Shown: positions 1-46,126 of the stretch, piece after piece
Position numbering within the stretch: the stretch's first letter is position 1
Layout of the letters: each line of letters begins with the position of its first letter
Assembly: GCA_017535435.1 (NCBI GenBank)
Contig: JAFXTY010000010.1
Location: forward strand, 1 to 46,126
DNA: 46,126 nt
Reading direction: 5' to 3'
Source of the DNA: Spirochaetia bacterium
Lineage (GTDB): Bacteria; Spirochaetota; Spirochaetia; CADAEX01
The notes under the pieces: generated by a model
What the model saw: the letters and a program-made list of their open reading frames with translations, nothing else
The model's database searches: none
What the model was told of the DNA's origin: nothing
Program-made: the position numbers and the translations under genes

Positions 1-1
1 A

Positions 2-1105
2 CCTCTTTTCTCGGGCATGATTGTGGGCACCGGCCCGCGCTACTGCCCATCTATAGAAGATAAGGTTAAACGTTTCCCAGACCGGCCGCGGCACCAGATT
101 TTTGTGGAGCCGGAAGGGCTTGAATCCGAGGAGATGTATCTTAACGGCATCTCATCCTCCCTGCCGGAGGAGGTGCAGGACCAGTTCCTCCACACACTGC
201 CCGGCCTGGAGTATGTGGAGGTGGTGCGCCCAGGATATGCAGTAGAATACGACTACCTTAATCCGCTACAGCTTTATCCTTCCCTTATGACCAAGCGGCT
301 CAAGGGGCTTTTCATCGCCGGGCAGACCAACGGCACCTCCGGCTACGAGGAGGCTGGCTGCCAGGGGCTTATGGCTGGCATCAACGCAGCCATGTACCTG
401 CAGGGAAAGGCTCCTCTGGTTCTCTCAAGAACCGAAGCCTATATCGGCGTCCTTATCGATGACCTTGTGACATTGGGAACCAAAGAGCCTTACAGAATGT
501 TCACATCCAGGGCAGAGCACCGTCTTTCCCTGCGCCATGACACTGCCGATTTCCGCCTTCTGGAGAAGGGCTACCAGGCTGGTCTGGTGCCGGCGGATAT
601 CCATCAGCAGTTTATGGAAAAACGAACTAAGATAGACGAAATCAAGGAACTCCTTGTCCAGCGCCATCTGGGGGCAAAGGAGCTTGAAAGGGTGGAACAG
701 GAAGAGCTTGTCAACGCACTCCGCCACCACATAGGAAAGACCTTTGACCAGATAGTCAGAGACCCTGAGATCAGACTTGACCAGCTGCTGAAACTGGATC
801 CAGAGATAGGAAACGGTGTGCGCAAGGAGTGGCTGGACCAGATAGAGCTTGATATAAAGTACGACGGCTATATAGCCCGTCAGGAGAGGCAGAACAGCCG
901 CATAGAGCGGATGGAGAAGCTGCGGATTCCCGAGGGCTTTGACTATGATGCGGTGGAAAGCCTTTCTGCAGAATCCCGCCTTAAGTTCAAACAGGTGCTC
1001 CCTGCCACACTGGGGCAGGCCTCCCGCATATCCGGGGTACGGACATCTGACATAGCAATTCTTATGATTCATCTGGGGAAGAAGAATGGAAGCACTGCTG
1101 GATAA
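2..1105 (+). CDS. mnmG: tRNA uridine-5-carboxymethylaminomethyl modification enzyme MnmG (GidA), C-terminal part
   Basis: The frame is open from the window edge, so this is the last ~367 residues of a protein usually about 620-630 long. With MnmE, MnmG installs the (carboxymethyl)aminomethyl group on wobble U34 of certain tRNAs, using FAD and methylene-tetrahydrofolate. The fragment opens with the family motif GPRYCPSIEDK, continues with the FAD-domain segment GTSGYEEAGCQGLMAG, and then YRMFTSRAEHRL. The C-terminal helical domain that binds MnmE and tRNA carries YDGYIARQ and the end motif (ASRISGVRTSD). The N-terminal FAD Rossmann motif lies outside the window. The stop overlaps the start of rsmG by 20 bp, the common mnmG-rsmG arrangement, so the two are translationally coupled. 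Confidence 0.97.
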   Translation, partial: PLFSGMIVGTGPRYCPSIEDKVKRFPDRPRHQIFVEPEGLESEEMYLNGISSSLPEEVQDQFLHTLPGLEYVEVVRPGYAVEYDYLNPLQLYPSLMTKRLKGLFIAGQTNGTSGYEEAGCQGLMAGINAAMYLQGKAPLVLSRTEAYIGVLIDDLVTLGTKEPYRMFTSRAEHRLSLRHDTADFRLLEKGYQAGLVPADIHQQFMEKRTKIDEIKELLVQRHLGAKELERVEQEELVNALRHHIGKTFDQIVRDPEIRLDQLLKLDPEIGNGVRKEWLDQIELDIKYDGYIARQERQNSRIERMEKLRIPEGFDYDAVESLSAESRLKFKQVLPATLGQASRISGVRTSDIAILMIHLGKKNGSTAG

Positions 1106-1709
1106 AGGTCTTTCTGAACTGGGTGTCTCCTTTTCTGATGAACAGCGCAGACAGCTTGATACCTACTGGTCGGAGCTGGCCCTGTGGAACGGCAAATATG
1201 GCCTTGTGAACGCCTCTGGCGAAGCTCTGGTGATTAAACATTTTCTCGATTCCTTTTCCGCAGTTTCAGTGCTGAAAACTATGGCATTCGACACAGCCTG
1301 CGATGTGGGCTCCGGCGGCGGTTTCCCAGGTTTGGTGCTTGCAATTGCATTTCCTGAAAAGAAGTTCACCCTTATAGAGCGTTCCGGCAAAAAAGCCCTG
1401 TTTCTGGCCAATACAGCAGTCATGATGCACGCCTCCAACGTGGAGGTTAAAGCTGAAGATGCAGACCTTATCAAAGAGCAGTTTGACCTGGTGCTGTTCC
1501 GGGCCCTGGGACAGTTCACCCAGTATTTTTCCACACTTTATCGGCTTACAGCGGCAGGGGGACATCTCTTTGCCTTCAAGGGGAGAAGAGAGGAGATTCA
1601 GCATGAGATTCAGTCCCTTGCTGCAGAGATTCAGAAAAAGACAGTGATTGAAACTGCCCATGTTCCATTCCTGGAGGATGAGCGGAACTTTGTGATAATA
1701 GAGCGGTAG
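1086..1709 (+). CDS. rsmG: 16S rRNA (guanine-527-N7)-methyltransferase RsmG (GidB)
   Basis: A 207-residue SAM-dependent methyltransferase, the normal family length. It methylates N7 of G527 in 16S rRNA, a position near the streptomycin site. The SAM-binding glycine loop DVGSGGGFPG is at about residues 73-82, followed by the acidic end of strand 2 (LIER). WNGKYGLVNASG near residue 34 corresponds to the conserved WN..NLT segment at the N-terminus of the family. The ATG lies inside the mnmG 3' end, so translation is probably coupled; nudC follows 11 bp after the stop. Confidence 0.95.
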   Translation: MEALLDKGLSELGVSFSDEQRRQLDTYWSELALWNGKYGLVNASGEALVIKHFLDSFSAVSVLKTMAFDTACDVGSGGGFPGLVLAIAFPEKKFTLIERSGKKALFLANTAVMMHASNVEVKAEDADLIKEQFDLVLFRALGQFTQYFSTLYRLTAAGGHLFAFKGRREEIQHEIQSLAAEIQKKTVIETAHVPFLEDERNFVIIER

Positions 1710-1720
1710 AGGAGGCTTGT

Positions 1721-2560
1721 ATGACATTTGTACCTGGTGTTTTCTGCGAGAAAAAGGAGAATGAGCGGAGTTTCTGGTTCCTTTTCAAGAAGGATAAGGT
1801 TCTTTATTTCGGTCAGGATGATGACATTAGGTTCCCTGAGCTTATCTCTCCCTCAGAGCTGGGACTAAAGACCACAGAACCCCAGTTCATAGGAACCATA
1901 GACGGCAGGAACGCCTTTGCCGCTCAGGTCTTTGAAGGGGAGGAAATCTGCTACAACTGCTGCGGCGTGGCCCAGTATAACTATGCCGGGCTGAGGGATC
2001 TCTACACTGCAATCGGCCGGGATATGTTCACCATAGTAGGCCGGGCTCTCCATATCTGCCGCTGGCACGAAAGCTGGAAGTTCTGTCCATCCTGCGGGGC
2101 ACCTATGGAGGATTCCAAGACAGAACGGGCCAAGATCTGCACCAAGTGCGGTCGCATCGATTATCCGGTTCTATCTCCAGCTGTAATCACTGCAGTGACC
2201 AGGGGGGATAAACTCCTTCTGGCCCACAATGTCCGTTTCACCGACGGCCGCTACAGTATAATTGCAGGTTTTGTGGAGAGCGGAGAGAGTGCAGAGGATG
2301 CAATCCGCCGGGAAATCATGGAAGAGGTGGGCATCAAGGTCAAGAATATCCGTTATTTCGGAAGTCAGTGCTGGCCATTCCCACATTCCTTCATGCTCGG
2401 CTTTACTGCAGAATACGAATCAGGAGAACTCAGACCTGATGGAGTGGAGATAGACAAGGCTGACTGGTTTGCCGCAGACCAGTTCCCGAACCTTCCCTCT
2501 TTTGCCAGCATAAGCCGTGCTCTGATCGAGGACTTCAAGAAAAAACATCCTGCAAAATAA
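1721..2560 (+). CDS. nudC: NAD(+)/NADH diphosphatase NudC (Nudix hydrolase with zinc ribbon)
   Basis: A 279-residue protein with the full NudC layout. The N-terminal domain is followed by a zinc ribbon with C122, C125, C140 and C143, and then the Nudix domain. The Nudix box runs from G183 to I205 (GFVESGES...REIMEEVGI). The family's NADH-specific motif SQPWPFPxS appears as SQCWPFPHS at 215-223, with Cys replacing Pro. Known activity: cleaves NAD(H) to NMN(H) and AMP; in E. coli the enzyme also removes NAD caps from RNA. It is the third gene of the mnmG-rsmG cluster; whether it shares their promoter cannot be seen here. Confidence 0.93.
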   Translation: MTFVPGVFCEKKENERSFWFLFKKDKVLYFGQDDDIRFPELISPSELGLKTTEPQFIGTIDGRNAFAAQVFEGEEICYNCCGVAQYNYAGLRDLYTAIGRDMFTIVGRALHICRWHESWKFCPSCGAPMEDSKTERAKICTKCGRIDYPVLSPAVITAVTRGDKLLLAHNVRFTDGRYSIIAGFVESGESAEDAIRREIMEEVGIKVKNIRYFGSQCWPFPHSFMLGFTAEYESGELRPDGVEIDKADWFAADQFPNLPSFASISRALIEDFKKKHPAK

Positions 2561-2574
2561 CTTTTTGTTATTTT
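2554..2574 (+). other. AT-only hairpin at the end of nudC
   Basis: AAAATAAC and GTTATTTT form an 8-bp perfect stem around a TTTTT loop, overlapping the nudC stop. There is no clean U-tract after it (AATTATG then A-rich), so it may be a weak terminator or a 3'-end stabiliser. The rest of the gap up to mmdA (to 2713) is AT-rich, and I found no convincing promoter pair in it. Confidence 0.35.
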
Positions 2575-2713
2575 AATTATGAAAAAAAATACATAAAAAT
2601 CGTCCCGTTGGTAAAATCAGAAGGTAGAAGAAAAAAGCATAATATAGTAAAATTTTTTCAAAATTACGGAGTATAAACGTAAGTTTCACATAATAACCGA
2701 CAGGAGGATTAAG

Positions 2714-4264
2714 TTGGGTAACAAAGAAGCCTTACAGAAGTTTAAGGACATGCGTTCCAAAATGCTTGCAGGCGGTGGAGAAGACCAGATTGCCAAGCAG
2801 CATGAGAGAGGAAAGCTGACTGCCAGAGAGAGAATCAACCTTCTTTTCGATGAGGGTTCATTCATTGAAGACGGCACTTACATGACAGGACGTGCTGACA
2901 AGTTCGGACTCGACAAGAAGAAGTTCTTGGGAGACGGAGTTGTAACTGGCTGCGGAAAAGTTGACGGAAAGCAGGTTTTCGTTTCATCACAGGATTTCAC
3001 AGTCCTTGGCGGATCCCTGGGAGAGATGCATGCAGAGCGCATTGCAGCTGCACAGGCTCTTGCACTTAAGAACGGAACACCATTCGTTCAGGTTAACGAT
3101 TCCGGCGGAGCAAGAATCCAGGAAGGTATCCTGGCCCTTGGCGGTTATGGAAAACTTTTCAGAAACAACACTATTTCTTCCGGTGTAATCCCACAGATCT
3201 CTGTAATCCTGGGACCATGTGCCGGCGGTGCTGTATATTCACCAGCTATCACAGACTTCATCTTCATGGTTGATGGCATTTCCAACATGTACATCACCGG
3301 ACCAGATGTAATCAAGGCTGTAACAGGCGAGGAGATCTCTCATGAGGCTCTCGGTGGAGCAGGCGCACACTGCGGAACCAGCGGTGTCGCACACTTCCGC
3401 TATCCTACCGAGGAAGCTTGTCTTGAGGGCGTAAGAAAGCTTCTCAACTATCTCCCTGCAAACAACATGGAGCCATCTCCGGTTGCACCTTGCACAGACC
3501 CTGTTGACAGAGAGACTCCAGAACTTATGGATATTCTCCCGGACAACATCAACCAGGGCTATGACATGAAAGAGTTCATCTACTCAATCTTCGATGCAGA
3601 CAGCTTCCTGGAAGTTCAGGCAGACTTCGCTAAGAACGTTGTAGTAGGTTTCGCAAAACTGAACGGCCGGACAGTGGGCGTTTTCGCAAACAACCCTAAG
3701 TTCTTCGCCGCTTCCCTTGATATCAACTCATCCGACAAGGGTGCACGGTTCATCCGGTTCTGCGATGCATTCAACATTCCTATAGTTTCACTGGTAGACG
3801 TACCGGGCTTCCTCCCAGGCGTTGAGCAGGAGCACGGTGGAATCATCCGCCACGGAGCAAAGATTCTCTACGCTATCGCAGAGGCAACAGTTCCAAAGGT
3901 AGCACTTATCGTCAGAAAGTCCTACGGTGGAGCATTCATCGCAATGTCTGCTAAGCAGCTGGGCTATGACCGGACACTGGCATTCCCGACATCACAGATC
4001 GCTGTAATGGGCGCTCAGGGTGCTGCAAACATCATCTTCAGAAAAGAGATCAATGCTGCTGCTGATCCAGCTGCAAAGAGAGCAGAGAAGATTGCAGAGT
4101 TCGAGGCAGAGGTTATGAACCCATTCGTTGCAGCCGGCTACGGATATGTTGACGATGTTATCGATCCTAAGTATGCAAGAATCGAACTCATCAGATCTGT
4201 AGAGATGCACATCACCAAGAGAGAAGACAGACCTGCTAAGAAGCACGGAAACATTCCTCTGTAA
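2714..4264 (+). CDS. mmdA: Acyl-CoA carboxyltransferase subunit, methylmalonyl-CoA decarboxylase alpha type
   Basis: A 516-residue PccB-type carboxyltransferase. It transfers the carboxyl group of an acyl-CoA (most likely methylmalonyl-CoA) to biotin on the partner BCCP. The two crotonase-fold halves are visible: the N half has NDSGGARIQEG and GPCAGGAVYSPA, the C half has DVPGFLPGVEQEHGGIIRHGAK and RKSYGGAFIAMS. The length fits MmdA (~510) rather than glutaconyl-CoA decarboxylase alpha (~590). It is not the pyruvate-carboxylase-like OadA, so oxaloacetate is an unlikely substrate. The start is TTG at 2714, set by AGGAGG at 2702-2707. The three genes behind it complete a Na+-translocating decarboxylase. 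A propionyl-CoA carboxylase role is the alternative. Confidence 0.9.
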   Translation: MGNKEALQKFKDMRSKMLAGGGEDQIAKQHERGKLTARERINLLFDEGSFIEDGTYMTGRADKFGLDKKKFLGDGVVTGCGKVDGKQVFVSSQDFTVLGGSLGEMHAERIAAAQALALKNGTPFVQVNDSGGARIQEGILALGGYGKLFRNNTISSGVIPQISVILGPCAGGAVYSPAITDFIFMVDGISNMYITGPDVIKAVTGEEISHEALGGAGAHCGTSGVAHFRYPTEEACLEGVRKLLNYLPANNMEPSPVAPCTDPVDRETPELMDILPDNINQGYDMKEFIYSIFDADSFLEVQADFAKNVVVGFAKLNGRTVGVFANNPKFFAASLDINSSDKGARFIRFCDAFNIPIVSLVDVPGFLPGVEQEHGGIIRHGAKILYAIAEATVPKVALIVRKSYGGAFIAMSAKQLGYDRTLAFPTSQIAVMGAQGAANIIFRKEINAAADPAAKRAEKIAEFEAEVMNPFVAAGYGYVDDVIDPKYARIELIRSVEMHITKREDRPAKKHGNIPL

Positions 4265-4278
4265 TATTGGAGTAGAGT

Positions 4279-4632
4279 ATGGATATAGAAGTATTCAGCT
4301 ATACACTGGTTTCCACAGTCGTTGGACTTTTTGTGGTATTCTCCTTCCTTGCTATCCTGGCTATCGTTATGGTTGTTCTGGGAAAATGGGATATTGCAAA
4401 ATCCAATAAAGCTGCTAAAAAGGATGCTCCTAAAGCTGCCACACCTGCAGCTGCTGCAGAGGCACCTAAGGCAGAGAGCATGGACTGGCTTATCGCTGCT
4501 GTTGCCGCATTTGTGGCACAGGACGAGGAGCCTGTATCTGCAGAGGCATGGACACCAAGTGATATTTTAAGAGAAAGCCCATGGGCAAAGGCGCCGCGGG
4601 TATCAAAAAGACTTTCTGGAGTTAACAGATGA
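4279..4632 (+). CDS. mmdD: Decarboxylase delta/gamma subunit (OadG/MmdD-like membrane anchor)
   Basis: A 117-residue protein with one N-terminal membrane segment (about residues 12-34), then a Lys/Ala/Pro-rich linker and a short acidic to basic tail. This is the shape of OadG/MmdD subunits, which stabilise the complex and hold the cytoplasmic carboxyltransferase on the membrane subunit. Sequence conservation in this family is low, so the call rests on topology, size and position between the alpha and biotin-carrier genes. It overlaps the BCCP start by 4 bp (ATGA), so translation is coupled. Confidence 0.8.
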   Translation: MDIEVFSYTLVSTVVGLFVVFSFLAILAIVMVVLGKWDIAKSNKAAKKDAPKAATPAAAAEAPKAESMDWLIAAVAAFVAQDEEPVSAEAWTPSDILRESPWAKAPRVSKRLSGVNR

Positions 4633-5054
4633 AAAAAGAGATTAATTTTGAGTTCGATGGTAACAAGTACAAAGTGGACGTTGAGTCAGACGGTGAAAAC
4701 CTTGTTATCACAAAAGATGGGAAGACATACAATGTAAAGCTTATCGGCGGCGCTGCTAAAAAGCCAGCTCCACGGAAGGCACCTGTTGCAGCACCTGCAG
4801 CAGCTCCTGTTGCCGCTCCTGCACCAGTTGCAGCAGCAGGCGCAAAGGATGTAGTTGCACCAATGCCTGGAACAATCAAAGATGTAAAGGTTAAGGTAGG
4901 CGACGCAGTTAAGAACGGACAGCTGGTCTGCATCATGGAAGCTATGAAGATGGATATGGAAGTGTTTGCTGCTGCTGACGGAACTGTAGCTGAAGTTTGC
5001 CTCGCAGGCGGTTCCAGCGTACAGAAGGGCCAGGCTATCGTTAAACTGGCATAA
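4629..5054 (+). CDS. mmdC: Biotin carboxyl carrier protein of the decarboxylase (gamma subunit)
   Basis: A 141-residue biotinyl protein. The C-terminal biotinyl domain has the signature EAMKMDMEV with the biotinylated lysine at K107. The Ala/Pro-rich flexible linker at about 44-70 is typical of MmdC and GcdC. It carries carboxybiotin from the MmdA active site to the membrane subunit, where decarboxylation drives Na+ export. Start ATG at 4629 overlaps the previous stop; the beta subunit follows 11 bp downstream. Confidence 0.93.
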
Positions 5055-5065
5055 GGGGTAATTGC

Positions 5066-6181
5066 ATGTTAGAATTATTGACAAATTTCTTGTCCAATAC
5101 AGGTTTTGCAAACCTTACATGGCAGTACCTGGTTATGATCGGCATGGGCTGTTTCCTGCTGTATCTGGGTATTGTACGTGGGTTTGAGCCACTGCTCCTG
5201 GTTCCGATCGGATTCGGTTGTATTCTCTGCAACCTTCCTATCACAGGACTTATGGAGGATGGCGGTCTGCTTAGGTACTTCTACTTCGGAGTAGAGCACG
5301 GTCTGTTCCCACCGATCATCTTCCTGGGTATCGGTGCAATGACAGACTTCGGCCCGCTTCTGGCAAACCCGATCACATTCCTTCTTGGTGCTGCTGCTCA
5401 GCTGGGTATCTTCGTTACCCTTATCGGAGCAAGAGCCCTTGGATTCACATTCTGCGAAGCTGCTTCCATCGGTATCATCGGTGGAGCCGACGGTCCTACC
5501 GCTATCTTCCTGACATCCAAGCTGGCACCGCACCTTCTGGGACCTATCGCTGTAGCAGCTTACTCCTACATGGCACTGGTTCCATTCATCCAGCCACCTA
5601 TCATCAAGGCTCTTACCTCCAAGAAAGACCGGATGATCCACATGGCTGAGGTCCGCCAGGCTTCCAAGACTGTGAAGATCCTGTTCCCTATCATCGTATG
5701 TATCCTGGCATCCCTGCTGGTTCCAGATGCAGCATCCCTCCTGGGTATGCTCATGCTGGGTAACCTGTTCAAGGAGTGCGGTGTTACAGAAAGACTTACC
5801 AAGACAGCTGGAAACGAGCTTATCAACATCGTCACCATCTTCCTGGGTCTTGCAGTAGGTTCCAAGATGTCTGCAGAGCACTTCCTTACAATTCAGACAA
5901 TCATGATCATCTGTATGGGTCTGGTTGCATTCTGTTTCGGAACTGCTGGTGGAGTTCTCCTGGGACAGCTTCTTAAGATCATCACAAAGGGCAGAGTAAA
6001 CCCGATGATCGGTGCTGCCGGAGTATCCGCTGTACCAATGGCTGCCAGAGTAGTTCAGAAAGTAGGACAGCAGGAAGATCCTTCCAACTTCCTCCTTATG
6101 AACGCTATGGGACCAAACGTAGCCGGAGTTATCGGTTCTGCAGTTGCTGCAGGTATCCTCCTTTCACTGTCCAGAGGTTAA
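5066..6181 (+). CDS. mmdB: Sodium ion-translocating decarboxylase, beta subunit (OadB/MmdB/GcdB family)
   Basis: A 371-residue polytopic membrane protein. Family landmarks are [10 protein letters not shown] at 139-148, whose aspartate (D142) matches the Asp203 of Klebsiella OadB that is essential for Na+ movement, and the later segment [14 protein letters not shown], which carries further residues implicated in the channel. The subunit decarboxylates carboxybiotin and couples it to Na+ export. It is the last gene of the four-gene operon and is followed by a strong intrinsic terminator. Confidence 0.95.
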
Positions 6182-6198
6182 CACCTGCGGATAGATAT

Positions 6199-6227
6199 AG
6201 CTCCCCGTCAAGGGGAGCTTTTTTTTT
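6199..6227 (+). terminator. Rho-independent terminator of the mmd operon
   Basis: AGCTCCCC (6199-6206) pairs perfectly with GGGGAGCT (6212-6219) around the loop GTCAA; T residues run from 6219 to 6227. It lies 18 bp after the mmdB stop. Confidence 0.92.
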
Positions 6228-6284
6228 GCCCTGAATACATTATTTCGACTTGAAAAAAGGGGATTTTCACGTTAACATTTACCT

Positions 6285-6947
6285 ATGGCAGAACCGAGAT
6301 TCAAAGCAGCCCTTTTTGATGTGGACGGAACCCTTTATCCCCAGAGTTTCTTTATCAAGACCAGTCTCCGGTTTTTTCTGCAGCATCCCCGTTTAAGTGT
6401 AGCTTTCAGGCGGCTCAGGAAGGATATTCGGCAGATAGGCGGGGTGGAGGATCTCCATCTTGCACAGGCCTCCCTGTGCGCAGGATACCTGAGAATCCCG
6501 GCAGATCAGGCTCAGGAGCTTCTTGAAACCTATATCTATGGCACTTATATGGATATGCTCAGCAAGGCAGAACCTTACCCGGGAGCAGAGCCGCTTCTTG
6601 CCTCTCTTAAGGATGCGGGGCTCAAGCTGGGGGTCATAACTGACTATACTGTAGGAAAAAAACTTTCAGCCCTTGGCTTCGACCGGTACTGGGATATGAC
6701 GGTGTCGGCCGATGAAATGGGACATCTTAAGCCAGAAGCTGATGCTTTCCTTCTGGCAGCAGAAGAATTAAAAATTTCACCAGAACAGATAATTTATGTT
6801 GGAAATGAATATAAATATGATATAATAGGGGCAAAGAAAGCTGGAATGAAAGCTGCTCACCTGGCTCAGAAGCCTGTGCCAGACAGCGTGGCAGACATAA
6901 CATTCTCCGATTTTAACGATTTACGGAGCTACATACTTGGGAATTAA
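6285..6947 (+). CDS. HAD-superfamily hydrolase
   Basis: A 220-residue protein with the HAD motifs in order: motif I FDVDGT (nucleophile D12, acid/base D14), a helical cap, motif II ITDYT, motif III lysine in HLKPEADAF, and motif IV as VGNEYKYDIIGAKKAG, where the usual first Asp is Asn. The cap position and length suggest a subclass I phosphatase acting on a small phosphate ester (phosphoglycolate- or nucleotide-phosphatase-like). The substrate cannot be told. The 3' end overlaps the next gene by 11 bp. Confidence 0.85.
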   Translation: MAEPRFKAALFDVDGTLYPQSFFIKTSLRFFLQHPRLSVAFRRLRKDIRQIGGVEDLHLAQASLCAGYLRIPADQAQELLETYIYGTYMDMLSKAEPYPGAEPLLASLKDAGLKLGVITDYTVGKKLSALGFDRYWDMTVSADEMGHLKPEADAFLLAAEELKISPEQIIYVGNEYKYDIIGAKKAGMKAAHLAQKPVPDSVADITFSDFNDLRSYILGN

Positions 6948-8379
6948 CGGTGTAAACATTTTCTTCTTTTTATTTTCTCTTGCAGTTGAACTGCTGATTC
7001 TTTTTGCTTTCATGAGGTCTAATACTGCCAGCCGCTATCTGGACAGAATGCGCACCTTCTATAACAGCAGGACCCAGGAGCTTGATAAGATTGTGGAAGA
7101 GCGGAAGACAGCCCTCAACGATATCAAGCTTGCCATGGATGGGAGCGAGCAGAATGCCCGGGATCTGATCAAAAGCTTTGAAGTCAGCTTCAATATGGTG
7201 AAAAAGAGGGATGATGAGATCAAGGTCCTGAGCAGTCAGTTGGACACATTCCGCAGTGCTTTCAACGAGATGGCCGATGCCTCCCAGAAGGCGGACAAGA
7301 ACCTGCAGCTGCTTAAGCAGGAGTCCAAGAATGTGGAGATAGTCCGGCGCAGCATTAAGAATCTTACAGATCAGCTTGCCGAAATAAAAGAGCAGACCGA
7401 CTCCATCCTTTCCGAGTTCAACAAAAAGAACGAGGAATCCTTCGAACAGCTCAGGCTTAATCTTCTCAACACAGTGAATCTCAATATGGGGACCCTTCAG
7501 GATGGCCTTGAGATGGCAGGCAAACGGCTTGATACTTTCAATACCCAGATAGAAGAGCTGACTGGCCGGCAGGCTCTGGTGTCGGAGAACGCAATCAAGG
7601 ATCTTACAATTGCAATGAATGCCAAGCTGGATTCCTTCAGGGAAAGCATAGAGACCTTTGGAAAGGGCTATATGGAGCGGCTTGAGCTTCTTAAGGATAA
7701 GAATACTGCAGTGGAGTCTGAGTTCTTTGCTGCCCTGGACAAAGAGAGCAGGAGCCGTCTTGAGGTTGTCCGCTCTGAGATTGAGAAGGAATTTACCGAT
7801 TATCAGGCATCTGTAAGCGAAAAGCTTGCCTCTGTAGACACTCTTAAGCAGGACATAGAGAATTTGGGCAGCGCTCTGCAGGAGATAAAAACCGGCATGG
7901 AGGAGGTCAGGGCCAAAGCTGTTGATGAGCTTTCCGACAAGGTGCAGAATGCTGAGAATCTCTTCATGGAAACATACAAGAACCGTCTGGATGCCTTGGA
8001 GAAGCAGACATCTGGCCGCATGGAGAAGGTTGAGCAGGCTGTGAAAGCCCTGGACAATATTTCAAATCTTGGTGAAAAGCTTTCTGAGACCGAGGATCGC
8101 CTGGCTAAGATTGACAAGGTGATGGAGTGGCTTGCCAAGACCGAGACCCGTCTTAACGATTCCATCCATAAGGGGGAGGAGACTATTTCTGTTCTTGGGG
8201 AGCTGGTGGAGAAGCCTGTCCCTATATCGTCCCCCGATACCCAGATATCCCAGACCGACAGGAACGAGACTGCTAAACTGCTTATCCAGAGGGGCTGGAG
8301 CAATGAGAAGATTGCCGAGACCCTGGGCATAAGCGAAGGCGAAGTAGACCTTATCAGAGATTTTTATTCATCTAACTAA
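6937..8379 (+). CDS. Membrane-anchored long coiled-coil protein with C-terminal helix-turn-helix-like segment (spirochaete type)
   Basis: A 480-residue protein with one hydrophobic segment at about 5-26 followed by an almost continuous heptad-rich Lys/Glu/Leu region (about 35-420). It ends in a compact segment, about 447-478 (QRGWSNEKIAETLGISEGEV), that looks like a small helix-turn-helix of the sigma-70 region 4 type. The layout matches the spirochaetal coiled-coil family some databases call SpiroCoCo; the role is unknown, perhaps structural at the inner membrane. The start is TTG at 6937, with GGAG at 6925-6928, inside the end of the HAD gene. The combination of a membrane anchor with a DNA-binding-like tail is unusual. 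Confidence 0.8.
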   Translation: MGINGVNIFFFLFSLAVELLILFAFMRSNTASRYLDRMRTFYNSRTQELDKIVEERKTALNDIKLAMDGSEQNARDLIKSFEVSFNMVKKRDDEIKVLSSQLDTFRSAFNEMADASQKADKNLQLLKQESKNVEIVRRSIKNLTDQLAEIKEQTDSILSEFNKKNEESFEQLRLNLLNTVNLNMGTLQDGLEMAGKRLDTFNTQIEELTGRQALVSENAIKDLTIAMNAKLDSFRESIETFGKGYMERLELLKDKNTAVESEFFAALDKESRSRLEVVRSEIEKEFTDYQASVSEKLASVDTLKQDIENLGSALQEIKTGMEEVRAKAVDELSDKVQNAENLFMETYKNRLDALEKQTSGRMEKVEQAVKALDNISNLGEKLSETEDRLAKIDKVMEWLAKTETRLNDSIHKGEETISVLGELVEKPVPISSPDTQISQTDRNETAKLLIQRGWSNEKIAETLGISEGEVDLIRDFYSSN

Positions 8380-8399
8380 TTATTTTTTTACTAAATTAT

Positions 8400-8429
8400 T
8401 GACTATTATATTTTCTTATTAGTATCTTT
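8400..8429 (+). promoter_or_regulatory. Probable sigma-70 promoter for grpE-dnaK-dnaJ
   Basis: TTGACT at 8400-8405 and TATCTT at 8424-8429 are spaced 18 bp apart in a strongly AT-rich gap. The sequence around the -35 (ATTATTGACTAT) is the same as that in front of the T-box at 28481. No CIRCE repeat (TTAGCACTC-N9-GAGTGCTAA) is present, so there is no sign of HrcA control. Confidence 0.45.
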
Positions 8430-8461
8430 TAATAAAGAAAAACAACTAAGGACACACAAAA

Positions 8462-9049
8462 GTGAAAAAGGATACTGAGGAAGAAAAGATGGAGCAGGAA
8501 CTTCAGCCTGAATCGGAAGCCAAGGCCGAAGAGCTTGGGACAGAAGAACCTGCCGAACCGGTTGATGAGGTTGCTGCCCTTAAGGAGCAGATTCAGAAGC
8601 TGGAGAAGGAGAAGGCAGAGATGAAGGACCAGTTCCTCCGGAAGGCTGCCGACTTTGATAATTTCCGCAAACGTCTTATCCGTGACAAGGAAGATGCTGT
8701 AAGCTTTGCCAACACCTCTCTCTTGACCGATCTGATAGATGTTCTTGATGACTTTGAGAGGGCTGAGGAAGCTGCCAAGAAGTCCAAGAATTTTGAGACT
8801 CTGGCGAACGGCGTTGATCTTATAGAGAAACGTCTTATGGGTCTTCTGGAGAAGAAGTGGGGGCTTACAAAGTATGTTCCTGTGAACGAGGCATTTGACC
8901 CCGAGAAGCACGAGGCTCTTATGATGACAGAGTCTCCTGATGTCAAGGAAGCTACTGTTGCAGAGGTGTTCCAGAACGGCTACATCCTGCACGGAAGAGT
9001 TATACGGCATGCAAAGGTGAAAGTGAGCATGCCTGCAAAGAATAATTGA
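8462..9049 (+). CDS. grpE: Nucleotide exchange factor GrpE
   Basis: A 195-residue protein. The acidic, low-complexity N-terminus (to about residue 38) leads into a coiled coil and then the GrpE core with KDQFLRKAADFDNFRKR, and a C-terminal beta domain ending VFQNGYILHGRVIRHAKVKVS. It releases ADP from DnaK. The start is GTG at 8462, with AAGGA at 8448-8452; an internal ATG at 8489 is possible but has no better ribosome site. dnaK follows 28 bp downstream. Confidence 0.95.
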   Translation: MKKDTEEEKMEQELQPESEAKAEELGTEEPAEPVDEVAALKEQIQKLEKEKAEMKDQFLRKAADFDNFRKRLIRDKEDAVSFANTSLLTDLIDVLDDFERAEEAAKKSKNFETLANGVDLIEKRLMGLLEKKWGLTKYVPVNEAFDPEKHEALMMTESPDVKEATVAEVFQNGYILHGRVIRHAKVKVSMPAKNN

Positions 9050-9077
9050 AAATTTTTTCTAAGAAGGAAGGAATAAT

Positions 9078-11054
9078 ATGGGAAGAGTAATTGGTATTGA
9101 TCTTGGAACAACAAACTCGTGTGTTTCAGTTATGGAAGGTGGAGAACCTATTGTAATTGCAAACTCCGAAGGACAGCGGACAACCCCGTCTGTCGTGGCT
9201 TTTACAGACAAGGGCGATAGGCTTGTAGGCCAGCCGGCCAAGAACCAGATGGTTACAAACCCTGAGAACACAGTCTATTCAATCAAGCGGTTCATCGGAT
9301 GCAAATATGGCGAAATGGCCGCCGATGCAGCACTTATGCCATATAAGATGGAAGCCGGCCCTTCCAACGATATCAGAGTAAACATCAGAGGAAAGCAGTA
9401 CTCTGCACCAGAGATTTCTGCAGCAGTTCTCCAGAAGATGAAGAAGACTGCAGAGGATTATCTTGGTGAGCCTGTGACAGAAGCTGTAATCACAGTTCCT
9501 GCCTACTTCAACGACGCACAGCGTCAGGCAACCAAGGATGCAGGTAAGATTGCAGGCCTCGAGGTAAAGAGAATTGTAAATGAGCCTACAGCCGCATCCC
9601 TTTCCTACGGTTTCGGCAAGGACAAGAAAGAAGAGAAGATCGCAGTATACGACCTGGGCGGCGGTACATTCGATATCTCCATCCTGGAGCTGGGCGACGG
9701 CGTATTCGAGGTTAAGTCCACCAACGGCGATACCCATCTGGGAGGCGATAACTTTGACCAGGAAGTAATCCATTGGATGATCGACACATTCAAGGCTGAC
9801 ACCGGAATTGACCTGTCCAAGGACAGAATGGCACTTCAGCGGCTTAAAGAGGCTGCAGAGAAGGCTAAGATTGAGCTTTCAAGCGCTCAGTCCACAGAGA
9901 TCAACCTGCCCTTCATCACAGCAGATGCAACAGGCCCTAAACACCTTCAGATGTCACTTACCAGAGCTAAGTTCGAAGGTATGGTTGAGCACCTGATCAA
10001 TAAGACAAAGGAGCCATGTGTAAAGGCTCTTAAGGATGCAGGCCTTTCTGCCTCCGAGATTGACGAGGTTATCCTGGTAGGTGGTTCCACCAGAATCCCT
10101 GCTGTACAGACAATGGTAAAGCAGATCTTCGGCAAGGAGCCTAACAAGAGCGTCAACCCGGACGAGGTTGTAGCAATGGGCGCAGCAATCCAGGGCGGTA
10201 TCCTGGGCGGCGATGTAAAGGATATTCTGCTCCTTGATGTAACTCCGCTTTCACTGGGTATCGAGACCCTTGGCGGTGTATTCACAAAGCTGATTGAGCG
10301 GAACACAACTATTCCTACACGGAAGAGCCAGATATTCTCTACCGCAGCTGACGGCCAGACTGCAGTTTCCATCCATGTCCTCCAGGGTGAGCGTGAGATG
10401 GCTGCAAACAACAAGACACTGGGCAACTTTGACCTGGTAGGTATTCCACCGGCACCACGGGGAGTTCCACAGATCGAGGTTACATTCGATATCGATGCCA
10501 ACGGTATTGTCCATGTTTCTGCAAAGGATATGGCTACTGGAAAAGAGCAGAGCATCAAGATTGAGTCCTCCTCCGGACTTTCCGAGAGCGAGATTGACCG
10601 GATGGTCAAAGAGGCTGAGGCACATTCCGAGGAAGACAAGAAGGAAAGGGCAAGAATCGAGGTCAAGAACGAGGCTGACAGCATGATCTACCAGACCGAG
10701 AAATCCTTGAAGGACTACGGCGACAAGATCAGCGCAGACGAAAAGGCTAAGATTGAGGCTGCCCTCAAGGATCTTAAGGAAGCTGCAAAGACCGATAACA
10801 TCGATGACATAAAGGCTAAGATGGAGACTCTCAAGCAGTCTGCATATAAGCTGGCAGAGCAGATGTATGCCGCAAATGCTGCAAAGAATGGTGGTGCAAA
10901 CCCAGGTGCAGGCGCTTCAGGAGCAGGCCCGAATCCAGGAGCTGGTGCTCAGGGCGCAGGTCCTAACCCAGGTGCTGGTGCACAGGGTGCAGGCCCAAAG
11001 AGCGGCACAGTTGATGACGTAGACTTCGAAGTAGTGGACGACGACAAGAAATAA
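9078..11054 (+). CDS. dnaK: Chaperone DnaK (Hsp70) with a repeat-bearing C-terminus
   Basis: A 658-residue Hsp70. ATPase-domain signatures GIDLGTTNS (5-13), [11 protein letters not shown] and [11 protein letters not shown] are intact, followed by the peptide-binding domain and helical lid. The C-terminal tail carries three tandem 11-residue units NPGAGAxGAGP before the acidic end [14 protein letters not shown]. Such Gly/Ala/Pro-rich tails are known to vary between Hsp70s. AAGAAGGAAGG precedes the ATG. The last base of the stop is the first base of the dnaJ start codon (TAATG), so the pair is translationally coupled. Confidence 0.98.
10899..10997 (+). repeat. Three tandem 33-bp repeats inside dnaK
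   Basis: In-frame units at 10899-10931, 10932-10964 and 10965-10997 each encode NPGAGA(S/Q)GAGP. The copies differ mostly at third codon positions, so they are not a very recent duplication. Copy number could vary between strains by slippage or recombination. Confidence 0.9.
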
Positions 11055-12187
11055 TGGCAACTAAGAGAGATTACTATGAGGTTTTGGGGGTGGAGAAATC
11101 TGCCTCCAAAGAAGACATTAAAAAAGCTTACAGAAAGCTGGCTATCAAATACCATCCCGACAGGAATGCCGGAAACCCCGAGGCCGAGGAGAAGTTCAAG
11201 GAAGCAACCGAGGCCTACGAGGTGCTTGGAGATGATAAGAAGCGCCAGGCCTACGACCAGTTCGGCTTTGCTGGGGTAGATGGCAACATGGGTGCAGGTG
11301 GAGCACATGATTACTCCAACGTATTCCATGATTTCCAGGATATCTTCGGCGGCGATTTCTCCATCTTCGACACTTTCTTCGGCGGTGGCGGCAGCTCCAG
11401 AGGTGGTCGTGGCTACGGCGGACAGTACCGCGGTGCAGACCTCAGGTATAACCTGGACATCTCCTTCAAGGATGCTGTCTATGGTACCAAAGTAGAAATC
11501 TCTTATAACAGAAATGTAAGCTGCACAGAGTGTGGCGGTACCGGCTCTGCCGCCGGCTCAGGACGCAAGAGGTGTCCAACCTGCGGCGGAACTGGCCAGG
11601 TACGCCGGAGCTCCGGCTTCTTCTCTCTCGCATCAACATGCTCAACATGCCATGGCGAGGGATCCATCATAGAAAAGCCCTGCAGCCACTGCGGCGGCAG
11701 CGGCGTGAACCGCAAGGTTCAGAAGATCAAGGTAACTATCCCGGCTGGAATAGAGCCGGACAAGCAGATAAGCATACCTGGCCAGGGCGATGCCGGGCCT
11801 GCAGGCGGTGTACCAGGAGACCTTTACGTATTTGTAAATGTGCGGCCTCATGAGTACTTTGAGCGCAACGGCAACGACCTTTACTGCATGGTGCCTATAA
11901 ACGTGGCCCAGGCATCGCTGGGCTGCAGCATAAATGTGGACACACTTGACGAGAAGAAGGTGAAGCTCAAGATTCCGGCAGGAATCCAGAACGGCAAACT
12001 GCTGCGCCTTAAAGGGGAGGGTGTGCCATATCTTCATAATCCTAATAAGAAGGGCGATCTTTATATCAAGATCCAGATTGTGACACCGGAGCGTCTCTCC
12101 TCCAAGGCCAAGGCCCTTATGGAAGAGCTTTCCCAGCAGCTGGGTGAGAACGAGAACCCCAAGCCGGTACGGCTTTCCTCAATATAA
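11054..12187 (+). CDS. dnaJ: Chaperone DnaJ (Hsp40, type I)
   Basis: A 377-residue co-chaperone that stimulates DnaK ATP hydrolysis and delivers substrates. The J domain is at 1-70 with HPD at 34-36. A Gly/Phe-rich region follows (about 75-130, rich in FGG and GRGGYGG). The zinc domain has four CxxCxGxG-type motifs: [32 protein letters not shown]. The C-terminal substrate-binding domain ([17 protein letters not shown]) is complete. Its position after grpE and dnaK completes the Hsp70 set in one transcript. Confidence 0.97.
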
Positions 12188-12190
12188 ACG

Positions 12191-13408
12191 GTGCCTATGG
12201 CTGAAGACCGCTCCCGATGCTACAAAGTAAGCGAGATCACTAAATGCATCAAGGACTGTCTGGAGGATCAGTTCTGTTCTGTCCAGATAGAGGGAGAGGT
12301 TTCCAGCTTCAAGCTTTCAAGCACAGGACATTATTACTTTACTCTTAAAGATGCTTCTGCAGCCATAAATGCAGTTCTGTTCTCCAGATCTGTCAAGAAC
12401 GCAGGCTATCTTCCAAAGGATGGGGATATGGTTGTGGTCACAGGCAGTGTGTCGGTCTATGCCAGGAGCGGAAGCTATCAGGTTATCTGTTCCCACATAG
12501 AGAACAAGGAGAAGCAGGGCGACATCTTTGCCGAGCTGAAAAAGCGGTATGAAAGGCTTAAGGCCGAGGGACTTTTCGACGAAGCCCGTAAACGGCCTAT
12601 TCCATCATATCCTAAGCGCATCGGGGTAGTCACATCCCCCAGCGGCGCCGCCATCAGGGATATCCTGAGGGTACTCAAACGGCGGAACAATACCATAGAC
12701 GTGGTCATCCTGCCTGCGCCGGTGCAGGGGGACGAGGCCGCACCTGTCATAGCGGCCCAGATCAGGCGGGCCAATATGTTCAGACTGTGCGATGTGCTTC
12801 TGGTGTCCCGGGGCGGCGGTGCGCCGGAGGACCTCTTGCCATTCTCAGACGAGGAAGTTGTCCGGGCTGTTGCTGCTTCCCAGATTCCTACTATTTCTGC
12901 GGTAGGACACGAGATAGATATGGTTCTTACAGACCATGCCGCAGACCTCAGGGCCCCTACACCCTCTGCCGCCGCCGAGGTTGTATCCCAGGAGGCAGAG
13001 AATGTCAAAGACAGGATCAAGGAATACAGCCAGGGGATAAGAGATGAGATTCTGGAACGGCTTGACAGTGCCCGCCTGGTTCTGGAGGATAATTCCAAGG
13101 AGAGCCTTAAGAAGAGCTTGGTAGGCTTTCTGGACGATATGCACCAGAGACTTGATGATGAGCACGAGGATCTTTGCCGGACAGTAAAGGATGTCCTCAA
13201 GGACAGCCGTCATCGTCTTGAGCTCCTTTCCGAAGGCTTAAAGGCATCTTCTCCTGCGTCAATCTTAAAGCGGGGATATGCTGCAGTATATAATAAGAGT
13301 GCAGACCAGTATGCTGGCTCTGCTGCTTCCATCAAGGCCGGAGACCGGCTGAATATCACCTTCTGGGATGGCACAGCAGCTGCCGTTGCCGAGAAACAGG
13401 GAGAGTAA
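12191..13408 (+). CDS. xseA: Exodeoxyribonuclease VII large subunit
   Basis: A protein of up to 405 residues, a little shorter than E. coli XseA (456). The N-terminal OB-fold region is followed by the catalytic domain with the family blocks GVVTSPSGAAIRDIL, SRGGGAPEDLLPF, AVGHEIDMVLTDHAADLRAPTPSAAAE and a coiled-coil region. It degrades single-stranded DNA with the small subunit encoded next. The start may be GTG at 12191 or ATG at 12197, two codons later; neither has a strong ribosome site, and coupling to dnaJ (stop 12187) is likely. Confidence 0.95.
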   Translation: MPMAEDRSRCYKVSEITKCIKDCLEDQFCSVQIEGEVSSFKLSSTGHYYFTLKDASAAINAVLFSRSVKNAGYLPKDGDMVVVTGSVSVYARSGSYQVICSHIENKEKQGDIFAELKKRYERLKAEGLFDEARKRPIPSYPKRIGVVTSPSGAAIRDILRVLKRRNNTIDVVILPAPVQGDEAAPVIAAQIRRANMFRLCDVLLVSRGGGAPEDLLPFSDEEVVRAVAASQIPTISAVGHEIDMVLTDHAADLRAPTPSAAAEVVSQEAENVKDRIKEYSQGIRDEILERLDSARLVLEDNSKESLKKSLVGFLDDMHQRLDDEHEDLCRTVKDVLKDSRHRLELLSEGLKASSPASILKRGYAAVYNKSADQYAGSAASIKAGDRLNITFWDGTAAAVAEKQGE

Positions 13409-13410
13409 TT

Positions 13411-13653
13411 ATGAGCTTTGAAGAGAAATTAAACCGGCTTGAAGAGATCAACAATGATATGAAGGATGGGGATGTTCCTATCGAAAAAGCGATGAAGCTC
13501 TTTGAAGAGGGAATCAAACTGGCATCATCCCTGGAGAAGGAGCTTGGCAAGATGGAAAGGAAGGTGGAGATTCTCATCAACAAGCCTGACACCCCGGAAG
13601 AGGAGCCTAAGCTTGAGCTTTTTACTGATGTTGACGAGGAAGATAAGGATTAA
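13411..13653 (+). CDS. xseB: Exodeoxyribonuclease VII small subunit
   Basis: An 80-residue helical protein with the XseB core FEEKLNRLEEINNDMKDGDVPIEKAM and FEEGIKL. It starts 2 bp after the xseA stop, and the two subunits form the nuclease. The last 4 bp overlap the 3' end of the convergent DUF192 gene, so no terminator fits between them. Confidence 0.95.
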   Translation: MSFEEKLNRLEEINNDMKDGDVPIEKAMKLFEEGIKLASSLEKELGKMERKVEILINKPDTPEEEPKLELFTDVDEEDKD

Positions 13654-14081
13654 GGCCTTATAAATTCCACTTTATCGCCTTCCTTTATACCATGTCTCTG
13701 GAAGGCTCCCTGATTCACCTCTAAGACATATCTGACCGAATATCTTGACTCCACAATCCTTGTGGAAAGTGGTTCCATATCGTATATCTCCCGTATGGTC
13801 CCATCGGTGGCGATATATGCTAATGAGATTGGGATTTTGGTGTTTTTCATCCAGAAGGATTTCCTTGAATCCCGGTCGTAGACAAAAAGCATTCCCTTAT
13901 CCTCATCCAGGCTTTCCCGACCCATAAGACCTTTCTCCTGGGTCTCCCGGGTATCGGCTATCTCCACAGTGATTTTCCACTGATTTATCTTGATATCTTG
14001 GGTCTTGAGGACATCACTTTTCTTGCAGGAAAATGAAAAAAATACAATCAGCAGTACTAAAACGAGACGATAAATTTTCAT
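13650..14081 (-). CDS. DUF192 family lipoprotein
   Basis: A 143-residue protein with a lipoprotein signal peptide (hydrophobic residues 6-17, lipobox FSFSC with Cys 19), then a DUF192 domain: ETQEKGLMGRESLDEDKGMLFVYD, FWMKNTKIPISLAYIATDGTI, and RYVLEVNQGAFQRHGIKEGDKV. DUF192 proteins are small secreted or periplasmic beta proteins of unknown function, here predicted to be anchored in a membrane. Convergent with xseB and divergent from the alarmone synthetase gene. Confidence 0.88.
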   Translation of the reverse strand: MKIYRLVLVLLIVFFSFSCKKSDVLKTQDIKINQWKITVEIADTRETQEKGLMGRESLDEDKGMLFVYDRDSRKSFWMKNTKIPISLAYIATDGTIREIYDMEPLSTRIVESRYSVRYVLEVNQGAFQRHGIKEGDKVEFIRP

Positions 14082-14144
14082 ATCTATAGTTTAGACTAAG
14101 AAATATAGGTTGTCAAATCAGGTTTTATATCGTACCTTTTAATT

Positions 14145-14840
14145 ATGATAGATTTCAAGAAAATGCTTCTTGCTTTGATGCCCAAGACTAAAATCAGGGA
14201 TTGGATGAGCAAGAATGCCCTGCCATATAGAGAACTGATGGCATACTACAAGTGTGCAATGATGGGTATGGAGACCAAATTCAGGGTCCTGGACGAGGAG
14301 CTTTCCCTCAAATATGACCACAACCCCATTGAATCCATAGAATCCAGGCTTAAATCCCCGGAGAGTCTCTTTGACAAGCTGGACCGGCGTGGACTGCCCA
14401 TGAGCACCGAGAGCATAGAGAAGAATATCTTCGATATAGCAGGGGTGAGGGTGATCTGCTCCTATCCATCTGATATCTACATGCTGTCCGAGGCTCTCCT
14501 TAAGCAGGATGACATCAAGCTGGTGGAGAAGAAGGACTACATCAAGAATCCTAAGCCCAACGGATACAGGAGCCTACATCTTATCATAGAGATACCTATA
14601 TTCCTCCACGACCGGAAGAAGATGATGAAGGTGGAGGTGCAGCTCAGGACCATCTCCATGGACTGGTGGGCAAGCCTTGAGCACAAGATACGCTATAAGA
14701 AGAATATTCCTCAGGATGTGGCAGACCAGATCTGGAACGACCTTTATCAGTGTGCCGAAGTCAGCGCTGAGCTGGACCGGCGGATGGAGGCTATCCAGAA
14801 CAAGGTGGACGAGTACGCCCAGCAGGAACAGCAACAATAA
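14145..14840 (+). CDS. Small alarmone synthetase (RelQ/YjbM-like, ppGpp synthetase)
   Basis: A 231-residue protein with only a RelA/SpoT-type synthetase domain and no HD hydrolase, TGS or ACT domains. Key blocks are IESRLKSPESLFDKL (ATP-side), NIFDIAGVRVICSYPSDIYML with the catalytic-strand aspartate, KDYIKNPKPNGYRSLHLI (GDP-binding G-loop NGYRSLH), and VQLRTISMDWWASLEHKIRYKK (conserved ExQ-like and H-x-x-Y region). It would make (p)ppGpp or related alarmones. The start is uncertain: the ATG at 14145 has no clear ribosome site. Confidence 0.9.
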   Translation: MIDFKKMLLALMPKTKIRDWMSKNALPYRELMAYYKCAMMGMETKFRVLDEELSLKYDHNPIESIESRLKSPESLFDKLDRRGLPMSTESIEKNIFDIAGVRVICSYPSDIYMLSEALLKQDDIKLVEKKDYIKNPKPNGYRSLHLIIEIPIFLHDRKKMMKVEVQLRTISMDWWASLEHKIRYKKNIPQDVADQIWNDLYQCAEVSAELDRRMEAIQNKVDEYAQQEQQQ

Positions 14841-14913
14841 TTATTTTTATTATAGTAATTGATATTAAACCTCAAAAAGAGTAAAATAACCCGAAATTAT
14901 TGGAGGTAATAGA

Positions 14914-16926
14914 ATGTTACTCGCACTTATTGCCGTGCTTGCAGCTGCATTTGGCCTTTGCGTCGCATTCGTGCTCGCAAAATGGATCGGATCATGTGAT
15001 GCCGGCACAGACAGAATGAAAGAGATCTCCGGATTCATCAGAGAAGGAGCTTTCGCTTTCTTGAAGAGAGAATACAAGTCAATGGCTATCGTTATTGTAG
15101 TTCTCTTTATTGTTATTGGAATTGCACTCGACTTTACTACAGCTGTTCTGTATCTTTTCGGTGCCCTGCTTTCAGTTCTTGCCGGATTCTTCGGTATGAA
15201 CGTAGCTACAAAGGGTAACGTGCGCACAGCAGCAGCAGCTAAAGATTCCGGAATGAACAAGGCCCTCAAGGTGGCATTCAGATCCGGTGCAGTTATGGGA
15301 CTTTGTGTTTCCGGCCTGGGACTTCTTGGTGTCGGTATTGTAGTTACCTGCCTTGACCTGGCAACAGTGACACAGTGCATCACCGGTTTCGGTTTCGGAG
15401 CATCTTCCATGGCTCTCTTCGGCCGTGTAGGTGGCGGTATCTATACAAAGGCAGCAGACGTAGGAGCTGACCTGGTAGGTAAGGTAGAGGCTGGAATCCC
15501 TGAGGACGACCCACGTAACCCGGCAGTTATCGCAGATAACGTAGGAGACAACGTAGGTGACGTTGCAGGTATGGGTTCAGACCTGTTTGAGTCCTATGTA
15601 GGATCTATCATCTCTGTGATTACCCTGGCAGCTGTTGCAGCAGCCAACAACCCATTCGGTTTCTCCAAAGAGACAGCAGCTGTATTCCCACTTATCATTG
15701 CAGCAATCGGTATTGTTGCATCTGTAATCGGAATCCTTGGTGTCAAGGGTAAAGAGGGACAGAACCCTGCTGCAGCTCTCAACATGGGAACATATCTCAG
15801 CGGTATCGTTGTAATTATCGCTGCTATCATCCTTTCTAAGGCTATGCTGGGAACATTCAACTATGCATGGTCAATCATCGCAGGTCTTATCGTAGGTATC
15901 GCAATCGGAAAGGTTACCGAGATCTACACATCTGCAGATTACAAATATGTAAAGAAAATCGGCGAGCAGTCACAGACTGGTGCAGCTACAACCATCATCT
16001 CCGGTCTCGGAGTTGGTATGATGTCCACACTGTGGCCTATCATCTTCGTATGTATCGGTGTATTCGTAGCATATAAGTTCGGCGGAATGTACGGAATCGC
16101 ACTTTCTGCAGTTGGTATGCTCTCCACAACAGGTATGACAGTTGCAGTTGATGCATACGGTCCTGTATCCGACAACGCCGGTGGAATCTCCGAGATGTCT
16201 GAGCTTCCAGAGGGCGTAAGAAAGATCACAGATACCCTGGACTCTGTAGGTAACACCACAGCAGCTATCGGAAAAGGCTTTGCAATCGGTTCCGCAGCTC
16301 TTACAGCACTGGCTCTGTTCGTTGCTTACGCTGCAGTTTCCAACCTCAAGGCTATCGACCTTTTGAACCCAATCGTAGTTGTAGGTCTCTTCATCGGATC
16401 TATGCTGCCATTCCTCTTCTCTGCAATGACAATGAACTCCGTAGGAAAGGCTGCCAACCAGATGATCGAAGAAGTAAGACGCCAGTTCAGAGAGGACAAG
16501 GGAATCATGGCTGGAACATCCAAGCCAGACTACAAGCGCTGTGTATCTATCTCCACAGGAGCTGCTCTTAAAGAGATGATCATGCCTGGTGTTATGGCAA
16601 TCGTTGCTCCTATCGCAGTAGGAATCATCCTTGGACCAGCTGCCCTGGGCGGAATGCTGGCTGGATCTCTTGCTGCAGGTGTTCTCCTTGCTATCATGAT
16701 GGCTAACGCTGGTGGAGCATGGGACAATGCCAAGAAGTATATCGAAGGCGGCGCTTACGGCGGAAAGGGTTCTGAGACCCACAAGGCTGCAGTTGTCGGC
16801 GATACTGTTGGTGACCCGTTCAAGGATACATCCGGTCCTTCCATCAACATCCTTATCAAGCTGATGACAATCATCGCAGTAGTATTTGCTCCGCTGTTTG
16901 TTCAGATCGGCGGTCTTCTTAAATAA
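14914..16926 (+). CDS. hppA: Membrane-bound ion-translocating pyrophosphatase, K+-dependent type
   Basis: A 670-residue polytopic protein that couples PPi hydrolysis to H+ and/or Na+ pumping. The active-site blocks are [35 protein letters not shown] (split over the two conserved Asp-rich motifs), [13 protein letters not shown], and the C-terminal [14 protein letters not shown]. The segment [15 protein letters not shown] has Ala where K+-independent enzymes carry Lys (GNTTKA), so this belongs to the K+-dependent subfamily, which includes the Na+ pumps. GGAGG at 14901-14905 sets the ATG at 14914. A strong terminator follows. Confidence 0.95.
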
Positions 16927-16954
16927 GCTGCAAGTTTAGAAAACGGTTTTTAAT

Positions 16955-16987
16955 AAAAAGGGCGTCTTAACCGACGCCCTTTTTTTT
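16955..16987. terminator. Bidirectional terminator between hppA and the kinase-like gene
   Basis: AGGGCGTC (16959-16966) pairs with GACGCCCT (16973-16980) around TTAACC. A T-run at 16981-16987 serves hppA, and an A-run before the stem gives a U-run on the other strand for the convergent gene ending at 17002. Confidence 0.92.
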
Positions 16988-17001
16988 GCTTTGTACTATT
17001 C

Positions 17002-17583
17002 TTAAATGACTATGATCATGAGGCCGGTGACCAGCGGGATAAGCAGGTTGTCGTAGTCCTTGATGGGCAGAAGCTCTGTTAATGTTGCAGCCAGAGCTAC
17101 AGCTGTTGTCTTTGTAACGCTGCAGCCTGTGGCGTGGAAAGCCAGTGCAAACACGGTGGCAAAGCAGGCGGCTGAACCGGCCCAAGTCTTGTTTGTGTAT
17201 GGAATCTTGGTCTTGCCGAAGCTTTTACCAACCAGGCAGGCGGCAGTGTCGCCGAAAGCCAGGGAGTAGATAGCTATTGCAGCTGCCGGCATAGGGTAGA
17301 GAGCCAGTGCTCCCATAGCTCCCAGGGCCAGTGTGACTGGGGCTTTTGCAAAGTGGATCATGTCCTGGCTGCGGAACGCCCTTGCTTTTATTTCGGAAAA
17401 AACTGGCACGTAATGGCCGGTCAGCCGCTGGAATTCGGACCAGGAGTAGATGATAATTCCTGCAGTCAGAAGGAAATAGGCCAGGGAATAGCTGTAGCCG
17501 GCAATGAATGGGACAAATACTATAAGTGAATGTATAATCTTTCTGCATGCTTCCTGCTGCATGACAGTAATAATTCTCTGCAT
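17002..17583 (-). CDS. CTP-dependent polyprenol/diacylglycerol kinase-like membrane protein (dolichol kinase family)
   Basis: A 193-residue protein with about six membrane segments. The C-terminal half has the motif set of the dolichol kinase/phytol kinase/SEC59 group: SLAFGDTAACLVGKSFGKTKIP, NKTWAGSAACFATVF and LLPIKDYDNLLIPL, which resembles the CTP-binding region of CDP-diglyceride synthetases. It likely phosphorylates a lipid alcohol (undecaprenol or diacylglycerol); the substrate is inferred from the family only. Divergent from the phosphoribosyltransferase operon and convergent with hppA. Confidence 0.78.
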   Translation of the reverse strand: MQRIITVMQQEACRKIIHSLIVFVPFIAGYSYSLAYFLLTAGIIIYSWSEFQRLTGHYVPVFSEIKARAFRSQDMIHFAKAPVTLALGAMGALALYPMPAAAIAIYSLAFGDTAACLVGKSFGKTKIPYTNKTWAGSAACFATVFALAFHATGCSVTKTTAVALAATLTELLPIKDYDNLLIPLVTGLMIIVI

Positions 17584-17637
17584 ACCTATTTAATCGGCAG
17601 TTTTTTTAAAATAATTAAATTAATAAGTAAATATCAA

Positions 17638-17666
17638 TTGTGTTTTTATCACTGTTATTATAAAAT
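17638..17666 (+). promoter_or_regulatory. Probable sigma-70 promoter of the phosphoribosyltransferase/ECF operon
   Basis: TTGTGT at 17638-17643 and TAAAAT at 17661-17666 with a 17-bp spacer, in the AT-rich divergent gap. A strong ribosome site (GGAGGGGG, 17674-17681) follows, in front of the ATG at 17686. Confidence 0.5.
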
Positions 17667-17685
17667 TTATATATAGGAGGGGGTT

Positions 17686-18240
17686 ATGGGCAAGTATTAT
17701 GAGATGAACATCGTGGGCTGCATCCGCCGGCTTCCCATTGTGCGAATAGAAGATAATCTGGATATCGCAAGCTTTGTCCTCTTGGGCGATGCTGAGCTGG
17801 TTGTAAAGGCTGCCCAGGTGATGGATGGCAAACTGCCGGAGGCTGATTATCTTATCACTGCTGAGGCCAAGGGTATTCCTCTGGTGCAGGAGCTGGCCCG
17901 TCTCCGGGGAATGAAACGCTATTTTGTGGCACGGAAAAGTGTCAAGCCATATATGACAGACCCATTTGTCACCGAGGTCTATTCCATTACTACCAAGAAA
18001 AAGCAGATTCTATGCCTGGACAAGGAGGAGAGCGATCTAATCAAGGGAAAGCGGATCCTTATTGTGGATGATGTTATCAGCACAGGTGAGTCTCTTAAGG
18101 CTATGGAGACCCTGGTGGAGAAGGCCGGTGGCAACATAGTGGGCAAGGCCTGCATCCTGGCCGAAGGGGATGCCAAGAACCGGAAGGATATAATTTATCT
18201 TGAGGCACTCCCTGTTTTCCCAGTTGTTTCAGACAGATAG
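17686..18240 (+). CDS. Purine/pyrimidine phosphoribosyltransferase-like protein
   Basis: A 184-residue type I phosphoribosyltransferase. The PRPP-binding loop is ILIVDDVISTGESLKAME (about residues 124-141), with the two acidic residues of strand 3 and the STGES phosphate loop. Upstream are the flexible hood region and ITAEAKGIPLVQELARLRG, similar to adenine phosphoribosyltransferases. It should convert a free base plus PRPP to a nucleotide. The exact base is not readable: adenine, xanthine or an analogue is possible. First gene of a five-gene unit with an ECF transporter and a creatininase-family hydrolase, which suggests salvage of an imported compound. Confidence 0.82.
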   Translation: MGKYYEMNIVGCIRRLPIVRIEDNLDIASFVLLGDAELVVKAAQVMDGKLPEADYLITAEAKGIPLVQELARLRGMKRYFVARKSVKPYMTDPFVTEVYSITTKKKQILCLDKEESDLIKGKRILIVDDVISTGESLKAMETLVEKAGGNIVGKACILAEGDAKNRKDIIYLEALPVFPVVSDR

Positions 18241-18249
18241 GCGCAGTAA

Positions 18250-19914
18250 ATGGACTACAGAGTAGAGGGCATAACCTATAAATACAGCAAGGAAGGTCGT
18301 ACTGTCCTTGACAATGTAAGCTTTTCCATAGAGCAGGGAAAGGTTACCGCCATAGTGGGGCCAAGCGGCTGTGGAAAAAGTACGCTGCTTGAGATCTTAA
18401 GCGGAGTCATCCCCACCCTTATCAGCAATGGGGAGCTTTCCGGCACATTCCAGAAGCCTGAGGACAGCCTTATAAGTGTTGTCAGCCAGACCCCGGAAAA
18501 CCAGCTTTTCGGCTATGGAGTTGAGGATACCATAGCCTTCGGTCTTGAGAACATGGGTATTCCTCAGGCTGAGATTGCCCAGCGGATGGATTATGTGCTT
18601 GATCTCTTGAGCCTCCAGTATCTGCGGGCCAGGAGCGTGGCAAACCTTTCAGGAGGTCAGCGGCAGGCGGTGTGCATAGCATCGGTTCTGGCAATGCATC
18701 CTGACATCCTTATAATGGACGAGCCTGTAAGCTCCCTGGATCCTAATGGCAAGAGCCTTGTCCAGATGGTGCTGAAGCAGATAAGCCTGGATGGAAACAC
18801 AGTGATACTGGTGGACAACAACCTTGTATGGTCTGCCGGCATAGTTGACCACATAATAGGAATGTTGGATGGCAAGGTGGTGTTCGACGGCAGCAAGGAG
18901 GAGTTCTTCCAGGATTTCGAGCTGCAGAAGAAACTGGGAGTCATAATTCCTCAGGAGGTTGAGATTTACCGGGGACTTCTCCCGTATTTCCCCGATCTCA
19001 AGATGTTCTACACTGTTGAGGATGGTCTTAATCAGCTGGCCATGATGATGAACACTAAACTTTTTTCCAAGGCCAAGGTGCCTGATGATGAGACTGGGGA
19101 GAGCATAATATCGGTCCATAACCTGGAGAAGGTTTTCGGCGACAACTTCCATGCCCTTATGGATGTTAATGCCAATATCTCGGAAGGGAAGATAATAGCG
19201 GTTCTGGGGCAGAACGGAAGTGGAAAGACCACATTCGTAAAGCATCTTAATGGACTTTATAAGCCTACTGCAGGGGATGTCCGATACAGGGGCCAATCCA
19301 TTCTTGATAAGTCTGTGGCTCAGATTTCCCATAATATAATACTTGTATTCCAGCACCCTGAACATATGCTCTTCGAGGAGACTGTGGAGGCAGAGCTAAC
19401 ATTCTGCGCCCGGATGCAGGGCATTCCTTTCACCAAGGAAAAGATAACTGAGGTTCTTACCAAGTACAATATGCTTGAAGATAAGGATACCTTCCCACTT
19501 AACCTTTCCATGGGCAAGAAGCATACACTGACTATTCTTTCTGTTCTGTTCTCCAATGCTGATGTCATCATTTTGGACGAGCCTACTCTAGGTATGGACG
19601 GCTTCCTTATGGAGGAGCTTGAAGCACTTATAAAGATGCTTAAGGAGCAGGGAAAGACTGTAATCATAATAAGCCATGAGATTCCTATGGTGTTCCGTAC
19701 TGTGGATGATGCCATCATCCTGAATAATGGAAAGAAGATTTTCCAGGGAACCAAGCAGCAGATGGCTCTCAGGGATGACATATTCGACAAAATACGCATC
19801 TCCATGCCTCCTGCGGTTGTTATGTCCAAGGCATTGGGCTTTGACCGTATCTGCTACAACGTGGATGAGTTTGTGGAAGAGGCTAAGGCCTTGAAGGTAA
19901 AGGAGGCAGAGTGA
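18250..19914 (+). CDS. ECF transporter ATPase, two ABC domains fused (EcfA-EcfA')
   Basis: A 554-residue protein with two complete nucleotide-binding domains. Domain 1: Walker A GPSGCGKST, signature LSGGQRQ, Walker B ILIMDEP. Domain 2 (from about residue 285): Walker A GQNGSGKTT, Walker B VIILDEPTLG, switch His (IISHE). The second signature is LSMGKKH instead of LSGGQ, a degenerate form, so the two ATP sites are probably unequal. It drives the ECF importer with EcfT, which overlaps by 4 bp. In many ECF systems the two ATPases are separate; fused forms are known. Confidence 0.93.
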   Translation: MDYRVEGITYKYSKEGRTVLDNVSFSIEQGKVTAIVGPSGCGKSTLLEILSGVIPTLISNGELSGTFQKPEDSLISVVSQTPENQLFGYGVEDTIAFGLENMGIPQAEIAQRMDYVLDLLSLQYLRARSVANLSGGQRQAVCIASVLAMHPDILIMDEPVSSLDPNGKSLVQMVLKQISLDGNTVILVDNNLVWSAGIVDHIIGMLDGKVVFDGSKEEFFQDFELQKKLGVIIPQEVEIYRGLLPYFPDLKMFYTVEDGLNQLAMMMNTKLFSKAKVPDDETGESIISVHNLEKVFGDNFHALMDVNANISEGKIIAVLGQNGSGKTTFVKHLNGLYKPTAGDVRYRGQSILDKSVAQISHNIILVFQHPEHMLFEETVEAELTFCARMQGIPFTKEKITEVLTKYNMLEDKDTFPLNLSMGKKHTLTILSVLFSNADVIILDEPTLGMDGFLMEELEALIKMLKEQGKTVIIISHEIPMVFRTVDDAIILNNGKKIFQGTKQQMALRDDIFDKIRISMPPAVVMSKALGFDRICYNVDEFVEEAKALKVKEAE

Positions 19915-20735
19915 TGGATTACCTGAAGTATGTCGACTCAAACTCCTTCCTCCATAAGCTGGATCCAAGGACCAAGTTCGCTTTCTTTGTTGTGATGGCA
20001 GTTCTCACCAGTGTCATCAAGTCCTTTGTGGCTCTGGCATTCCTCTTTATCTTCTTCATAATCATATGGAAGAGCTGTCATATAGGGGAGCATATTCTTG
20101 TTCTTCTTTCAAAGCTGAAGATACTGCTTCTCTTCATCTTCCTCCTGTGGCTATGTCTGGGACTTTTCCAAGCCCCTAAGGTGGAGGGCGGCCCGATTTT
20201 CTTCCAGACCACATTCAGTTGGGTAGGGCAGCAGCATGTGTTCTGCTTCGATTGGTATGATTTCTATAAAGGTGCAGTCTATTCACTGCGTATCTTCCTT
20301 ATGATCTCATCATTCTACACAGTGCTTCTCACTACCAACTTCAGCGAGATGATATTGGGCCTGCGCAAGTGGCATATTCCATATTCTGTTGCATTCGCCA
20401 TCGGCCTTATCTTCCAGATCATACCTATCACAATCAAGGAGCTGCAGGCAATCATGGATGCCCAGAGTTCCCGGGGACTGGAGATAGATAAATGCGGCTG
20501 GGCCACCAAGGTCAAGAACTATGTGACATTCTCCTTCCCGCTTTTGTTCAGGGTAATCAGCAAAGGACAGTCCATATCCCTGGCCATGCATTATTACAAG
20601 CTGGATTTCTCGGTGAAGCGGACTGCATACAAGGTTATAAAGGCCAGCAGGCTTGATGTTTACTTTGTTGTTGCAAATATTGTGGCAATCGCTATAACTA
20701 TAGTGCTCAGGGTTATGTTCTACATACCTGTCTGA
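19911..20735 (+). CDS. ECF transporter transmembrane component EcfT
   Basis: A 274-residue membrane protein with an N-terminal LHKLDPRTKF motif typical of EcfT/CbiQ, several membrane helices, and the cytoplasmic coupling helix with AQSSRGLEI, a variant of the ARxRG motif that contacts the ATPases. It links the fused ATPase to the S component encoded two genes downstream. The ATG overlaps the ATPase stop (TGATG context). Confidence 0.92.
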   Translation: MMDYLKYVDSNSFLHKLDPRTKFAFFVVMAVLTSVIKSFVALAFLFIFFIIIWKSCHIGEHILVLLSKLKILLLFIFLLWLCLGLFQAPKVEGGPIFFQTTFSWVGQQHVFCFDWYDFYKGAVYSLRIFLMISSFYTVLLTTNFSEMILGLRKWHIPYSVAFAIGLIFQIIPITIKELQAIMDAQSSRGLEIDKCGWATKVKNYVTFSFPLLFRVISKGQSISLAMHYYKLDFSVKRTAYKVIKASRLDVYFVVANIVAIAITIVLRVMFYIPV

Positions 20736-20750
20736 GCAGGAGGAGGTTTT

Positions 20751-21533
20751 ATGATTAAACGATGGGAAGAGCTTTCCAGGGATGAGATAGGGGCTCTGGA
20801 TAAGGACAGGAGCATAGTCATGCTCCCGCTTTCTGCCACCGAGCAGCATGGTGCGCATCTTCCAGTGGGAACCGATGCCATCATCCTCTCCACACTTATT
20901 GACAAGATCATAGAAGGGGAGAAGTTCGAGAAAGGGAACCTTATCTTTGCTCCTCAGTTCCTTATTGGAAAGAGCAACGAGCATATGTGCTTCTCCGGCA
21001 CACTCACATTCAAGGCAAAGACTTACTATTCCATGATCTACGATATTGCAGGTTGCATTGCACACCACGGATTCAAGAAGCTGGTGCTGTTCAACAGCCA
21101 CGGCGGGAACACAGATATGGCAAACCTGATAAGCAGGGACCTTCGTATCGACTTCGGTCTGCAGGTGTTTGTGTTTGACTGGTGGTTCACCGACTTCTGG
21201 GCCGACGGTCTCAAGGGACTTAAGGAGTCCGGCATGTACGGTGTATTCCATGCCTGCGAGCTGGAGACCAGCCTTATGCTGGCGGCACGGCCTGACCTGG
21301 TGGACATGTCCAAGGCTGTGGACGAGGATCCTGCCGACTGCTTCAAGGGTGAGGGCAAATATGTGACAGTCTTCGGGCCTGTGAATGCGGGCTGGAAGAC
21401 CAACGATGTGACAAAGAGCGGTGTCATCGGAGCTCCGACATTTGCCACAGTGGAAAAGGGTAAAAAGCTTTTTGATTACGCGTGCAAGAAGCTTATTAAT
21501 ATATTCAGCGAAATTGCAGATATAAATTATTGA
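20751..21533 (+). CDS. Creatininase-family amidohydrolase
   Basis: A 260-residue protein with the metal-binding pattern of the creatininase family: LSATEQHGAHLPVGTD (Glu, His, Asp ligands, about residues 28-43), FNSHGGNTDM, and HACELETSLML with the catalytic Glu. Members open cyclic amides or related bonds (creatinine, FAPy, MftE peptide). The location between EcfT and the S component is unusual and suggests it processes the imported compound, or a precursor of it. The substrate is unknown. AGGAGG at 20740-20745 precedes the ATG. Confidence 0.88.
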   Translation: MIKRWEELSRDEIGALDKDRSIVMLPLSATEQHGAHLPVGTDAIILSTLIDKIIEGEKFEKGNLIFAPQFLIGKSNEHMCFSGTLTFKAKTYYSMIYDIAGCIAHHGFKKLVLFNSHGGNTDMANLISRDLRIDFGLQVFVFDWWFTDFWADGLKGLKESGMYGVFHACELETSLMLAARPDLVDMSKAVDEDPADCFKGEGKYVTVFGPVNAGWKTNDVTKSGVIGAPTFATVEKGKKLFDYACKKLINIFSEIADINY

Positions 21534-21546
21534 TCAGGAGGGAAAC

Positions 21547-22116
21547 ATGGCTAAAAAATTCTCATTCGTCAATATCATCTTCTTTGTAGTATTTGGTGTA
21601 TTGACTGGAGTTCTCTGGGCATACCTTTGCCCAATTCCACTTATTCCTGGAGCAGTTCACTTCAGGACATTCGCATTCATCATCCCGGTTATCGGCTACC
21701 TCTTTGGACCGGTCTCTGGCTTCTTTGCAGGCTATATCGGAACCATTGTGTGGGCTCTGCTTTCCGGAAACTTCATTCCGCTGCATTCTCCGATTGCAGA
21801 TGGTATCACAGTAGGTCTTTCTGCATTCTTCCCGGCATTCTTCCATCTTAAGAATGGAAAGGTTGACCTTATCGATCTCATCGAGACAAACAAGGGCGCA
21901 TTCATCTGGAAGAGCCTCTTCCTCAGCGTATTCTTCGGTATCCTCATGATTCTTTCCACCAGTGCTTCCCTGGCATACTTTGCAGGTCTTGACTATGCAT
22001 GGTGTGTAATGTGGATCGGAATCGCAGATGTTGTTCCTATCGCTCTTACTCCATTTGTTGTGCTTCTCCTTGCAAAACGGATGAAGAACATCAGAAACAT
22101 CATTCCATACGTTTAA
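21547..22116 (+). CDS. ECF transporter substrate-binding (S) component
   Basis: A 189-residue protein with about six hydrophobic segments and the S-component pattern of small loops and a FGPVSGFFAGYIGTIVWALLSG stretch followed by PIADGITVGLSAFFPA. S components bind the substrate in the membrane. No family with a known ligand (riboflavin, thiamine, biotin, queuosine) is recognised with confidence. The genes beside it (phosphoribosyltransferase, creatininase-like) point to a heterocyclic base or cyclic amide. AGGAGG precedes the ATG; last gene of the operon. Confidence 0.82.
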   Translation: MAKKFSFVNIIFFVVFGVLTGVLWAYLCPIPLIPGAVHFRTFAFIIPVIGYLFGPVSGFFAGYIGTIVWALLSGNFIPLHSPIADGITVGLSAFFPAFFHLKNGKVDLIDLIETNKGAFIWKSLFLSVFFGILMILSTSASLAYFAGLDYAWCVMWIGIADVVPIALTPFVVLLLAKRMKNIRNIIPYV

Positions 22117-22142
22117 TGAAAGTTTAATAGACACGCGTAAAC

Positions 22143-22172
22143 AAAGCCGGGGTCACAAGCCCCGGTTTTTTT
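22143..22172 (+). terminator. Rho-independent terminator of the ECF operon
   Basis: CCGGGG (22147-22152) pairs with CCCCGG (22160-22165), extended by A-T pairs outside, followed by TTTTTTT at 22166-22172. It lies 30 bp past the S-component stop. Confidence 0.9.
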
Positions 22173-22303
22173 ATCCCACACATAACATAATCACATACAG
22201 CAATAAGACACCCCTGCTCGGTGGTCCTGCTCCCTGCGGGCCAGGGATACCGCCAGGGATGCCTTTTGCTGTGTTAGTTACCTTTACTGTGTGGAACAAA
22301 AAA
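22168..22303. repeat. MITE-like element, copy A
   Basis: The ends are imperfect inverted repeats: TTTTTATCCCACACATAA at the left resembles the reverse complement of ACTGTGTGGAACAAAAAA at the right. The interior (CAGCAATAAGACACCCC, then GCTCG, CCCTGCGGGCC and ATGCCTTTTG) recurs on the opposite strand at 28369-28512 (copy B) with scattered differences. It codes for nothing I can see, and fills most of the 22117-22343 gap. A short non-autonomous mobile repeat is the best reading. Confidence 0.55.
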
Positions 22304-22343
22304 CCTCAAGTAGACGAAGGGGCGAAAACAGAAGTGGAAGCTT

Positions 22344-22586
22344 TTAACGTATTTCTTGTTCTAAGTTGTTGAAAGATTTTGTTGAGAAGAATTCTGCAAG
22401 TGTTATATCGAAACCGTCACATATCTTTTTTAAAGTGACAATACCAGGATTCAAACTCTCTCCGTTCAGAATACTTTTAATAGTTGCCTGTGATATTCCG
22501 GCTTTATAACTGAGTCCATTGGGAGTTATGCCATGTTCTGTGCAAAGTTCCCTTATCCTGTTTACAACTGCTTCCTGAGTATTCAT
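22344..22586 (-). CDS. XRE-family helix-turn-helix regulator
   Basis: An 80-residue protein that is almost only a lambda-repressor-like helix-turn-helix domain: RIRELCTEHGITPNGLSYKAGIS, then ATIKSILNG (recognition helix region) and LKKICDGFDITLAEFF. Two palindromes AGTGAT-N2/4-ATCACT-like lie just upstream, one of them 4 bp before the start codon, so autorepression is likely. Divergent from a surface lipoprotein, which it may also control. Confidence 0.88.
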   Translation of the reverse strand: MNTQEAVVNRIRELCTEHGITPNGLSYKAGISQATIKSILNGESLNPGIVTLKKICDGFDITLAEFFSTKSFNNLEQEIR

Positions 22587-22589
22587 CTT

Positions 22590-22603
22590 AGTGATATTTC
22601 ACT
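22590..22603. promoter_or_regulatory. Palindromic operator O1 at the XRE gene start
   Basis: AGTGATATTTCACT: arms AGTGA and TCACT around TATT. It sits directly upstream of the regulator's ATG on the minus strand and would cover its ribosome site. Confidence 0.6.
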
Positions 22604-22637
22604 TGATTTATTATGAGATACATAGTAATTTTTAGTT

Positions 22638-22651
22638 AGTGATATATCACT
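22638..22651. promoter_or_regulatory. Palindromic operator O2 between the XRE gene and the lipoprotein gene
   Basis: AGTGATATATCACT is a perfect 14-bp palindrome, the same arms as O1, with centres 48 bp apart. It is 24 bp before the lipoprotein start, so a bound repressor could block both divergent transcripts. Confidence 0.65.
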
Positions 22652-22675
22652 GAGTTTCTAAAAATCGGGGTCTTT

Positions 22676-23791
22676 GTGGTGAAAAAGTTTTTTGTTACAG
22701 TTTTAACTCTTTTGACCTGTCTTTGCATGTTTATTAGCTGTGGAGGCGGCGATGGTGGTGGAGGCGAAAGTGGAAGTGATGATGGCGATATTCCAAATTA
22801 TCTCTGTTTCACCGCTAATACTGCAAATTGCCAGCTTTCAATGAAAGTTACAGTTTCATCTTATCCTCATATCTATAATCCTCCTGTATTAGAATATTCT
22901 ACAGATGGTAAAAACTGGAAATCTTTTAATTCTGAATCTTATACTTTTGAATGGCCAAACTTTGAAAAAGCAGGAGATAAAGTTTATTTCAGAGGAGATA
23001 ATTCAACTTTTTCTTTTGATGATGAGTATTATTCTTTTATGACTTATGGCTCTTTCAAGGTAAGTGGCAATATAATGAGCTTACTGGATAAAAGTCTTAA
23101 ATTAAAAACAATACCAAGTGATTACTGTTTTAAAATGCTTTTTGATGGTTGTGATATTACATCTACTCCAGAGTTACCAGCTACAATTTTAACAAAAAAT
23201 TGCTATTTTGGGATGTTTGGTAATTGCAGTAGTCTGGTAGATGCCCCTGCTTTGCCAGCACTTACTTTAGCTGAGTCCTGTTATTCTTGTATGTTTGTTT
23301 CTTGCACAAGTTTGATAAAAGCACCTAGCCTCCCAGCAACTGTATTGGTTGATTTATGTTATAATAGTATGTTTTCAAGATGTTCAAGCTTAACAGAAGC
23401 TCCAGAACTTCCAGCTGAAACTATGATTAGGTATTGCTATATAGGTATGTTCTCTGGCTGCACTTCACTCACATCTGCTCCTGCATTACCAGCTTTGAAT
23501 TTAGCAGAAGGTTGTTATTTGGATATGTTTTGTGATTGTACTGGATTACCGGTAGCCCCAGTATTACCTGCCACTGTGTTAAAGGATGAATGTTATCGTG
23601 GTATGTTCTTTGGCTGTTCTCGGCTAAGGTATATTACAGTTAGTTTTTCTGATTGGAATGGTGCAACTAATTCAACAGAGGGTTGGGTTAATGGTGTAGC
23701 TGATTCTGGTTCTTTTAAATGTCCTGCAGGACTCGCAAATGAAACCGGTGTTGATAAAATTCCTGTTGGCTGGACAAAGTTGGATTTGTAA
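22676..23791 (+). CDS. Surface lipoprotein with six 26-residue Cys-containing leucine-rich-like repeats
   Basis: A 371-residue protein with a lipoprotein signal (hydrophobic 5-19, lipobox FISC with Cys 22). A Gly/Asp-rich spacer and a beta-like domain follow. Six tandem repeats then start at residues 167, 193, 219, 245, 271 and 297, with the pattern LPAxxLxxxCYxxMFxxCxSLxxAPx, and a degenerate one before them. This resembles the BspA/treponemal leucine-rich repeat surface proteins, which bind host or microbial surfaces. Start GTG at 22676 (or the next GTG at 22679). Codon use is AT-rich compared with the core genes on the left, which suggests transfer or relaxed selection. Confidence 0.8.
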   Translation: MVKKFFVTVLTLLTCLCMFISCGGGDGGGGESGSDDGDIPNYLCFTANTANCQLSMKVTVSSYPHIYNPPVLEYSTDGKNWKSFNSESYTFEWPNFEKAGDKVYFRGDNSTFSFDDEYYSFMTYGSFKVSGNIMSLLDKSLKLKTIPSDYCFKMLFDGCDITSTPELPATILTKNCYFGMFGNCSSLVDAPALPALTLAESCYSCMFVSCTSLIKAPSLPATVLVDLCYNSMFSRCSSLTEAPELPAETMIRYCYIGMFSGCTSLTSAPALPALNLAEGCYLDMFCDCTGLPVAPVLPATVLKDECYRGMFFGCSRLRYITVSFSDWNGATNSTEGWVNGVADSGSFKCPAGLANETGVDKIPVGWTKLDL

Positions 23792-23796
23792 AATTT

Positions 23797-24276
23797 ATGA
23801 CTATGACAATTCCAGATGAACTTCTGAAAACATTGCTAAAAGTAGCTGTAAAAGAATGCTATGAGAGAGATTATCTTCTGATAGAAAAATCAATGGAACA
23901 GGCGAGTGTTGCCCGTATTTTTTATTATATGCAGACTTTGATAAACTCAGATGAAAAATTTGCTTGTTTTAGAGAATACAATTTGGACTGTGAATATAAC
24001 AAGAATGGTCAGCATATAAAATCAACCCCACGTAGTAAGAATGGGACTCGTCCTGATATGATTCTTCATGAGCGTGGAACAAATAATCATAACTTCTTGG
24101 TAGTTGAATTCAAATCAGAAAACGGTTTAAGAAGAACAGGTAATAATGATCTGATAAAACTTGAAGATTTCACTTCTCAATATATTTATAATTATCAATT
24201 AGGTATTTTTGTTAAACTGTTTAGAGAAAAACCTGAATATGTTTTTTTCAAGAAAGGGAAACAAATTTTAATATAG
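23797..24276 (+). CDS. Small PD-(D/E)XK-like protein, possible nuclease
   Basis: A 159-residue protein not matching a family I can name. It holds the spacing of a PD-(D/E)XK catalytic core: RPDMIL, then about a dozen residues later LVVEFKSE (E-F-K), with an upstream Glu in CEYN. The fold family includes restriction and repair nucleases, so nuclease activity is a reasonable guess only. The gene is AT-rich like its left neighbour and starts 6 bp after it. ATGs at 23797 and 23803 are both possible. Confidence 0.6.
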   Translation: MTMTIPDELLKTLLKVAVKECYERDYLLIEKSMEQASVARIFYYMQTLINSDEKFACFREYNLDCEYNKNGQHIKSTPRSKNGTRPDMILHERGTNNHNFLVVEFKSENGLRRTGNNDLIKLEDFTSQYIYNYQLGIFVKLFREKPEYVFFKKGKQILI

Positions 24277-24315
24277 ATTGATTTTATCCGAATACATTTT
24301 TTCTGAGGACTGAAT

Positions 24316-25041
24316 TCAACCTTGTTCCACCTTCTTGATTTCGTCTTTTGATGCGTTTTTCAGCGCATAAGTGTCAAAGGCGGGGTCTTTTGGCAGCTGG
24401 ATCTCAATGCTGTTTTTTCTAGACAATCGAACATCTCCACGGGACATCTTGAGTTCATATACATGGCCCCCTTTTGTCCGATCGTCGCTTATAAAATGAA
24501 GATGCCAGCCTGCGGCATTTATTCCGTCCATATAGTCCGGGTAATAAACTCCCACAAGGGTTCCGCATATATTGCTGAACTCAAAGGAAGTCTGTGTGGT
24601 ATCAAGCATTTCTTTCAGCGTCACATGATGAGCTCTGTATGGGGCTTCCGAGCGGGCATAGATTTTCTCAAATGTGCCATGTATCTGTATGACATGCATG
24701 CTGTTCAGGGCGAAGTCTTCTTCTATTCGGTTGTTCAGCTCATTTTTAAGGGCTGTCATATCATAATTGCCTGACAGTTCAAATTCCCTGTAATTTTCCA
24801 TATATGCCACAGAAGAAAAAGGAACGCCTCTGGTGCCGGATGTTTCCTCAACTGTTCCATCCTCCATTGCCCTGTAGCATTTCCCGTCAATGGCTATCAT
24901 CTCTCCGTTCACATCCTCAAATGTTCCCAGCCCGGTCTCGCCATGTTTCATCAGTTCGACCACTGTTATGACTGTCTTCGAATATCCTAAAGCCAATGCC
25001 TGTAATGTAGAGACCTGAAACATCTTTGAATCCATTTTCAT
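24316..25041 (-). CDS. budA: Alpha-acetolactate decarboxylase
   Basis: A 241-residue protein of usual family length. The zinc-binding core GWHLHFISDDRTKGGHV (two His of HLH and a later His) and the earlier LGTFEDVNGEM with the catalytic-site Glu are both present, as are FSNICGTLVGVYYP and RAHHVTLKEML. It converts acetolactate to acetoin, a neutral fermentation end product, and removes acetolactate from branched-chain amino acid synthesis. It starts 7 bp after the M15 peptidase gene on the same strand. Confidence 0.95.
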   Translation of the reverse strand: MKMDSKMFQVSTLQALALGYSKTVITVVELMKHGETGLGTFEDVNGEMIAIDGKCYRAMEDGTVEETSGTRGVPFSSVAYMENYREFELSGNYDMTALKNELNNRIEEDFALNSMHVIQIHGTFEKIYARSEAPYRAHHVTLKEMLDTTQTSFEFSNICGTLVGVYYPDYMDGINAAGWHLHFISDDRTKGGHVYELKMSRGDVRLSRKNSIEIQLPKDPAFDTYALKNASKDEIKKVEQG

Positions 25042-25048
25042 TCTCCGT

Positions 25049-25795
25049 TTATTTCTTCTGATATTTTTCTGACCAAACTCTTGTTATCTTTGTCGGGAGC
25101 TCAAAATGCTGGTAGTCCTTTCTGTCATTCCAGTTGCCGCCCCACTCAAAGCCTTTCGCTGTAAAAAGCTTGTAGCATAGGTCATCTTTCTCAATCTTAT
25201 AATCAAAGCGTTTTGTGCGGTCAAGATACGGTTTTCCTGTGGCCGGCTCTATCACTTCAGTTTGAGTTCCATCTGCATTCTTAACAATTTTATGGTACGG
25301 ATTGTACAGCGTGTTGATATCAACAGCCATGCCTAAACCATGTTTTGATACTGTGGTTGTGTGGGATATGAAGCGGAAGTTGAAGCATGAAGAATTGTTG
25401 TCCCTCATCATTATCTCATCGTCAGCCATATAATTGTCGGGGAGCACCATGCGCTCGATAGGGTAGGCGGCATCGTAGAGTTTTTCAAGGATTTCAAGCA
25501 CATCCTCGGCAATAAGACGGTGCACCACCATCTCGCCCAAGTGTGCATTGCCATCCTTGTCCTTGTGCAGTGCCTGAATATAACGTAAATCCTCCCTGGG
25601 TACAATACAGTTTTCCTTGAACGTGTTTCCCTGCTGCATTCTTGCATACAGTTCATCGGTAATAGGCCATATGGCAAATCCCTCGCGATCAGATTTAAGC
25701 GGAAGGGCGGCTGCATTATCTCCAGCAGTTAAAAATACAGCCAATATATAAGCTGAAAATAAAATATACAAGAATGATTTAATTGTCTTTCTCAT
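25049..25795 (-). CDS. M15 family metallopeptidase (D-Ala-D-Ala carboxypeptidase/VanY-like), secreted
   Basis: A 248-residue protein with an N-terminal signal peptide or anchor (hydrophobic residues 8-24). The M15 zinc site is HGLGMAVDIN (His and Asp ligands) and a distal His in DYQHFELP, preceded by GFEWGGNWND as in the M15 C/D group. It should trim peptidoglycan stem peptides or similar in the periplasm. It heads a two-gene unit with acetolactate decarboxylase, with no functional link that I can see. Confidence 0.85.
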   Translation of the reverse strand: MRKTIKSFLYILFSAYILAVFLTAGDNAAALPLKSDREGFAIWPITDELYARMQQGNTFKENCIVPREDLRYIQALHKDKDGNAHLGEMVVHRLIAEDVLEILEKLYDAAYPIERMVLPDNYMADDEIMMRDNNSSCFNFRFISHTTTVSKHGLGMAVDINTLYNPYHKIVKNADGTQTEVIEPATGKPYLDRTKRFDYKIEKDDLCYKLFTAKGFEWGGNWNDRKDYQHFELPTKITRVWSEKYQKK

Positions 25796-25839
25796 AAACT
25801 TTATTTTATCTCAGCTTGCCATTTTTGTCATCATTTTTA

Positions 25840-26029
25840 TATGACCCCCGGCTTGCAGTACCCACCCTCACCAGGTGTGATCCTGTACACAGGCAAAAGG
25901 TATCTCGATCAGTCATCGACATTTTTACAAAATGTCATTCTGAGCTTGGCTCAGAATGCTGTCCGATATACCTATGCCTGTAGGTACAGTCCACAATGGT
26001 TCAGGTGGGTACTGCCGCCGGGTGTCATA
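25840..26029. repeat. 190-bp nested palindromic element
   Basis: The outer arms 25840-25866 and 26004-26029 are inverted copies with about 24 of 27 positions matching (TATGAC-CCCGGC-GCAGTACCCACC). Inside are two perfect hairpins: GACATTTT-TAC-AAAATGTC (25918-25936) and CATTCTGAGC-TTG-GCTCAGAATG (25936-25958). A downstream tail (26046-26067, ACTCTATGTGGAATAAAAAA) resembles the right end of copy A. An apparent 73-codon frame across it is not credible as a gene. Reads as a palindromic mobile repeat, or an RNA with a long double-stranded stem. Confidence 0.65.
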
Positions 26030-26079
26030 CTGATATGCTTGTTTTTACTCTATGTGGAATAAAAAAAATTTGCCAATTA

Positions 26080-26108
26080 TTGACGGTTGGAATGAATCTT
26101 TGTATATT
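26080..26108 (+). promoter_or_regulatory. Probable sigma-70 promoter for the zinc-ribbon protein gene
   Basis: TTGACG (26080-26085), 17 bp, TATATT (26103-26108). The coding start is at 26262, leaving an untranslated leader of roughly 145 nt. The leader can form AGTTC-CGTGGTA-GAACT (26115-26131), which competes with pairing of GTGGTA to TACCAC further down. Confidence 0.6.
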
Positions 26109-26261
26109 GAATTAAGTTCCGTGGTAGAACTAGCAACCCGTGCAAAGATTTTATCATACCACACTATACTTAATGTTTATCCTAAGTGTCAGTTTTTTGT
26201 CGCAAAGGATACGGGTCAATAATAGACAAAACTCTGATACAAACCATAAAGGAAAAACATT

Positions 26262-26972
26262 ATGGAAAACATTGAGTATTTTAAACTCCAGGCAAAGAAT
26301 CTTTTAAAAGATTACAAAACTCAACTCTTCTCTAAAGAAGAAATCTATGATTATCACCCAAAGTATTTTGATGTAATCAGGTTGTTTAATGATTTTAAGT
26401 ATCGATATTTTGAAGATAATTTTAGTTTTACACTGATGCATGCTCAGCATCTAATAGCAAAACTTGCTGGTTTTGATAAATGGAATGATTTGTTAAATGC
26501 AAAACCTGCTGAATTGGAACTCGCACATCTATTATTTGATAATGCCCATAAAACAAGCATTGATGAATGGAATAAATTCACTAAAAAAACAGAAAAAATG
26601 AATCATAAAAAATTAAATGCTGAAGAAAAGTTAAATATTTTTAAACATGTATTCATTAAACAGAATTGGTATAAAAGTAATTATATACCATATAGAGTCG
26701 GTTTAGAGGAAAGCCATTATAATCTCTTTTATAAAGAACTTACAGGCCAAGAAAGAATATCTGTAATTAAAGATCATTTACAAGACGGATATGGTTTTGA
26801 TGATGATGAAATAGTTGAGTGTATTCATTGTGGTGAAAAATATCCGTTCAAGAATGTAAAAGTAATTAAAAATATAGATGATGATATTGCCGTTATAGTT
26901 TGTAAAAATCACCCTAAGTGTAATGGTAGTATTATTGATTTGATGCATGTTGAAAAACAGGTAAAAAAATAA
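26262..26972 (+). CDS. Uncharacterised protein with C-terminal zinc ribbon
   Basis: A 236-residue protein. The N-terminal region (EYFKLQAKNLLKDYKTQ, then HPKYFD and HAQHLIAKLAGFDKWNDLL) resembles a domain I have seen in unnamed proteins of many gut and environmental bacteria; its function is not known. The C-terminus has CIHCGEKY and, 29 residues after it, VCKNHPKC, a four-Cys metal-binding ribbon. Start ATG with AAGGA 8 bp before it. AT-rich, like other genes of this accessory region. Confidence 0.7.
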   Translation: MENIEYFKLQAKNLLKDYKTQLFSKEEIYDYHPKYFDVIRLFNDFKYRYFEDNFSFTLMHAQHLIAKLAGFDKWNDLLNAKPAELELAHLLFDNAHKTSIDEWNKFTKKTEKMNHKKLNAEEKLNIFKHVFIKQNWYKSNYIPYRVGLEESHYNLFYKELTGQERISVIKDHLQDGYGFDDDEIVECIHCGEKYPFKNVKVIKNIDDDIAVIVCKNHPKCNGSIIDLMHVEKQVKK

Positions 26973-27007
26973 TATATAATATTATGAATGGTTTAGTGGG
27001 GAATTAT

Positions 27008-27436
27008 ATGAAAAAGATTATATTTTTAAGTTTGTCATTTTTTATTCTTTCGTGTTCAACTCTTTTTTCTGCGCCCAAAAATGGTACTAGAACCATTGAA
27101 TTAGATGGTGTTAAAACTGTAGAAAATGAAACTGATAATGGTTTTACAATATGGGAATTAGTGGATTATGTTTATGATGATTCTACTGGAATTAAAGTTG
27201 GTTATTTTGACTTTAAAGGTACAAGAATAGGTTTTGTCTTGTTTGATGGAGAGAATAAAGGTACAGCAGCTATTTTTTCAAGAGAAGGCATAGACTACCG
27301 TTGGGACTGGGGAAGTGAATATCAATATTGTATTACAATTTCACCAGATAAGGTTGCACGCTATTATGACTTTTCAAAAGGTGAAAAAGGTGAACCACAA
27401 AAATCAAGAGGTTTATATAAAGCTAAAAAAAGATAA
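27008..27436 (+). CDS. Small predicted lipoprotein, unknown function
   Basis: A 142-residue protein with a signal peptide KKIIFLSLSFFILSC (lipobox ILSC, Cys 15) and a mature part of alternating hydrophobic and polar residues, probably beta-rich (YVYDDSTGIKVGYFDFKGTRIG). I chose ATG 27008 because the signal peptide begins there and GGGGA precedes it; the upstream ATG at 26984 would add eight unlikely residues. No family recognised. Confidence 0.65.
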   Translation: MKKIIFLSLSFFILSCSTLFSAPKNGTRTIELDGVKTVENETDNGFTIWELVDYVYDDSTGIKVGYFDFKGTRIGFVLFDGENKGTAAIFSREGIDYRWDWGSEYQYCITISPDKVARYYDFSKGEKGEPQKSRGLYKAKKR

Positions 27437-27455
27437 TTTGCTTTAGTTGAAAGTC

Positions 27456-27486
27456 AAAAGGCATACTAAAATGTATGCCTTTTTTT
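27456..27486. terminator. Bidirectional terminator
   Basis: AAAAGGCATAC (27456-27466) pairs perfectly with GTATGCCTTTT (27473-27483) around TAAAAT. T-run to 27486 on the plus strand, and the A-run supplies one for the convergent toxin gene. Confidence 0.9.
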
Positions 27487-27496
27487 ATTAAGTTTC

Positions 27497-27931
27497 TTAT
27501 ATTCTCTGCAACTCCTGGTCGTATGTCTTAAGTGGGACTGCCAGGCGGCGGGCGAGCTCAAGATAAGAGGCATCGTAGTAAGTAAGGCCGTTCTCCGAGG
27601 CCAGGTCAAAGATCCGCTGCCGTATCTCTCCGGTGCTCTGTATATCGGTTATGATTGGCAGCTGCTGCAGGTTGAACAGCAGGTCTCTTGCATCAGCTTT
27701 TGAGATAGGTATCTGCTTTGAGTTTCTTCTGCGGGTGCGGCAGAGCAGGGTGTTTCCAATCTCGTACCAGAAAAGCTGCGGCACATGAATCTGTCCGTTG
27801 TGTGTGATTATATATTCAATGTCATTCACGCAGTCCGAGAGCTCATCATCGCAGATTCCGTTAAGAAGATATGCTGCCATAAAAGAGGTGTCTGCCACAA
27901 AGCAGGGGAATGTGTCAGTATTTTCTTCCAT
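27497..27931 (-). CDS. PIN-domain toxin (VapC family)
   Basis: A 144-residue protein with the acidic residues of a PIN-type RNase: FVADTS (D14), WYEIGN, YYDASYLELA and TYDQEL. VapC toxins cut specific RNAs, often tRNA or rRNA. It overlaps the upstream antitoxin gene by 17 bp, the usual tight coupling. The target cannot be predicted. Confidence 0.88.
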   Translation of the reverse strand: MEENTDTFPCFVADTSFMAAYLLNGICDDELSDCVNDIEYIITHNGQIHVPQLFWYEIGNTLLCRTRRRNSKQIPISKADARDLLFNLQQLPIITDIQSTGEIRQRIFDLASENGLTYYDASYLELARRLAVPLKTYDQELQRI

Positions 27932-28199
27932 AATCCCTCATCTCCTTGATATCTGAAGCTGTAAGTGGAGCAATCCCTTTCTTCTCCATTTTGAAGGATA
28001 ATTCTGAGGATATCCTCATGATACGCCTGTGGGCTTCCATTGCTGCTGTGTTCTGTATTTTCTTCTCTCCCTGAAGCACTGCCACCTGCTTGCCGTTCTT
28101 TGATATGCGCACAGTTGTCCCCTCCTGCACTTTTCGGAGCAGTTCGGAGAAGTGGGTCTTTGCATCGAATGCACCGATATCGATTACTGCCAATGCCAT
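27915..28199 (-). CDS. Phd/YefM-type antitoxin
   Basis: About 94 residues. The N-terminal DNA-binding part is IDIGAFDAKTHFSELLRKVQEGTTVRISKNGKQVAVL, the Phd/YefM fold; the C-terminal part (EMRDYGRKY) would wrap the toxin. I set the start at 28199 because AGGAGG lies just upstream on that strand; the open frame extends to 28226 but without support. It should neutralise the toxin and repress the pair. Confidence 0.85.
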   Translation of the reverse strand: MALAVIDIGAFDAKTHFSELLRKVQEGTTVRISKNGKQVAVLQGEKKIQNTAAMEAHRRIMRISSELSFKMEKKGIAPLTASDIKEMRDYGRKY

Positions 28200-28368
28200 A
28201 TATGCCTCCTGTACATAAGATAACACAGCCTTTGGGAAAAATCAACCAGTTTTTAAACCAGTCTGATTAAGCTCCTCCAACCCAGGCGCATGGACTGCGG
28301 CAGTTGATATTAAGCAGATTTTGCAAGCTGAAGTGCCCACCGAAGATATTGATTTCTCCACCTCTGCG

Positions 28369-28512
28369 TTGTACCACAAACACTGCTATTGCACATTTGA
28401 AGCCATCAAAAGGCATGCCCGTCGATATTGCGGCCCGTAGGGAACGCACTTTATCGAGCGGGTGTGTCTTATTGCTGGCTATTATTGACTATCTTAAGTG
28501 TTTGTGGTACAA
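28369..28512. repeat. MITE-like element, copy B, with 16-bp perfect terminal inverted repeats
   Basis: TTGTACCACAAACACT (28369-28384) is the exact reverse complement of AGTGTTTGTGGTACAA (28497-28512). Read on the minus strand, the interior matches copy A at 22168-22303 in order (CAGCAATAAGACAC, GCTCG, CCCTACGGGCC, GCATGCCTTTTG). The right end contributes the -10 and part of the spacer of the T-box promoter. Short open frames in it are not convincing as genes. Confidence 0.65.
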
Positions 28513-28513
28513 A
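28485..28513 (+). promoter_or_regulatory. Promoter of the T-box transcript
   Basis: TTGACT (28485-28490), 17 bp, TACAAA (28508-28513). The expected start near 28520 is a few bases before T-box stem I, which fits well. The -35 context equals that at 8396-8407 (grpE). Confidence 0.65.
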
Positions 28514-28519
28514 AGCTAT

Positions 28520-28798
28520 ACATGCGTTGACGAAAATCCAGTAGGACGCTGATAACCTTCAAAGAGAGCTGCCGGACGGTGCGAGGCAGTGGAGGCCGGT
28601 GCTCTGAATTACCTTTCCGAGCAGCGCTTTGAAACACTGCCAAGGTGTAGTAGAAGTCGCCGGGTACGCCCGTTACAGCGCAAGGGTATGTCTGTACCTG
28701 ATAAGGCTCTTCCTGCGAAGGTGGGGCAAACAGAGGTGGTACCGCGGGAACTCTCGCCCTCTGTGTTTTCTTTTTGTAAACACCGGGATTACATTTTT
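28520..28798 (+). promoter_or_regulatory. T-box riboswitch controlling the acyl-CoA synthetase gene
   Basis: All parts of a T-box can be placed. Stem I base: 28524-28529 with 28622-28627. Loop-E/specifier side: AGTA 28540-28543 opposite GAATTACC 28606-28613. Upper stem: 28543-28551 with 28597-28605 (8 of 9 pairs). Then AGAGAG, and the distal stem CTGCC/GGCAG around GGACGGTGCGA. A stem II-type element is CGGG-TACG-CCCG followed by TTAC. Stem III: about 28705-28728. Antiterminator: ACAGAGG (28730-28736) with CCTCTGT (28758-28764), 7-nt bulge TGGTACC (28737-28743), and inner helix GCGGGA/TCTCGC. The bulge UGGU fits a tRNA ending ACCA. The competing hairpin is CCC..GTGTTT / AAACAC-C-GGG (28757-28787), followed by a short T-run. 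The codon is UUA if read directly after GAA; AUU and UAC are the other registers. Confidence 0.9.
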
Positions 28799-28810
28799 AG
28801 GAGCAATTTT

Positions 28811-30445
28811 ATGGTTATTACTGAGCTTCTTGAACGCAATTCAAGGCTGTATGGTGGAGAGTGTGCACTGGTTGAGATCAATCCGTCGGAGAGCAGGGAC
28901 AAGGCTGTCACATGGCGCGAGGCAAGCCTTATAGAGGGAACTCAGGATGCCCCATACCGCAGGGAGATGTCCTGGCGTTCCTTCGACCGCAGGGCAAACC
29001 GCTTTGCAAACCTTCTTTTAAGCCGTGGTCTCAAGCGAGGTACAAAGGTTGGTATTCTTATGATGAACTGCCTGGAATACCTTCCGATTTATTTCGGAAT
29101 CCTCAAGGCGGGCTGCATTGTGGTTCCTATGAACTTCCGCTACTCAAGCGAAGAGATTACCTACTGCCTTGACTTGGCTGATGTTGAGGTCTTAGTCTTC
29201 GGACCTGAGTTCATAGAGCGTATGGATGCAATCCAGAACCGGATTCCAAAGGTAAAATATCAGTTCTTTATTGGAAAGAACGGTCCTTCATATACCGAAA
29301 ACTTTTTTGACCTTATGCATTTCTTCTCGCCAGATGTACCTCCTGTGCTCTTCACAGAGGATGATTTGGCCGCCATCTACTTCTCATCCGGTACCACCGG
29401 GTTCCCTAAGGCCATCCTCCACAAGCACCGCTCCCTTATAAGCTCATGCATTGTGGAGCAGAAGCACCATGGCCAGACCCGGGACGATGTATTCCTTTGC
29501 ATTCCCCCGCTGTACCACACCGGTGCCAAGATGCACTGGTTCGGAAGCCTCCTTGCAGGAAGCCGGGCTGTGCTTCTTAAAGGTGTCAAGCCGGAGTGGA
29601 TTCTCCGCACTGTTACAGAAGAAAAATGCACCATAGTCTGGCTCCTTGTGCCATGGGCACAGGATATCCTGGATGCTATAGACTCAGGCCGCATCAAGCT
29701 GGAGCACTATATGCTGGACCAATGGCGACTTATGCACATAGGAGCACAGCCCGTGCCCCAGAGCCTTATCCAGCGGTGGCTCAAGGTGTTCCCTCATCAT
29801 CAGTACGACACCAACTACGGCCTTTCCGAATCCATCGGACCAGGCTGTGTCCACCTTGGAGTTGAGAATGTGAACAAGGTTGGCGCTATCGGCAAGGCCG
29901 GCTATATGTGGCAGACCAAGATTGTGGATGACAAGCACAACGAGGTTAAGCAGGGAGAGGTAGGGGAGCTTGCAGTAAAGGGCCCTGGCGTCATGGAATG
30001 CTACTACAAGAACCCTAAGGCCACTGCTGAATCCCTTGCTGATGGCTGGCTCTTCACCGGCGACATGGCCAAGGAGGATGAGGATGGCTTCATCTACCTT
30101 GTGGACCGGAAGAAGGATGTGATCATCACCGGAGGGGAGAACCTTTATCCGGTTGAGATTGAGAACTATCTCCGCAAATACGACAAGATCAAGGATGTGG
30201 CTGTCATCGGCTTCCCTGATCCACGGCTTGGAGAGATTGCAGGTGCCATCATCGAGATCAAGGAGGGAATGACCTGCACCGAGGATGAGATAAATGAGTT
30301 TGCCCAGGGGCTGCCACGGTACAAGAGACCTAAGAAGATAATCTTTGCCAAGGTGCCGCGGAATCCTACTGGAAAGATTGAGAAGCCCCTCTTACGCAAG
30401 ATGTACAGCACCACCAACCTGGTGGCAGAGGAGATCGGCGAATAA
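28811..30445 (+). CDS. Acyl-CoA synthetase (AMP-forming), T-box regulated
   Basis: A 544-residue class I adenylate-forming enzyme. P-loop YFSSGTTGFPKAILHKH, acyl-side YGLSES, GWLFTGDMAKEDEDGF and DRKKDVIITGGENLYPVEIE (hinge), and the catalytic lysine in NPTGKIEK. It activates a carboxylic acid to its CoA thioester; chain type is not readable. The start at 28811 is set by AGGAG at 28799-28803; the frame runs open to 28589, but that part is T-box RNA. T-box control implies a role in amino-acid supply, for example activating isovalerate, 2-methylbutyrate or isobutyrate for reductive carboxylation. folP starts 5 bp after its stop, so folP and cdaA may be in the same transcript. Confidence 0.88.
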   Translation: MVITELLERNSRLYGGECALVEINPSESRDKAVTWREASLIEGTQDAPYRREMSWRSFDRRANRFANLLLSRGLKRGTKVGILMMNCLEYLPIYFGILKAGCIVVPMNFRYSSEEITYCLDLADVEVLVFGPEFIERMDAIQNRIPKVKYQFFIGKNGPSYTENFFDLMHFFSPDVPPVLFTEDDLAAIYFSSGTTGFPKAILHKHRSLISSCIVEQKHHGQTRDDVFLCIPPLYHTGAKMHWFGSLLAGSRAVLLKGVKPEWILRTVTEEKCTIVWLLVPWAQDILDAIDSGRIKLEHYMLDQWRLMHIGAQPVPQSLIQRWLKVFPHHQYDTNYGLSESIGPGCVHLGVENVNKVGAIGKAGYMWQTKIVDDKHNEVKQGEVGELAVKGPGVMECYYKNPKATAESLADGWLFTGDMAKEDEDGFIYLVDRKKDVIITGGENLYPVEIENYLRKYDKIKDVAVIGFPDPRLGEIAGAIIEIKEGMTCTEDEINEFAQGLPRYKRPKKIIFAKVPRNPTGKIEKPLLRKMYSTTNLVAEEIGE

Positions 30446-30450
30446 CCAAT

Positions 30451-31269
30451 ATGGGCCTTATCTCCTCCCTACGCGAGAAAAATAAGATGCCCCTGGTAAT
30501 GGGAATTCTCAATGTCACACCAGACTCCTTCTATGCCCCAAGCAGGAAGGAGTCGGTTTCTTCAGCCCTTGAAGCTGCCCTGGCTATGGAGCAGAATGGG
30601 GCTGACATCATAGACATCGGAGCAGAGAGCACAAGGCCAGGTTTTGCCCCTGTGAGTGCCGAAGAGGAGATGGAACGCATAATCCCTGTTATAGAAGAGA
30701 TATGCAAGCACACTTCAATCCCTATTTCTGCAGATACCCGGAAAGGGAGTGTGGCAAAGGCTGCCCTGGATGCCGGTGCCCGCATTGTAAACGATATTTC
30801 CGCAGGTACTTACGATTTTTCAATAATTGAAATTGTAAAAAATTATAAATGTGATATTATATTAATGCACAGTCAGGAGAAGGCTCAGTATTCTGATGTG
30901 GTTTCAGAGGTCAGGGATTATCTTGTATCCCGGGTCGAGACCTTTAAGAAGGCTGGTGTTCAGGCCGATAAGATAACCCTGGATCCTGGCCTTGGCTTTG
31001 GAAAGGATACGGAGCACAACCTTGATCTGATGCGCCAGATGGAACAGCTTTCGGTACTGGGTTATCCGGTTCTCATAGGATGTTCCCGCAAACGTTTTGT
31101 AGGGGCAGTCACTGGTTCAGATGTGGAAGACCGGCTGGCCGGGACGTTGGCAGTAAATGCCTTTGCCGCAGCCCGTGGTGCAGCTGTGCTCAGGGTTCAT
31201 GATGTGAGGGAGACATCTGATATGGTTAAGATGCTCTTTGCCCTTGGAGATATTGCAGTCAGGAGGTGA
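30451..31269 (+). CDS. folP: Dihydropteroate synthase
   Basis: A 272-residue TIM-barrel enzyme joining pterin pyrophosphate and p-aminobenzoate in folate synthesis; the sulfonamide target. Signatures: MGILNVTPDSF, DIIDIGAESTRPG, NDISAG and DPGLGFGK, and near the end SRKRFVG and RVHDV. All catalytic blocks are intact. It begins 5 bp after the acyl-CoA synthetase and ends 3 bp before cdaA. Confidence 0.96.
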   Translation: MGLISSLREKNKMPLVMGILNVTPDSFYAPSRKESVSSALEAALAMEQNGADIIDIGAESTRPGFAPVSAEEEMERIIPVIEEICKHTSIPISADTRKGSVAKAALDAGARIVNDISAGTYDFSIIEIVKNYKCDIILMHSQEKAQYSDVVSEVRDYLVSRVETFKKAGVQADKITLDPGLGFGKDTEHNLDLMRQMEQLSVLGYPVLIGCSRKRFVGAVTGSDVEDRLAGTLAVNAFAAARGAAVLRVHDVRETSDMVKMLFALGDIAVRR

Positions 31270-31272
31270 CGA

Positions 31273-32064
31273 TTGGAAAGTTTTGTCTCTTTCTTCTCAA
31301 CCTATGTCAGGCCATTCCTGGATGTGGTTGTCCTTGCTTTTCTGATCTACCAGGTCTATAGGATACTTCTCCAGAACAATGCTCTCCCTGCCATCAAAGG
31401 TGTGGTGGCTGCAGCCGCTCTCTATGCCATAGCCTTTATCCTCAAGCTGGATACAATACTCTGGATCCTGAACAGGCTGGCTGGTGCCCTTATCATCATT
31501 GTAGTAATCATCTTCCAGTCCGAGATCCGGAACTTCTTCATCAAGGTTGGACAGAGCCGTTTCCTCCAGAGACGTCACAGGACAATCGGAACCGAGGTGG
31601 AGTCTGTTGTGAGTGCGGCAGAGATTCTCTCTTCCATGAAAAGGGGAGCTTTGGTTGTCTTCTCCCGCCAGACTGGACTTAAGAACATAATAGACACAGG
31701 AACAATCCTGAATGCTGATATATCTTCAAGCCTTATCGTGACAATATTCGGAAAGGATACAGCGCTCCACGACGGTGCTATAATCATATCTGGAAAAAAG
31801 ATTGTAGCTGCAGGCTGTTTCCTCCCGCTCTCCGAGCAGAAGGGTATCAGAAAGAGCTTTGGAACCAGACACAGAGCTGCCTTGGGAACTGCCGAGACCA
31901 CCGATGCAGTTGTCCTTATTGTCTCCGAGGAGACAGGAGCAATCTCGCTTGCTTACAACTCGAACCTCTATTACGAGCTTAAGCATGATGAGCTTTTGAG
32001 CACCCTGAACAACCTGGTGGTACTGGGACTTGCCCAGAGCGACAGTGGGGAGGATGAGGAATGA
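31273..32064 (+). CDS. cdaA: Diadenylate cyclase CdaA (c-di-AMP synthase)
   Basis: A 263-residue protein with three N-terminal membrane helices (to about residue 81) and a DAC domain whose motifs are LHDGAIII (DGA 167-169) and GTRHRAALG (RHR 199-201). It makes c-di-AMP, which controls potassium and osmotic balance. Start TTG at 31273 with AGGAGG at 31261-31266. It is followed, with a 4-bp overlap, by a CdaR/YbbR-like protein, the conserved cdaA-cdaR pair, but glmM is not in the window. Confidence 0.96.
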   Translation: MESFVSFFSTYVRPFLDVVVLAFLIYQVYRILLQNNALPAIKGVVAAAALYAIAFILKLDTILWILNRLAGALIIIVVIIFQSEIRNFFIKVGQSRFLQRRHRTIGTEVESVVSAAEILSSMKRGALVVFSRQTGLKNIIDTGTILNADISSSLIVTIFGKDTALHDGAIIISGKKIVAAGCFLPLSEQKGIRKSFGTRHRAALGTAETTDAVVLIVSEETGAISLAYNSNLYYELKHDELLSTLNNLVVLGLAQSDSGEDEE

Positions 32065-33113
32065 AAGCTGGAAGAGTATTCAAGGTTATCACCCGGAACT
32101 GGGCTGCCAAGCTTTTCTGTTTTGCCATTGCAGTTGTCGTTGTGCTGTTCAACAGAATGGGAAAGATTGAAGACCGTACCATGAACATCCCGTTCAAGCT
32201 CTACACCAACTCAGAATATCTGGTTGTACAGGATATACCCCGGACTATCAAGGTGACGCTCCGGGGAAACAAGGATGATATCTATTCTATCCTGAGCAGC
32301 GACCTTACTGCTTTTGCAGATTTCACCGCTGTGGCAGAGACTGGAAACTATTCCAGACCTATAAAGATAGAACGCAGTGGAAGCGCCCTTTACATCACTC
32401 CTCTGGAGATACATACAACACCTAACCAGATCAACCTGGCTTTTGCCCGGAAGACTATCAAGCGGATTCCTCTGGAGCCTGTGGTAAGAGGAACACCGGC
32501 GGAAGGCTACGAACTGTCAGGTACACTTCTTTCTCCTAACTTTGTGACTGTAGAAGGCCCAGAGAGCGTTCTTGACACCATTACATCATTCAAGACAACC
32601 TCTGTGGATCTGGATGGCCATTCCGATAACTTCTCTGTCCAGGTAGGGGTGGAGACCAACAATAAGTTTGTCCGGCTCATCAATTCGGATGTAAGACTTT
32701 CCCTCAGCATTGCCAAAATCATGGTTGTCAGAACAGTCCAGAACGTAACAATACTGCTGGCACATTGTCCAGACGACCTTACTGCAGTGCCTAATGTTCA
32801 GGCAGGATCCATCAAGCTGGAGGTCAACAGCCAGAGGGCAGATACTATATCTGCATCTTCCATGAAACTGGTGGCGGAGCTTGGCAATCTCAGTGGGCCT
32901 GGAACCTACATACTGCCGCTTAAGCCTGCAATACCAAAGAATATGAACATGGTGGGTTTCTCCCCAGATACTGTGGAGGTTACTGTCTCTTCCAAGAACA
33001 TAACCCCATCCCCGGATGCCCCTGCAGAACCGGCGACCGCAGCTCCTGCTGCTTCAGCTTCAGAAGCACCGGCCCCAGAAGCTGCTGCACCAGCAGAAAA
33101 ACCTGCGCAGTGA
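32061..33113 (+). CDS. CdaR-like YbbR-domain protein
   Basis: A 350-residue protein with one N-terminal membrane segment (about 14-29) and about three YbbR-like beta domains outside the membrane (for example VQDIPRTIKVTLRGNKDDI; LEPVVRGTPAEGYELSG followed by VTVEGPESVLD). The C-terminal 30 residues are Ala/Pro/Glu-rich low complexity. In other bacteria this protein modulates CdaA; coupling by overlap supports that here. Confidence 0.87.
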   Translation: MKAGRVFKVITRNWAAKLFCFAIAVVVVLFNRMGKIEDRTMNIPFKLYTNSEYLVVQDIPRTIKVTLRGNKDDIYSILSSDLTAFADFTAVAETGNYSRPIKIERSGSALYITPLEIHTTPNQINLAFARKTIKRIPLEPVVRGTPAEGYELSGTLLSPNFVTVEGPESVLDTITSFKTTSVDLDGHSDNFSVQVGVETNNKFVRLINSDVRLSLSIAKIMVVRTVQNVTILLAHCPDDLTAVPNVQAGSIKLEVNSQRADTISASSMKLVAELGNLSGPGTYILPLKPAIPKNMNMVGFSPDTVEVTVSSKNITPSPDAPAEPATAAPAASASEAPAPEAAAPAEKPAQ

Positions 33114-33125
33114 AAGAGGTAAGCT

Positions 33126-33869
33126 TTGGCTAATATCAAGCTTACTGTAGCATATGATGGAACAGCCTACTGCGGCTGGCAGATCCAGAATGATGACGAC
33201 ACAATCCAGGGTCGCATGGAGAAAGCGCTGGAGAAGCTGCATGGTCATCCTGTGAAGATAACCGGTGCCGGGCGTACCGATTCCGGGGTTCATGCAAGAG
33301 GGCAGTGTGCCAACTTCATCACCGATATGACTATGCCGGTGGAGAAGTTCAGGGAAGCCCTCAATTCATTTCTACCTCCCGATATCAGAATTCTGAAAAG
33401 CGAGGCGGTGGATGAGAGCTTTCATGCCCGCTACGATGCCACAGAGCGTATTTATAAATACTACATGCTTCCCAGGGATTTAAGCTATCCTTGGCTTGAG
33501 CGGTACTGCCTGACTTTAAAAAGTGCACCGGACCTCAGCCGGTTTAATGAGCTTGTGTCGCCCCTTGTGGGATTCCACTCCTTTGCTTCCTTTGCATCGG
33601 TGATGGAGGATGGCTATCCCATGGAGCGGACAGTGAACTATGCTGAATTTTACCAAAGCCAGGGCTATACAGTTTTCAAGATCTCTGCCGACGGTTTTTT
33701 AAGGCGCATGGTGCGGTCCATAGTGGGCACTGTGCTTGATTTATATGATAAAGGGAAAGATGGCTCTGCCATGAAGGCGGTTCTGGATGCTCATGACCGT
33801 TCCGCCGCCGGGGCCTGTGCTCTGGCAAAGGGGCTCTTCCTGGACCAGGTGATATATGGGAAACATTGA
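33126..33869 (+). CDS. truA: tRNA pseudouridine(38-40) synthase TruA
   Basis: A 247-residue enzyme making pseudouridine in the anticodon arm. The catalytic aspartate lies in GAGRTDSGVHARGQ; other family blocks are YDGTAYCGWQIQ near the start, FHARYDATERIYKYY, and FLRRMVRSIVGT. The start is TTG at 33126, with AGAGGT upstream. The 3' end overlaps the next gene by 14 bp. Confidence 0.96.
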   Translation: MANIKLTVAYDGTAYCGWQIQNDDDTIQGRMEKALEKLHGHPVKITGAGRTDSGVHARGQCANFITDMTMPVEKFREALNSFLPPDIRILKSEAVDESFHARYDATERIYKYYMLPRDLSYPWLERYCLTLKSAPDLSRFNELVSPLVGFHSFASFASVMEDGYPMERTVNYAEFYQSQGYTVFKISADGFLRRMVRSIVGTVLDLYDKGKDGSAMKAVLDAHDRSAAGACALAKGLFLDQVIYGKH

Positions 33870-34536
33870 TTCTGAATTATATAAACTTATAAGCAATACT
33901 CAGGACTATATTGAGTACGGCATGATATCGGATAAAAAACTTCCCGACATGATGCTTAAGAGGGAAGAGCCTGAATCCCTTGAGAAGATAGCTGGTGAGG
34001 TTGCGAAGTGCAGAAAATGCAGGCTTTGCGAGAAACGTAATAATGTGGTGCCTGGCATGGGTGTTCTTAACCCTGATGTGCTGGTGGTTGGCGAGGGCCC
34101 AGGTGGCGACGAGGATATCCAGGGGCTTCCTTTTGTGGGAAAGGCGGGCCAGTACCTGGACAAGTGGCTTGATGCAATTGGACTTTCCCGTCACACCAAC
34201 TGTTTTATCGGCAATGTGGTCAAGTGCCGCCCGCCTATGAACCGGGACCCGCAGCCCGATGAGATAGCATCCTGCATATCGTTCCTTGAACGGCAGATCG
34301 CTGTTCTGAAACCTAAGTTCATTCTTACGGTAGGCCGCATCTCATCGGCTGTCCTTGCTGGACAGGAGGCCGGAATCGGCCGGCTGCGGGGACGGACCTA
34401 CAGCTACAAGGGCATCCCCCTTATTCCCACATATCACCCCAGCGCTGTACTCCGGGATCCGGCACTCAGGAAGCCGGTGTGGGACGACCTTAGACGGCTT
34501 AAGTCCGAGCTTGAAGAGATAAAGAATGTTCATTAA
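33856..34536 (+). CDS. Uracil-DNA glycosylase, family 4 (4Fe-4S)
   Basis: A 226-residue protein. The active-site motif GEGPGGDED is at about 79-87, with GLPFVGKAGQYLDKWL after it and the C-terminal HPSAVLR. Cysteines for the iron-sulphur cluster are in the CRKCRLC cluster (52-58), plus C124 and C140. It removes uracil from DNA. The first 30 residues are an extra N-terminal helix. It overlaps both truA and priA, indicating tight translational coupling. Confidence 0.93.
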   Translation: MGNIDSELYKLISNTQDYIEYGMISDKKLPDMMLKREEPESLEKIAGEVAKCRKCRLCEKRNNVVPGMGVLNPDVLVVGEGPGGDEDIQGLPFVGKAGQYLDKWLDAIGLSRHTNCFIGNVVKCRPPMNRDPQPDEIASCISFLERQIAVLKPKFILTVGRISSAVLAGQEAGIGRLRGRTYSYKGIPLIPTYHPSAVLRDPALRKPVWDDLRRLKSELEEIKNVH

Positions 34537-36478
34537 AGTTGCCTTCAACCTTCCGCTTAAAAAAGTGTTCACATACCTTCCCCCGGAGAAAGGGGAGTGC
34601 GGCGTAGGAATGCGGGTTAAAGCCCCCTTCGGCCGCCGGGAGGTCCAGGGCTTTGTAGTAGAAGTTGCGGAAAGTCCGGATGAGGATGTTTCAAAGCTTA
34701 AGGCTATAACAAAGATTATGGAGGCTGATCCTCTCTTTGATACAGCCACCTGGCAGACTGCCCTGTGGATTGCCGACATGTATATGTGCGGCTGGGGAGA
34801 GGCCCTTTATGCCATGCTTCCCGGCGGCAAGCGGGAGAAAGACCTGGAGGATGAGATGGAGGGGGCCTATGGGCTTCCTGGTTCAATCACCCTTACTGAT
34901 GAGCAGCAGAATGCTGTTAAGAACATTCTCGAAGGAACAGGTTCCCTTTTCTATGTGCACGGCATAACAGGAAGCGGCAAGACCGAGGTGTTCCTGACTC
35001 TGGCAGAGAAGATGCTGGCAGAGGGAAAAGGCATCATCTACCTGGTGCCGGAGATTGCCCTTACCCACCAGATGGTGGATGCGGTAAAAAAGCGGTTTGC
35101 AGATACAGTTGCAGTGCTCCATTCAGCCCTTACTCCGGCCCAGCGCCTTAAGCAGTGGCGCCGTATCCAGAGCGGAGCGGCCAAGGTGGTGATAGGGGCA
35201 AGGAGCGGCATATTCGCTCCGGTACAGAAGCTGGGCCTTGTCATTATAGACGAGGAGCACGAGAACTCCTATAAATCAGGATCTTCCCCCAGGTATCATG
35301 CACGGCAGGTCGCCATGTACAGGGCCAAGAAAGAGCATGCCAAGCTGGTGATGGGAAGTGCCACACCCTCGGTGGAGGCTTACCATCTTATGGAGCAGGG
35401 AACTATAACTAAGCTTTCCCTGACCAGGCGTGTGTCGGGGGGACAGCTGCCTCAGGTTCAGGTGGTGGATATGAGCAAGGAGCATTATGCTGTCTCCGAT
35501 GTGCTCAGAAAGGAGATTACCAGGGTTTGTGCATCTGGCAATCAGGTTATCCTGTTTCTGAACCGCAGGGGTTTTTTCTACAACTTCTCCTGCCTTGACT
35601 GCGGCTACGAAGCCAAGTGCTCCCATTGTTCCATACCCCTTACATACCATAAGGACAGAGGTCTGCTTATATGCCACTACTGCGGCTACTCCCAGCGCCC
35701 TGCGCGAGCCTGTCCAAGCTGCGGCTCGCTCCAGGTGGGGTACGGCGGCTTCGGCACCGAGAAGATAGAGGCCGACATACAGCGCCTTTTCCCCCACCTG
35801 CGCACCCTCCGCCTGGACAGCGACACCGCCTCGGACAAAGGGAAGACAAAGGCAGTTCTGGACAGCTTTGCAAGAGGGGAGGCGGATATTCTTCTGGGAA
35901 CCCAGATGGTGGCCAAGGGCTTTAACTTTCCCAAGGTGTCGCTGGTTGGAATAATTCTGGCCGATACTACGCTGCAGATGCCGGACTTCCGCTCTGCCGA
36001 GCGGACCTTCTCCCTCCTGACCCAGGTGTCGGGCCGGGCAGGGCGCTATTCGGCCGGCGGCAAGGTCATAATACAGACCTACAGACCCGACAACTATGCC
36101 ATAGCCTGTGCTGCTGCCCTTGATGAGAAAACCTTCTACAGCAGGGAACTCCAGTCCCGGCAGCTTCTGGGGTTCCCCCCGTTCTCCCGGCTGTTCCGCT
36201 TTGTGTTCCGCAGCAAGAACCAGGAGAAAGCTTTCAGTGCAGCTTCCAGTTTTGCCCAGCTCCTCTCCCAGATGCAGCCAAAGGGATACCGTCTTCAAAT
36301 GCTGGGGCCGGCCGAATGTCCTCTGGCGGTAATATCAGACAACTATAGATATCAGATTATTATAAATACGGATAAGTTTGCAGCTGCCCACGGTATACTT
36401 TCAGCAGCATTGGCCGCCTATAAAGTCCCTTCAGGGGTCTATGTGGAGGCTGATGTAGATCCCTTGAGCCTGATGTAG
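34526..36478 (+). CDS. priA: Primosomal helicase PriA
   Basis: A 650-residue replication-restart helicase. The N-terminal DNA-binding region is followed by Walker A GITGSGKTEV (about 146-155), the DEEH box (IIDEEHENSYKS), and the zinc-binding insert CLDCGYEAKCSHC... ICHYCGYSQ...CPSCGS with eight cysteines. GTEKIEADIQRLFP and GTQMVAKGFNFP are the helicase motifs in the C half. It is slightly shorter than E. coli PriA (732), mainly at the N-terminus. Its stop abuts the stop of the convergent gene with no gap. Confidence 0.96.
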   Translation: MFIKVAFNLPLKKVFTYLPPEKGECGVGMRVKAPFGRREVQGFVVEVAESPDEDVSKLKAITKIMEADPLFDTATWQTALWIADMYMCGWGEALYAMLPGGKREKDLEDEMEGAYGLPGSITLTDEQQNAVKNILEGTGSLFYVHGITGSGKTEVFLTLAEKMLAEGKGIIYLVPEIALTHQMVDAVKKRFADTVAVLHSALTPAQRLKQWRRIQSGAAKVVIGARSGIFAPVQKLGLVIIDEEHENSYKSGSSPRYHARQVAMYRAKKEHAKLVMGSATPSVEAYHLMEQGTITKLSLTRRVSGGQLPQVQVVDMSKEHYAVSDVLRKEITRVCASGNQVILFLNRRGFFYNFSCLDCGYEAKCSHCSIPLTYHKDRGLLICHYCGYSQRPARACPSCGSLQVGYGGFGTEKIEADIQRLFPHLRTLRLDSDTASDKGKTKAVLDSFARGEADILLGTQMVAKGFNFPKVSLVGIILADTTLQMPDFRSAERTFSLLTQVSGRAGRYSAGGKVIIQTYRPDNYAIACAAALDEKTFYSRELQSRQLLGFPPFSRLFRFVFRSKNQEKAFSAASSFAQLLSQMQPKGYRLQMLGPAECPLAVISDNYRYQIIINTDKFAAAHGILSAALAAYKVPSGVYVEADVDPLSLM

Positions 36479-37648
36479 CTATTTAGAAAGAAGATTGTTC
36501 AGAGCTGTATCTGCAGCCTGCTTTATCTCTGGAGGCCATCCTGCATCCTTGGCCACTATAAGCTGGTCTGCAGCATTTGCATCCCCAGATTTACCAAGGG
36601 AATTGATCACCATCAGTACAACCTTGTGATTCTCGTATTTGGTAGCCCCTTCTTTTGTGTAATTGTTCTGTTCCCTTAGATAATCGGAAAGCACATTTAC
36701 GCCGTTCTGGCAGTGGGTGGCTGCCTTTATAGCCAGGTCTGTGAAGTCAGGGCTGTAAGAGCCGTAGAGTATCTTCTTGAGGGCCGCTTCGGTTCCTCTT
36801 ACCTTGTATGGGGATTTTTCTATGGCTGCGCAGGCATTGAGCATATAATCCCCGAACTCATAGTCGTTGACGATAGTCTCAGAGAAGATATAGGCGGCCA
36901 GATCCACCTTCTGCACCTCGAGGGCATTGGAATTCCTGCTTAAATCCAGGATAAGGGTTCTTCCTTTGGAGCTGTGCTCTCTGTCAGAGATATCCTTAAG
37001 GATAGAGGTGGGGTTCCGGACAATTACAGCCATAGCCTTGGCTGCCCGGTCCTGCACTCCGGACTCCTTTGAATATTCGCTCATTCTGGTATTGAAGAGG
37101 GGCTTATAACCAGATTTTATATGGAGACTCTCCAGTGCCAGCACGCAGGACCAGGCGGTCTGTTCATTCTCACGGAGCACATTTTCATAGCCCTGTGTTA
37201 TAAGGAAATACTGCTTGGAGTTCGAATCCTCCAAAAGCTCTATGATGCTGTCGGAATACTGCACTGCACCGATTTTTCCCAAAGCTTCTGCAGAAGTTCT
37301 TATAAGCTGATTATTGTCTGATCCCTTGAAAATGGTGAATATCAATTCTGCATCCTCAAGAGAATTGGTTTCCCCAAGCAGCTCTACAAGGACTTTCTTG
37401 AAGGCATCCACAGCCTCATCGCTTTGGCTGGAATATTTCCCGTTCATTGTGGTCTTAAGCTGCTCCGATGCATAGGCACCGGCAATCCGGTCGGACTTGT
37501 CAAAGGCATTATCAAGAAGTTCTGTCTTATACTCAAGGTCTGACTGCTCCATGATTCTCACCATGGTCATGGTCTGGTCGAAGGTGCCGGCACTGAGAGG
37601 AAGGATAACAAGAAGGGCCAGAAGGGCAGATGCAAAAATCTTTCGCAT
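36479..37648 (-). CDS. Secreted helical-repeat (HEAT-like) protein, unknown function
   Basis: A 389-residue protein with a signal peptide (MRKIFASALLALLVILPLSAG, cleavage near residue 20). The mature part is entirely helical with repeats of the HEAT/armadillo style, for example LIRTSAEALGKIGAVQYSDS, YTKEGATKYENHKVVLMVINS and DANAADQLIVAKDAGW. It probably sits in the periplasm as a scaffold. I do not recognise a named family. Second gene of a minus-strand pair, with the lipoprotein gene upstream by 9 bp. Confidence 0.65.
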   Translation of the reverse strand: MRKIFASALLALLVILPLSAGTFDQTMTMVRIMEQSDLEYKTELLDNAFDKSDRIAGAYASEQLKTTMNGKYSSQSDEAVDAFKKVLVELLGETNSLEDAELIFTIFKGSDNNQLIRTSAEALGKIGAVQYSDSIIELLEDSNSKQYFLITQGYENVLRENEQTAWSCVLALESLHIKSGYKPLFNTRMSEYSKESGVQDRAAKAMAVIVRNPTSILKDISDREHSSKGRTLILDLSRNSNALEVQKVDLAAYIFSETIVNDYEFGDYMLNACAAIEKSPYKVRGTEAALKKILYGSYSPDFTDLAIKAATHCQNGVNVLSDYLREQNNYTKEGATKYENHKVVLMVINSLGKSGDANAADQLIVAKDAGWPPEIKQAADTALNNLLSK

Positions 37649-37657
37649 CTCATCCTC

Positions 37658-38584
37658 CTACCTGTCGAACAGGAGACAACTCTGTTCAACCTGCTCCAGC
37701 TCCCTGCCGTCGCCTGAATAAGTGGTCTTGAGCACTTTCAGGTACTGCTCCGAATAGGTATAGTTGATGTACCACTGGAGCTTCTTATCCTCGCCCTGGA
37801 ACTCCTCCCGATATATAAGGCCGTTGCGGAAGGTGGACCTGTGCTGCGCAAGGAGATTGTCATCCTTGTCATAGGCACTTTCGCAGGTCAGATTCCCATT
37901 CTTGTCATATTCATTGATAAAATATTGAGCCAGGATTCCATTGGCGCTGTAACTGTCAACCCTGGTGTTCCTGCCGTTTTTGTAGGTATAGACATTATAG
38001 GAGAGAAGGGTCTCGCTTCCGTTATATATTCTCCATTCTGCAGTCCTGCCTGCTTCGTCGTAATCATATTCCTCAATAGCTATAAGCTTGTTTGATCCAT
38101 TGAACAGGAGCTGCTCTTCTATTTTACCATTCTCATTCCGTGTGATCACATAATATCTGATAATATTATTATCTTTATCAAGGTAGCTCTTCCGTTCGGT
38201 GCGCACCTCGATCTTCTCTATCACAACCAGCTCTATAAGCTCATTATGGACATCATATGTCTCGACGCGCTCTGGATTCAGCTTGTCCTGCCCATAGGTA
38301 TAGACCGACCTGGATGTCATATGGCCATTTTCTTTCTTTGTTTCTGTAAGGGGGACATGAATCTTGGTGAACTTTATGCCGGTCTCGGCACTCTGCTGCT
38401 CCTGTTCCTTCTCCTCATCCTTTTCCTGTTCCTTTGCTTTTGCCTTTCCTTTGTCTTTCTTAGGCTGTTCCTTCACTGTTGTGGCAGACTGGGGGACAGT
38501 TTCTTTCTTCTGTGTTGATGTGGTGTTGCAAGCTGTTAAGATCAGGCAAGCTGCAAGAAGCAGCCAAGCCAGGCGTTTGGCCAT
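37658..38584 (-). CDS. Lipoprotein with YD-like tandem repeats
   Basis: A 308-residue protein with a lipoprotein signal (MAKRLAWLLLAACLILTAC, lipobox LTAC, Cys 19). A highly charged Lys/Glu linker follows (about 40-70) and then about eight short repeats of roughly 20-24 residues with the pattern Y-(D)-x-x-G/N-x-x-x, such as EYDYDEAGRTAEWRIYNGS and NEYDKNGNLTCESAYDKDDN. The pattern resembles YD/RHS or MORN-like beta repeats. Function unknown. Confidence 0.6.
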   Translation of the reverse strand: MAKRLAWLLLAACLILTACNTTSTQKKETVPQSATTVKEQPKKDKGKAKAKEQEKDEEKEQEQQSAETGIKFTKIHVPLTETKKENGHMTSRSVYTYGQDKLNPERVETYDVHNELIELVVIEKIEVRTERKSYLDKDNNIIRYYVITRNENGKIEEQLLFNGSNKLIAIEEYDYDEAGRTAEWRIYNGSETLLSYNVYTYKNGRNTRVDSYSANGILAQYFINEYDKNGNLTCESAYDKDDNLLAQHRSTFRNGLIYREEFQGEDKKLQWYINYTYSEQYLKVLKTTYSGDGRELEQVEQSCLLFDR

Positions 38585-38597
38585 AATTTCTCCATTC

Positions 38598-38765
38598 TGA
38601 TATAAAAACCCGCAAAGCCGCTTGGAGATAATCTCTTGAACTCATGGTTCAGGTGGGTTTTTTATCCTCAGATTTCATGAGTATTCCTATAGGAATGCCA
38701 ATTTATCCTGGAAAAATCCCTATACTATGGTTTGCTCCAAGAGATTTCCACTCCGCCCGCACTCC
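38598..38765 (-). ncRNA. ssrS: Probable 6S RNA (ssrS)
   Basis: Just downstream of zapA on the same strand, the place where ssrS lies in E. coli and many other bacteria. Read 5'-3' on the minus strand, the 3' part contains ACCTGAACCATGAGTTCAAG then AGATTA, very close to the E. coli 6S stretch CUUGAACCAAGGGUUCAAGG-GUUA. The 5' strand AATCTCTTGGA pairs with TTCAAGAGATT to close the bubble, again as in 6S, and GGAG pairs with CTCC outside. It ends at GCGGGTTTTTAT, a terminator-like end. 6S RNA binds sigma-70 polymerase and mimics an open promoter. Ends are approximate. Confidence 0.72.
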
Positions 38766-38775
38766 GCAGGCACTC

Positions 38776-39066
38776 TTATTCTTCTTCTGTAAGTGCAGCA
38801 TCTATGCTGCTGATGAGCCTCTGAGCCAGAGCCTCTGCATCGGTTCTGTCCTGCTCTGAGGATTTCTGCTCCCTGAAAAGCTCATCTATTAAATTTATAC
38901 AAGTTAATAAAGATATTTTCAAGGGTTCTTTGATATGGAATGATGATTGTGATTTATTTATTTCTTGTTCGAGGTATGAGAGAATTCTGTTGATATAATC
39001 AGGATCCTCATTCGTCTGGAATGAGAACGAGGATCCTAATAAATTAATCTTGAAAGTATTGCTCAT
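38776..39066 (-). CDS. zapA: ZapA-like cell division protein
   Basis: A 96-residue protein with the ZapA layout: an N-terminal beta-alpha part (NTFKINLLGSSFSFQTNEDPDYINRILSYLEQEI) and a C-terminal coiled coil. ZapA bundles FtsZ filaments. It lies after the coiled-coil gene and rplT, and before the 6S RNA; the ssrS neighbour also supports the call. Confidence 0.8.
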   Translation of the reverse strand: MSNTFKINLLGSSFSFQTNEDPDYINRILSYLEQEINKSQSSFHIKEPLKISLLTCINLIDELFREQKSSEQDRTDAEALAQRLISSIDAALTEEE

Positions 39067-39078
39067 ATCAGCTTAAGG

Positions 39079-39468
39079 TCAGAAAATATTGAGCTGATCC
39101 TTGCCAGGTGCGTTATCGTCTGGACCCAGCTGGATATTCAGGGCATCTTCCTGAGGAGCTGAGAATGAGAAAGCACTCTGAGCATTCTTGACTTCGCCCA
39201 CATGGGATGGAGCGTTGGAAATAGGCTCCAGATTGTCGAAGTCATCAAAAATCTTGATGGCGTTGGCAAGTTCGTTCTCTACTTCATCATTGCCGCTCTT
39301 AAGGGAGGATACAATGCTCTCAAGCTCTTCCTCTCTCATCTTTGCATTTGAAAGGTTGGTCCTGAGCTGTGCATTTTCAGCTCTAAGAGCCTTGATCATC
39401 TCGATTGCTTTTGCAATGCGGTCTTCCAGTGCCTTAATCTGTTCCATTATGCTCATCCTGTTCTCCAT
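39079..39468 (-). CDS. Coiled-coil protein, possible ZapB-like division factor
   Basis: A 129-residue protein. Residues 6-80 are one strong coiled coil (IKALEDRIAKAIEMIKALRAEN, then leucine heptads), followed by an Asn/Pro/Gln-rich flexible tail ending DQLNIF. Length and coiled-coil position next to zapA suggest a ZapB-like partner, but there is no diagnostic motif. Its start codon shares a base with the rplT stop, so it belongs to the infC-rpmI-rplT transcript. Confidence 0.6.
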   Translation of the reverse strand: MENRMSIMEQIKALEDRIAKAIEMIKALRAENAQLRTNLSNAKMREEELESIVSSLKSGNDEVENELANAIKIFDDFDNLEPISNAPSHVGEVKNAQSAFSFSAPQEDALNIQLGPDDNAPGKDQLNIF

Positions 39469-39827
39469 TAAGCCTTAAGGGCTTCTTTTGCTTTTTCAAC
39501 AAGTGCTGTGAAAGCTGCCTTGTCCTCGATAGCCATGTTGGAAAGTGCCTTTCTGTTAAGAACGATGTTTGCCTTTGCAAGGCCGTTCATGAACTGTGAA
39601 TAGGTAGTTCCCTGATTTCTGCACTCTGCTGAGATTCTGGCAATCCAGAGTGATCTGAAGTGTCTTCTTCTCTGTTTTCTGTGGTCATATGAATTCTGGA
39701 GCGCTCTTGCTACTGTCTCTTTTGCTGTCTTGAAAAGCAGGCTTCTGGAGCCTCTGAATCCTTTTGCTCTCTCTAAAATTTTCTTTCTTCTATCATGACG
39801 TCTTGTTCCGTCTACTGCTCTTGGCAT
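39468..39827 (-). CDS. rplT: Large ribosomal subunit protein bL20
   Basis: A 119-residue basic protein; typical L20 blocks: MPRAVDGT, RRHFRSLWIARISAECRNQG, TYSQFMNGL and LNRKALSNMA. It binds 23S rRNA early in 50S assembly and in some bacteria represses its own operon. 22 bp after rpmI. Confidence 0.98.
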   Translation of the reverse strand: MPRAVDGTRRHDRRKKILERAKGFRGSRSLLFKTAKETVARALQNSYDHRKQRRRHFRSLWIARISAECRNQGTTYSQFMNGLAKANIVLNRKALSNMAIEDKAAFTALVEKAKEALKA

Positions 39828-39849
39828 AATCTAACTCCTTTAATATTGA

Positions 39850-40047
39850 TTAACTGTAAGGCATCAAAACCTTTGCTCTTGCCTGCTCAGCCTTGCTGAG
39901 GATTCCAGAATGTCTAAGGTTTCTCTTCCGCTTTGTTGACTTCTTGGTCAGAATATGACGCAAGCCCATCTTCTTGTACTTGATTTTTCCAGTTCCGGTA
40001 AAGGAATATCTTTTTGCCGCAGATTTGCGAGTCTTCATTTTTGGCAT
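39850..40047 (-). CDS. rpmI: Large ribosomal subunit protein bL35
   Basis: A 65-residue basic protein with the L35 pattern [22 protein letters not shown] and [17 protein letters not shown]. Standard place between infC and rplT; start preceded by GGAGG. Confidence 0.98.
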
Positions 40048-40058
40048 GCGATCGCCTC

Positions 40059-40577
40059 CTATTTTTTGCCCTTTGGACTCAATAACATGGACATATAACG
40101 CCCCTCCATCATCGGGGGTTTGTCCAGATTGTACTCATCGTTCAAAAATTCCAGGATTTTCTCCAGTGTCTCCCGGCCGATCTCGGTGTGAGCCAGCTGG
40201 CGTCCCTTGAACCTTACGGTGATCTTTACTTTGTTTCCTTCGTCGAGAAATTCTTTAACGTGTTTGGTTTTGAACTGCAGGTCATGTATTTCGATTAATG
40301 GCTGCATTCTTACTTCTTTTATTTTAATCTGCTTCTGCTTCTTCTTTGATTCCTTGAGCTTTTTCTCCTGGTCAAAGACAAATTTTCCATAATCCAGCAG
40401 CTTGCAGACTGGCGGATTGGCCTGGGGTGCCACCTCAACTAAATCGTAGCCCCTTTCCTGCGCTAAAGTAAGTGCCTCCTGAATTGATACGACGCCTTTC
40501 TGTTCGCCGTTTTCATCCAACAGTCTAACTTCTCTAACTCTTATACCCTCATTAATTCTTAATTCCTTTTCAGCCAA
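40059..40577 (-). CDS. infC: Translation initiation factor IF-3
   Basis: A 172-residue protein, usual length. N domain with [25 protein letters not shown], a linker helix rich in Lys, and C domain with [35 protein letters not shown]. It checks initiator tRNA and start codon on the 30S. The start is TTG (plus-strand CAA at 40575-40577) after GGAGG, not the AUU known in E. coli. TTG is common in this genome segment, so it gives only weak evidence of self-regulation. First gene of the minus-strand run to the 6S RNA. Confidence 0.97.
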
Positions 40578-40620
40578 TAGTCCTCCTAACTAAATAAATT
40601 CAGTAATATTATGTTCAGAA

Positions 40621-40649
40621 AAAATAACATATACAAATAAAATAGTCAA
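40621..40649 (-). promoter_or_regulatory. Probable sigma-70 promoter of the infC operon
   Basis: Minus strand: TTGACT (40649-40644), 17 bp, TATTTT (40626-40621). The leader to the infC TTG is about 40 nt; no clear L20-binding leader structure fits in it. Confidence 0.5.
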
Positions 40650-40691
40650 TATCGGCGCCGAAATGACGATAAATGTGAATAGGGAACAGAT

Positions 40692-41600
40692 ATGACCGGC
40701 ACATCATACACAATTATAGGTGGGGAAAAACAGAATTTCACCCCTCATACAATACCATGGACTCTACTGGTGCTCAACAGGGGACGCTCTGCGCTGCAGG
40801 TCTCCCAGCTTAAGTTTGCCGAGATAATCTCTATAGAAAGCTCAACCCACAGAAGACGGGAGACTGTTCCCAATGTAAAGACACTTATAACCGACACATC
40901 GGTGAATCCGGGGGAGCAGGTGAATCTGGGAATAAGTGCCGCAAGCTATCCCTTTGTTGCAGTTATCTGGAACGATATGCAGCTTAAGACTCTGTTCTCA
41001 CCGCAGTTCATAAGGGAGATTGAGGTTAGCGGCACTGTATGCTCTGTTCCCATGCTGTACAGCTACCGGGGAGACCTGATTCCATCCATCCCGACCCCGG
41101 CCCACGGCAACCGTACGGTGAAGACTTTTCCAATGACAGCTATAGAGACAGGGACTTCGGCCCTCTATCCCTTCGATTATGCCGGAATCTACAATAAAAA
41201 GCTGTTCCAGCTGGCCAGGGGTTATGATCCCGAGATAAACTCAAGCTTCTGGCAGAAGATGGACTTCGGTTTCCGCAGCTGGCTTTGGGGCGAGAGAATT
41301 GAGCTTAATTCATCCCTCAGGATTTATTATACCTCCGATTTCCAGCAGGATGACCAGACCATAGACAAAGATTACCGTCGCTTCTACCTGTGGAACCTGG
41401 CAGTACGTATAAAGGATAACCTTGCATACTTGCCTAAATCTGGAATATTCAGTTATATCTTCAGGTCCGGTGAAGGTCCTGTGGTGGCTATGGCTGAATA
41501 TAAGGAGGCTGCATTCTGGGTGGACCAGAACAGCACCAGGTTCATTCAGAGCGGCCGCGCACTGGTGGAAAACTGGCATCAAAGACCGGAGGAAGAGTAG
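40692..41600 (+). CDS. Uncharacterised protein preceding the amidase gene
   Basis: A 302-residue cytoplasmic-looking protein, no signal peptide. The N-terminal half is beta-rich (HTIPWTLLVLNRGRSALQVSQL; SYPFVAVIWNDMQLK). The later stretch FWQKMDFGFRSWLWGERI, then LNSSLRIYYTSDF and RRFYLWNLAVRIK resembles the acceptor-side end of family 2/27-type glycosyltransferases, but the nucleotide-sugar DxD site is not clear. It sits 4 bp before a cell-wall amidase. I cannot name it; a glycosyltransferase role is a weak guess. Confidence 0.6.
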   Translation: MTGTSYTIIGGEKQNFTPHTIPWTLLVLNRGRSALQVSQLKFAEIISIESSTHRRRETVPNVKTLITDTSVNPGEQVNLGISAASYPFVAVIWNDMQLKTLFSPQFIREIEVSGTVCSVPMLYSYRGDLIPSIPTPAHGNRTVKTFPMTAIETGTSALYPFDYAGIYNKKLFQLARGYDPEINSSFWQKMDFGFRSWLWGERIELNSSLRIYYTSDFQQDDQTIDKDYRRFYLWNLAVRIKDNLAYLPKSGIFSYIFRSGEGPVVAMAEYKEAAFWVDQNSTRFIQSGRALVENWHQRPEEE

Positions 41601-41604
41601 GAAC

Positions 41605-42630
41605 ATGGGCCGTAAAATTCTTTTCATCCTGCTGCTTTTCCTTATTTCCTCAATGCTTTTCGGTGCCGATACCGATATTTTCTCCTTCGCAAAGAGCATT
41701 TCGGGCAAAGTTATATGGGATTCCCGGACAGGATCCGGTCAGATTTCCACATCCCGCTATATTTATAACTTTATTCCTGGCGTTCCATGGGTTGTGACTG
41801 ACAAAGGGGACAAGATAGGGCAGGATGCCATATACATTAAGAACGGAATGGTTATGATTCCGGATGCCTTGGCAAAGGCTGTCACTTCATATAATGGAAC
41901 AGCTGCAAAAAAATCTGCCAGCGGTCACCGGGTCGCCGCCATATTCATAGATCCAGGCCATGGCGGGAAAGACCCTGGAGCCATAGGAACTCACAAGAAG
42001 AACGGCAGATCATTCAAGGTTATGGAGAAGAGCGCAGTTCTTGATGTGGGAAAAAACCTCCGCAACAAGCTGGTTTCCACCTATCCGGATAAAAAGATAC
42101 TTATGAGCCGCACCGGCGATACTTATCCCACCCTGGACGAGCGGGTGAAGATGGCAAACCGGGTCAAACTGGGCCCCAACGAGACTATCCTGTTTGTCTC
42201 TATCCATGCCAATGCCTCATTGAAGCCCCAGGCAAACGGTTTTGAGGTATGGTACCTGCCTCAGGAATACCGGCGTACCGTGGTGGATTCCCAGTCCATC
42301 AATTCTACGAACAAAAACCTTCTTTCAGCCGTCAATACCATAGCAGAAGAGGAGCTTTCCATGGAGAGCGAGCTTCTGGCCAAGTCTGTCATGTCAGGGA
42401 TGAAGGATAAGATAGGCAAGGATATACCATGCCGTGGAATCAAGCAGGAATCCTGGTTTGTGGTCCGCAACGCCAAGATGCCATCTATACTCATAGAAAT
42501 TGGGTTTGTCACAAATCCTAAGGAGGGGGAGCTCCTCTCCAGCGCAAGCTACTTGCAAAAAATCTCCGATGGAATCTATAATGGTATAAAAGACTTTGTC
42601 TATACTTTTGAGCATTCGGGGAAAAAATGA
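41605..42630 (+). CDS. N-acetylmuramoyl-L-alanine amidase (Amidase_3)
   Basis: A 341-residue exported protein with a signal peptide (KILFILLLFLISSMLFGA), a ~100-residue N-terminal region probably for targeting (SGKVIWDSRTGSGQIS), and a zinc amidase domain. Metal and catalytic sites: IDPGHGGKDPGA, a Glu in VMEKSAVLDVG, SIHANAS, and IEIGFVTN. It splits septal peptidoglycan between MurNAc and L-Ala. I chose ATG 41605 (AGGA before it, signal peptide at once); the frame is open back to 41422, inside the previous gene. It overlaps the next gene by 4 bp. Confidence 0.93.
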   Translation: MGRKILFILLLFLISSMLFGADTDIFSFAKSISGKVIWDSRTGSGQISTSRYIYNFIPGVPWVVTDKGDKIGQDAIYIKNGMVMIPDALAKAVTSYNGTAAKKSASGHRVAAIFIDPGHGGKDPGAIGTHKKNGRSFKVMEKSAVLDVGKNLRNKLVSTYPDKKILMSRTGDTYPTLDERVKMANRVKLGPNETILFVSIHANASLKPQANGFEVWYLPQEYRRTVVDSQSINSTNKNLLSAVNTIAEEELSMESELLAKSVMSGMKDKIGKDIPCRGIKQESWFVVRNAKMPSILIEIGFVTNPKEGELLSSASYLQKISDGIYNGIKDFVYTFEHSGKK

Positions 42631-43073
42631 AAAGAGTGTTTCAGATTGCAGTTGTTCTTGCTCTCATAGTTCTGACAGTGTTTGCTGTCTGTCTCTATAA
42701 AAAGCAGAATGTCTATACAGAACGCACCCTTTTCTTTGTGGAGCCTGTATCCAAGGCTGTGGTCATGGAGCACCGGCTTATAGCCGAAAAACATGATCTT
42801 GAGCTTAATGTGGAGCTCCTTATCAAGGACGAGCTTCTGGGGCCATCCCTCCTGGTCAGGGACAGTGTGTTCCCATCCGGCACAAAGCTTAATCATGTGA
42901 TGCTGCGTTCCGGCATCCTCTATGCCGACTTAAGCTCCGAGGCTATGTTCCCATCGGCCCACAGCGGCCTCAACTTCGAGGACAGCATACGGATACTGGA
43001 AGAGACCATCTCCTTCAACTTCCCGGATATAAAAAACATAGTAGTTACTATTGACGGAAGCATTCCCAACTAA
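42627..43073 (+). CDS. GerMN-domain membrane protein
   Basis: A 148-residue protein with an N-terminal membrane segment (about 7-25). The domain from about 40 (LFFVEPVSKAVVMEHRLIA; LLGPSLLVRDSVFPSGTKLNHVMLRSGILYADLS split by loops; LEETISFNFPDIKNIVVTIDG) is a GerMN domain, found in spore germination GerM and in lipoproteins of non-spore-formers. The coupling with an amidase gene points to an envelope or peptidoglycan role here. Confidence 0.8.
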   Translation: MKRVFQIAVVLALIVLTVFAVCLYKKQNVYTERTLFFVEPVSKAVVMEHRLIAEKHDLELNVELLIKDELLGPSLLVRDSVFPSGTKLNHVMLRSGILYADLSSEAMFPSAHSGLNFEDSIRILEETISFNFPDIKNIVVTIDGSIPN

Positions 43074-43077
43074 AGTA

Positions 43078-43106
43078 TTGACATTTTTTTTGCAGTGTTA
43101 TATAAA
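43078..43106 (+). promoter_or_regulatory. tRNA-Phe promoter
   Basis: TTGACA (consensus, 43078-43083), 17 bp, TATAAA (43101-43106). The mature tRNA begins 13 bp further on. The -35 starts 5 bp after the GerMN stop codon. Confidence 0.88.
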
Positions 43107-43119
43107 CATCTATGGTCAA

Positions 43120-43192
43120 GCCGCTGTAGCTCAGTTGGTAGAGCAATAGACTGAAAATCTATGTGTCATCAGTTCGATTCTGATCGGTGGCA
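43120..43192 (+). tRNA. tRNA-Phe (anticodon GAA)
   Basis: A 73-nt cloverleaf. Acceptor GCCGCTG (43120-43126) with CGGTGGC (43185-43191), discriminator A43192. D arm GCTC/GAGC, anticodon stem ATAGA/TCTAT around CTGAAAA with GAA at 43153-43155, T arm ATCAG/CTGAT with TTCGATT. CCA is not encoded and must be added. Confidence 0.96.
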
Positions 43193-43196
43193 GCTT

Positions 43197-43227
43197 AAAC
43201 TGGATCTTTTAGGTCCAGTTTTTTTTT
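43197..43227 (+). terminator. Terminator after tRNA-Phe
   Basis: AAACTGGA (43197-43204) with TCCAGTTT (43214-43221) around TCTTTTAGG, then a run of T to 43227. Confidence 0.9.
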
Positions 43228-43265
43228 GCTTGATTATACTTTAATAAATAGATATACTTTTTACG

Positions 43266-43889
43266 ATGAAACATTTAAATAAAAAATTAATTCTATTGCT
43301 TACTTTGTTTGTTTTCATATCTGGTTCAATTTTTGCCGCATCTGATGATGAGGATGACGACAGAGACACATATGTGGAAAGCTTTACCATGGGCGACCAG
43401 ATGTTCTTTATAAACGGTGGTGTTTTTATTCCGCTGTTCTTTTTTGACCGAAGCTATGATTTCGGTAAGACTAATCTGACCTTGGGCGGCACAGGATCTC
43501 TCTGCTGGCAGGTATTCCTCTCCAACCATATATCGGTAGGAGCAGAGCTTGGTGGTATGTTTGCTTTAAGCCCTAATAAACGGGTTCTATATATGATACC
43601 ACTTACAGCCAAGGCAACATATTGGATCAGATTTTATCCCTTTGAGATACCTATATCCCTTGGATTGGGTGGTAACCTCTCAATTCTTGAGGAGGCGGCT
43701 CATATTGATTTCATAGCCAAGCCAAGCATAGGCTTCTTTTGGAATTTTAACGAGGAGTGGGCTTTCGGAGCAAATGCAACCTATTGGTTTGTACCGCAGA
43801 TATACTCTGGGAGCGGAATGGTCGAAAGTGGTCACAGTATGTTCGGTAACTTCATGGATGTGACACTCTCTGTACTTTTCAGGTTCTAG
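43266..43889 (+). CDS. Predicted outer-membrane beta-barrel protein
   Basis: A 207-residue protein with a signal peptide (KKLILLLTLFVFISGSIFAAS, cleavage after about residue 25). A short acidic stretch (DDEDDDRD) is followed by alternating amphipathic strands and a C-terminal aromatic end SVLFRF, the usual beta-barrel assembly signal. Size fits an eight-strand barrel (OmpW-like); T. pallidum has comparable small barrels. Function unknown. The next gene, a lipoprotein, begins 9 bp later. Confidence 0.72.
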   Translation: MKHLNKKLILLLTLFVFISGSIFAASDDEDDDRDTYVESFTMGDQMFFINGGVFIPLFFFDRSYDFGKTNLTLGGTGSLCWQVFLSNHISVGAELGGMFALSPNKRVLYMIPLTAKATYWIRFYPFEIPISLGLGGNLSILEEAAHIDFIAKPSIGFFWNFNEEWAFGANATYWFVPQIYSGSGMVESGHSMFGNFMDVTLSVLFRF

Positions 43890-43898
43890 GGGGCAGGT

Positions 43899-45059
43899 AT
43901 GGATAAAAAGATTCTTTCTTTGGTTCTTGTTCTTATCACCATACCTCTGCTTTTCTCATGCAACGAGAGTGAGATTGGTATTTTCTATGGACTCAGACAT
44001 GAGAAGAAAGTTAAGAATTATGCACTGCCTGACCATTGTTCTTCTGAGACCATGATCAAGACAGATGGTTATCTTTATGTTGCCGCCAGCTCTATTTATA
44101 AGAAAAGAGCCGAGGGTGGCGAACTGGACTGGCATAAGATAAAATCTCCTGAAGATTATCATAACGTAACTGAGATGGGGCTGGCTAACGGCACTATCTT
44201 TATCCTGGCCTACGATGAAGATGATGCAGTGCCATATCTTTTCAGCGGCTCTGGCGACGGCAGCTGGGAAAAGAAAGATACCTCGACAATAGAAAAAACC
44301 ATATCCCGAATGAGGGTGGTCAACGATGTCATCTTCATCACCGACAGGTCTGGCAATCTCTATTATTCAGACGATTATGGCGATTCTTTCACCAAGGATG
44401 ATTCCCGTTCTCCTCTTTTCAGCACTTCCACAGGAAACTTCGATATAACTTATGGCGGTGGCAGCTATTATCTGAATGCACAGTATGATCTTTACAGAGG
44501 CGCTCCCGGCGGCTGGACAGAGTTTTCCCCGACCCATGATGGAAAGAAATGGAAGGATAAAGAGGATGTCTTTAACCGGCTCTATTATGATGAGGATGAT
44601 GACCGGCTCTATACAGCAGACAATTCAGGCTATATTTATGCTGTGGACTCACCATCTGGTGCTTCCGGTTCTTCCTGGGTAAAGAGTGACAGTCATGCTT
44701 CAAGCGGTATGGGTTTGCAGGGGCTTGCAGTGCTGCGTATCCCAACTTCCGCAGGCTCTGAGCATAAGATGCTTGTGGCAGGTTCTGGAATCAATGCAGG
44801 CCGTGGTTATTTCGAAGTGCATAACCCCCGTACATCGAACCGGGATTATCTTGATCCAAAACGGCCGCGGCATAGTGTAGAGATTCTAAGCAATTATTAC
44901 GACTATATGTCTTTTGATATTTCCAAGGCAGCTATAAATTCATTCTTTGTGGATGATTATGGTGACGGCAATTTTGACTTATATGCCCTGACCTTTGGCT
45001 ACGGTGTTTGGAAAAACACCAACAAGGGCGGCTACGTGCGTGGCTGGAACCAGGAATAG
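43899..45059 (+). CDS. Lipoprotein with propeller-like repeats
   Basis: A 386-residue protein with a lipoprotein signal (KKILSLVLVLITIPLLFSC, lipobox LFSC, Cys 21). The mature part has repeated segments like GNLYYSDDYGDSFTKDDS and RLYTADNSGYIYAVDSPSG, resembling BNR/sortilin-type beta-propeller blades, and ends YGVWKNTNKGGYVRGWNQE. Probably a cell-surface or periplasmic binding or scaffold protein. No named family recognised. Paired with the upstream barrel protein; GGGGGCAGG gives the ribosome site. Confidence 0.65.
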   Translation: MDKKILSLVLVLITIPLLFSCNESEIGIFYGLRHEKKVKNYALPDHCSSETMIKTDGYLYVAASSIYKKRAEGGELDWHKIKSPEDYHNVTEMGLANGTIFILAYDEDDAVPYLFSGSGDGSWEKKDTSTIEKTISRMRVVNDVIFITDRSGNLYYSDDYGDSFTKDDSRSPLFSTSTGNFDITYGGGSYYLNAQYDLYRGAPGGWTEFSPTHDGKKWKDKEDVFNRLYYDEDDDRLYTADNSGYIYAVDSPSGASGSSWVKSDSHASSGMGLQGLAVLRIPTSAGSEHKMLVAGSGINAGRGYFEVHNPRTSNRDYLDPKRPRHSVEILSNYYDYMSFDISKAAINSFFVDDYGDGNFDLYALTFGYGVWKNTNKGGYVRGWNQE

Positions 45060-45064
45060 ACCTG

Positions 45065-46126
45065 ATGAAGAAAATATCTGTTATTACCTTTAAGATACTG
45101 ACTATAGTGGTCGGTGCCAGCATCCTGTTGTGCACAGCCCTTTTTTTCGTAGGATTCTACCAGTTTGACCGTCAGTTCGATAGACAGTACCGCACTACAA
45201 TGATTTCTATAGCCAAGACAGCCCGGGACTCTCTGAACGCAGACCTTTTCCCTAAGTACCTTGAGACCAGCCTGCCGGACGGCTCCTGGTATGCTGTGCA
45301 TGACATACTTCAGCGGCTTGTCAACGACTTTGAGCTTAACCTTATGTATGTCTCCTATGTGGAGCCACCTGATTATAGCAAAATCCACTATATCTATAAC
45401 CCGGTGCGTACCGGCAGCAAGTACAAGGAGTTCCCCCTTGGACATTTTGAGGTTTATAAGCAGCCTATCTATAACAATTCTGTGAAGCGGGTCTTCGAGA
45501 AAGGGGAGACCATAGTCCGCAACACATTGAATACCAGGACCGGAGCCCACATAACTGCCAACATTCCTGTCCGGAACCACCTTGGAAAGGTAGTGGCAGT
45601 GCTTGGTGCACAGAAGTCTGTGGCAGAGTTTGCCAAAGTCCGCCAGAACTATTTCTTCTGGACCATGGGTATTGAGCTCTTCTTCATCTTTATTTATATA
45701 ATACTTTTGTCATCATATTTCAGAAAAACATTCATAAGACCTATTGTCAGCATAACCAGGGAGGCACAGCGGTTTGCGGCAGACTCAAACCATACCTCCG
45801 ACATCCTTGAGAGGGTAAAGAACCATGATGAGATAGGTACTCTGGCCAAATCCATCAACAAGATGGAGAATGATATCAGGGATTATATCACAAACCTTAC
45901 CAAGGTGACCTCCGAAAAGGAAAGGATGAACACTGAGCTGAACATTGCCACTAGTATCCAGGCGGGCCTTCTTACAACCAAGCCTATATGCACAGACACA
46001 GTATCTGTAATGGCCTGCATGACCCCTGCCAAGGAAGTGGGCGGCGATTTCTACGATTATTCGCTCCTTGGCGATGAGCATGTGGTTATCATTGTTGCCG
46101 ATGTTTCGGGCAAGGGAGTTCCTGCC
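45065..46126 (+). CDS. HAMP-domain SpoIIE/PP2C-type phosphatase, N-terminal part
   Basis: The frame from ATG 45065 stays open to the window edge (354 residues). It has a first membrane helix (about 9-31), a ~165-residue extracytoplasmic domain, a second helix (about 200-220), then a HAMP linker (SSYFRKTFIRPIVSITREAQRF; DEIGTLAKSINKM). A coiled coil leads to the start of the phosphatase: IATSIQAGLL, EVGGDFYDY, VADVSGKGVPA, with the conserved Asp residues for metal. Such proteins (RsbU/SpoIIE family) dephosphorylate anti-sigma antagonists in response to a signal. The catalytic domain continues past the window. Confidence 0.9.
   Translation, partial: MKKISVITFKILTIVVGASILLCTALFFVGFYQFDRQFDRQYRTTMISIAKTARDSLNADLFPKYLETSLPDGSWYAVHDILQRLVNDFELNLMYVSYVEPPDYSKIHYIYNPVRTGSKYKEFPLGHFEVYKQPIYNNSVKRVFEKGETIVRNTLNTRTGAHITANIPVRNHLGKVVAVLGAQKSVAEFAKVRQNYFFWTMGIELFFIFIYIILLSSYFRKTFIRPIVSITREAQRFAADSNHTSDILERVKNHDEIGTLAKSINKMENDIRDYITNLTKVTSEKERMNTELNIATSIQAGLLTTKPICTDTVSVMACMTPAKEVGGDFYDYSLLGDEHVVIIVADVSGKGVPA

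Follow-up and report, generated by a model that had tools for sequence, protein, structure and literature searches.

Introduction

In the T-box family of riboswitches, genes are expressed when the cognate tRNA is uncharged, that is, when the amino acid is scarce. The locus described here raises the question of why such a leader should precede an acyl-CoA ligase, and why it should do so in a spirochaete. It was found in a stretch of 46,126 nucleotides (Spirochaetia bacterium, assembly GCA_017535435.1, contig JAFXTY010000010.1), which is called the window below. An earlier note had proposed a complete T-box in a spirochaete-like genome, in front of a lone CoA ligase, and had regarded both the phylum and the target as unusual. 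A survey of 2008 found no T-box in six spirochaete genomes (PMC2494555), and a survey of 2013 limited T-boxes to Firmicutes, Actinobacteria, Chloroflexi, Deinococcus/Thermus and Geobacter (PMC3766115). The reading that we hold to be probable is that a tyrosine T-box governs a ligase and a symporter that would supply tyrosine from aryl acids, and that the leader and the ligase were acquired together from gut Clostridia.

Identification of the T-box leader

A covariance search with the Rfam model RF00230 revealed a significant match over the full model (1-219) at positions 28518-28764 of the window, on the plus strand, with 101.9 bits (gathering score, 93 bits) and an E value of 1.8e-21. In the whole genome, of 1.70 Mb, exactly two T-boxes were found by this search: the window leader and a second one on contig C54 (1684-1936, 125.6 bits). 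The RF00230 alignment and the sequence placed the AGTA specifier-loop (loop E) motif at 28540-28543, the GGTG of the distal stem I loop at 28578-28581 and the GAA facing AGTA at 28606-28608, whereas stem III was recognized as a hairpin with covarying pairs at 28706-28727. The antiterminator, assigned by RF00230 and by the consensus fold, occupied positions 28730-28764, with the bulge TGGTACC at 28737-28743. The complete T-box that the earlier note had claimed was thus recovered, its elements lying where the note had placed them. As a riboswitch, it is a canonical T-box of the known family.

The 3′ part of the leader comprised a competing terminator-like hairpin (CCC-TCT-GTGTTT...AAACAC-C-GGG, 28757-28787) and a U-run (28794-28798). 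The 5′ arm of this hairpin overlaps the 3′ arm of the antiterminator, and its stem was preserved within the genus despite a variable loop. Nevertheless, this terminator is weak and makes the expression platform the least secure step in the window, with six bases separating the hairpin from the UUUUU, and a consensus terminator scan detected no terminator at 28757-28798. In contrast, the leader of the symporter on C54 carried a strong terminator (CGCCCTC/GGGGGCG followed by T9). Regarding translational control through masking of the SD sequence, inspection by eye found no convincing anti-SD complement in the window leader. Upstream of the T-box, a promoter-like TTGACT (28485-28490), separated by 17 bases from TACAAA (28508-28513), was tentatively read from the sequence; a TTGAC was equally placed in related leaders, and a stricter consensus scan returned no promoter in this region. 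It was also noticed that the program-made open reading frame at 28589-30445 (618 aa) opens at a GTG (28589) inside the riboswitch, and such a GTG start may hide the leader in automatic annotation. The true start of the ligase is likely the ATG at 28811, which follows an AGGAG.

The same leader was sought in relatives, and each of the seven genus genomes has it, in alignable form, in front of this ligase. All seven carried T-boxes, six of them both, and the T-box core and the antiterminator were invariant within the genus while other parts of the leader varied. When 13 clostridial-type orthologue leaders and one labelled Chloroflexi were added to the genus leaders, a de novo consensus fold (RNAalifold, 20 related leaders) yielded stem I, stem III and the antiterminator, confirming conservation of the stems, and in 28 of the 43 predicted pairs, including pairs of stem I, at least one sequence had both sides changed with the pair kept. 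The folding energy of single sequences showed no excess stability over shuffles (z of -0.6 and -0.68), and the case for the T-box is therefore comparative rather than energetic.

Specifier codon and cognate tRNA

On its right side, the specifier loop of the window leader has the sequence GAA-U-UAC-C. Two registers agree on the codon UAC (28610-28612), the first placing it one base after GAA and the second placing its end six bases before the conserved GAG. As a control, the second rule was applied to 24 spirochaete thrS leaders, of which four had their thrS identity confirmed by TIGR00418, and it returned ACC (Thr) in 24 of 24. Two alternative registers, giving UUA (Leu) or ACC (Thr), were rejected, as they would render the orthologous leaders inconsistent, giving for instance UCC in the leaders that otherwise read UUC, and as they are also contradicted by this fixed GAG spacing, which gives UAC here. 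The genome encodes a tRNA-Tyr (L168, 1582-1665) whose anticodon is GUA and whose discriminator base is A73, and the variable U of the bulge UGGUACC is offered to this A73. The base that follows the specifier counts against this assignment, being C and not the usual purine. However, UAC was kept in the window-type leader of all seven genus genomes, the specifier was UAC or UUC in all T-box-bearing orthologues, and the T-box on C54, placed before a sodium:solute symporter, reads GAA-UAC-A, also corresponding to Tyr. Judged from its sequence, the T-box of the window, for which the earlier note had given no amino acid, is specific for tyrosine.

The ligase and its neighbours in the window

As the earlier note had stated, the gene downstream of the T-box encodes a CoA ligase, in this case an AMP-forming acyl-CoA ligase of 544 aa (28811-30445, plus strand; PF00501/PF13193), for which the clostridial context suggests an arylacetate-CoA ligase. 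Its best NCBIfam model was NF004837, with 413.6 bits, below the cut-off of 476; no NCBIfam equivalog was found at cut-off, so that the assignment of its substrate rests on context. The closest named models were generic long-chain acyl-CoA ligases, and the PDB matches included FadD5/FadD13 and feruloyl- and 4-coumarate-CoA ligases.

Five bases past the ligase lies folP, encoding dihydropteroate synthase (30451-31269, plus strand; TIGR01496 above cut-off), which is probably co-transcribed with it, followed by cdaA, encoding diadenylate cyclase (31273-32064, plus strand; TIGR00159 above cut-off). An arrangement of ligase, folP and cdaA with the 5-base gap was observed in several members of the genus, and tyrosine starvation could also affect these folate and c-di-AMP genes. 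The description of the ligase as a lone gene applies to the genus genome G005, where it stands alone with its own terminator, apart from folP-cdaA, but not to the window. The identity of cdaA was 93-97% in four genus genomes, 69% in G005 and 56-59% in the sister genus, so that a gene on the same contig tracks spirochaete kinship; the genome is that of a spirochaete, as the earlier note had held. Just upstream of the leader, on the minus strand (27497-28226), there is a pair formed by a PIN-domain toxin and a Phd/YefM-like antitoxin.

Clostridial orthologues and their operons

Beyond the genus, the nearest relatives of the ligase, 70-78% identical, were found in gut Oscillospiraceae and other Clostridia. 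A cultured, T-box-bearing relative is Angelakisella massiliensis (L053). Among 78 non-spirochaete orthologue loci, a T-box was present directly upstream of the ligase in 18, with Tyr (UAC) as specifier in 14, Phe (UUC) in four and no other codon, and the remaining 60 had no T-box in the region examined. An Rfam scan of 16 loci indicated that the T-boxes upstream of the ligase mainly reach the gathering score, all but two of them doing so; in the locus L112, the gathering-level match was a second T-box and not that of the ligase. The gene iorA, for an indolepyruvate-type ferredoxin oxidoreductase (IOR), was found beside the ligase in 37/78 loci and the symporter in 32/78, counts that include several loci cut by contig ends. 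In L096, the order was T-box(Tyr)-symporter-ligase-iorA-iorB-paaK. In L112, a Tyr T-box preceded the ligase and the symporter, and a separate Phe T-box was placed right before iorA. HMMs confirmed the families of these operons: iorA scored 700 bits, exceeding its cut-off, and iorB, a PaaK-like ligase and an SSS symporter were likewise recognized. Since operons of ligase, symporter, iorAB and paaK occur in Clostridia under the same T-box, this target is less unusual than was first thought, and an amino-acid-supply regulon is indicated.

Parts of the proposed pathway in the spirochaete genus

The genome of the window holds the same parts dispersed, with the ligase in the window, the symporter on C54, iorAB on C53 and a PaaK-like ligase on C16. 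The symporter is 59-64% identical to its clostridial counterpart and has a Tyr T-box in six of the seven genus genomes. On C53, iorAB is adjoined by an aminotransferase gene and has no T-box, and on C16 the PaaK-like ligase is followed by a small ACT-like protein. Genes of the iorA-like and PaaK-like types were each found in 7/7 genus genomes. The iorA of the window genome lies far from the ligase, is ~40% identical to the copy in the clostridial operons, and scored 517 bits against the cut-off of 650.9 of TIGR03336, with ~50 C-terminal profile positions missing.

The gene aroC, for chorismate synthase, was present in all seven genus genomes; in six of them, the enzyme was observed to be without ~27 profile positions (155-183; L193, 1576-2562, and equivalents), being of full length only in G005. 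Prephenate dehydrogenase was found in none of the six clean genus genomes and was present only in the genome with 7% contamination. Prephenate dehydratase was detected in four of the seven, including the genome of the window (G000), and phenylalanine may therefore be made de novo there. As the dehydrogenase is absent and the dehydratase present, tyrosine could not be made from prephenate, in keeping with a specifier for Tyr rather than for Phe.

Proposed mechanism and alternative explanations

From the leader we infer a response to tRNA and control by attenuation. Uncharged tRNA-Tyr (GUA, A73) would pair through its anticodon with the UAC specifier and through its terminal ACCA with UGGU in the bulge, and this pairing would hold the antiterminator and let transcription reach the ligase, while with charged tRNA the competing hairpin would form. 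Switched on in tyrosine shortage, the ligase and the symporter should therefore supply tyrosine. With respect to substrate, direction and flux, we infer that the symporter, under the second Tyr T-box on another contig, would take up aryl acids, that the ligase would convert them into CoA thioesters, most likely that of 4-hydroxyphenylacetate and perhaps that of phenylacetate, that the oxidoreductase encoded by iorAB would carry out reductive carboxylation to the arylpyruvate, and that the aminotransferase adjoining iorAB would produce tyrosine. In this way, the route would make up for the missing prephenate dehydrogenase. On enzymatic grounds, a study published in 2026 on the fermentation of tyrosine by clostridia argued that IOR next to an AMP-forming arylacetate-CoA ligase may be biosynthetic in Bacteroides (PMC13285125); from the regulatory side, the T-box speaks independently for this anabolic direction.

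Other explanations must be weighed against this proposal. The T-box could be functional and tyrosine-specific while the ligase acts on another acid (a fatty acid, phenylpropionate or coumarate), serving lipids or another aromatic route, as the generic long-chain models and the matches to FadD5/FadD13 and to feruloyl- and 4-coumarate-CoA ligases would allow; however, the neighbourhood of iorAB, paaK and the symporter, the restriction of specifiers to aromatic amino acids and the Phe T-box before iorA in L112 make such a substrate unlikely. We regard as quite improbable that the ligase and iorAB act oxidatively, with Tyr and Phe fermented to aryl acids and the T-box doing nothing beyond releasing a brake upon starvation. 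T-boxes act at amino-acid scarcity, which would be the wrong time for degradation, and the prephenate dehydrogenase route to tyrosine is absent. It is true that Pyrococcus furiosus uses IOR in fermentation and that clostridia ferment tyrosine via 4-hydroxyphenylacetate, but the oxidative enzymes of C. difficile and of C. scatologenes are accompanied by kinase/phosphotransacylase or ADP-forming ligase pairs. The ligase of the window, in contrast, is AMP-forming, which favours activation (PMC13285125).

It may also be asked whether the leader is a decaying relic of a transferred operon that regulates little in its spirochaete host, considering its weak terminator, the displaced U-run and the joining of the ligase to folP-cdaA, genes for which control by tyrosine would be unexpected. 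This is very improbable given a core and an antiterminator that are invariant in the genus, a specifier that stays UAC throughout it, paired changes that are kept, and a sister symporter leader with a strong terminator.

Origin and probable transfer

In the ligase tree, the genus formed a clade (support 100) nested among clostridial ligases, many of them T-box-bearing, and in the leader tree the window leader clustered with the clostridial ligase leaders. Because both trees place them among clostridial ones, the leader and the ligase most likely moved together from Clostridia, as far as sequence relationships indicate. An origin from a native thrS T-box was ruled out by the leader tree, in which the thrS leaders stood apart (99/99). 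Chimerism of the metagenome-assembled genome (MAG) is unlikely, since the ligase-leader pair occurs in seven genus genomes and again in MAG records of independent origin (yak reticulum, horse faeces), and since cdaA on the same contig follows the spirochaete relationships. The same ligase was separately acquired, without a T-box, by another spirochaete family (f3, L135-L145), whose copies fall among those of Lachnospiraceae in the ligase tree; in L141, iorA lies beside the ligase.

T-boxes across Spirochaetota

No literature on spirochaete T-boxes, or on a T-box combined with an indolepyruvate oxidoreductase, was found, although an earlier database listing is possible; the phylum and the target pathway thus look new in the searchable literature. 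The remark of the earlier note that it knew of no described spirochaete T-box agrees with this search, but the window leader is not isolated, as RF00230 matches were obtained in 72 of 393 spirochaete genomes, belonging to 41 of 168 genera. Of the 77 T-box places in the phylum, 76 were examined. In 61 of them (L016-L018, L020-L040 and most of L199-L238) thrS was downstream and the specifier was ACC, while the ligase/symporter-type module of the window accounted for seven. Four places, in two genomes (G386 and G232), had a T-box before XRE-cupin-acyl-CoA-ligase fusions (L196, 2150-7999; L198, 235-6625; L195, 7674-10239; L197, 5658-8199). Two of these fusions presented AUC (Ile) and were followed by a nitrilase-like gene, ilvE and vorB, and the other two presented GUC (Val). 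By analogy, the Ile loci with ilvE and vorB look like a T-box-controlled salvage of branched acids, and the Ile/Val T-boxes accompanied by VOR would repeat the logic of the window for such acids. A single place, in the sister genus (G301; L130, 4131-5923), had a UAC T-box before a tyrosine phenol-lyase/tryptophanase-like gene, through which tyrosine would perhaps be made from phenol. The last three (L202, L213, L233), read by eye, preceded an ABC substrate-binding protein (trpX-like), a trpB-like gene and an aminotransferase.

We lean towards a general salvage regulon of anaerobic gut and sediment bacteria, in which the specifier would name the amino acid that is regenerated from a scavenged acid, through activation with CoA and a ferredoxin-dependent reductive carboxylation (iorAB for Tyr/Phe, vor for Ile/Val), present in Clostridia and Spirochaetota and moved between phyla with its leaders. 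T-boxes had been regarded as confined to a few phyla, and here they are widespread in Spirochaetota, including a probable transfer of leader and gene across phyla. The specifier codon also provides a sequence-level prediction of the product for an otherwise generic CoA ligase, and starvation-induced T-boxes predict the direction of IOR/VOR in gut anaerobes, a live issue in aromatic acid metabolism (PMC13285125). The main interest lies in the phylum, in the transfer together with the gene and, above all, in a regulon that predicts substrate and direction from a codon.

Comparison with known systems

The window leader resembles the transcriptional Tyr/Phe T-boxes of Firmicutes in its complete architecture, AGTA/GAA motif, GGTG loop, UGGUACC bulge, UAC specifier and an antiterminator overlapping a hairpin. 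It differs from them in its spirochaete host and weak terminator, and in the fact that they target tyrS, a shikimate-pathway gene or a known Tyr transporter, whereas here a CoA ligase and a symporter are controlled. The thrS T-boxes of Spirochaetota belong to the same RNA family and phylum, but they differ in specifier, in their synthetase target and in forming a separate leader clade, and they are not the source of the window leader. An aryl-acid route to aromatic amino acids in rumen bacteria was reportedly described by Allison. The anabolic IOR aryl-acid route of methanogens, also proposed for Bacteroides (PMC13285125), is alike in combining an AMP-forming arylacetate-CoA ligase with IOR. 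In contrast to that route, the main ligase here is of the PRK06187 type, beside a separate PaaK type, and a T-box names the product amino acid, which supports the anabolic direction.

Follow-up and report, generated by a model that had tools for sequence, protein, structure and literature searches.

The window, a 46,126-nt stretch of DNA from a Spirochaetia bacterium, contains a T-box leader whose specifier codon is UAC (tyrosine; positions 28610-28612). The leader lies just upstream of a gene for an AMP-forming acyl-CoA ligase. We think it probable that uncharged tRNA-Tyr acts through this T-box to switch on a horizontally acquired ligase at tyrosine starvation, and that the ligase helps to supply tyrosine from an arylacetate. 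(Features are on the plus strand unless stated otherwise.)

Positions 28518-28764, from stem I to the antiterminator, match the Rfam T-box family RF00230 at 101.9 bits (E = 1.8e-21; the gathering score is 93), and the alignment covers the full model (positions 1-219 of 219). With this bit score and E value, the match is far beyond chance, which bears out the T-box that had been proposed by an earlier, sequence-only reading of this DNA. The landmarks named in that reading also lie where it put them: GAATTACC at 28606-28613, AGTA at 28540-28543, and TGGT at 28737-28740. In the specifier loop, AGUA and GAA (28606-28608) are the 5' and 3' sides of the S-turn, as judged from the sequence, the Rfam alignment, and the parse by our script. 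The script also identified the linker U (28609), the base that follows the codon (28613), and the helix below the loop (GAAA at 28532-28535, which pairs with UUUC at 28614-28617). The sequence-only reading took the region to be one base short, but GAAUUACC aligns without gaps to the consensus specifier bulge of RF00230 (GAA-auuca), so the loop has a normal length. The bulge is GAA plus five nucleotides (UUACC). The thrS leaders of spirochaetes also have five nucleotides after GAA (GAA + AACCA), and a shorter bulge, GAA + UACA, is the form of many tyrS leaders. The minimum-energy fold of stem I did not recover the specifier loop, and 156 of 200 shuffled sequences folded equally well.

A promoter-like sequence (TTGACT-N17-TACAAA, 28485-28513, by eye) precedes the leader. 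There is also a perfect 16-nt inverted repeat at 28369-28384 and 28497-28512. The second copy overlaps the spacer and the -10 of the promoter-like sequence and is also found at two related loci (L003 and L214); the first copy was not found in either. Farther upstream, on the minus strand (27497-28245), two small ORFs resemble a PIN-domain toxin-antitoxin pair (by eye).

At the other end of the leader, the antiterminator (28730-28764, -15.5 kcal/mol) includes the UGGU bulge (28737-28740), and just 3 of 200 shuffled sequences fold as well. A weak terminator-like hairpin (28757-28787, -7.8 kcal/mol, with a 3x1 internal loop) would compete with it and is followed by a T run (28794-28798) and a Shine-Dalgarno-like AGGAG (28799-28803, by eye). 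The hairpin is identical in two of the three congeners, and its loop is altered in the third. The competing hairpin has been retained across the genus despite its weakness, so transcriptional control by termination is likely, not certain. Alternatively, the switch might act on translation by sequestering AGGAG. The weakness of the hairpin would fit this, as the other T-box leader in the host genome, upstream of a symporter, has a strong terminator (-13.5 kcal/mol); also, when 28745-28805 is folded to its lowest energy, part of the Shine-Dalgarno region is paired. But that fold is no better than those of shuffled sequences (z = -0.42; 64 of 200 are equally good), and the hairpin and the T run are conserved in all four leaders from the host genus, so we view translational control as somewhat unlikely.

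The controlled gene (28811-30445) encodes a protein of 544 amino acids with the domains PF00501 (E = 4.6e-72) and PF13193. We propose that it is an arylacetate ligase, probably for 4-hydroxyphenylacetate. It passes none of the NCBIfam cut-offs shown, and its best matches in PDB are FadD-type. Five nucleotides after the ligase is folP (dihydropteroate synthase, 30451-31269, from profile matches), with cdaA, ybbR, truA, udg, and priA downstream. These genes may be read through from the T-box; that folP or the others have a role in the tyrosine system is doubtful.

In the T-box operons of Clostridia, the orthologous ligase is followed by an SSS-family symporter and/or iorA, iorB, and a PaaK-like ligase (for example at L005, L014, L016, and L032; genes were named by eye, with profile checks for L005 and the L014 symporter). 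Linkage to iorA/iorB was seen in clostridial orthologs (L005, L016, L032, L054, and others) and not in the host spirochaete. Our search of the host genome found two T-boxes. The second, on contig C54, also reads UAC, and it precedes a homolog of the symporter from the clostridial operons (60-65% identity to those of L014, L015, and L079 and 56% to that of L006). An aminotransferase-iorA-iorB cluster is present in the host as well (contig C53), and the same search found no T-box for it. The host's IorB scores above the cut-off of its model; its IorA is below the curated cut-off (516 vs. 650.9 bits) and is 37-41% identical to IorA from the clostridial operons.

The host, a gut spirochaete, seems to lack the usual route to tyrosine. 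We did not find prephenate dehydrogenase (PF02153) in any of four genomes from the host genus or in the one genome from the sister genus, and it is present in all three of the other spirochaetes, from outside the family. Three of the four genomes from the genus, the host's among them, have prephenate dehydratase, and all eight spirochaete genomes that were checked have chorismate synthase (aroC). With a dehydratase and no detectable dehydrogenase, the host is probably able to turn prephenate into phenylalanine but not into tyrosine. This agrees with a switch for tyrosine and not for phenylalanine. Clostridia are another matter. Prephenate dehydrogenase and prephenate dehydratase are each found in 29 of 33 clostridial genomes, and we saw no correlation between the ligase's T-box and the loss of tyrA or pheA: the genomes that lack them are scattered, some having the T-box and others not. 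As 17 of the 19 searched clostridial genomes with a T-box at the ligase (counting the remnant at L028) keep prephenate dehydrogenase, the T-box does not track auxotrophy in Clostridia.

A pattern for the anticodon arm of tRNA-Tyr matched the host genome twice, and one match is a tRNA-Tyr gene with the anticodon GUA, which matches the specifier, a discriminator A, and no encoded CCA. (Two long tRNA genes on contig C42, also considered as candidates for tRNA-Tyr, turned out to be tRNA-Ser.) The UGGU bulge is complementary to the resulting NCCA end, as is typical of UGGN bulges. The sequence-only reading was right to expect a discriminator of A from UGGU, and also right that the bulge does not single out one tRNA: it fits tRNA-Tyr but others too. 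We suggest that the GUA anticodon of uncharged tRNA-Tyr pairs with UAC and that its ACCA end pairs with UGGU, which would stabilize the antiterminator and allow the ligase to be expressed. The ligase would activate the arylacetate, and tyrosine would then be produced by an IOR-type 2-oxoacid:ferredoxin oxidoreductase together with an aminotransferase, whose genes lie elsewhere in the genome. Running in this direction, the route would substitute for the absent prephenate dehydrogenase step.

A different explanation keeps the tyrosine codon but supposes that the ligase is catabolic or acts on some other acid (a fatty acid, indoleacetate, or phenylacetate), and that the T-box is left over from a clostridial operon. 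The top-scoring curated models for the ligase are indeed for fatty-acid ligases, although none is above its cut-off; 59 of the best 80 orthologous loci have no T-box core in a motif search that gives lower bounds; and the host retains the ligase alone, beside folP. However, the T-box and its UAC are kept in all four species of the genus that were examined, even though the ligase has different neighbors in one of them (G237), and the second tyrosine T-box precedes the homolog of the operon's symporter. Furthermore, a T-box turns on its genes when the cognate amino acid is scarce, which suits supply and not breakdown. We consider a leftover T-box to be unlikely, and we prefer the arylacetate-to-tyrosine reading.

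The identity of the codon depends on the register. The sequence-only reading had correctly identified three candidates, UUA (Leu), AUU (Ile), and UAC (Tyr), and left the choice among them undecided. It had proposed a comparison with T-boxes of known amino acid, and this comparison, together with the orthologous leaders, fixes the register. We used a script to parse the specifier bulge in such leaders, and the correct register was judged by the downstream gene. (The script chooses the best complementary lower helix, so the pairing of this helix is itself selected for.) In the "+0" register, the codon is positions 2-4 counted from the end of the specifier bulge. This register gives ACC (Thr) in 24 of 25 thrS-type leaders from spirochaetes (L087-L111). 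In the remaining one (L090, at G382:C88), the specifier region is enlarged or unusual, and the parser could not read it. By eye, a threonyl-tRNA synthetase gene lies 3' of the 14 plus-strand leaders among the 25 (the 11 minus-strand leaders are outside this count), and all four of the synthetases that were tested pass TIGR00418. The same register gives UAC in 10 of 11 clostridial tyrS leaders, which are the T-boxes selected by eye among 30 tyrS loci; the other one (L126) was misparsed by the script, yet it contains GAAUACA. These tyrS leaders show two spacings, GAA-UAC-X and GAA-N-UAC-X. Under the calibrated register, the window has GAA-U-UAC-C, so the specifier is UAC. The specifier rule of TBDB is the same register, and the TBDB article puts UAC at a fraction of 0.99 of Tyr specifiers (PMC7778990).

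We also examined the leaders of orthologous ligases, among the best 80 loci. A T-box core (at most 2 mismatches to the core motif, which is not an Rfam scan and gives a lower bound) lies within 300 nt upstream of the ligase at 21 of the 80 loci, as compared to 0 of 80 for stretches of the same length within the gene. We left out L028, where the 260 nt preceding the core showed no stem I. (At L028:2929, the antiterminator core is close after a promoter-like sequence, and this may be the remnant of a deleted T-box.) Adding the window and G316 (L214) to the other 20 gives a set of 22 leaders. In 16 of these, the codon found by the script is UAC: the window, L003, L004, L214, L005, L016, L023, L025, L032, L037, L043, L049, L053, L074, L075, and L079. 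All four leaders from the host genus have UAC, within GAAUUACC or, in L003, within GAAUUACA, where the usual A follows the codon. The script reads UUC (Phe) in four leaders (L006, L014, L017, and L022). It also reported UUC for L015, but from the wrong place; by eye, L015 has CAAAUACC, with UAC. The reading of L054 (GAAUACAG) is ambiguous: the codon is ACA (Thr) according to the script, and the leader also contains UAC. The sequence-only reading had stated that a conserved codon other than its three candidates would count against it. There is no such codon in the spirochaete leaders, but the four clostridial orthologs with UUC do depart from it. Three of these (L014, L017, and L022) are sisters of L016, with UAC, in the tree of the ligases, so a single base seems to have switched the leader from one aromatic amino acid to another.

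The upstream regions of the ligase orthologs share another motif, the near-palindrome CTTWAAAGTG (for example at L007, L008, L009, L025, L028, and L074). With at most 1 mismatch, it occurs in 16 of 80 upstream regions and in 1 of 80 shuffled regions. In the better cases it is directly after a TTGAC box. As it is present also where no T-box is visible, it is perhaps a candidate repressor site.

Calibration with leaders of known amino acid led us to reject the other two registers. If the codon were UUA, directly after GAA, then the ligase would respond to leucine starvation and might be, for example, a branched-chain acyl-CoA ligase. The discriminator A is compatible with tRNA-Leu as well, and UUA is found in all four leaders from the host genus and in L005. 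But the other 17 of the 22 ligase leaders lack GAA-UUA, the -1 register would yield AAC or CAC in the thrS-type leaders and AUA or GUA in the tyrS leaders, and the operon partners in Clostridia are ior genes, not branched-chain genes. Also, in TBDB, UUA accounts for just 0.01 of Leu specifiers (PMC7778990). A leucine specifier is therefore highly improbable. AUU (Ile) has a negligible chance of being the codon: a purine follows it, as the sequence-only reading pointed out, but it would take the A from the GAA of the S-turn, its register is used by none of the calibrating leaders, and in TBDB it makes up 0.01 of Ile specifiers, while specifiers with a 3' U seldom have a matching tRNA (PMC7778990).

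The ligase and its leader look to have been acquired horizontally from Clostridia. In a tree of 70 ligases (12 of the best 80 loci were dropped by a start-motif filter), the four proteins from the host genus form one clade (support 100/99) that is nested within Bacillota. The window's leader groups with the leaders of clostridial ligases, away from the thrS leaders of spirochaetes, in a nucleotide tree without support values. From these two trees, leader and gene probably moved together, and the donors were apparently gut Clostridia. The ligase is found (E ≤ 1e-100) in 37 of 392 spirochaete genomes, and only the four from the host genus are also among the spirochaetes with T-boxes. In a second ligase tree (88 rows, quick method), six ligases from the other 33 genomes fall apart from those of the host genus. 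In one congener (G265, L003), the ligase has folP and cdaA after it, just as it does in the window; this shared neighborhood makes a mis-binned contig unlikely.

T-boxes seem to be widespread in spirochaetes, mostly with one per genome, and most of those whose specifier was read are Thr-type and precede thrS where the gene was inspected. We found T-boxes (E ≤ 0.001) in 72 of 392 Spirochaetota genomes, 25 of which have matches above the gathering score, as compared to 0 of 6 spirochaete genomes in a 2008 survey (PMC2494555). In the open-licence literature, we found no report of a T-box in a spirochaete or of this ligase operon.

A genome from the sister genus has a T-box (L086, at G297:C13:42130-42411) whose codon, misparsed by the script, is UAC when read by eye. 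It precedes an enzyme of the tyrosine phenol-lyase/tryptophanase family (L143:2478-3923), which scores 431 bits against tyr_phenol_ly (cut-off 720.7) and is above the cut-off for the tryptophanase subfamily. Neither prephenate dehydrogenase nor prephenate dehydratase was detected in this genome. A tentative idea, which we are slightly inclined to doubt, is that spirochaetes without prephenate dehydrogenase have a tyrosine-supply regulon under tyrosine T-boxes, comprising the acquired ligase, the symporter, and, in the sister genus, the lyase-family enzyme running in reverse (phenol + pyruvate + ammonia → tyrosine).

With its specifier read, an acyl-CoA ligase that had only a vague name becomes a candidate enzyme of tyrosine supply that can be tested. 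If the prediction is correct, then the assimilation of aryl acids in the rumen would be tied to a named and regulated gene.

The window's leader resembles tyrS-type T-boxes (RF00230) in its stem I with the AGUA/GAA S-turn, its UAC specifier, its UGGU bulge, and its antiterminator; and its GAA and UAC are separated by one base, which is also the case in some, but not all, tyrS leaders. Unlike those, it controls an acyl-CoA ligase, and in a spirochaete. A route from aryl acids to aromatic amino acids, via an arylacetate-CoA ligase and IOR, has been proposed in methanogens. The system described here is similar in the type of enzyme and the linkage to ior, with an AMP-forming ligase and iorA/iorB in one operon in Clostridia. 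It differs in that the ligase is under a tyrosine T-box, the ior genes of the spirochaete are unlinked, and the substrate is a prediction. In Bacteroides, an AMP-forming arylacetate-CoA ligase encoded beside IOR was assayed in a 2026 paper, which suggests a role in the biosynthesis of aromatic amino acids (PMC13285125). Finally, in the Bacillus cereus group, tyrosine T-boxes are found on genes for tyrosine synthesis, according to the 2008 survey (PMC2494555), so there too a T-box is placed on genes that supply tyrosine. What those T-boxes govern is the synthesis of tyrosine from shikimate or the hydroxylation of phenylalanine, whereas the window's T-box would control the activation of an arylacetate.
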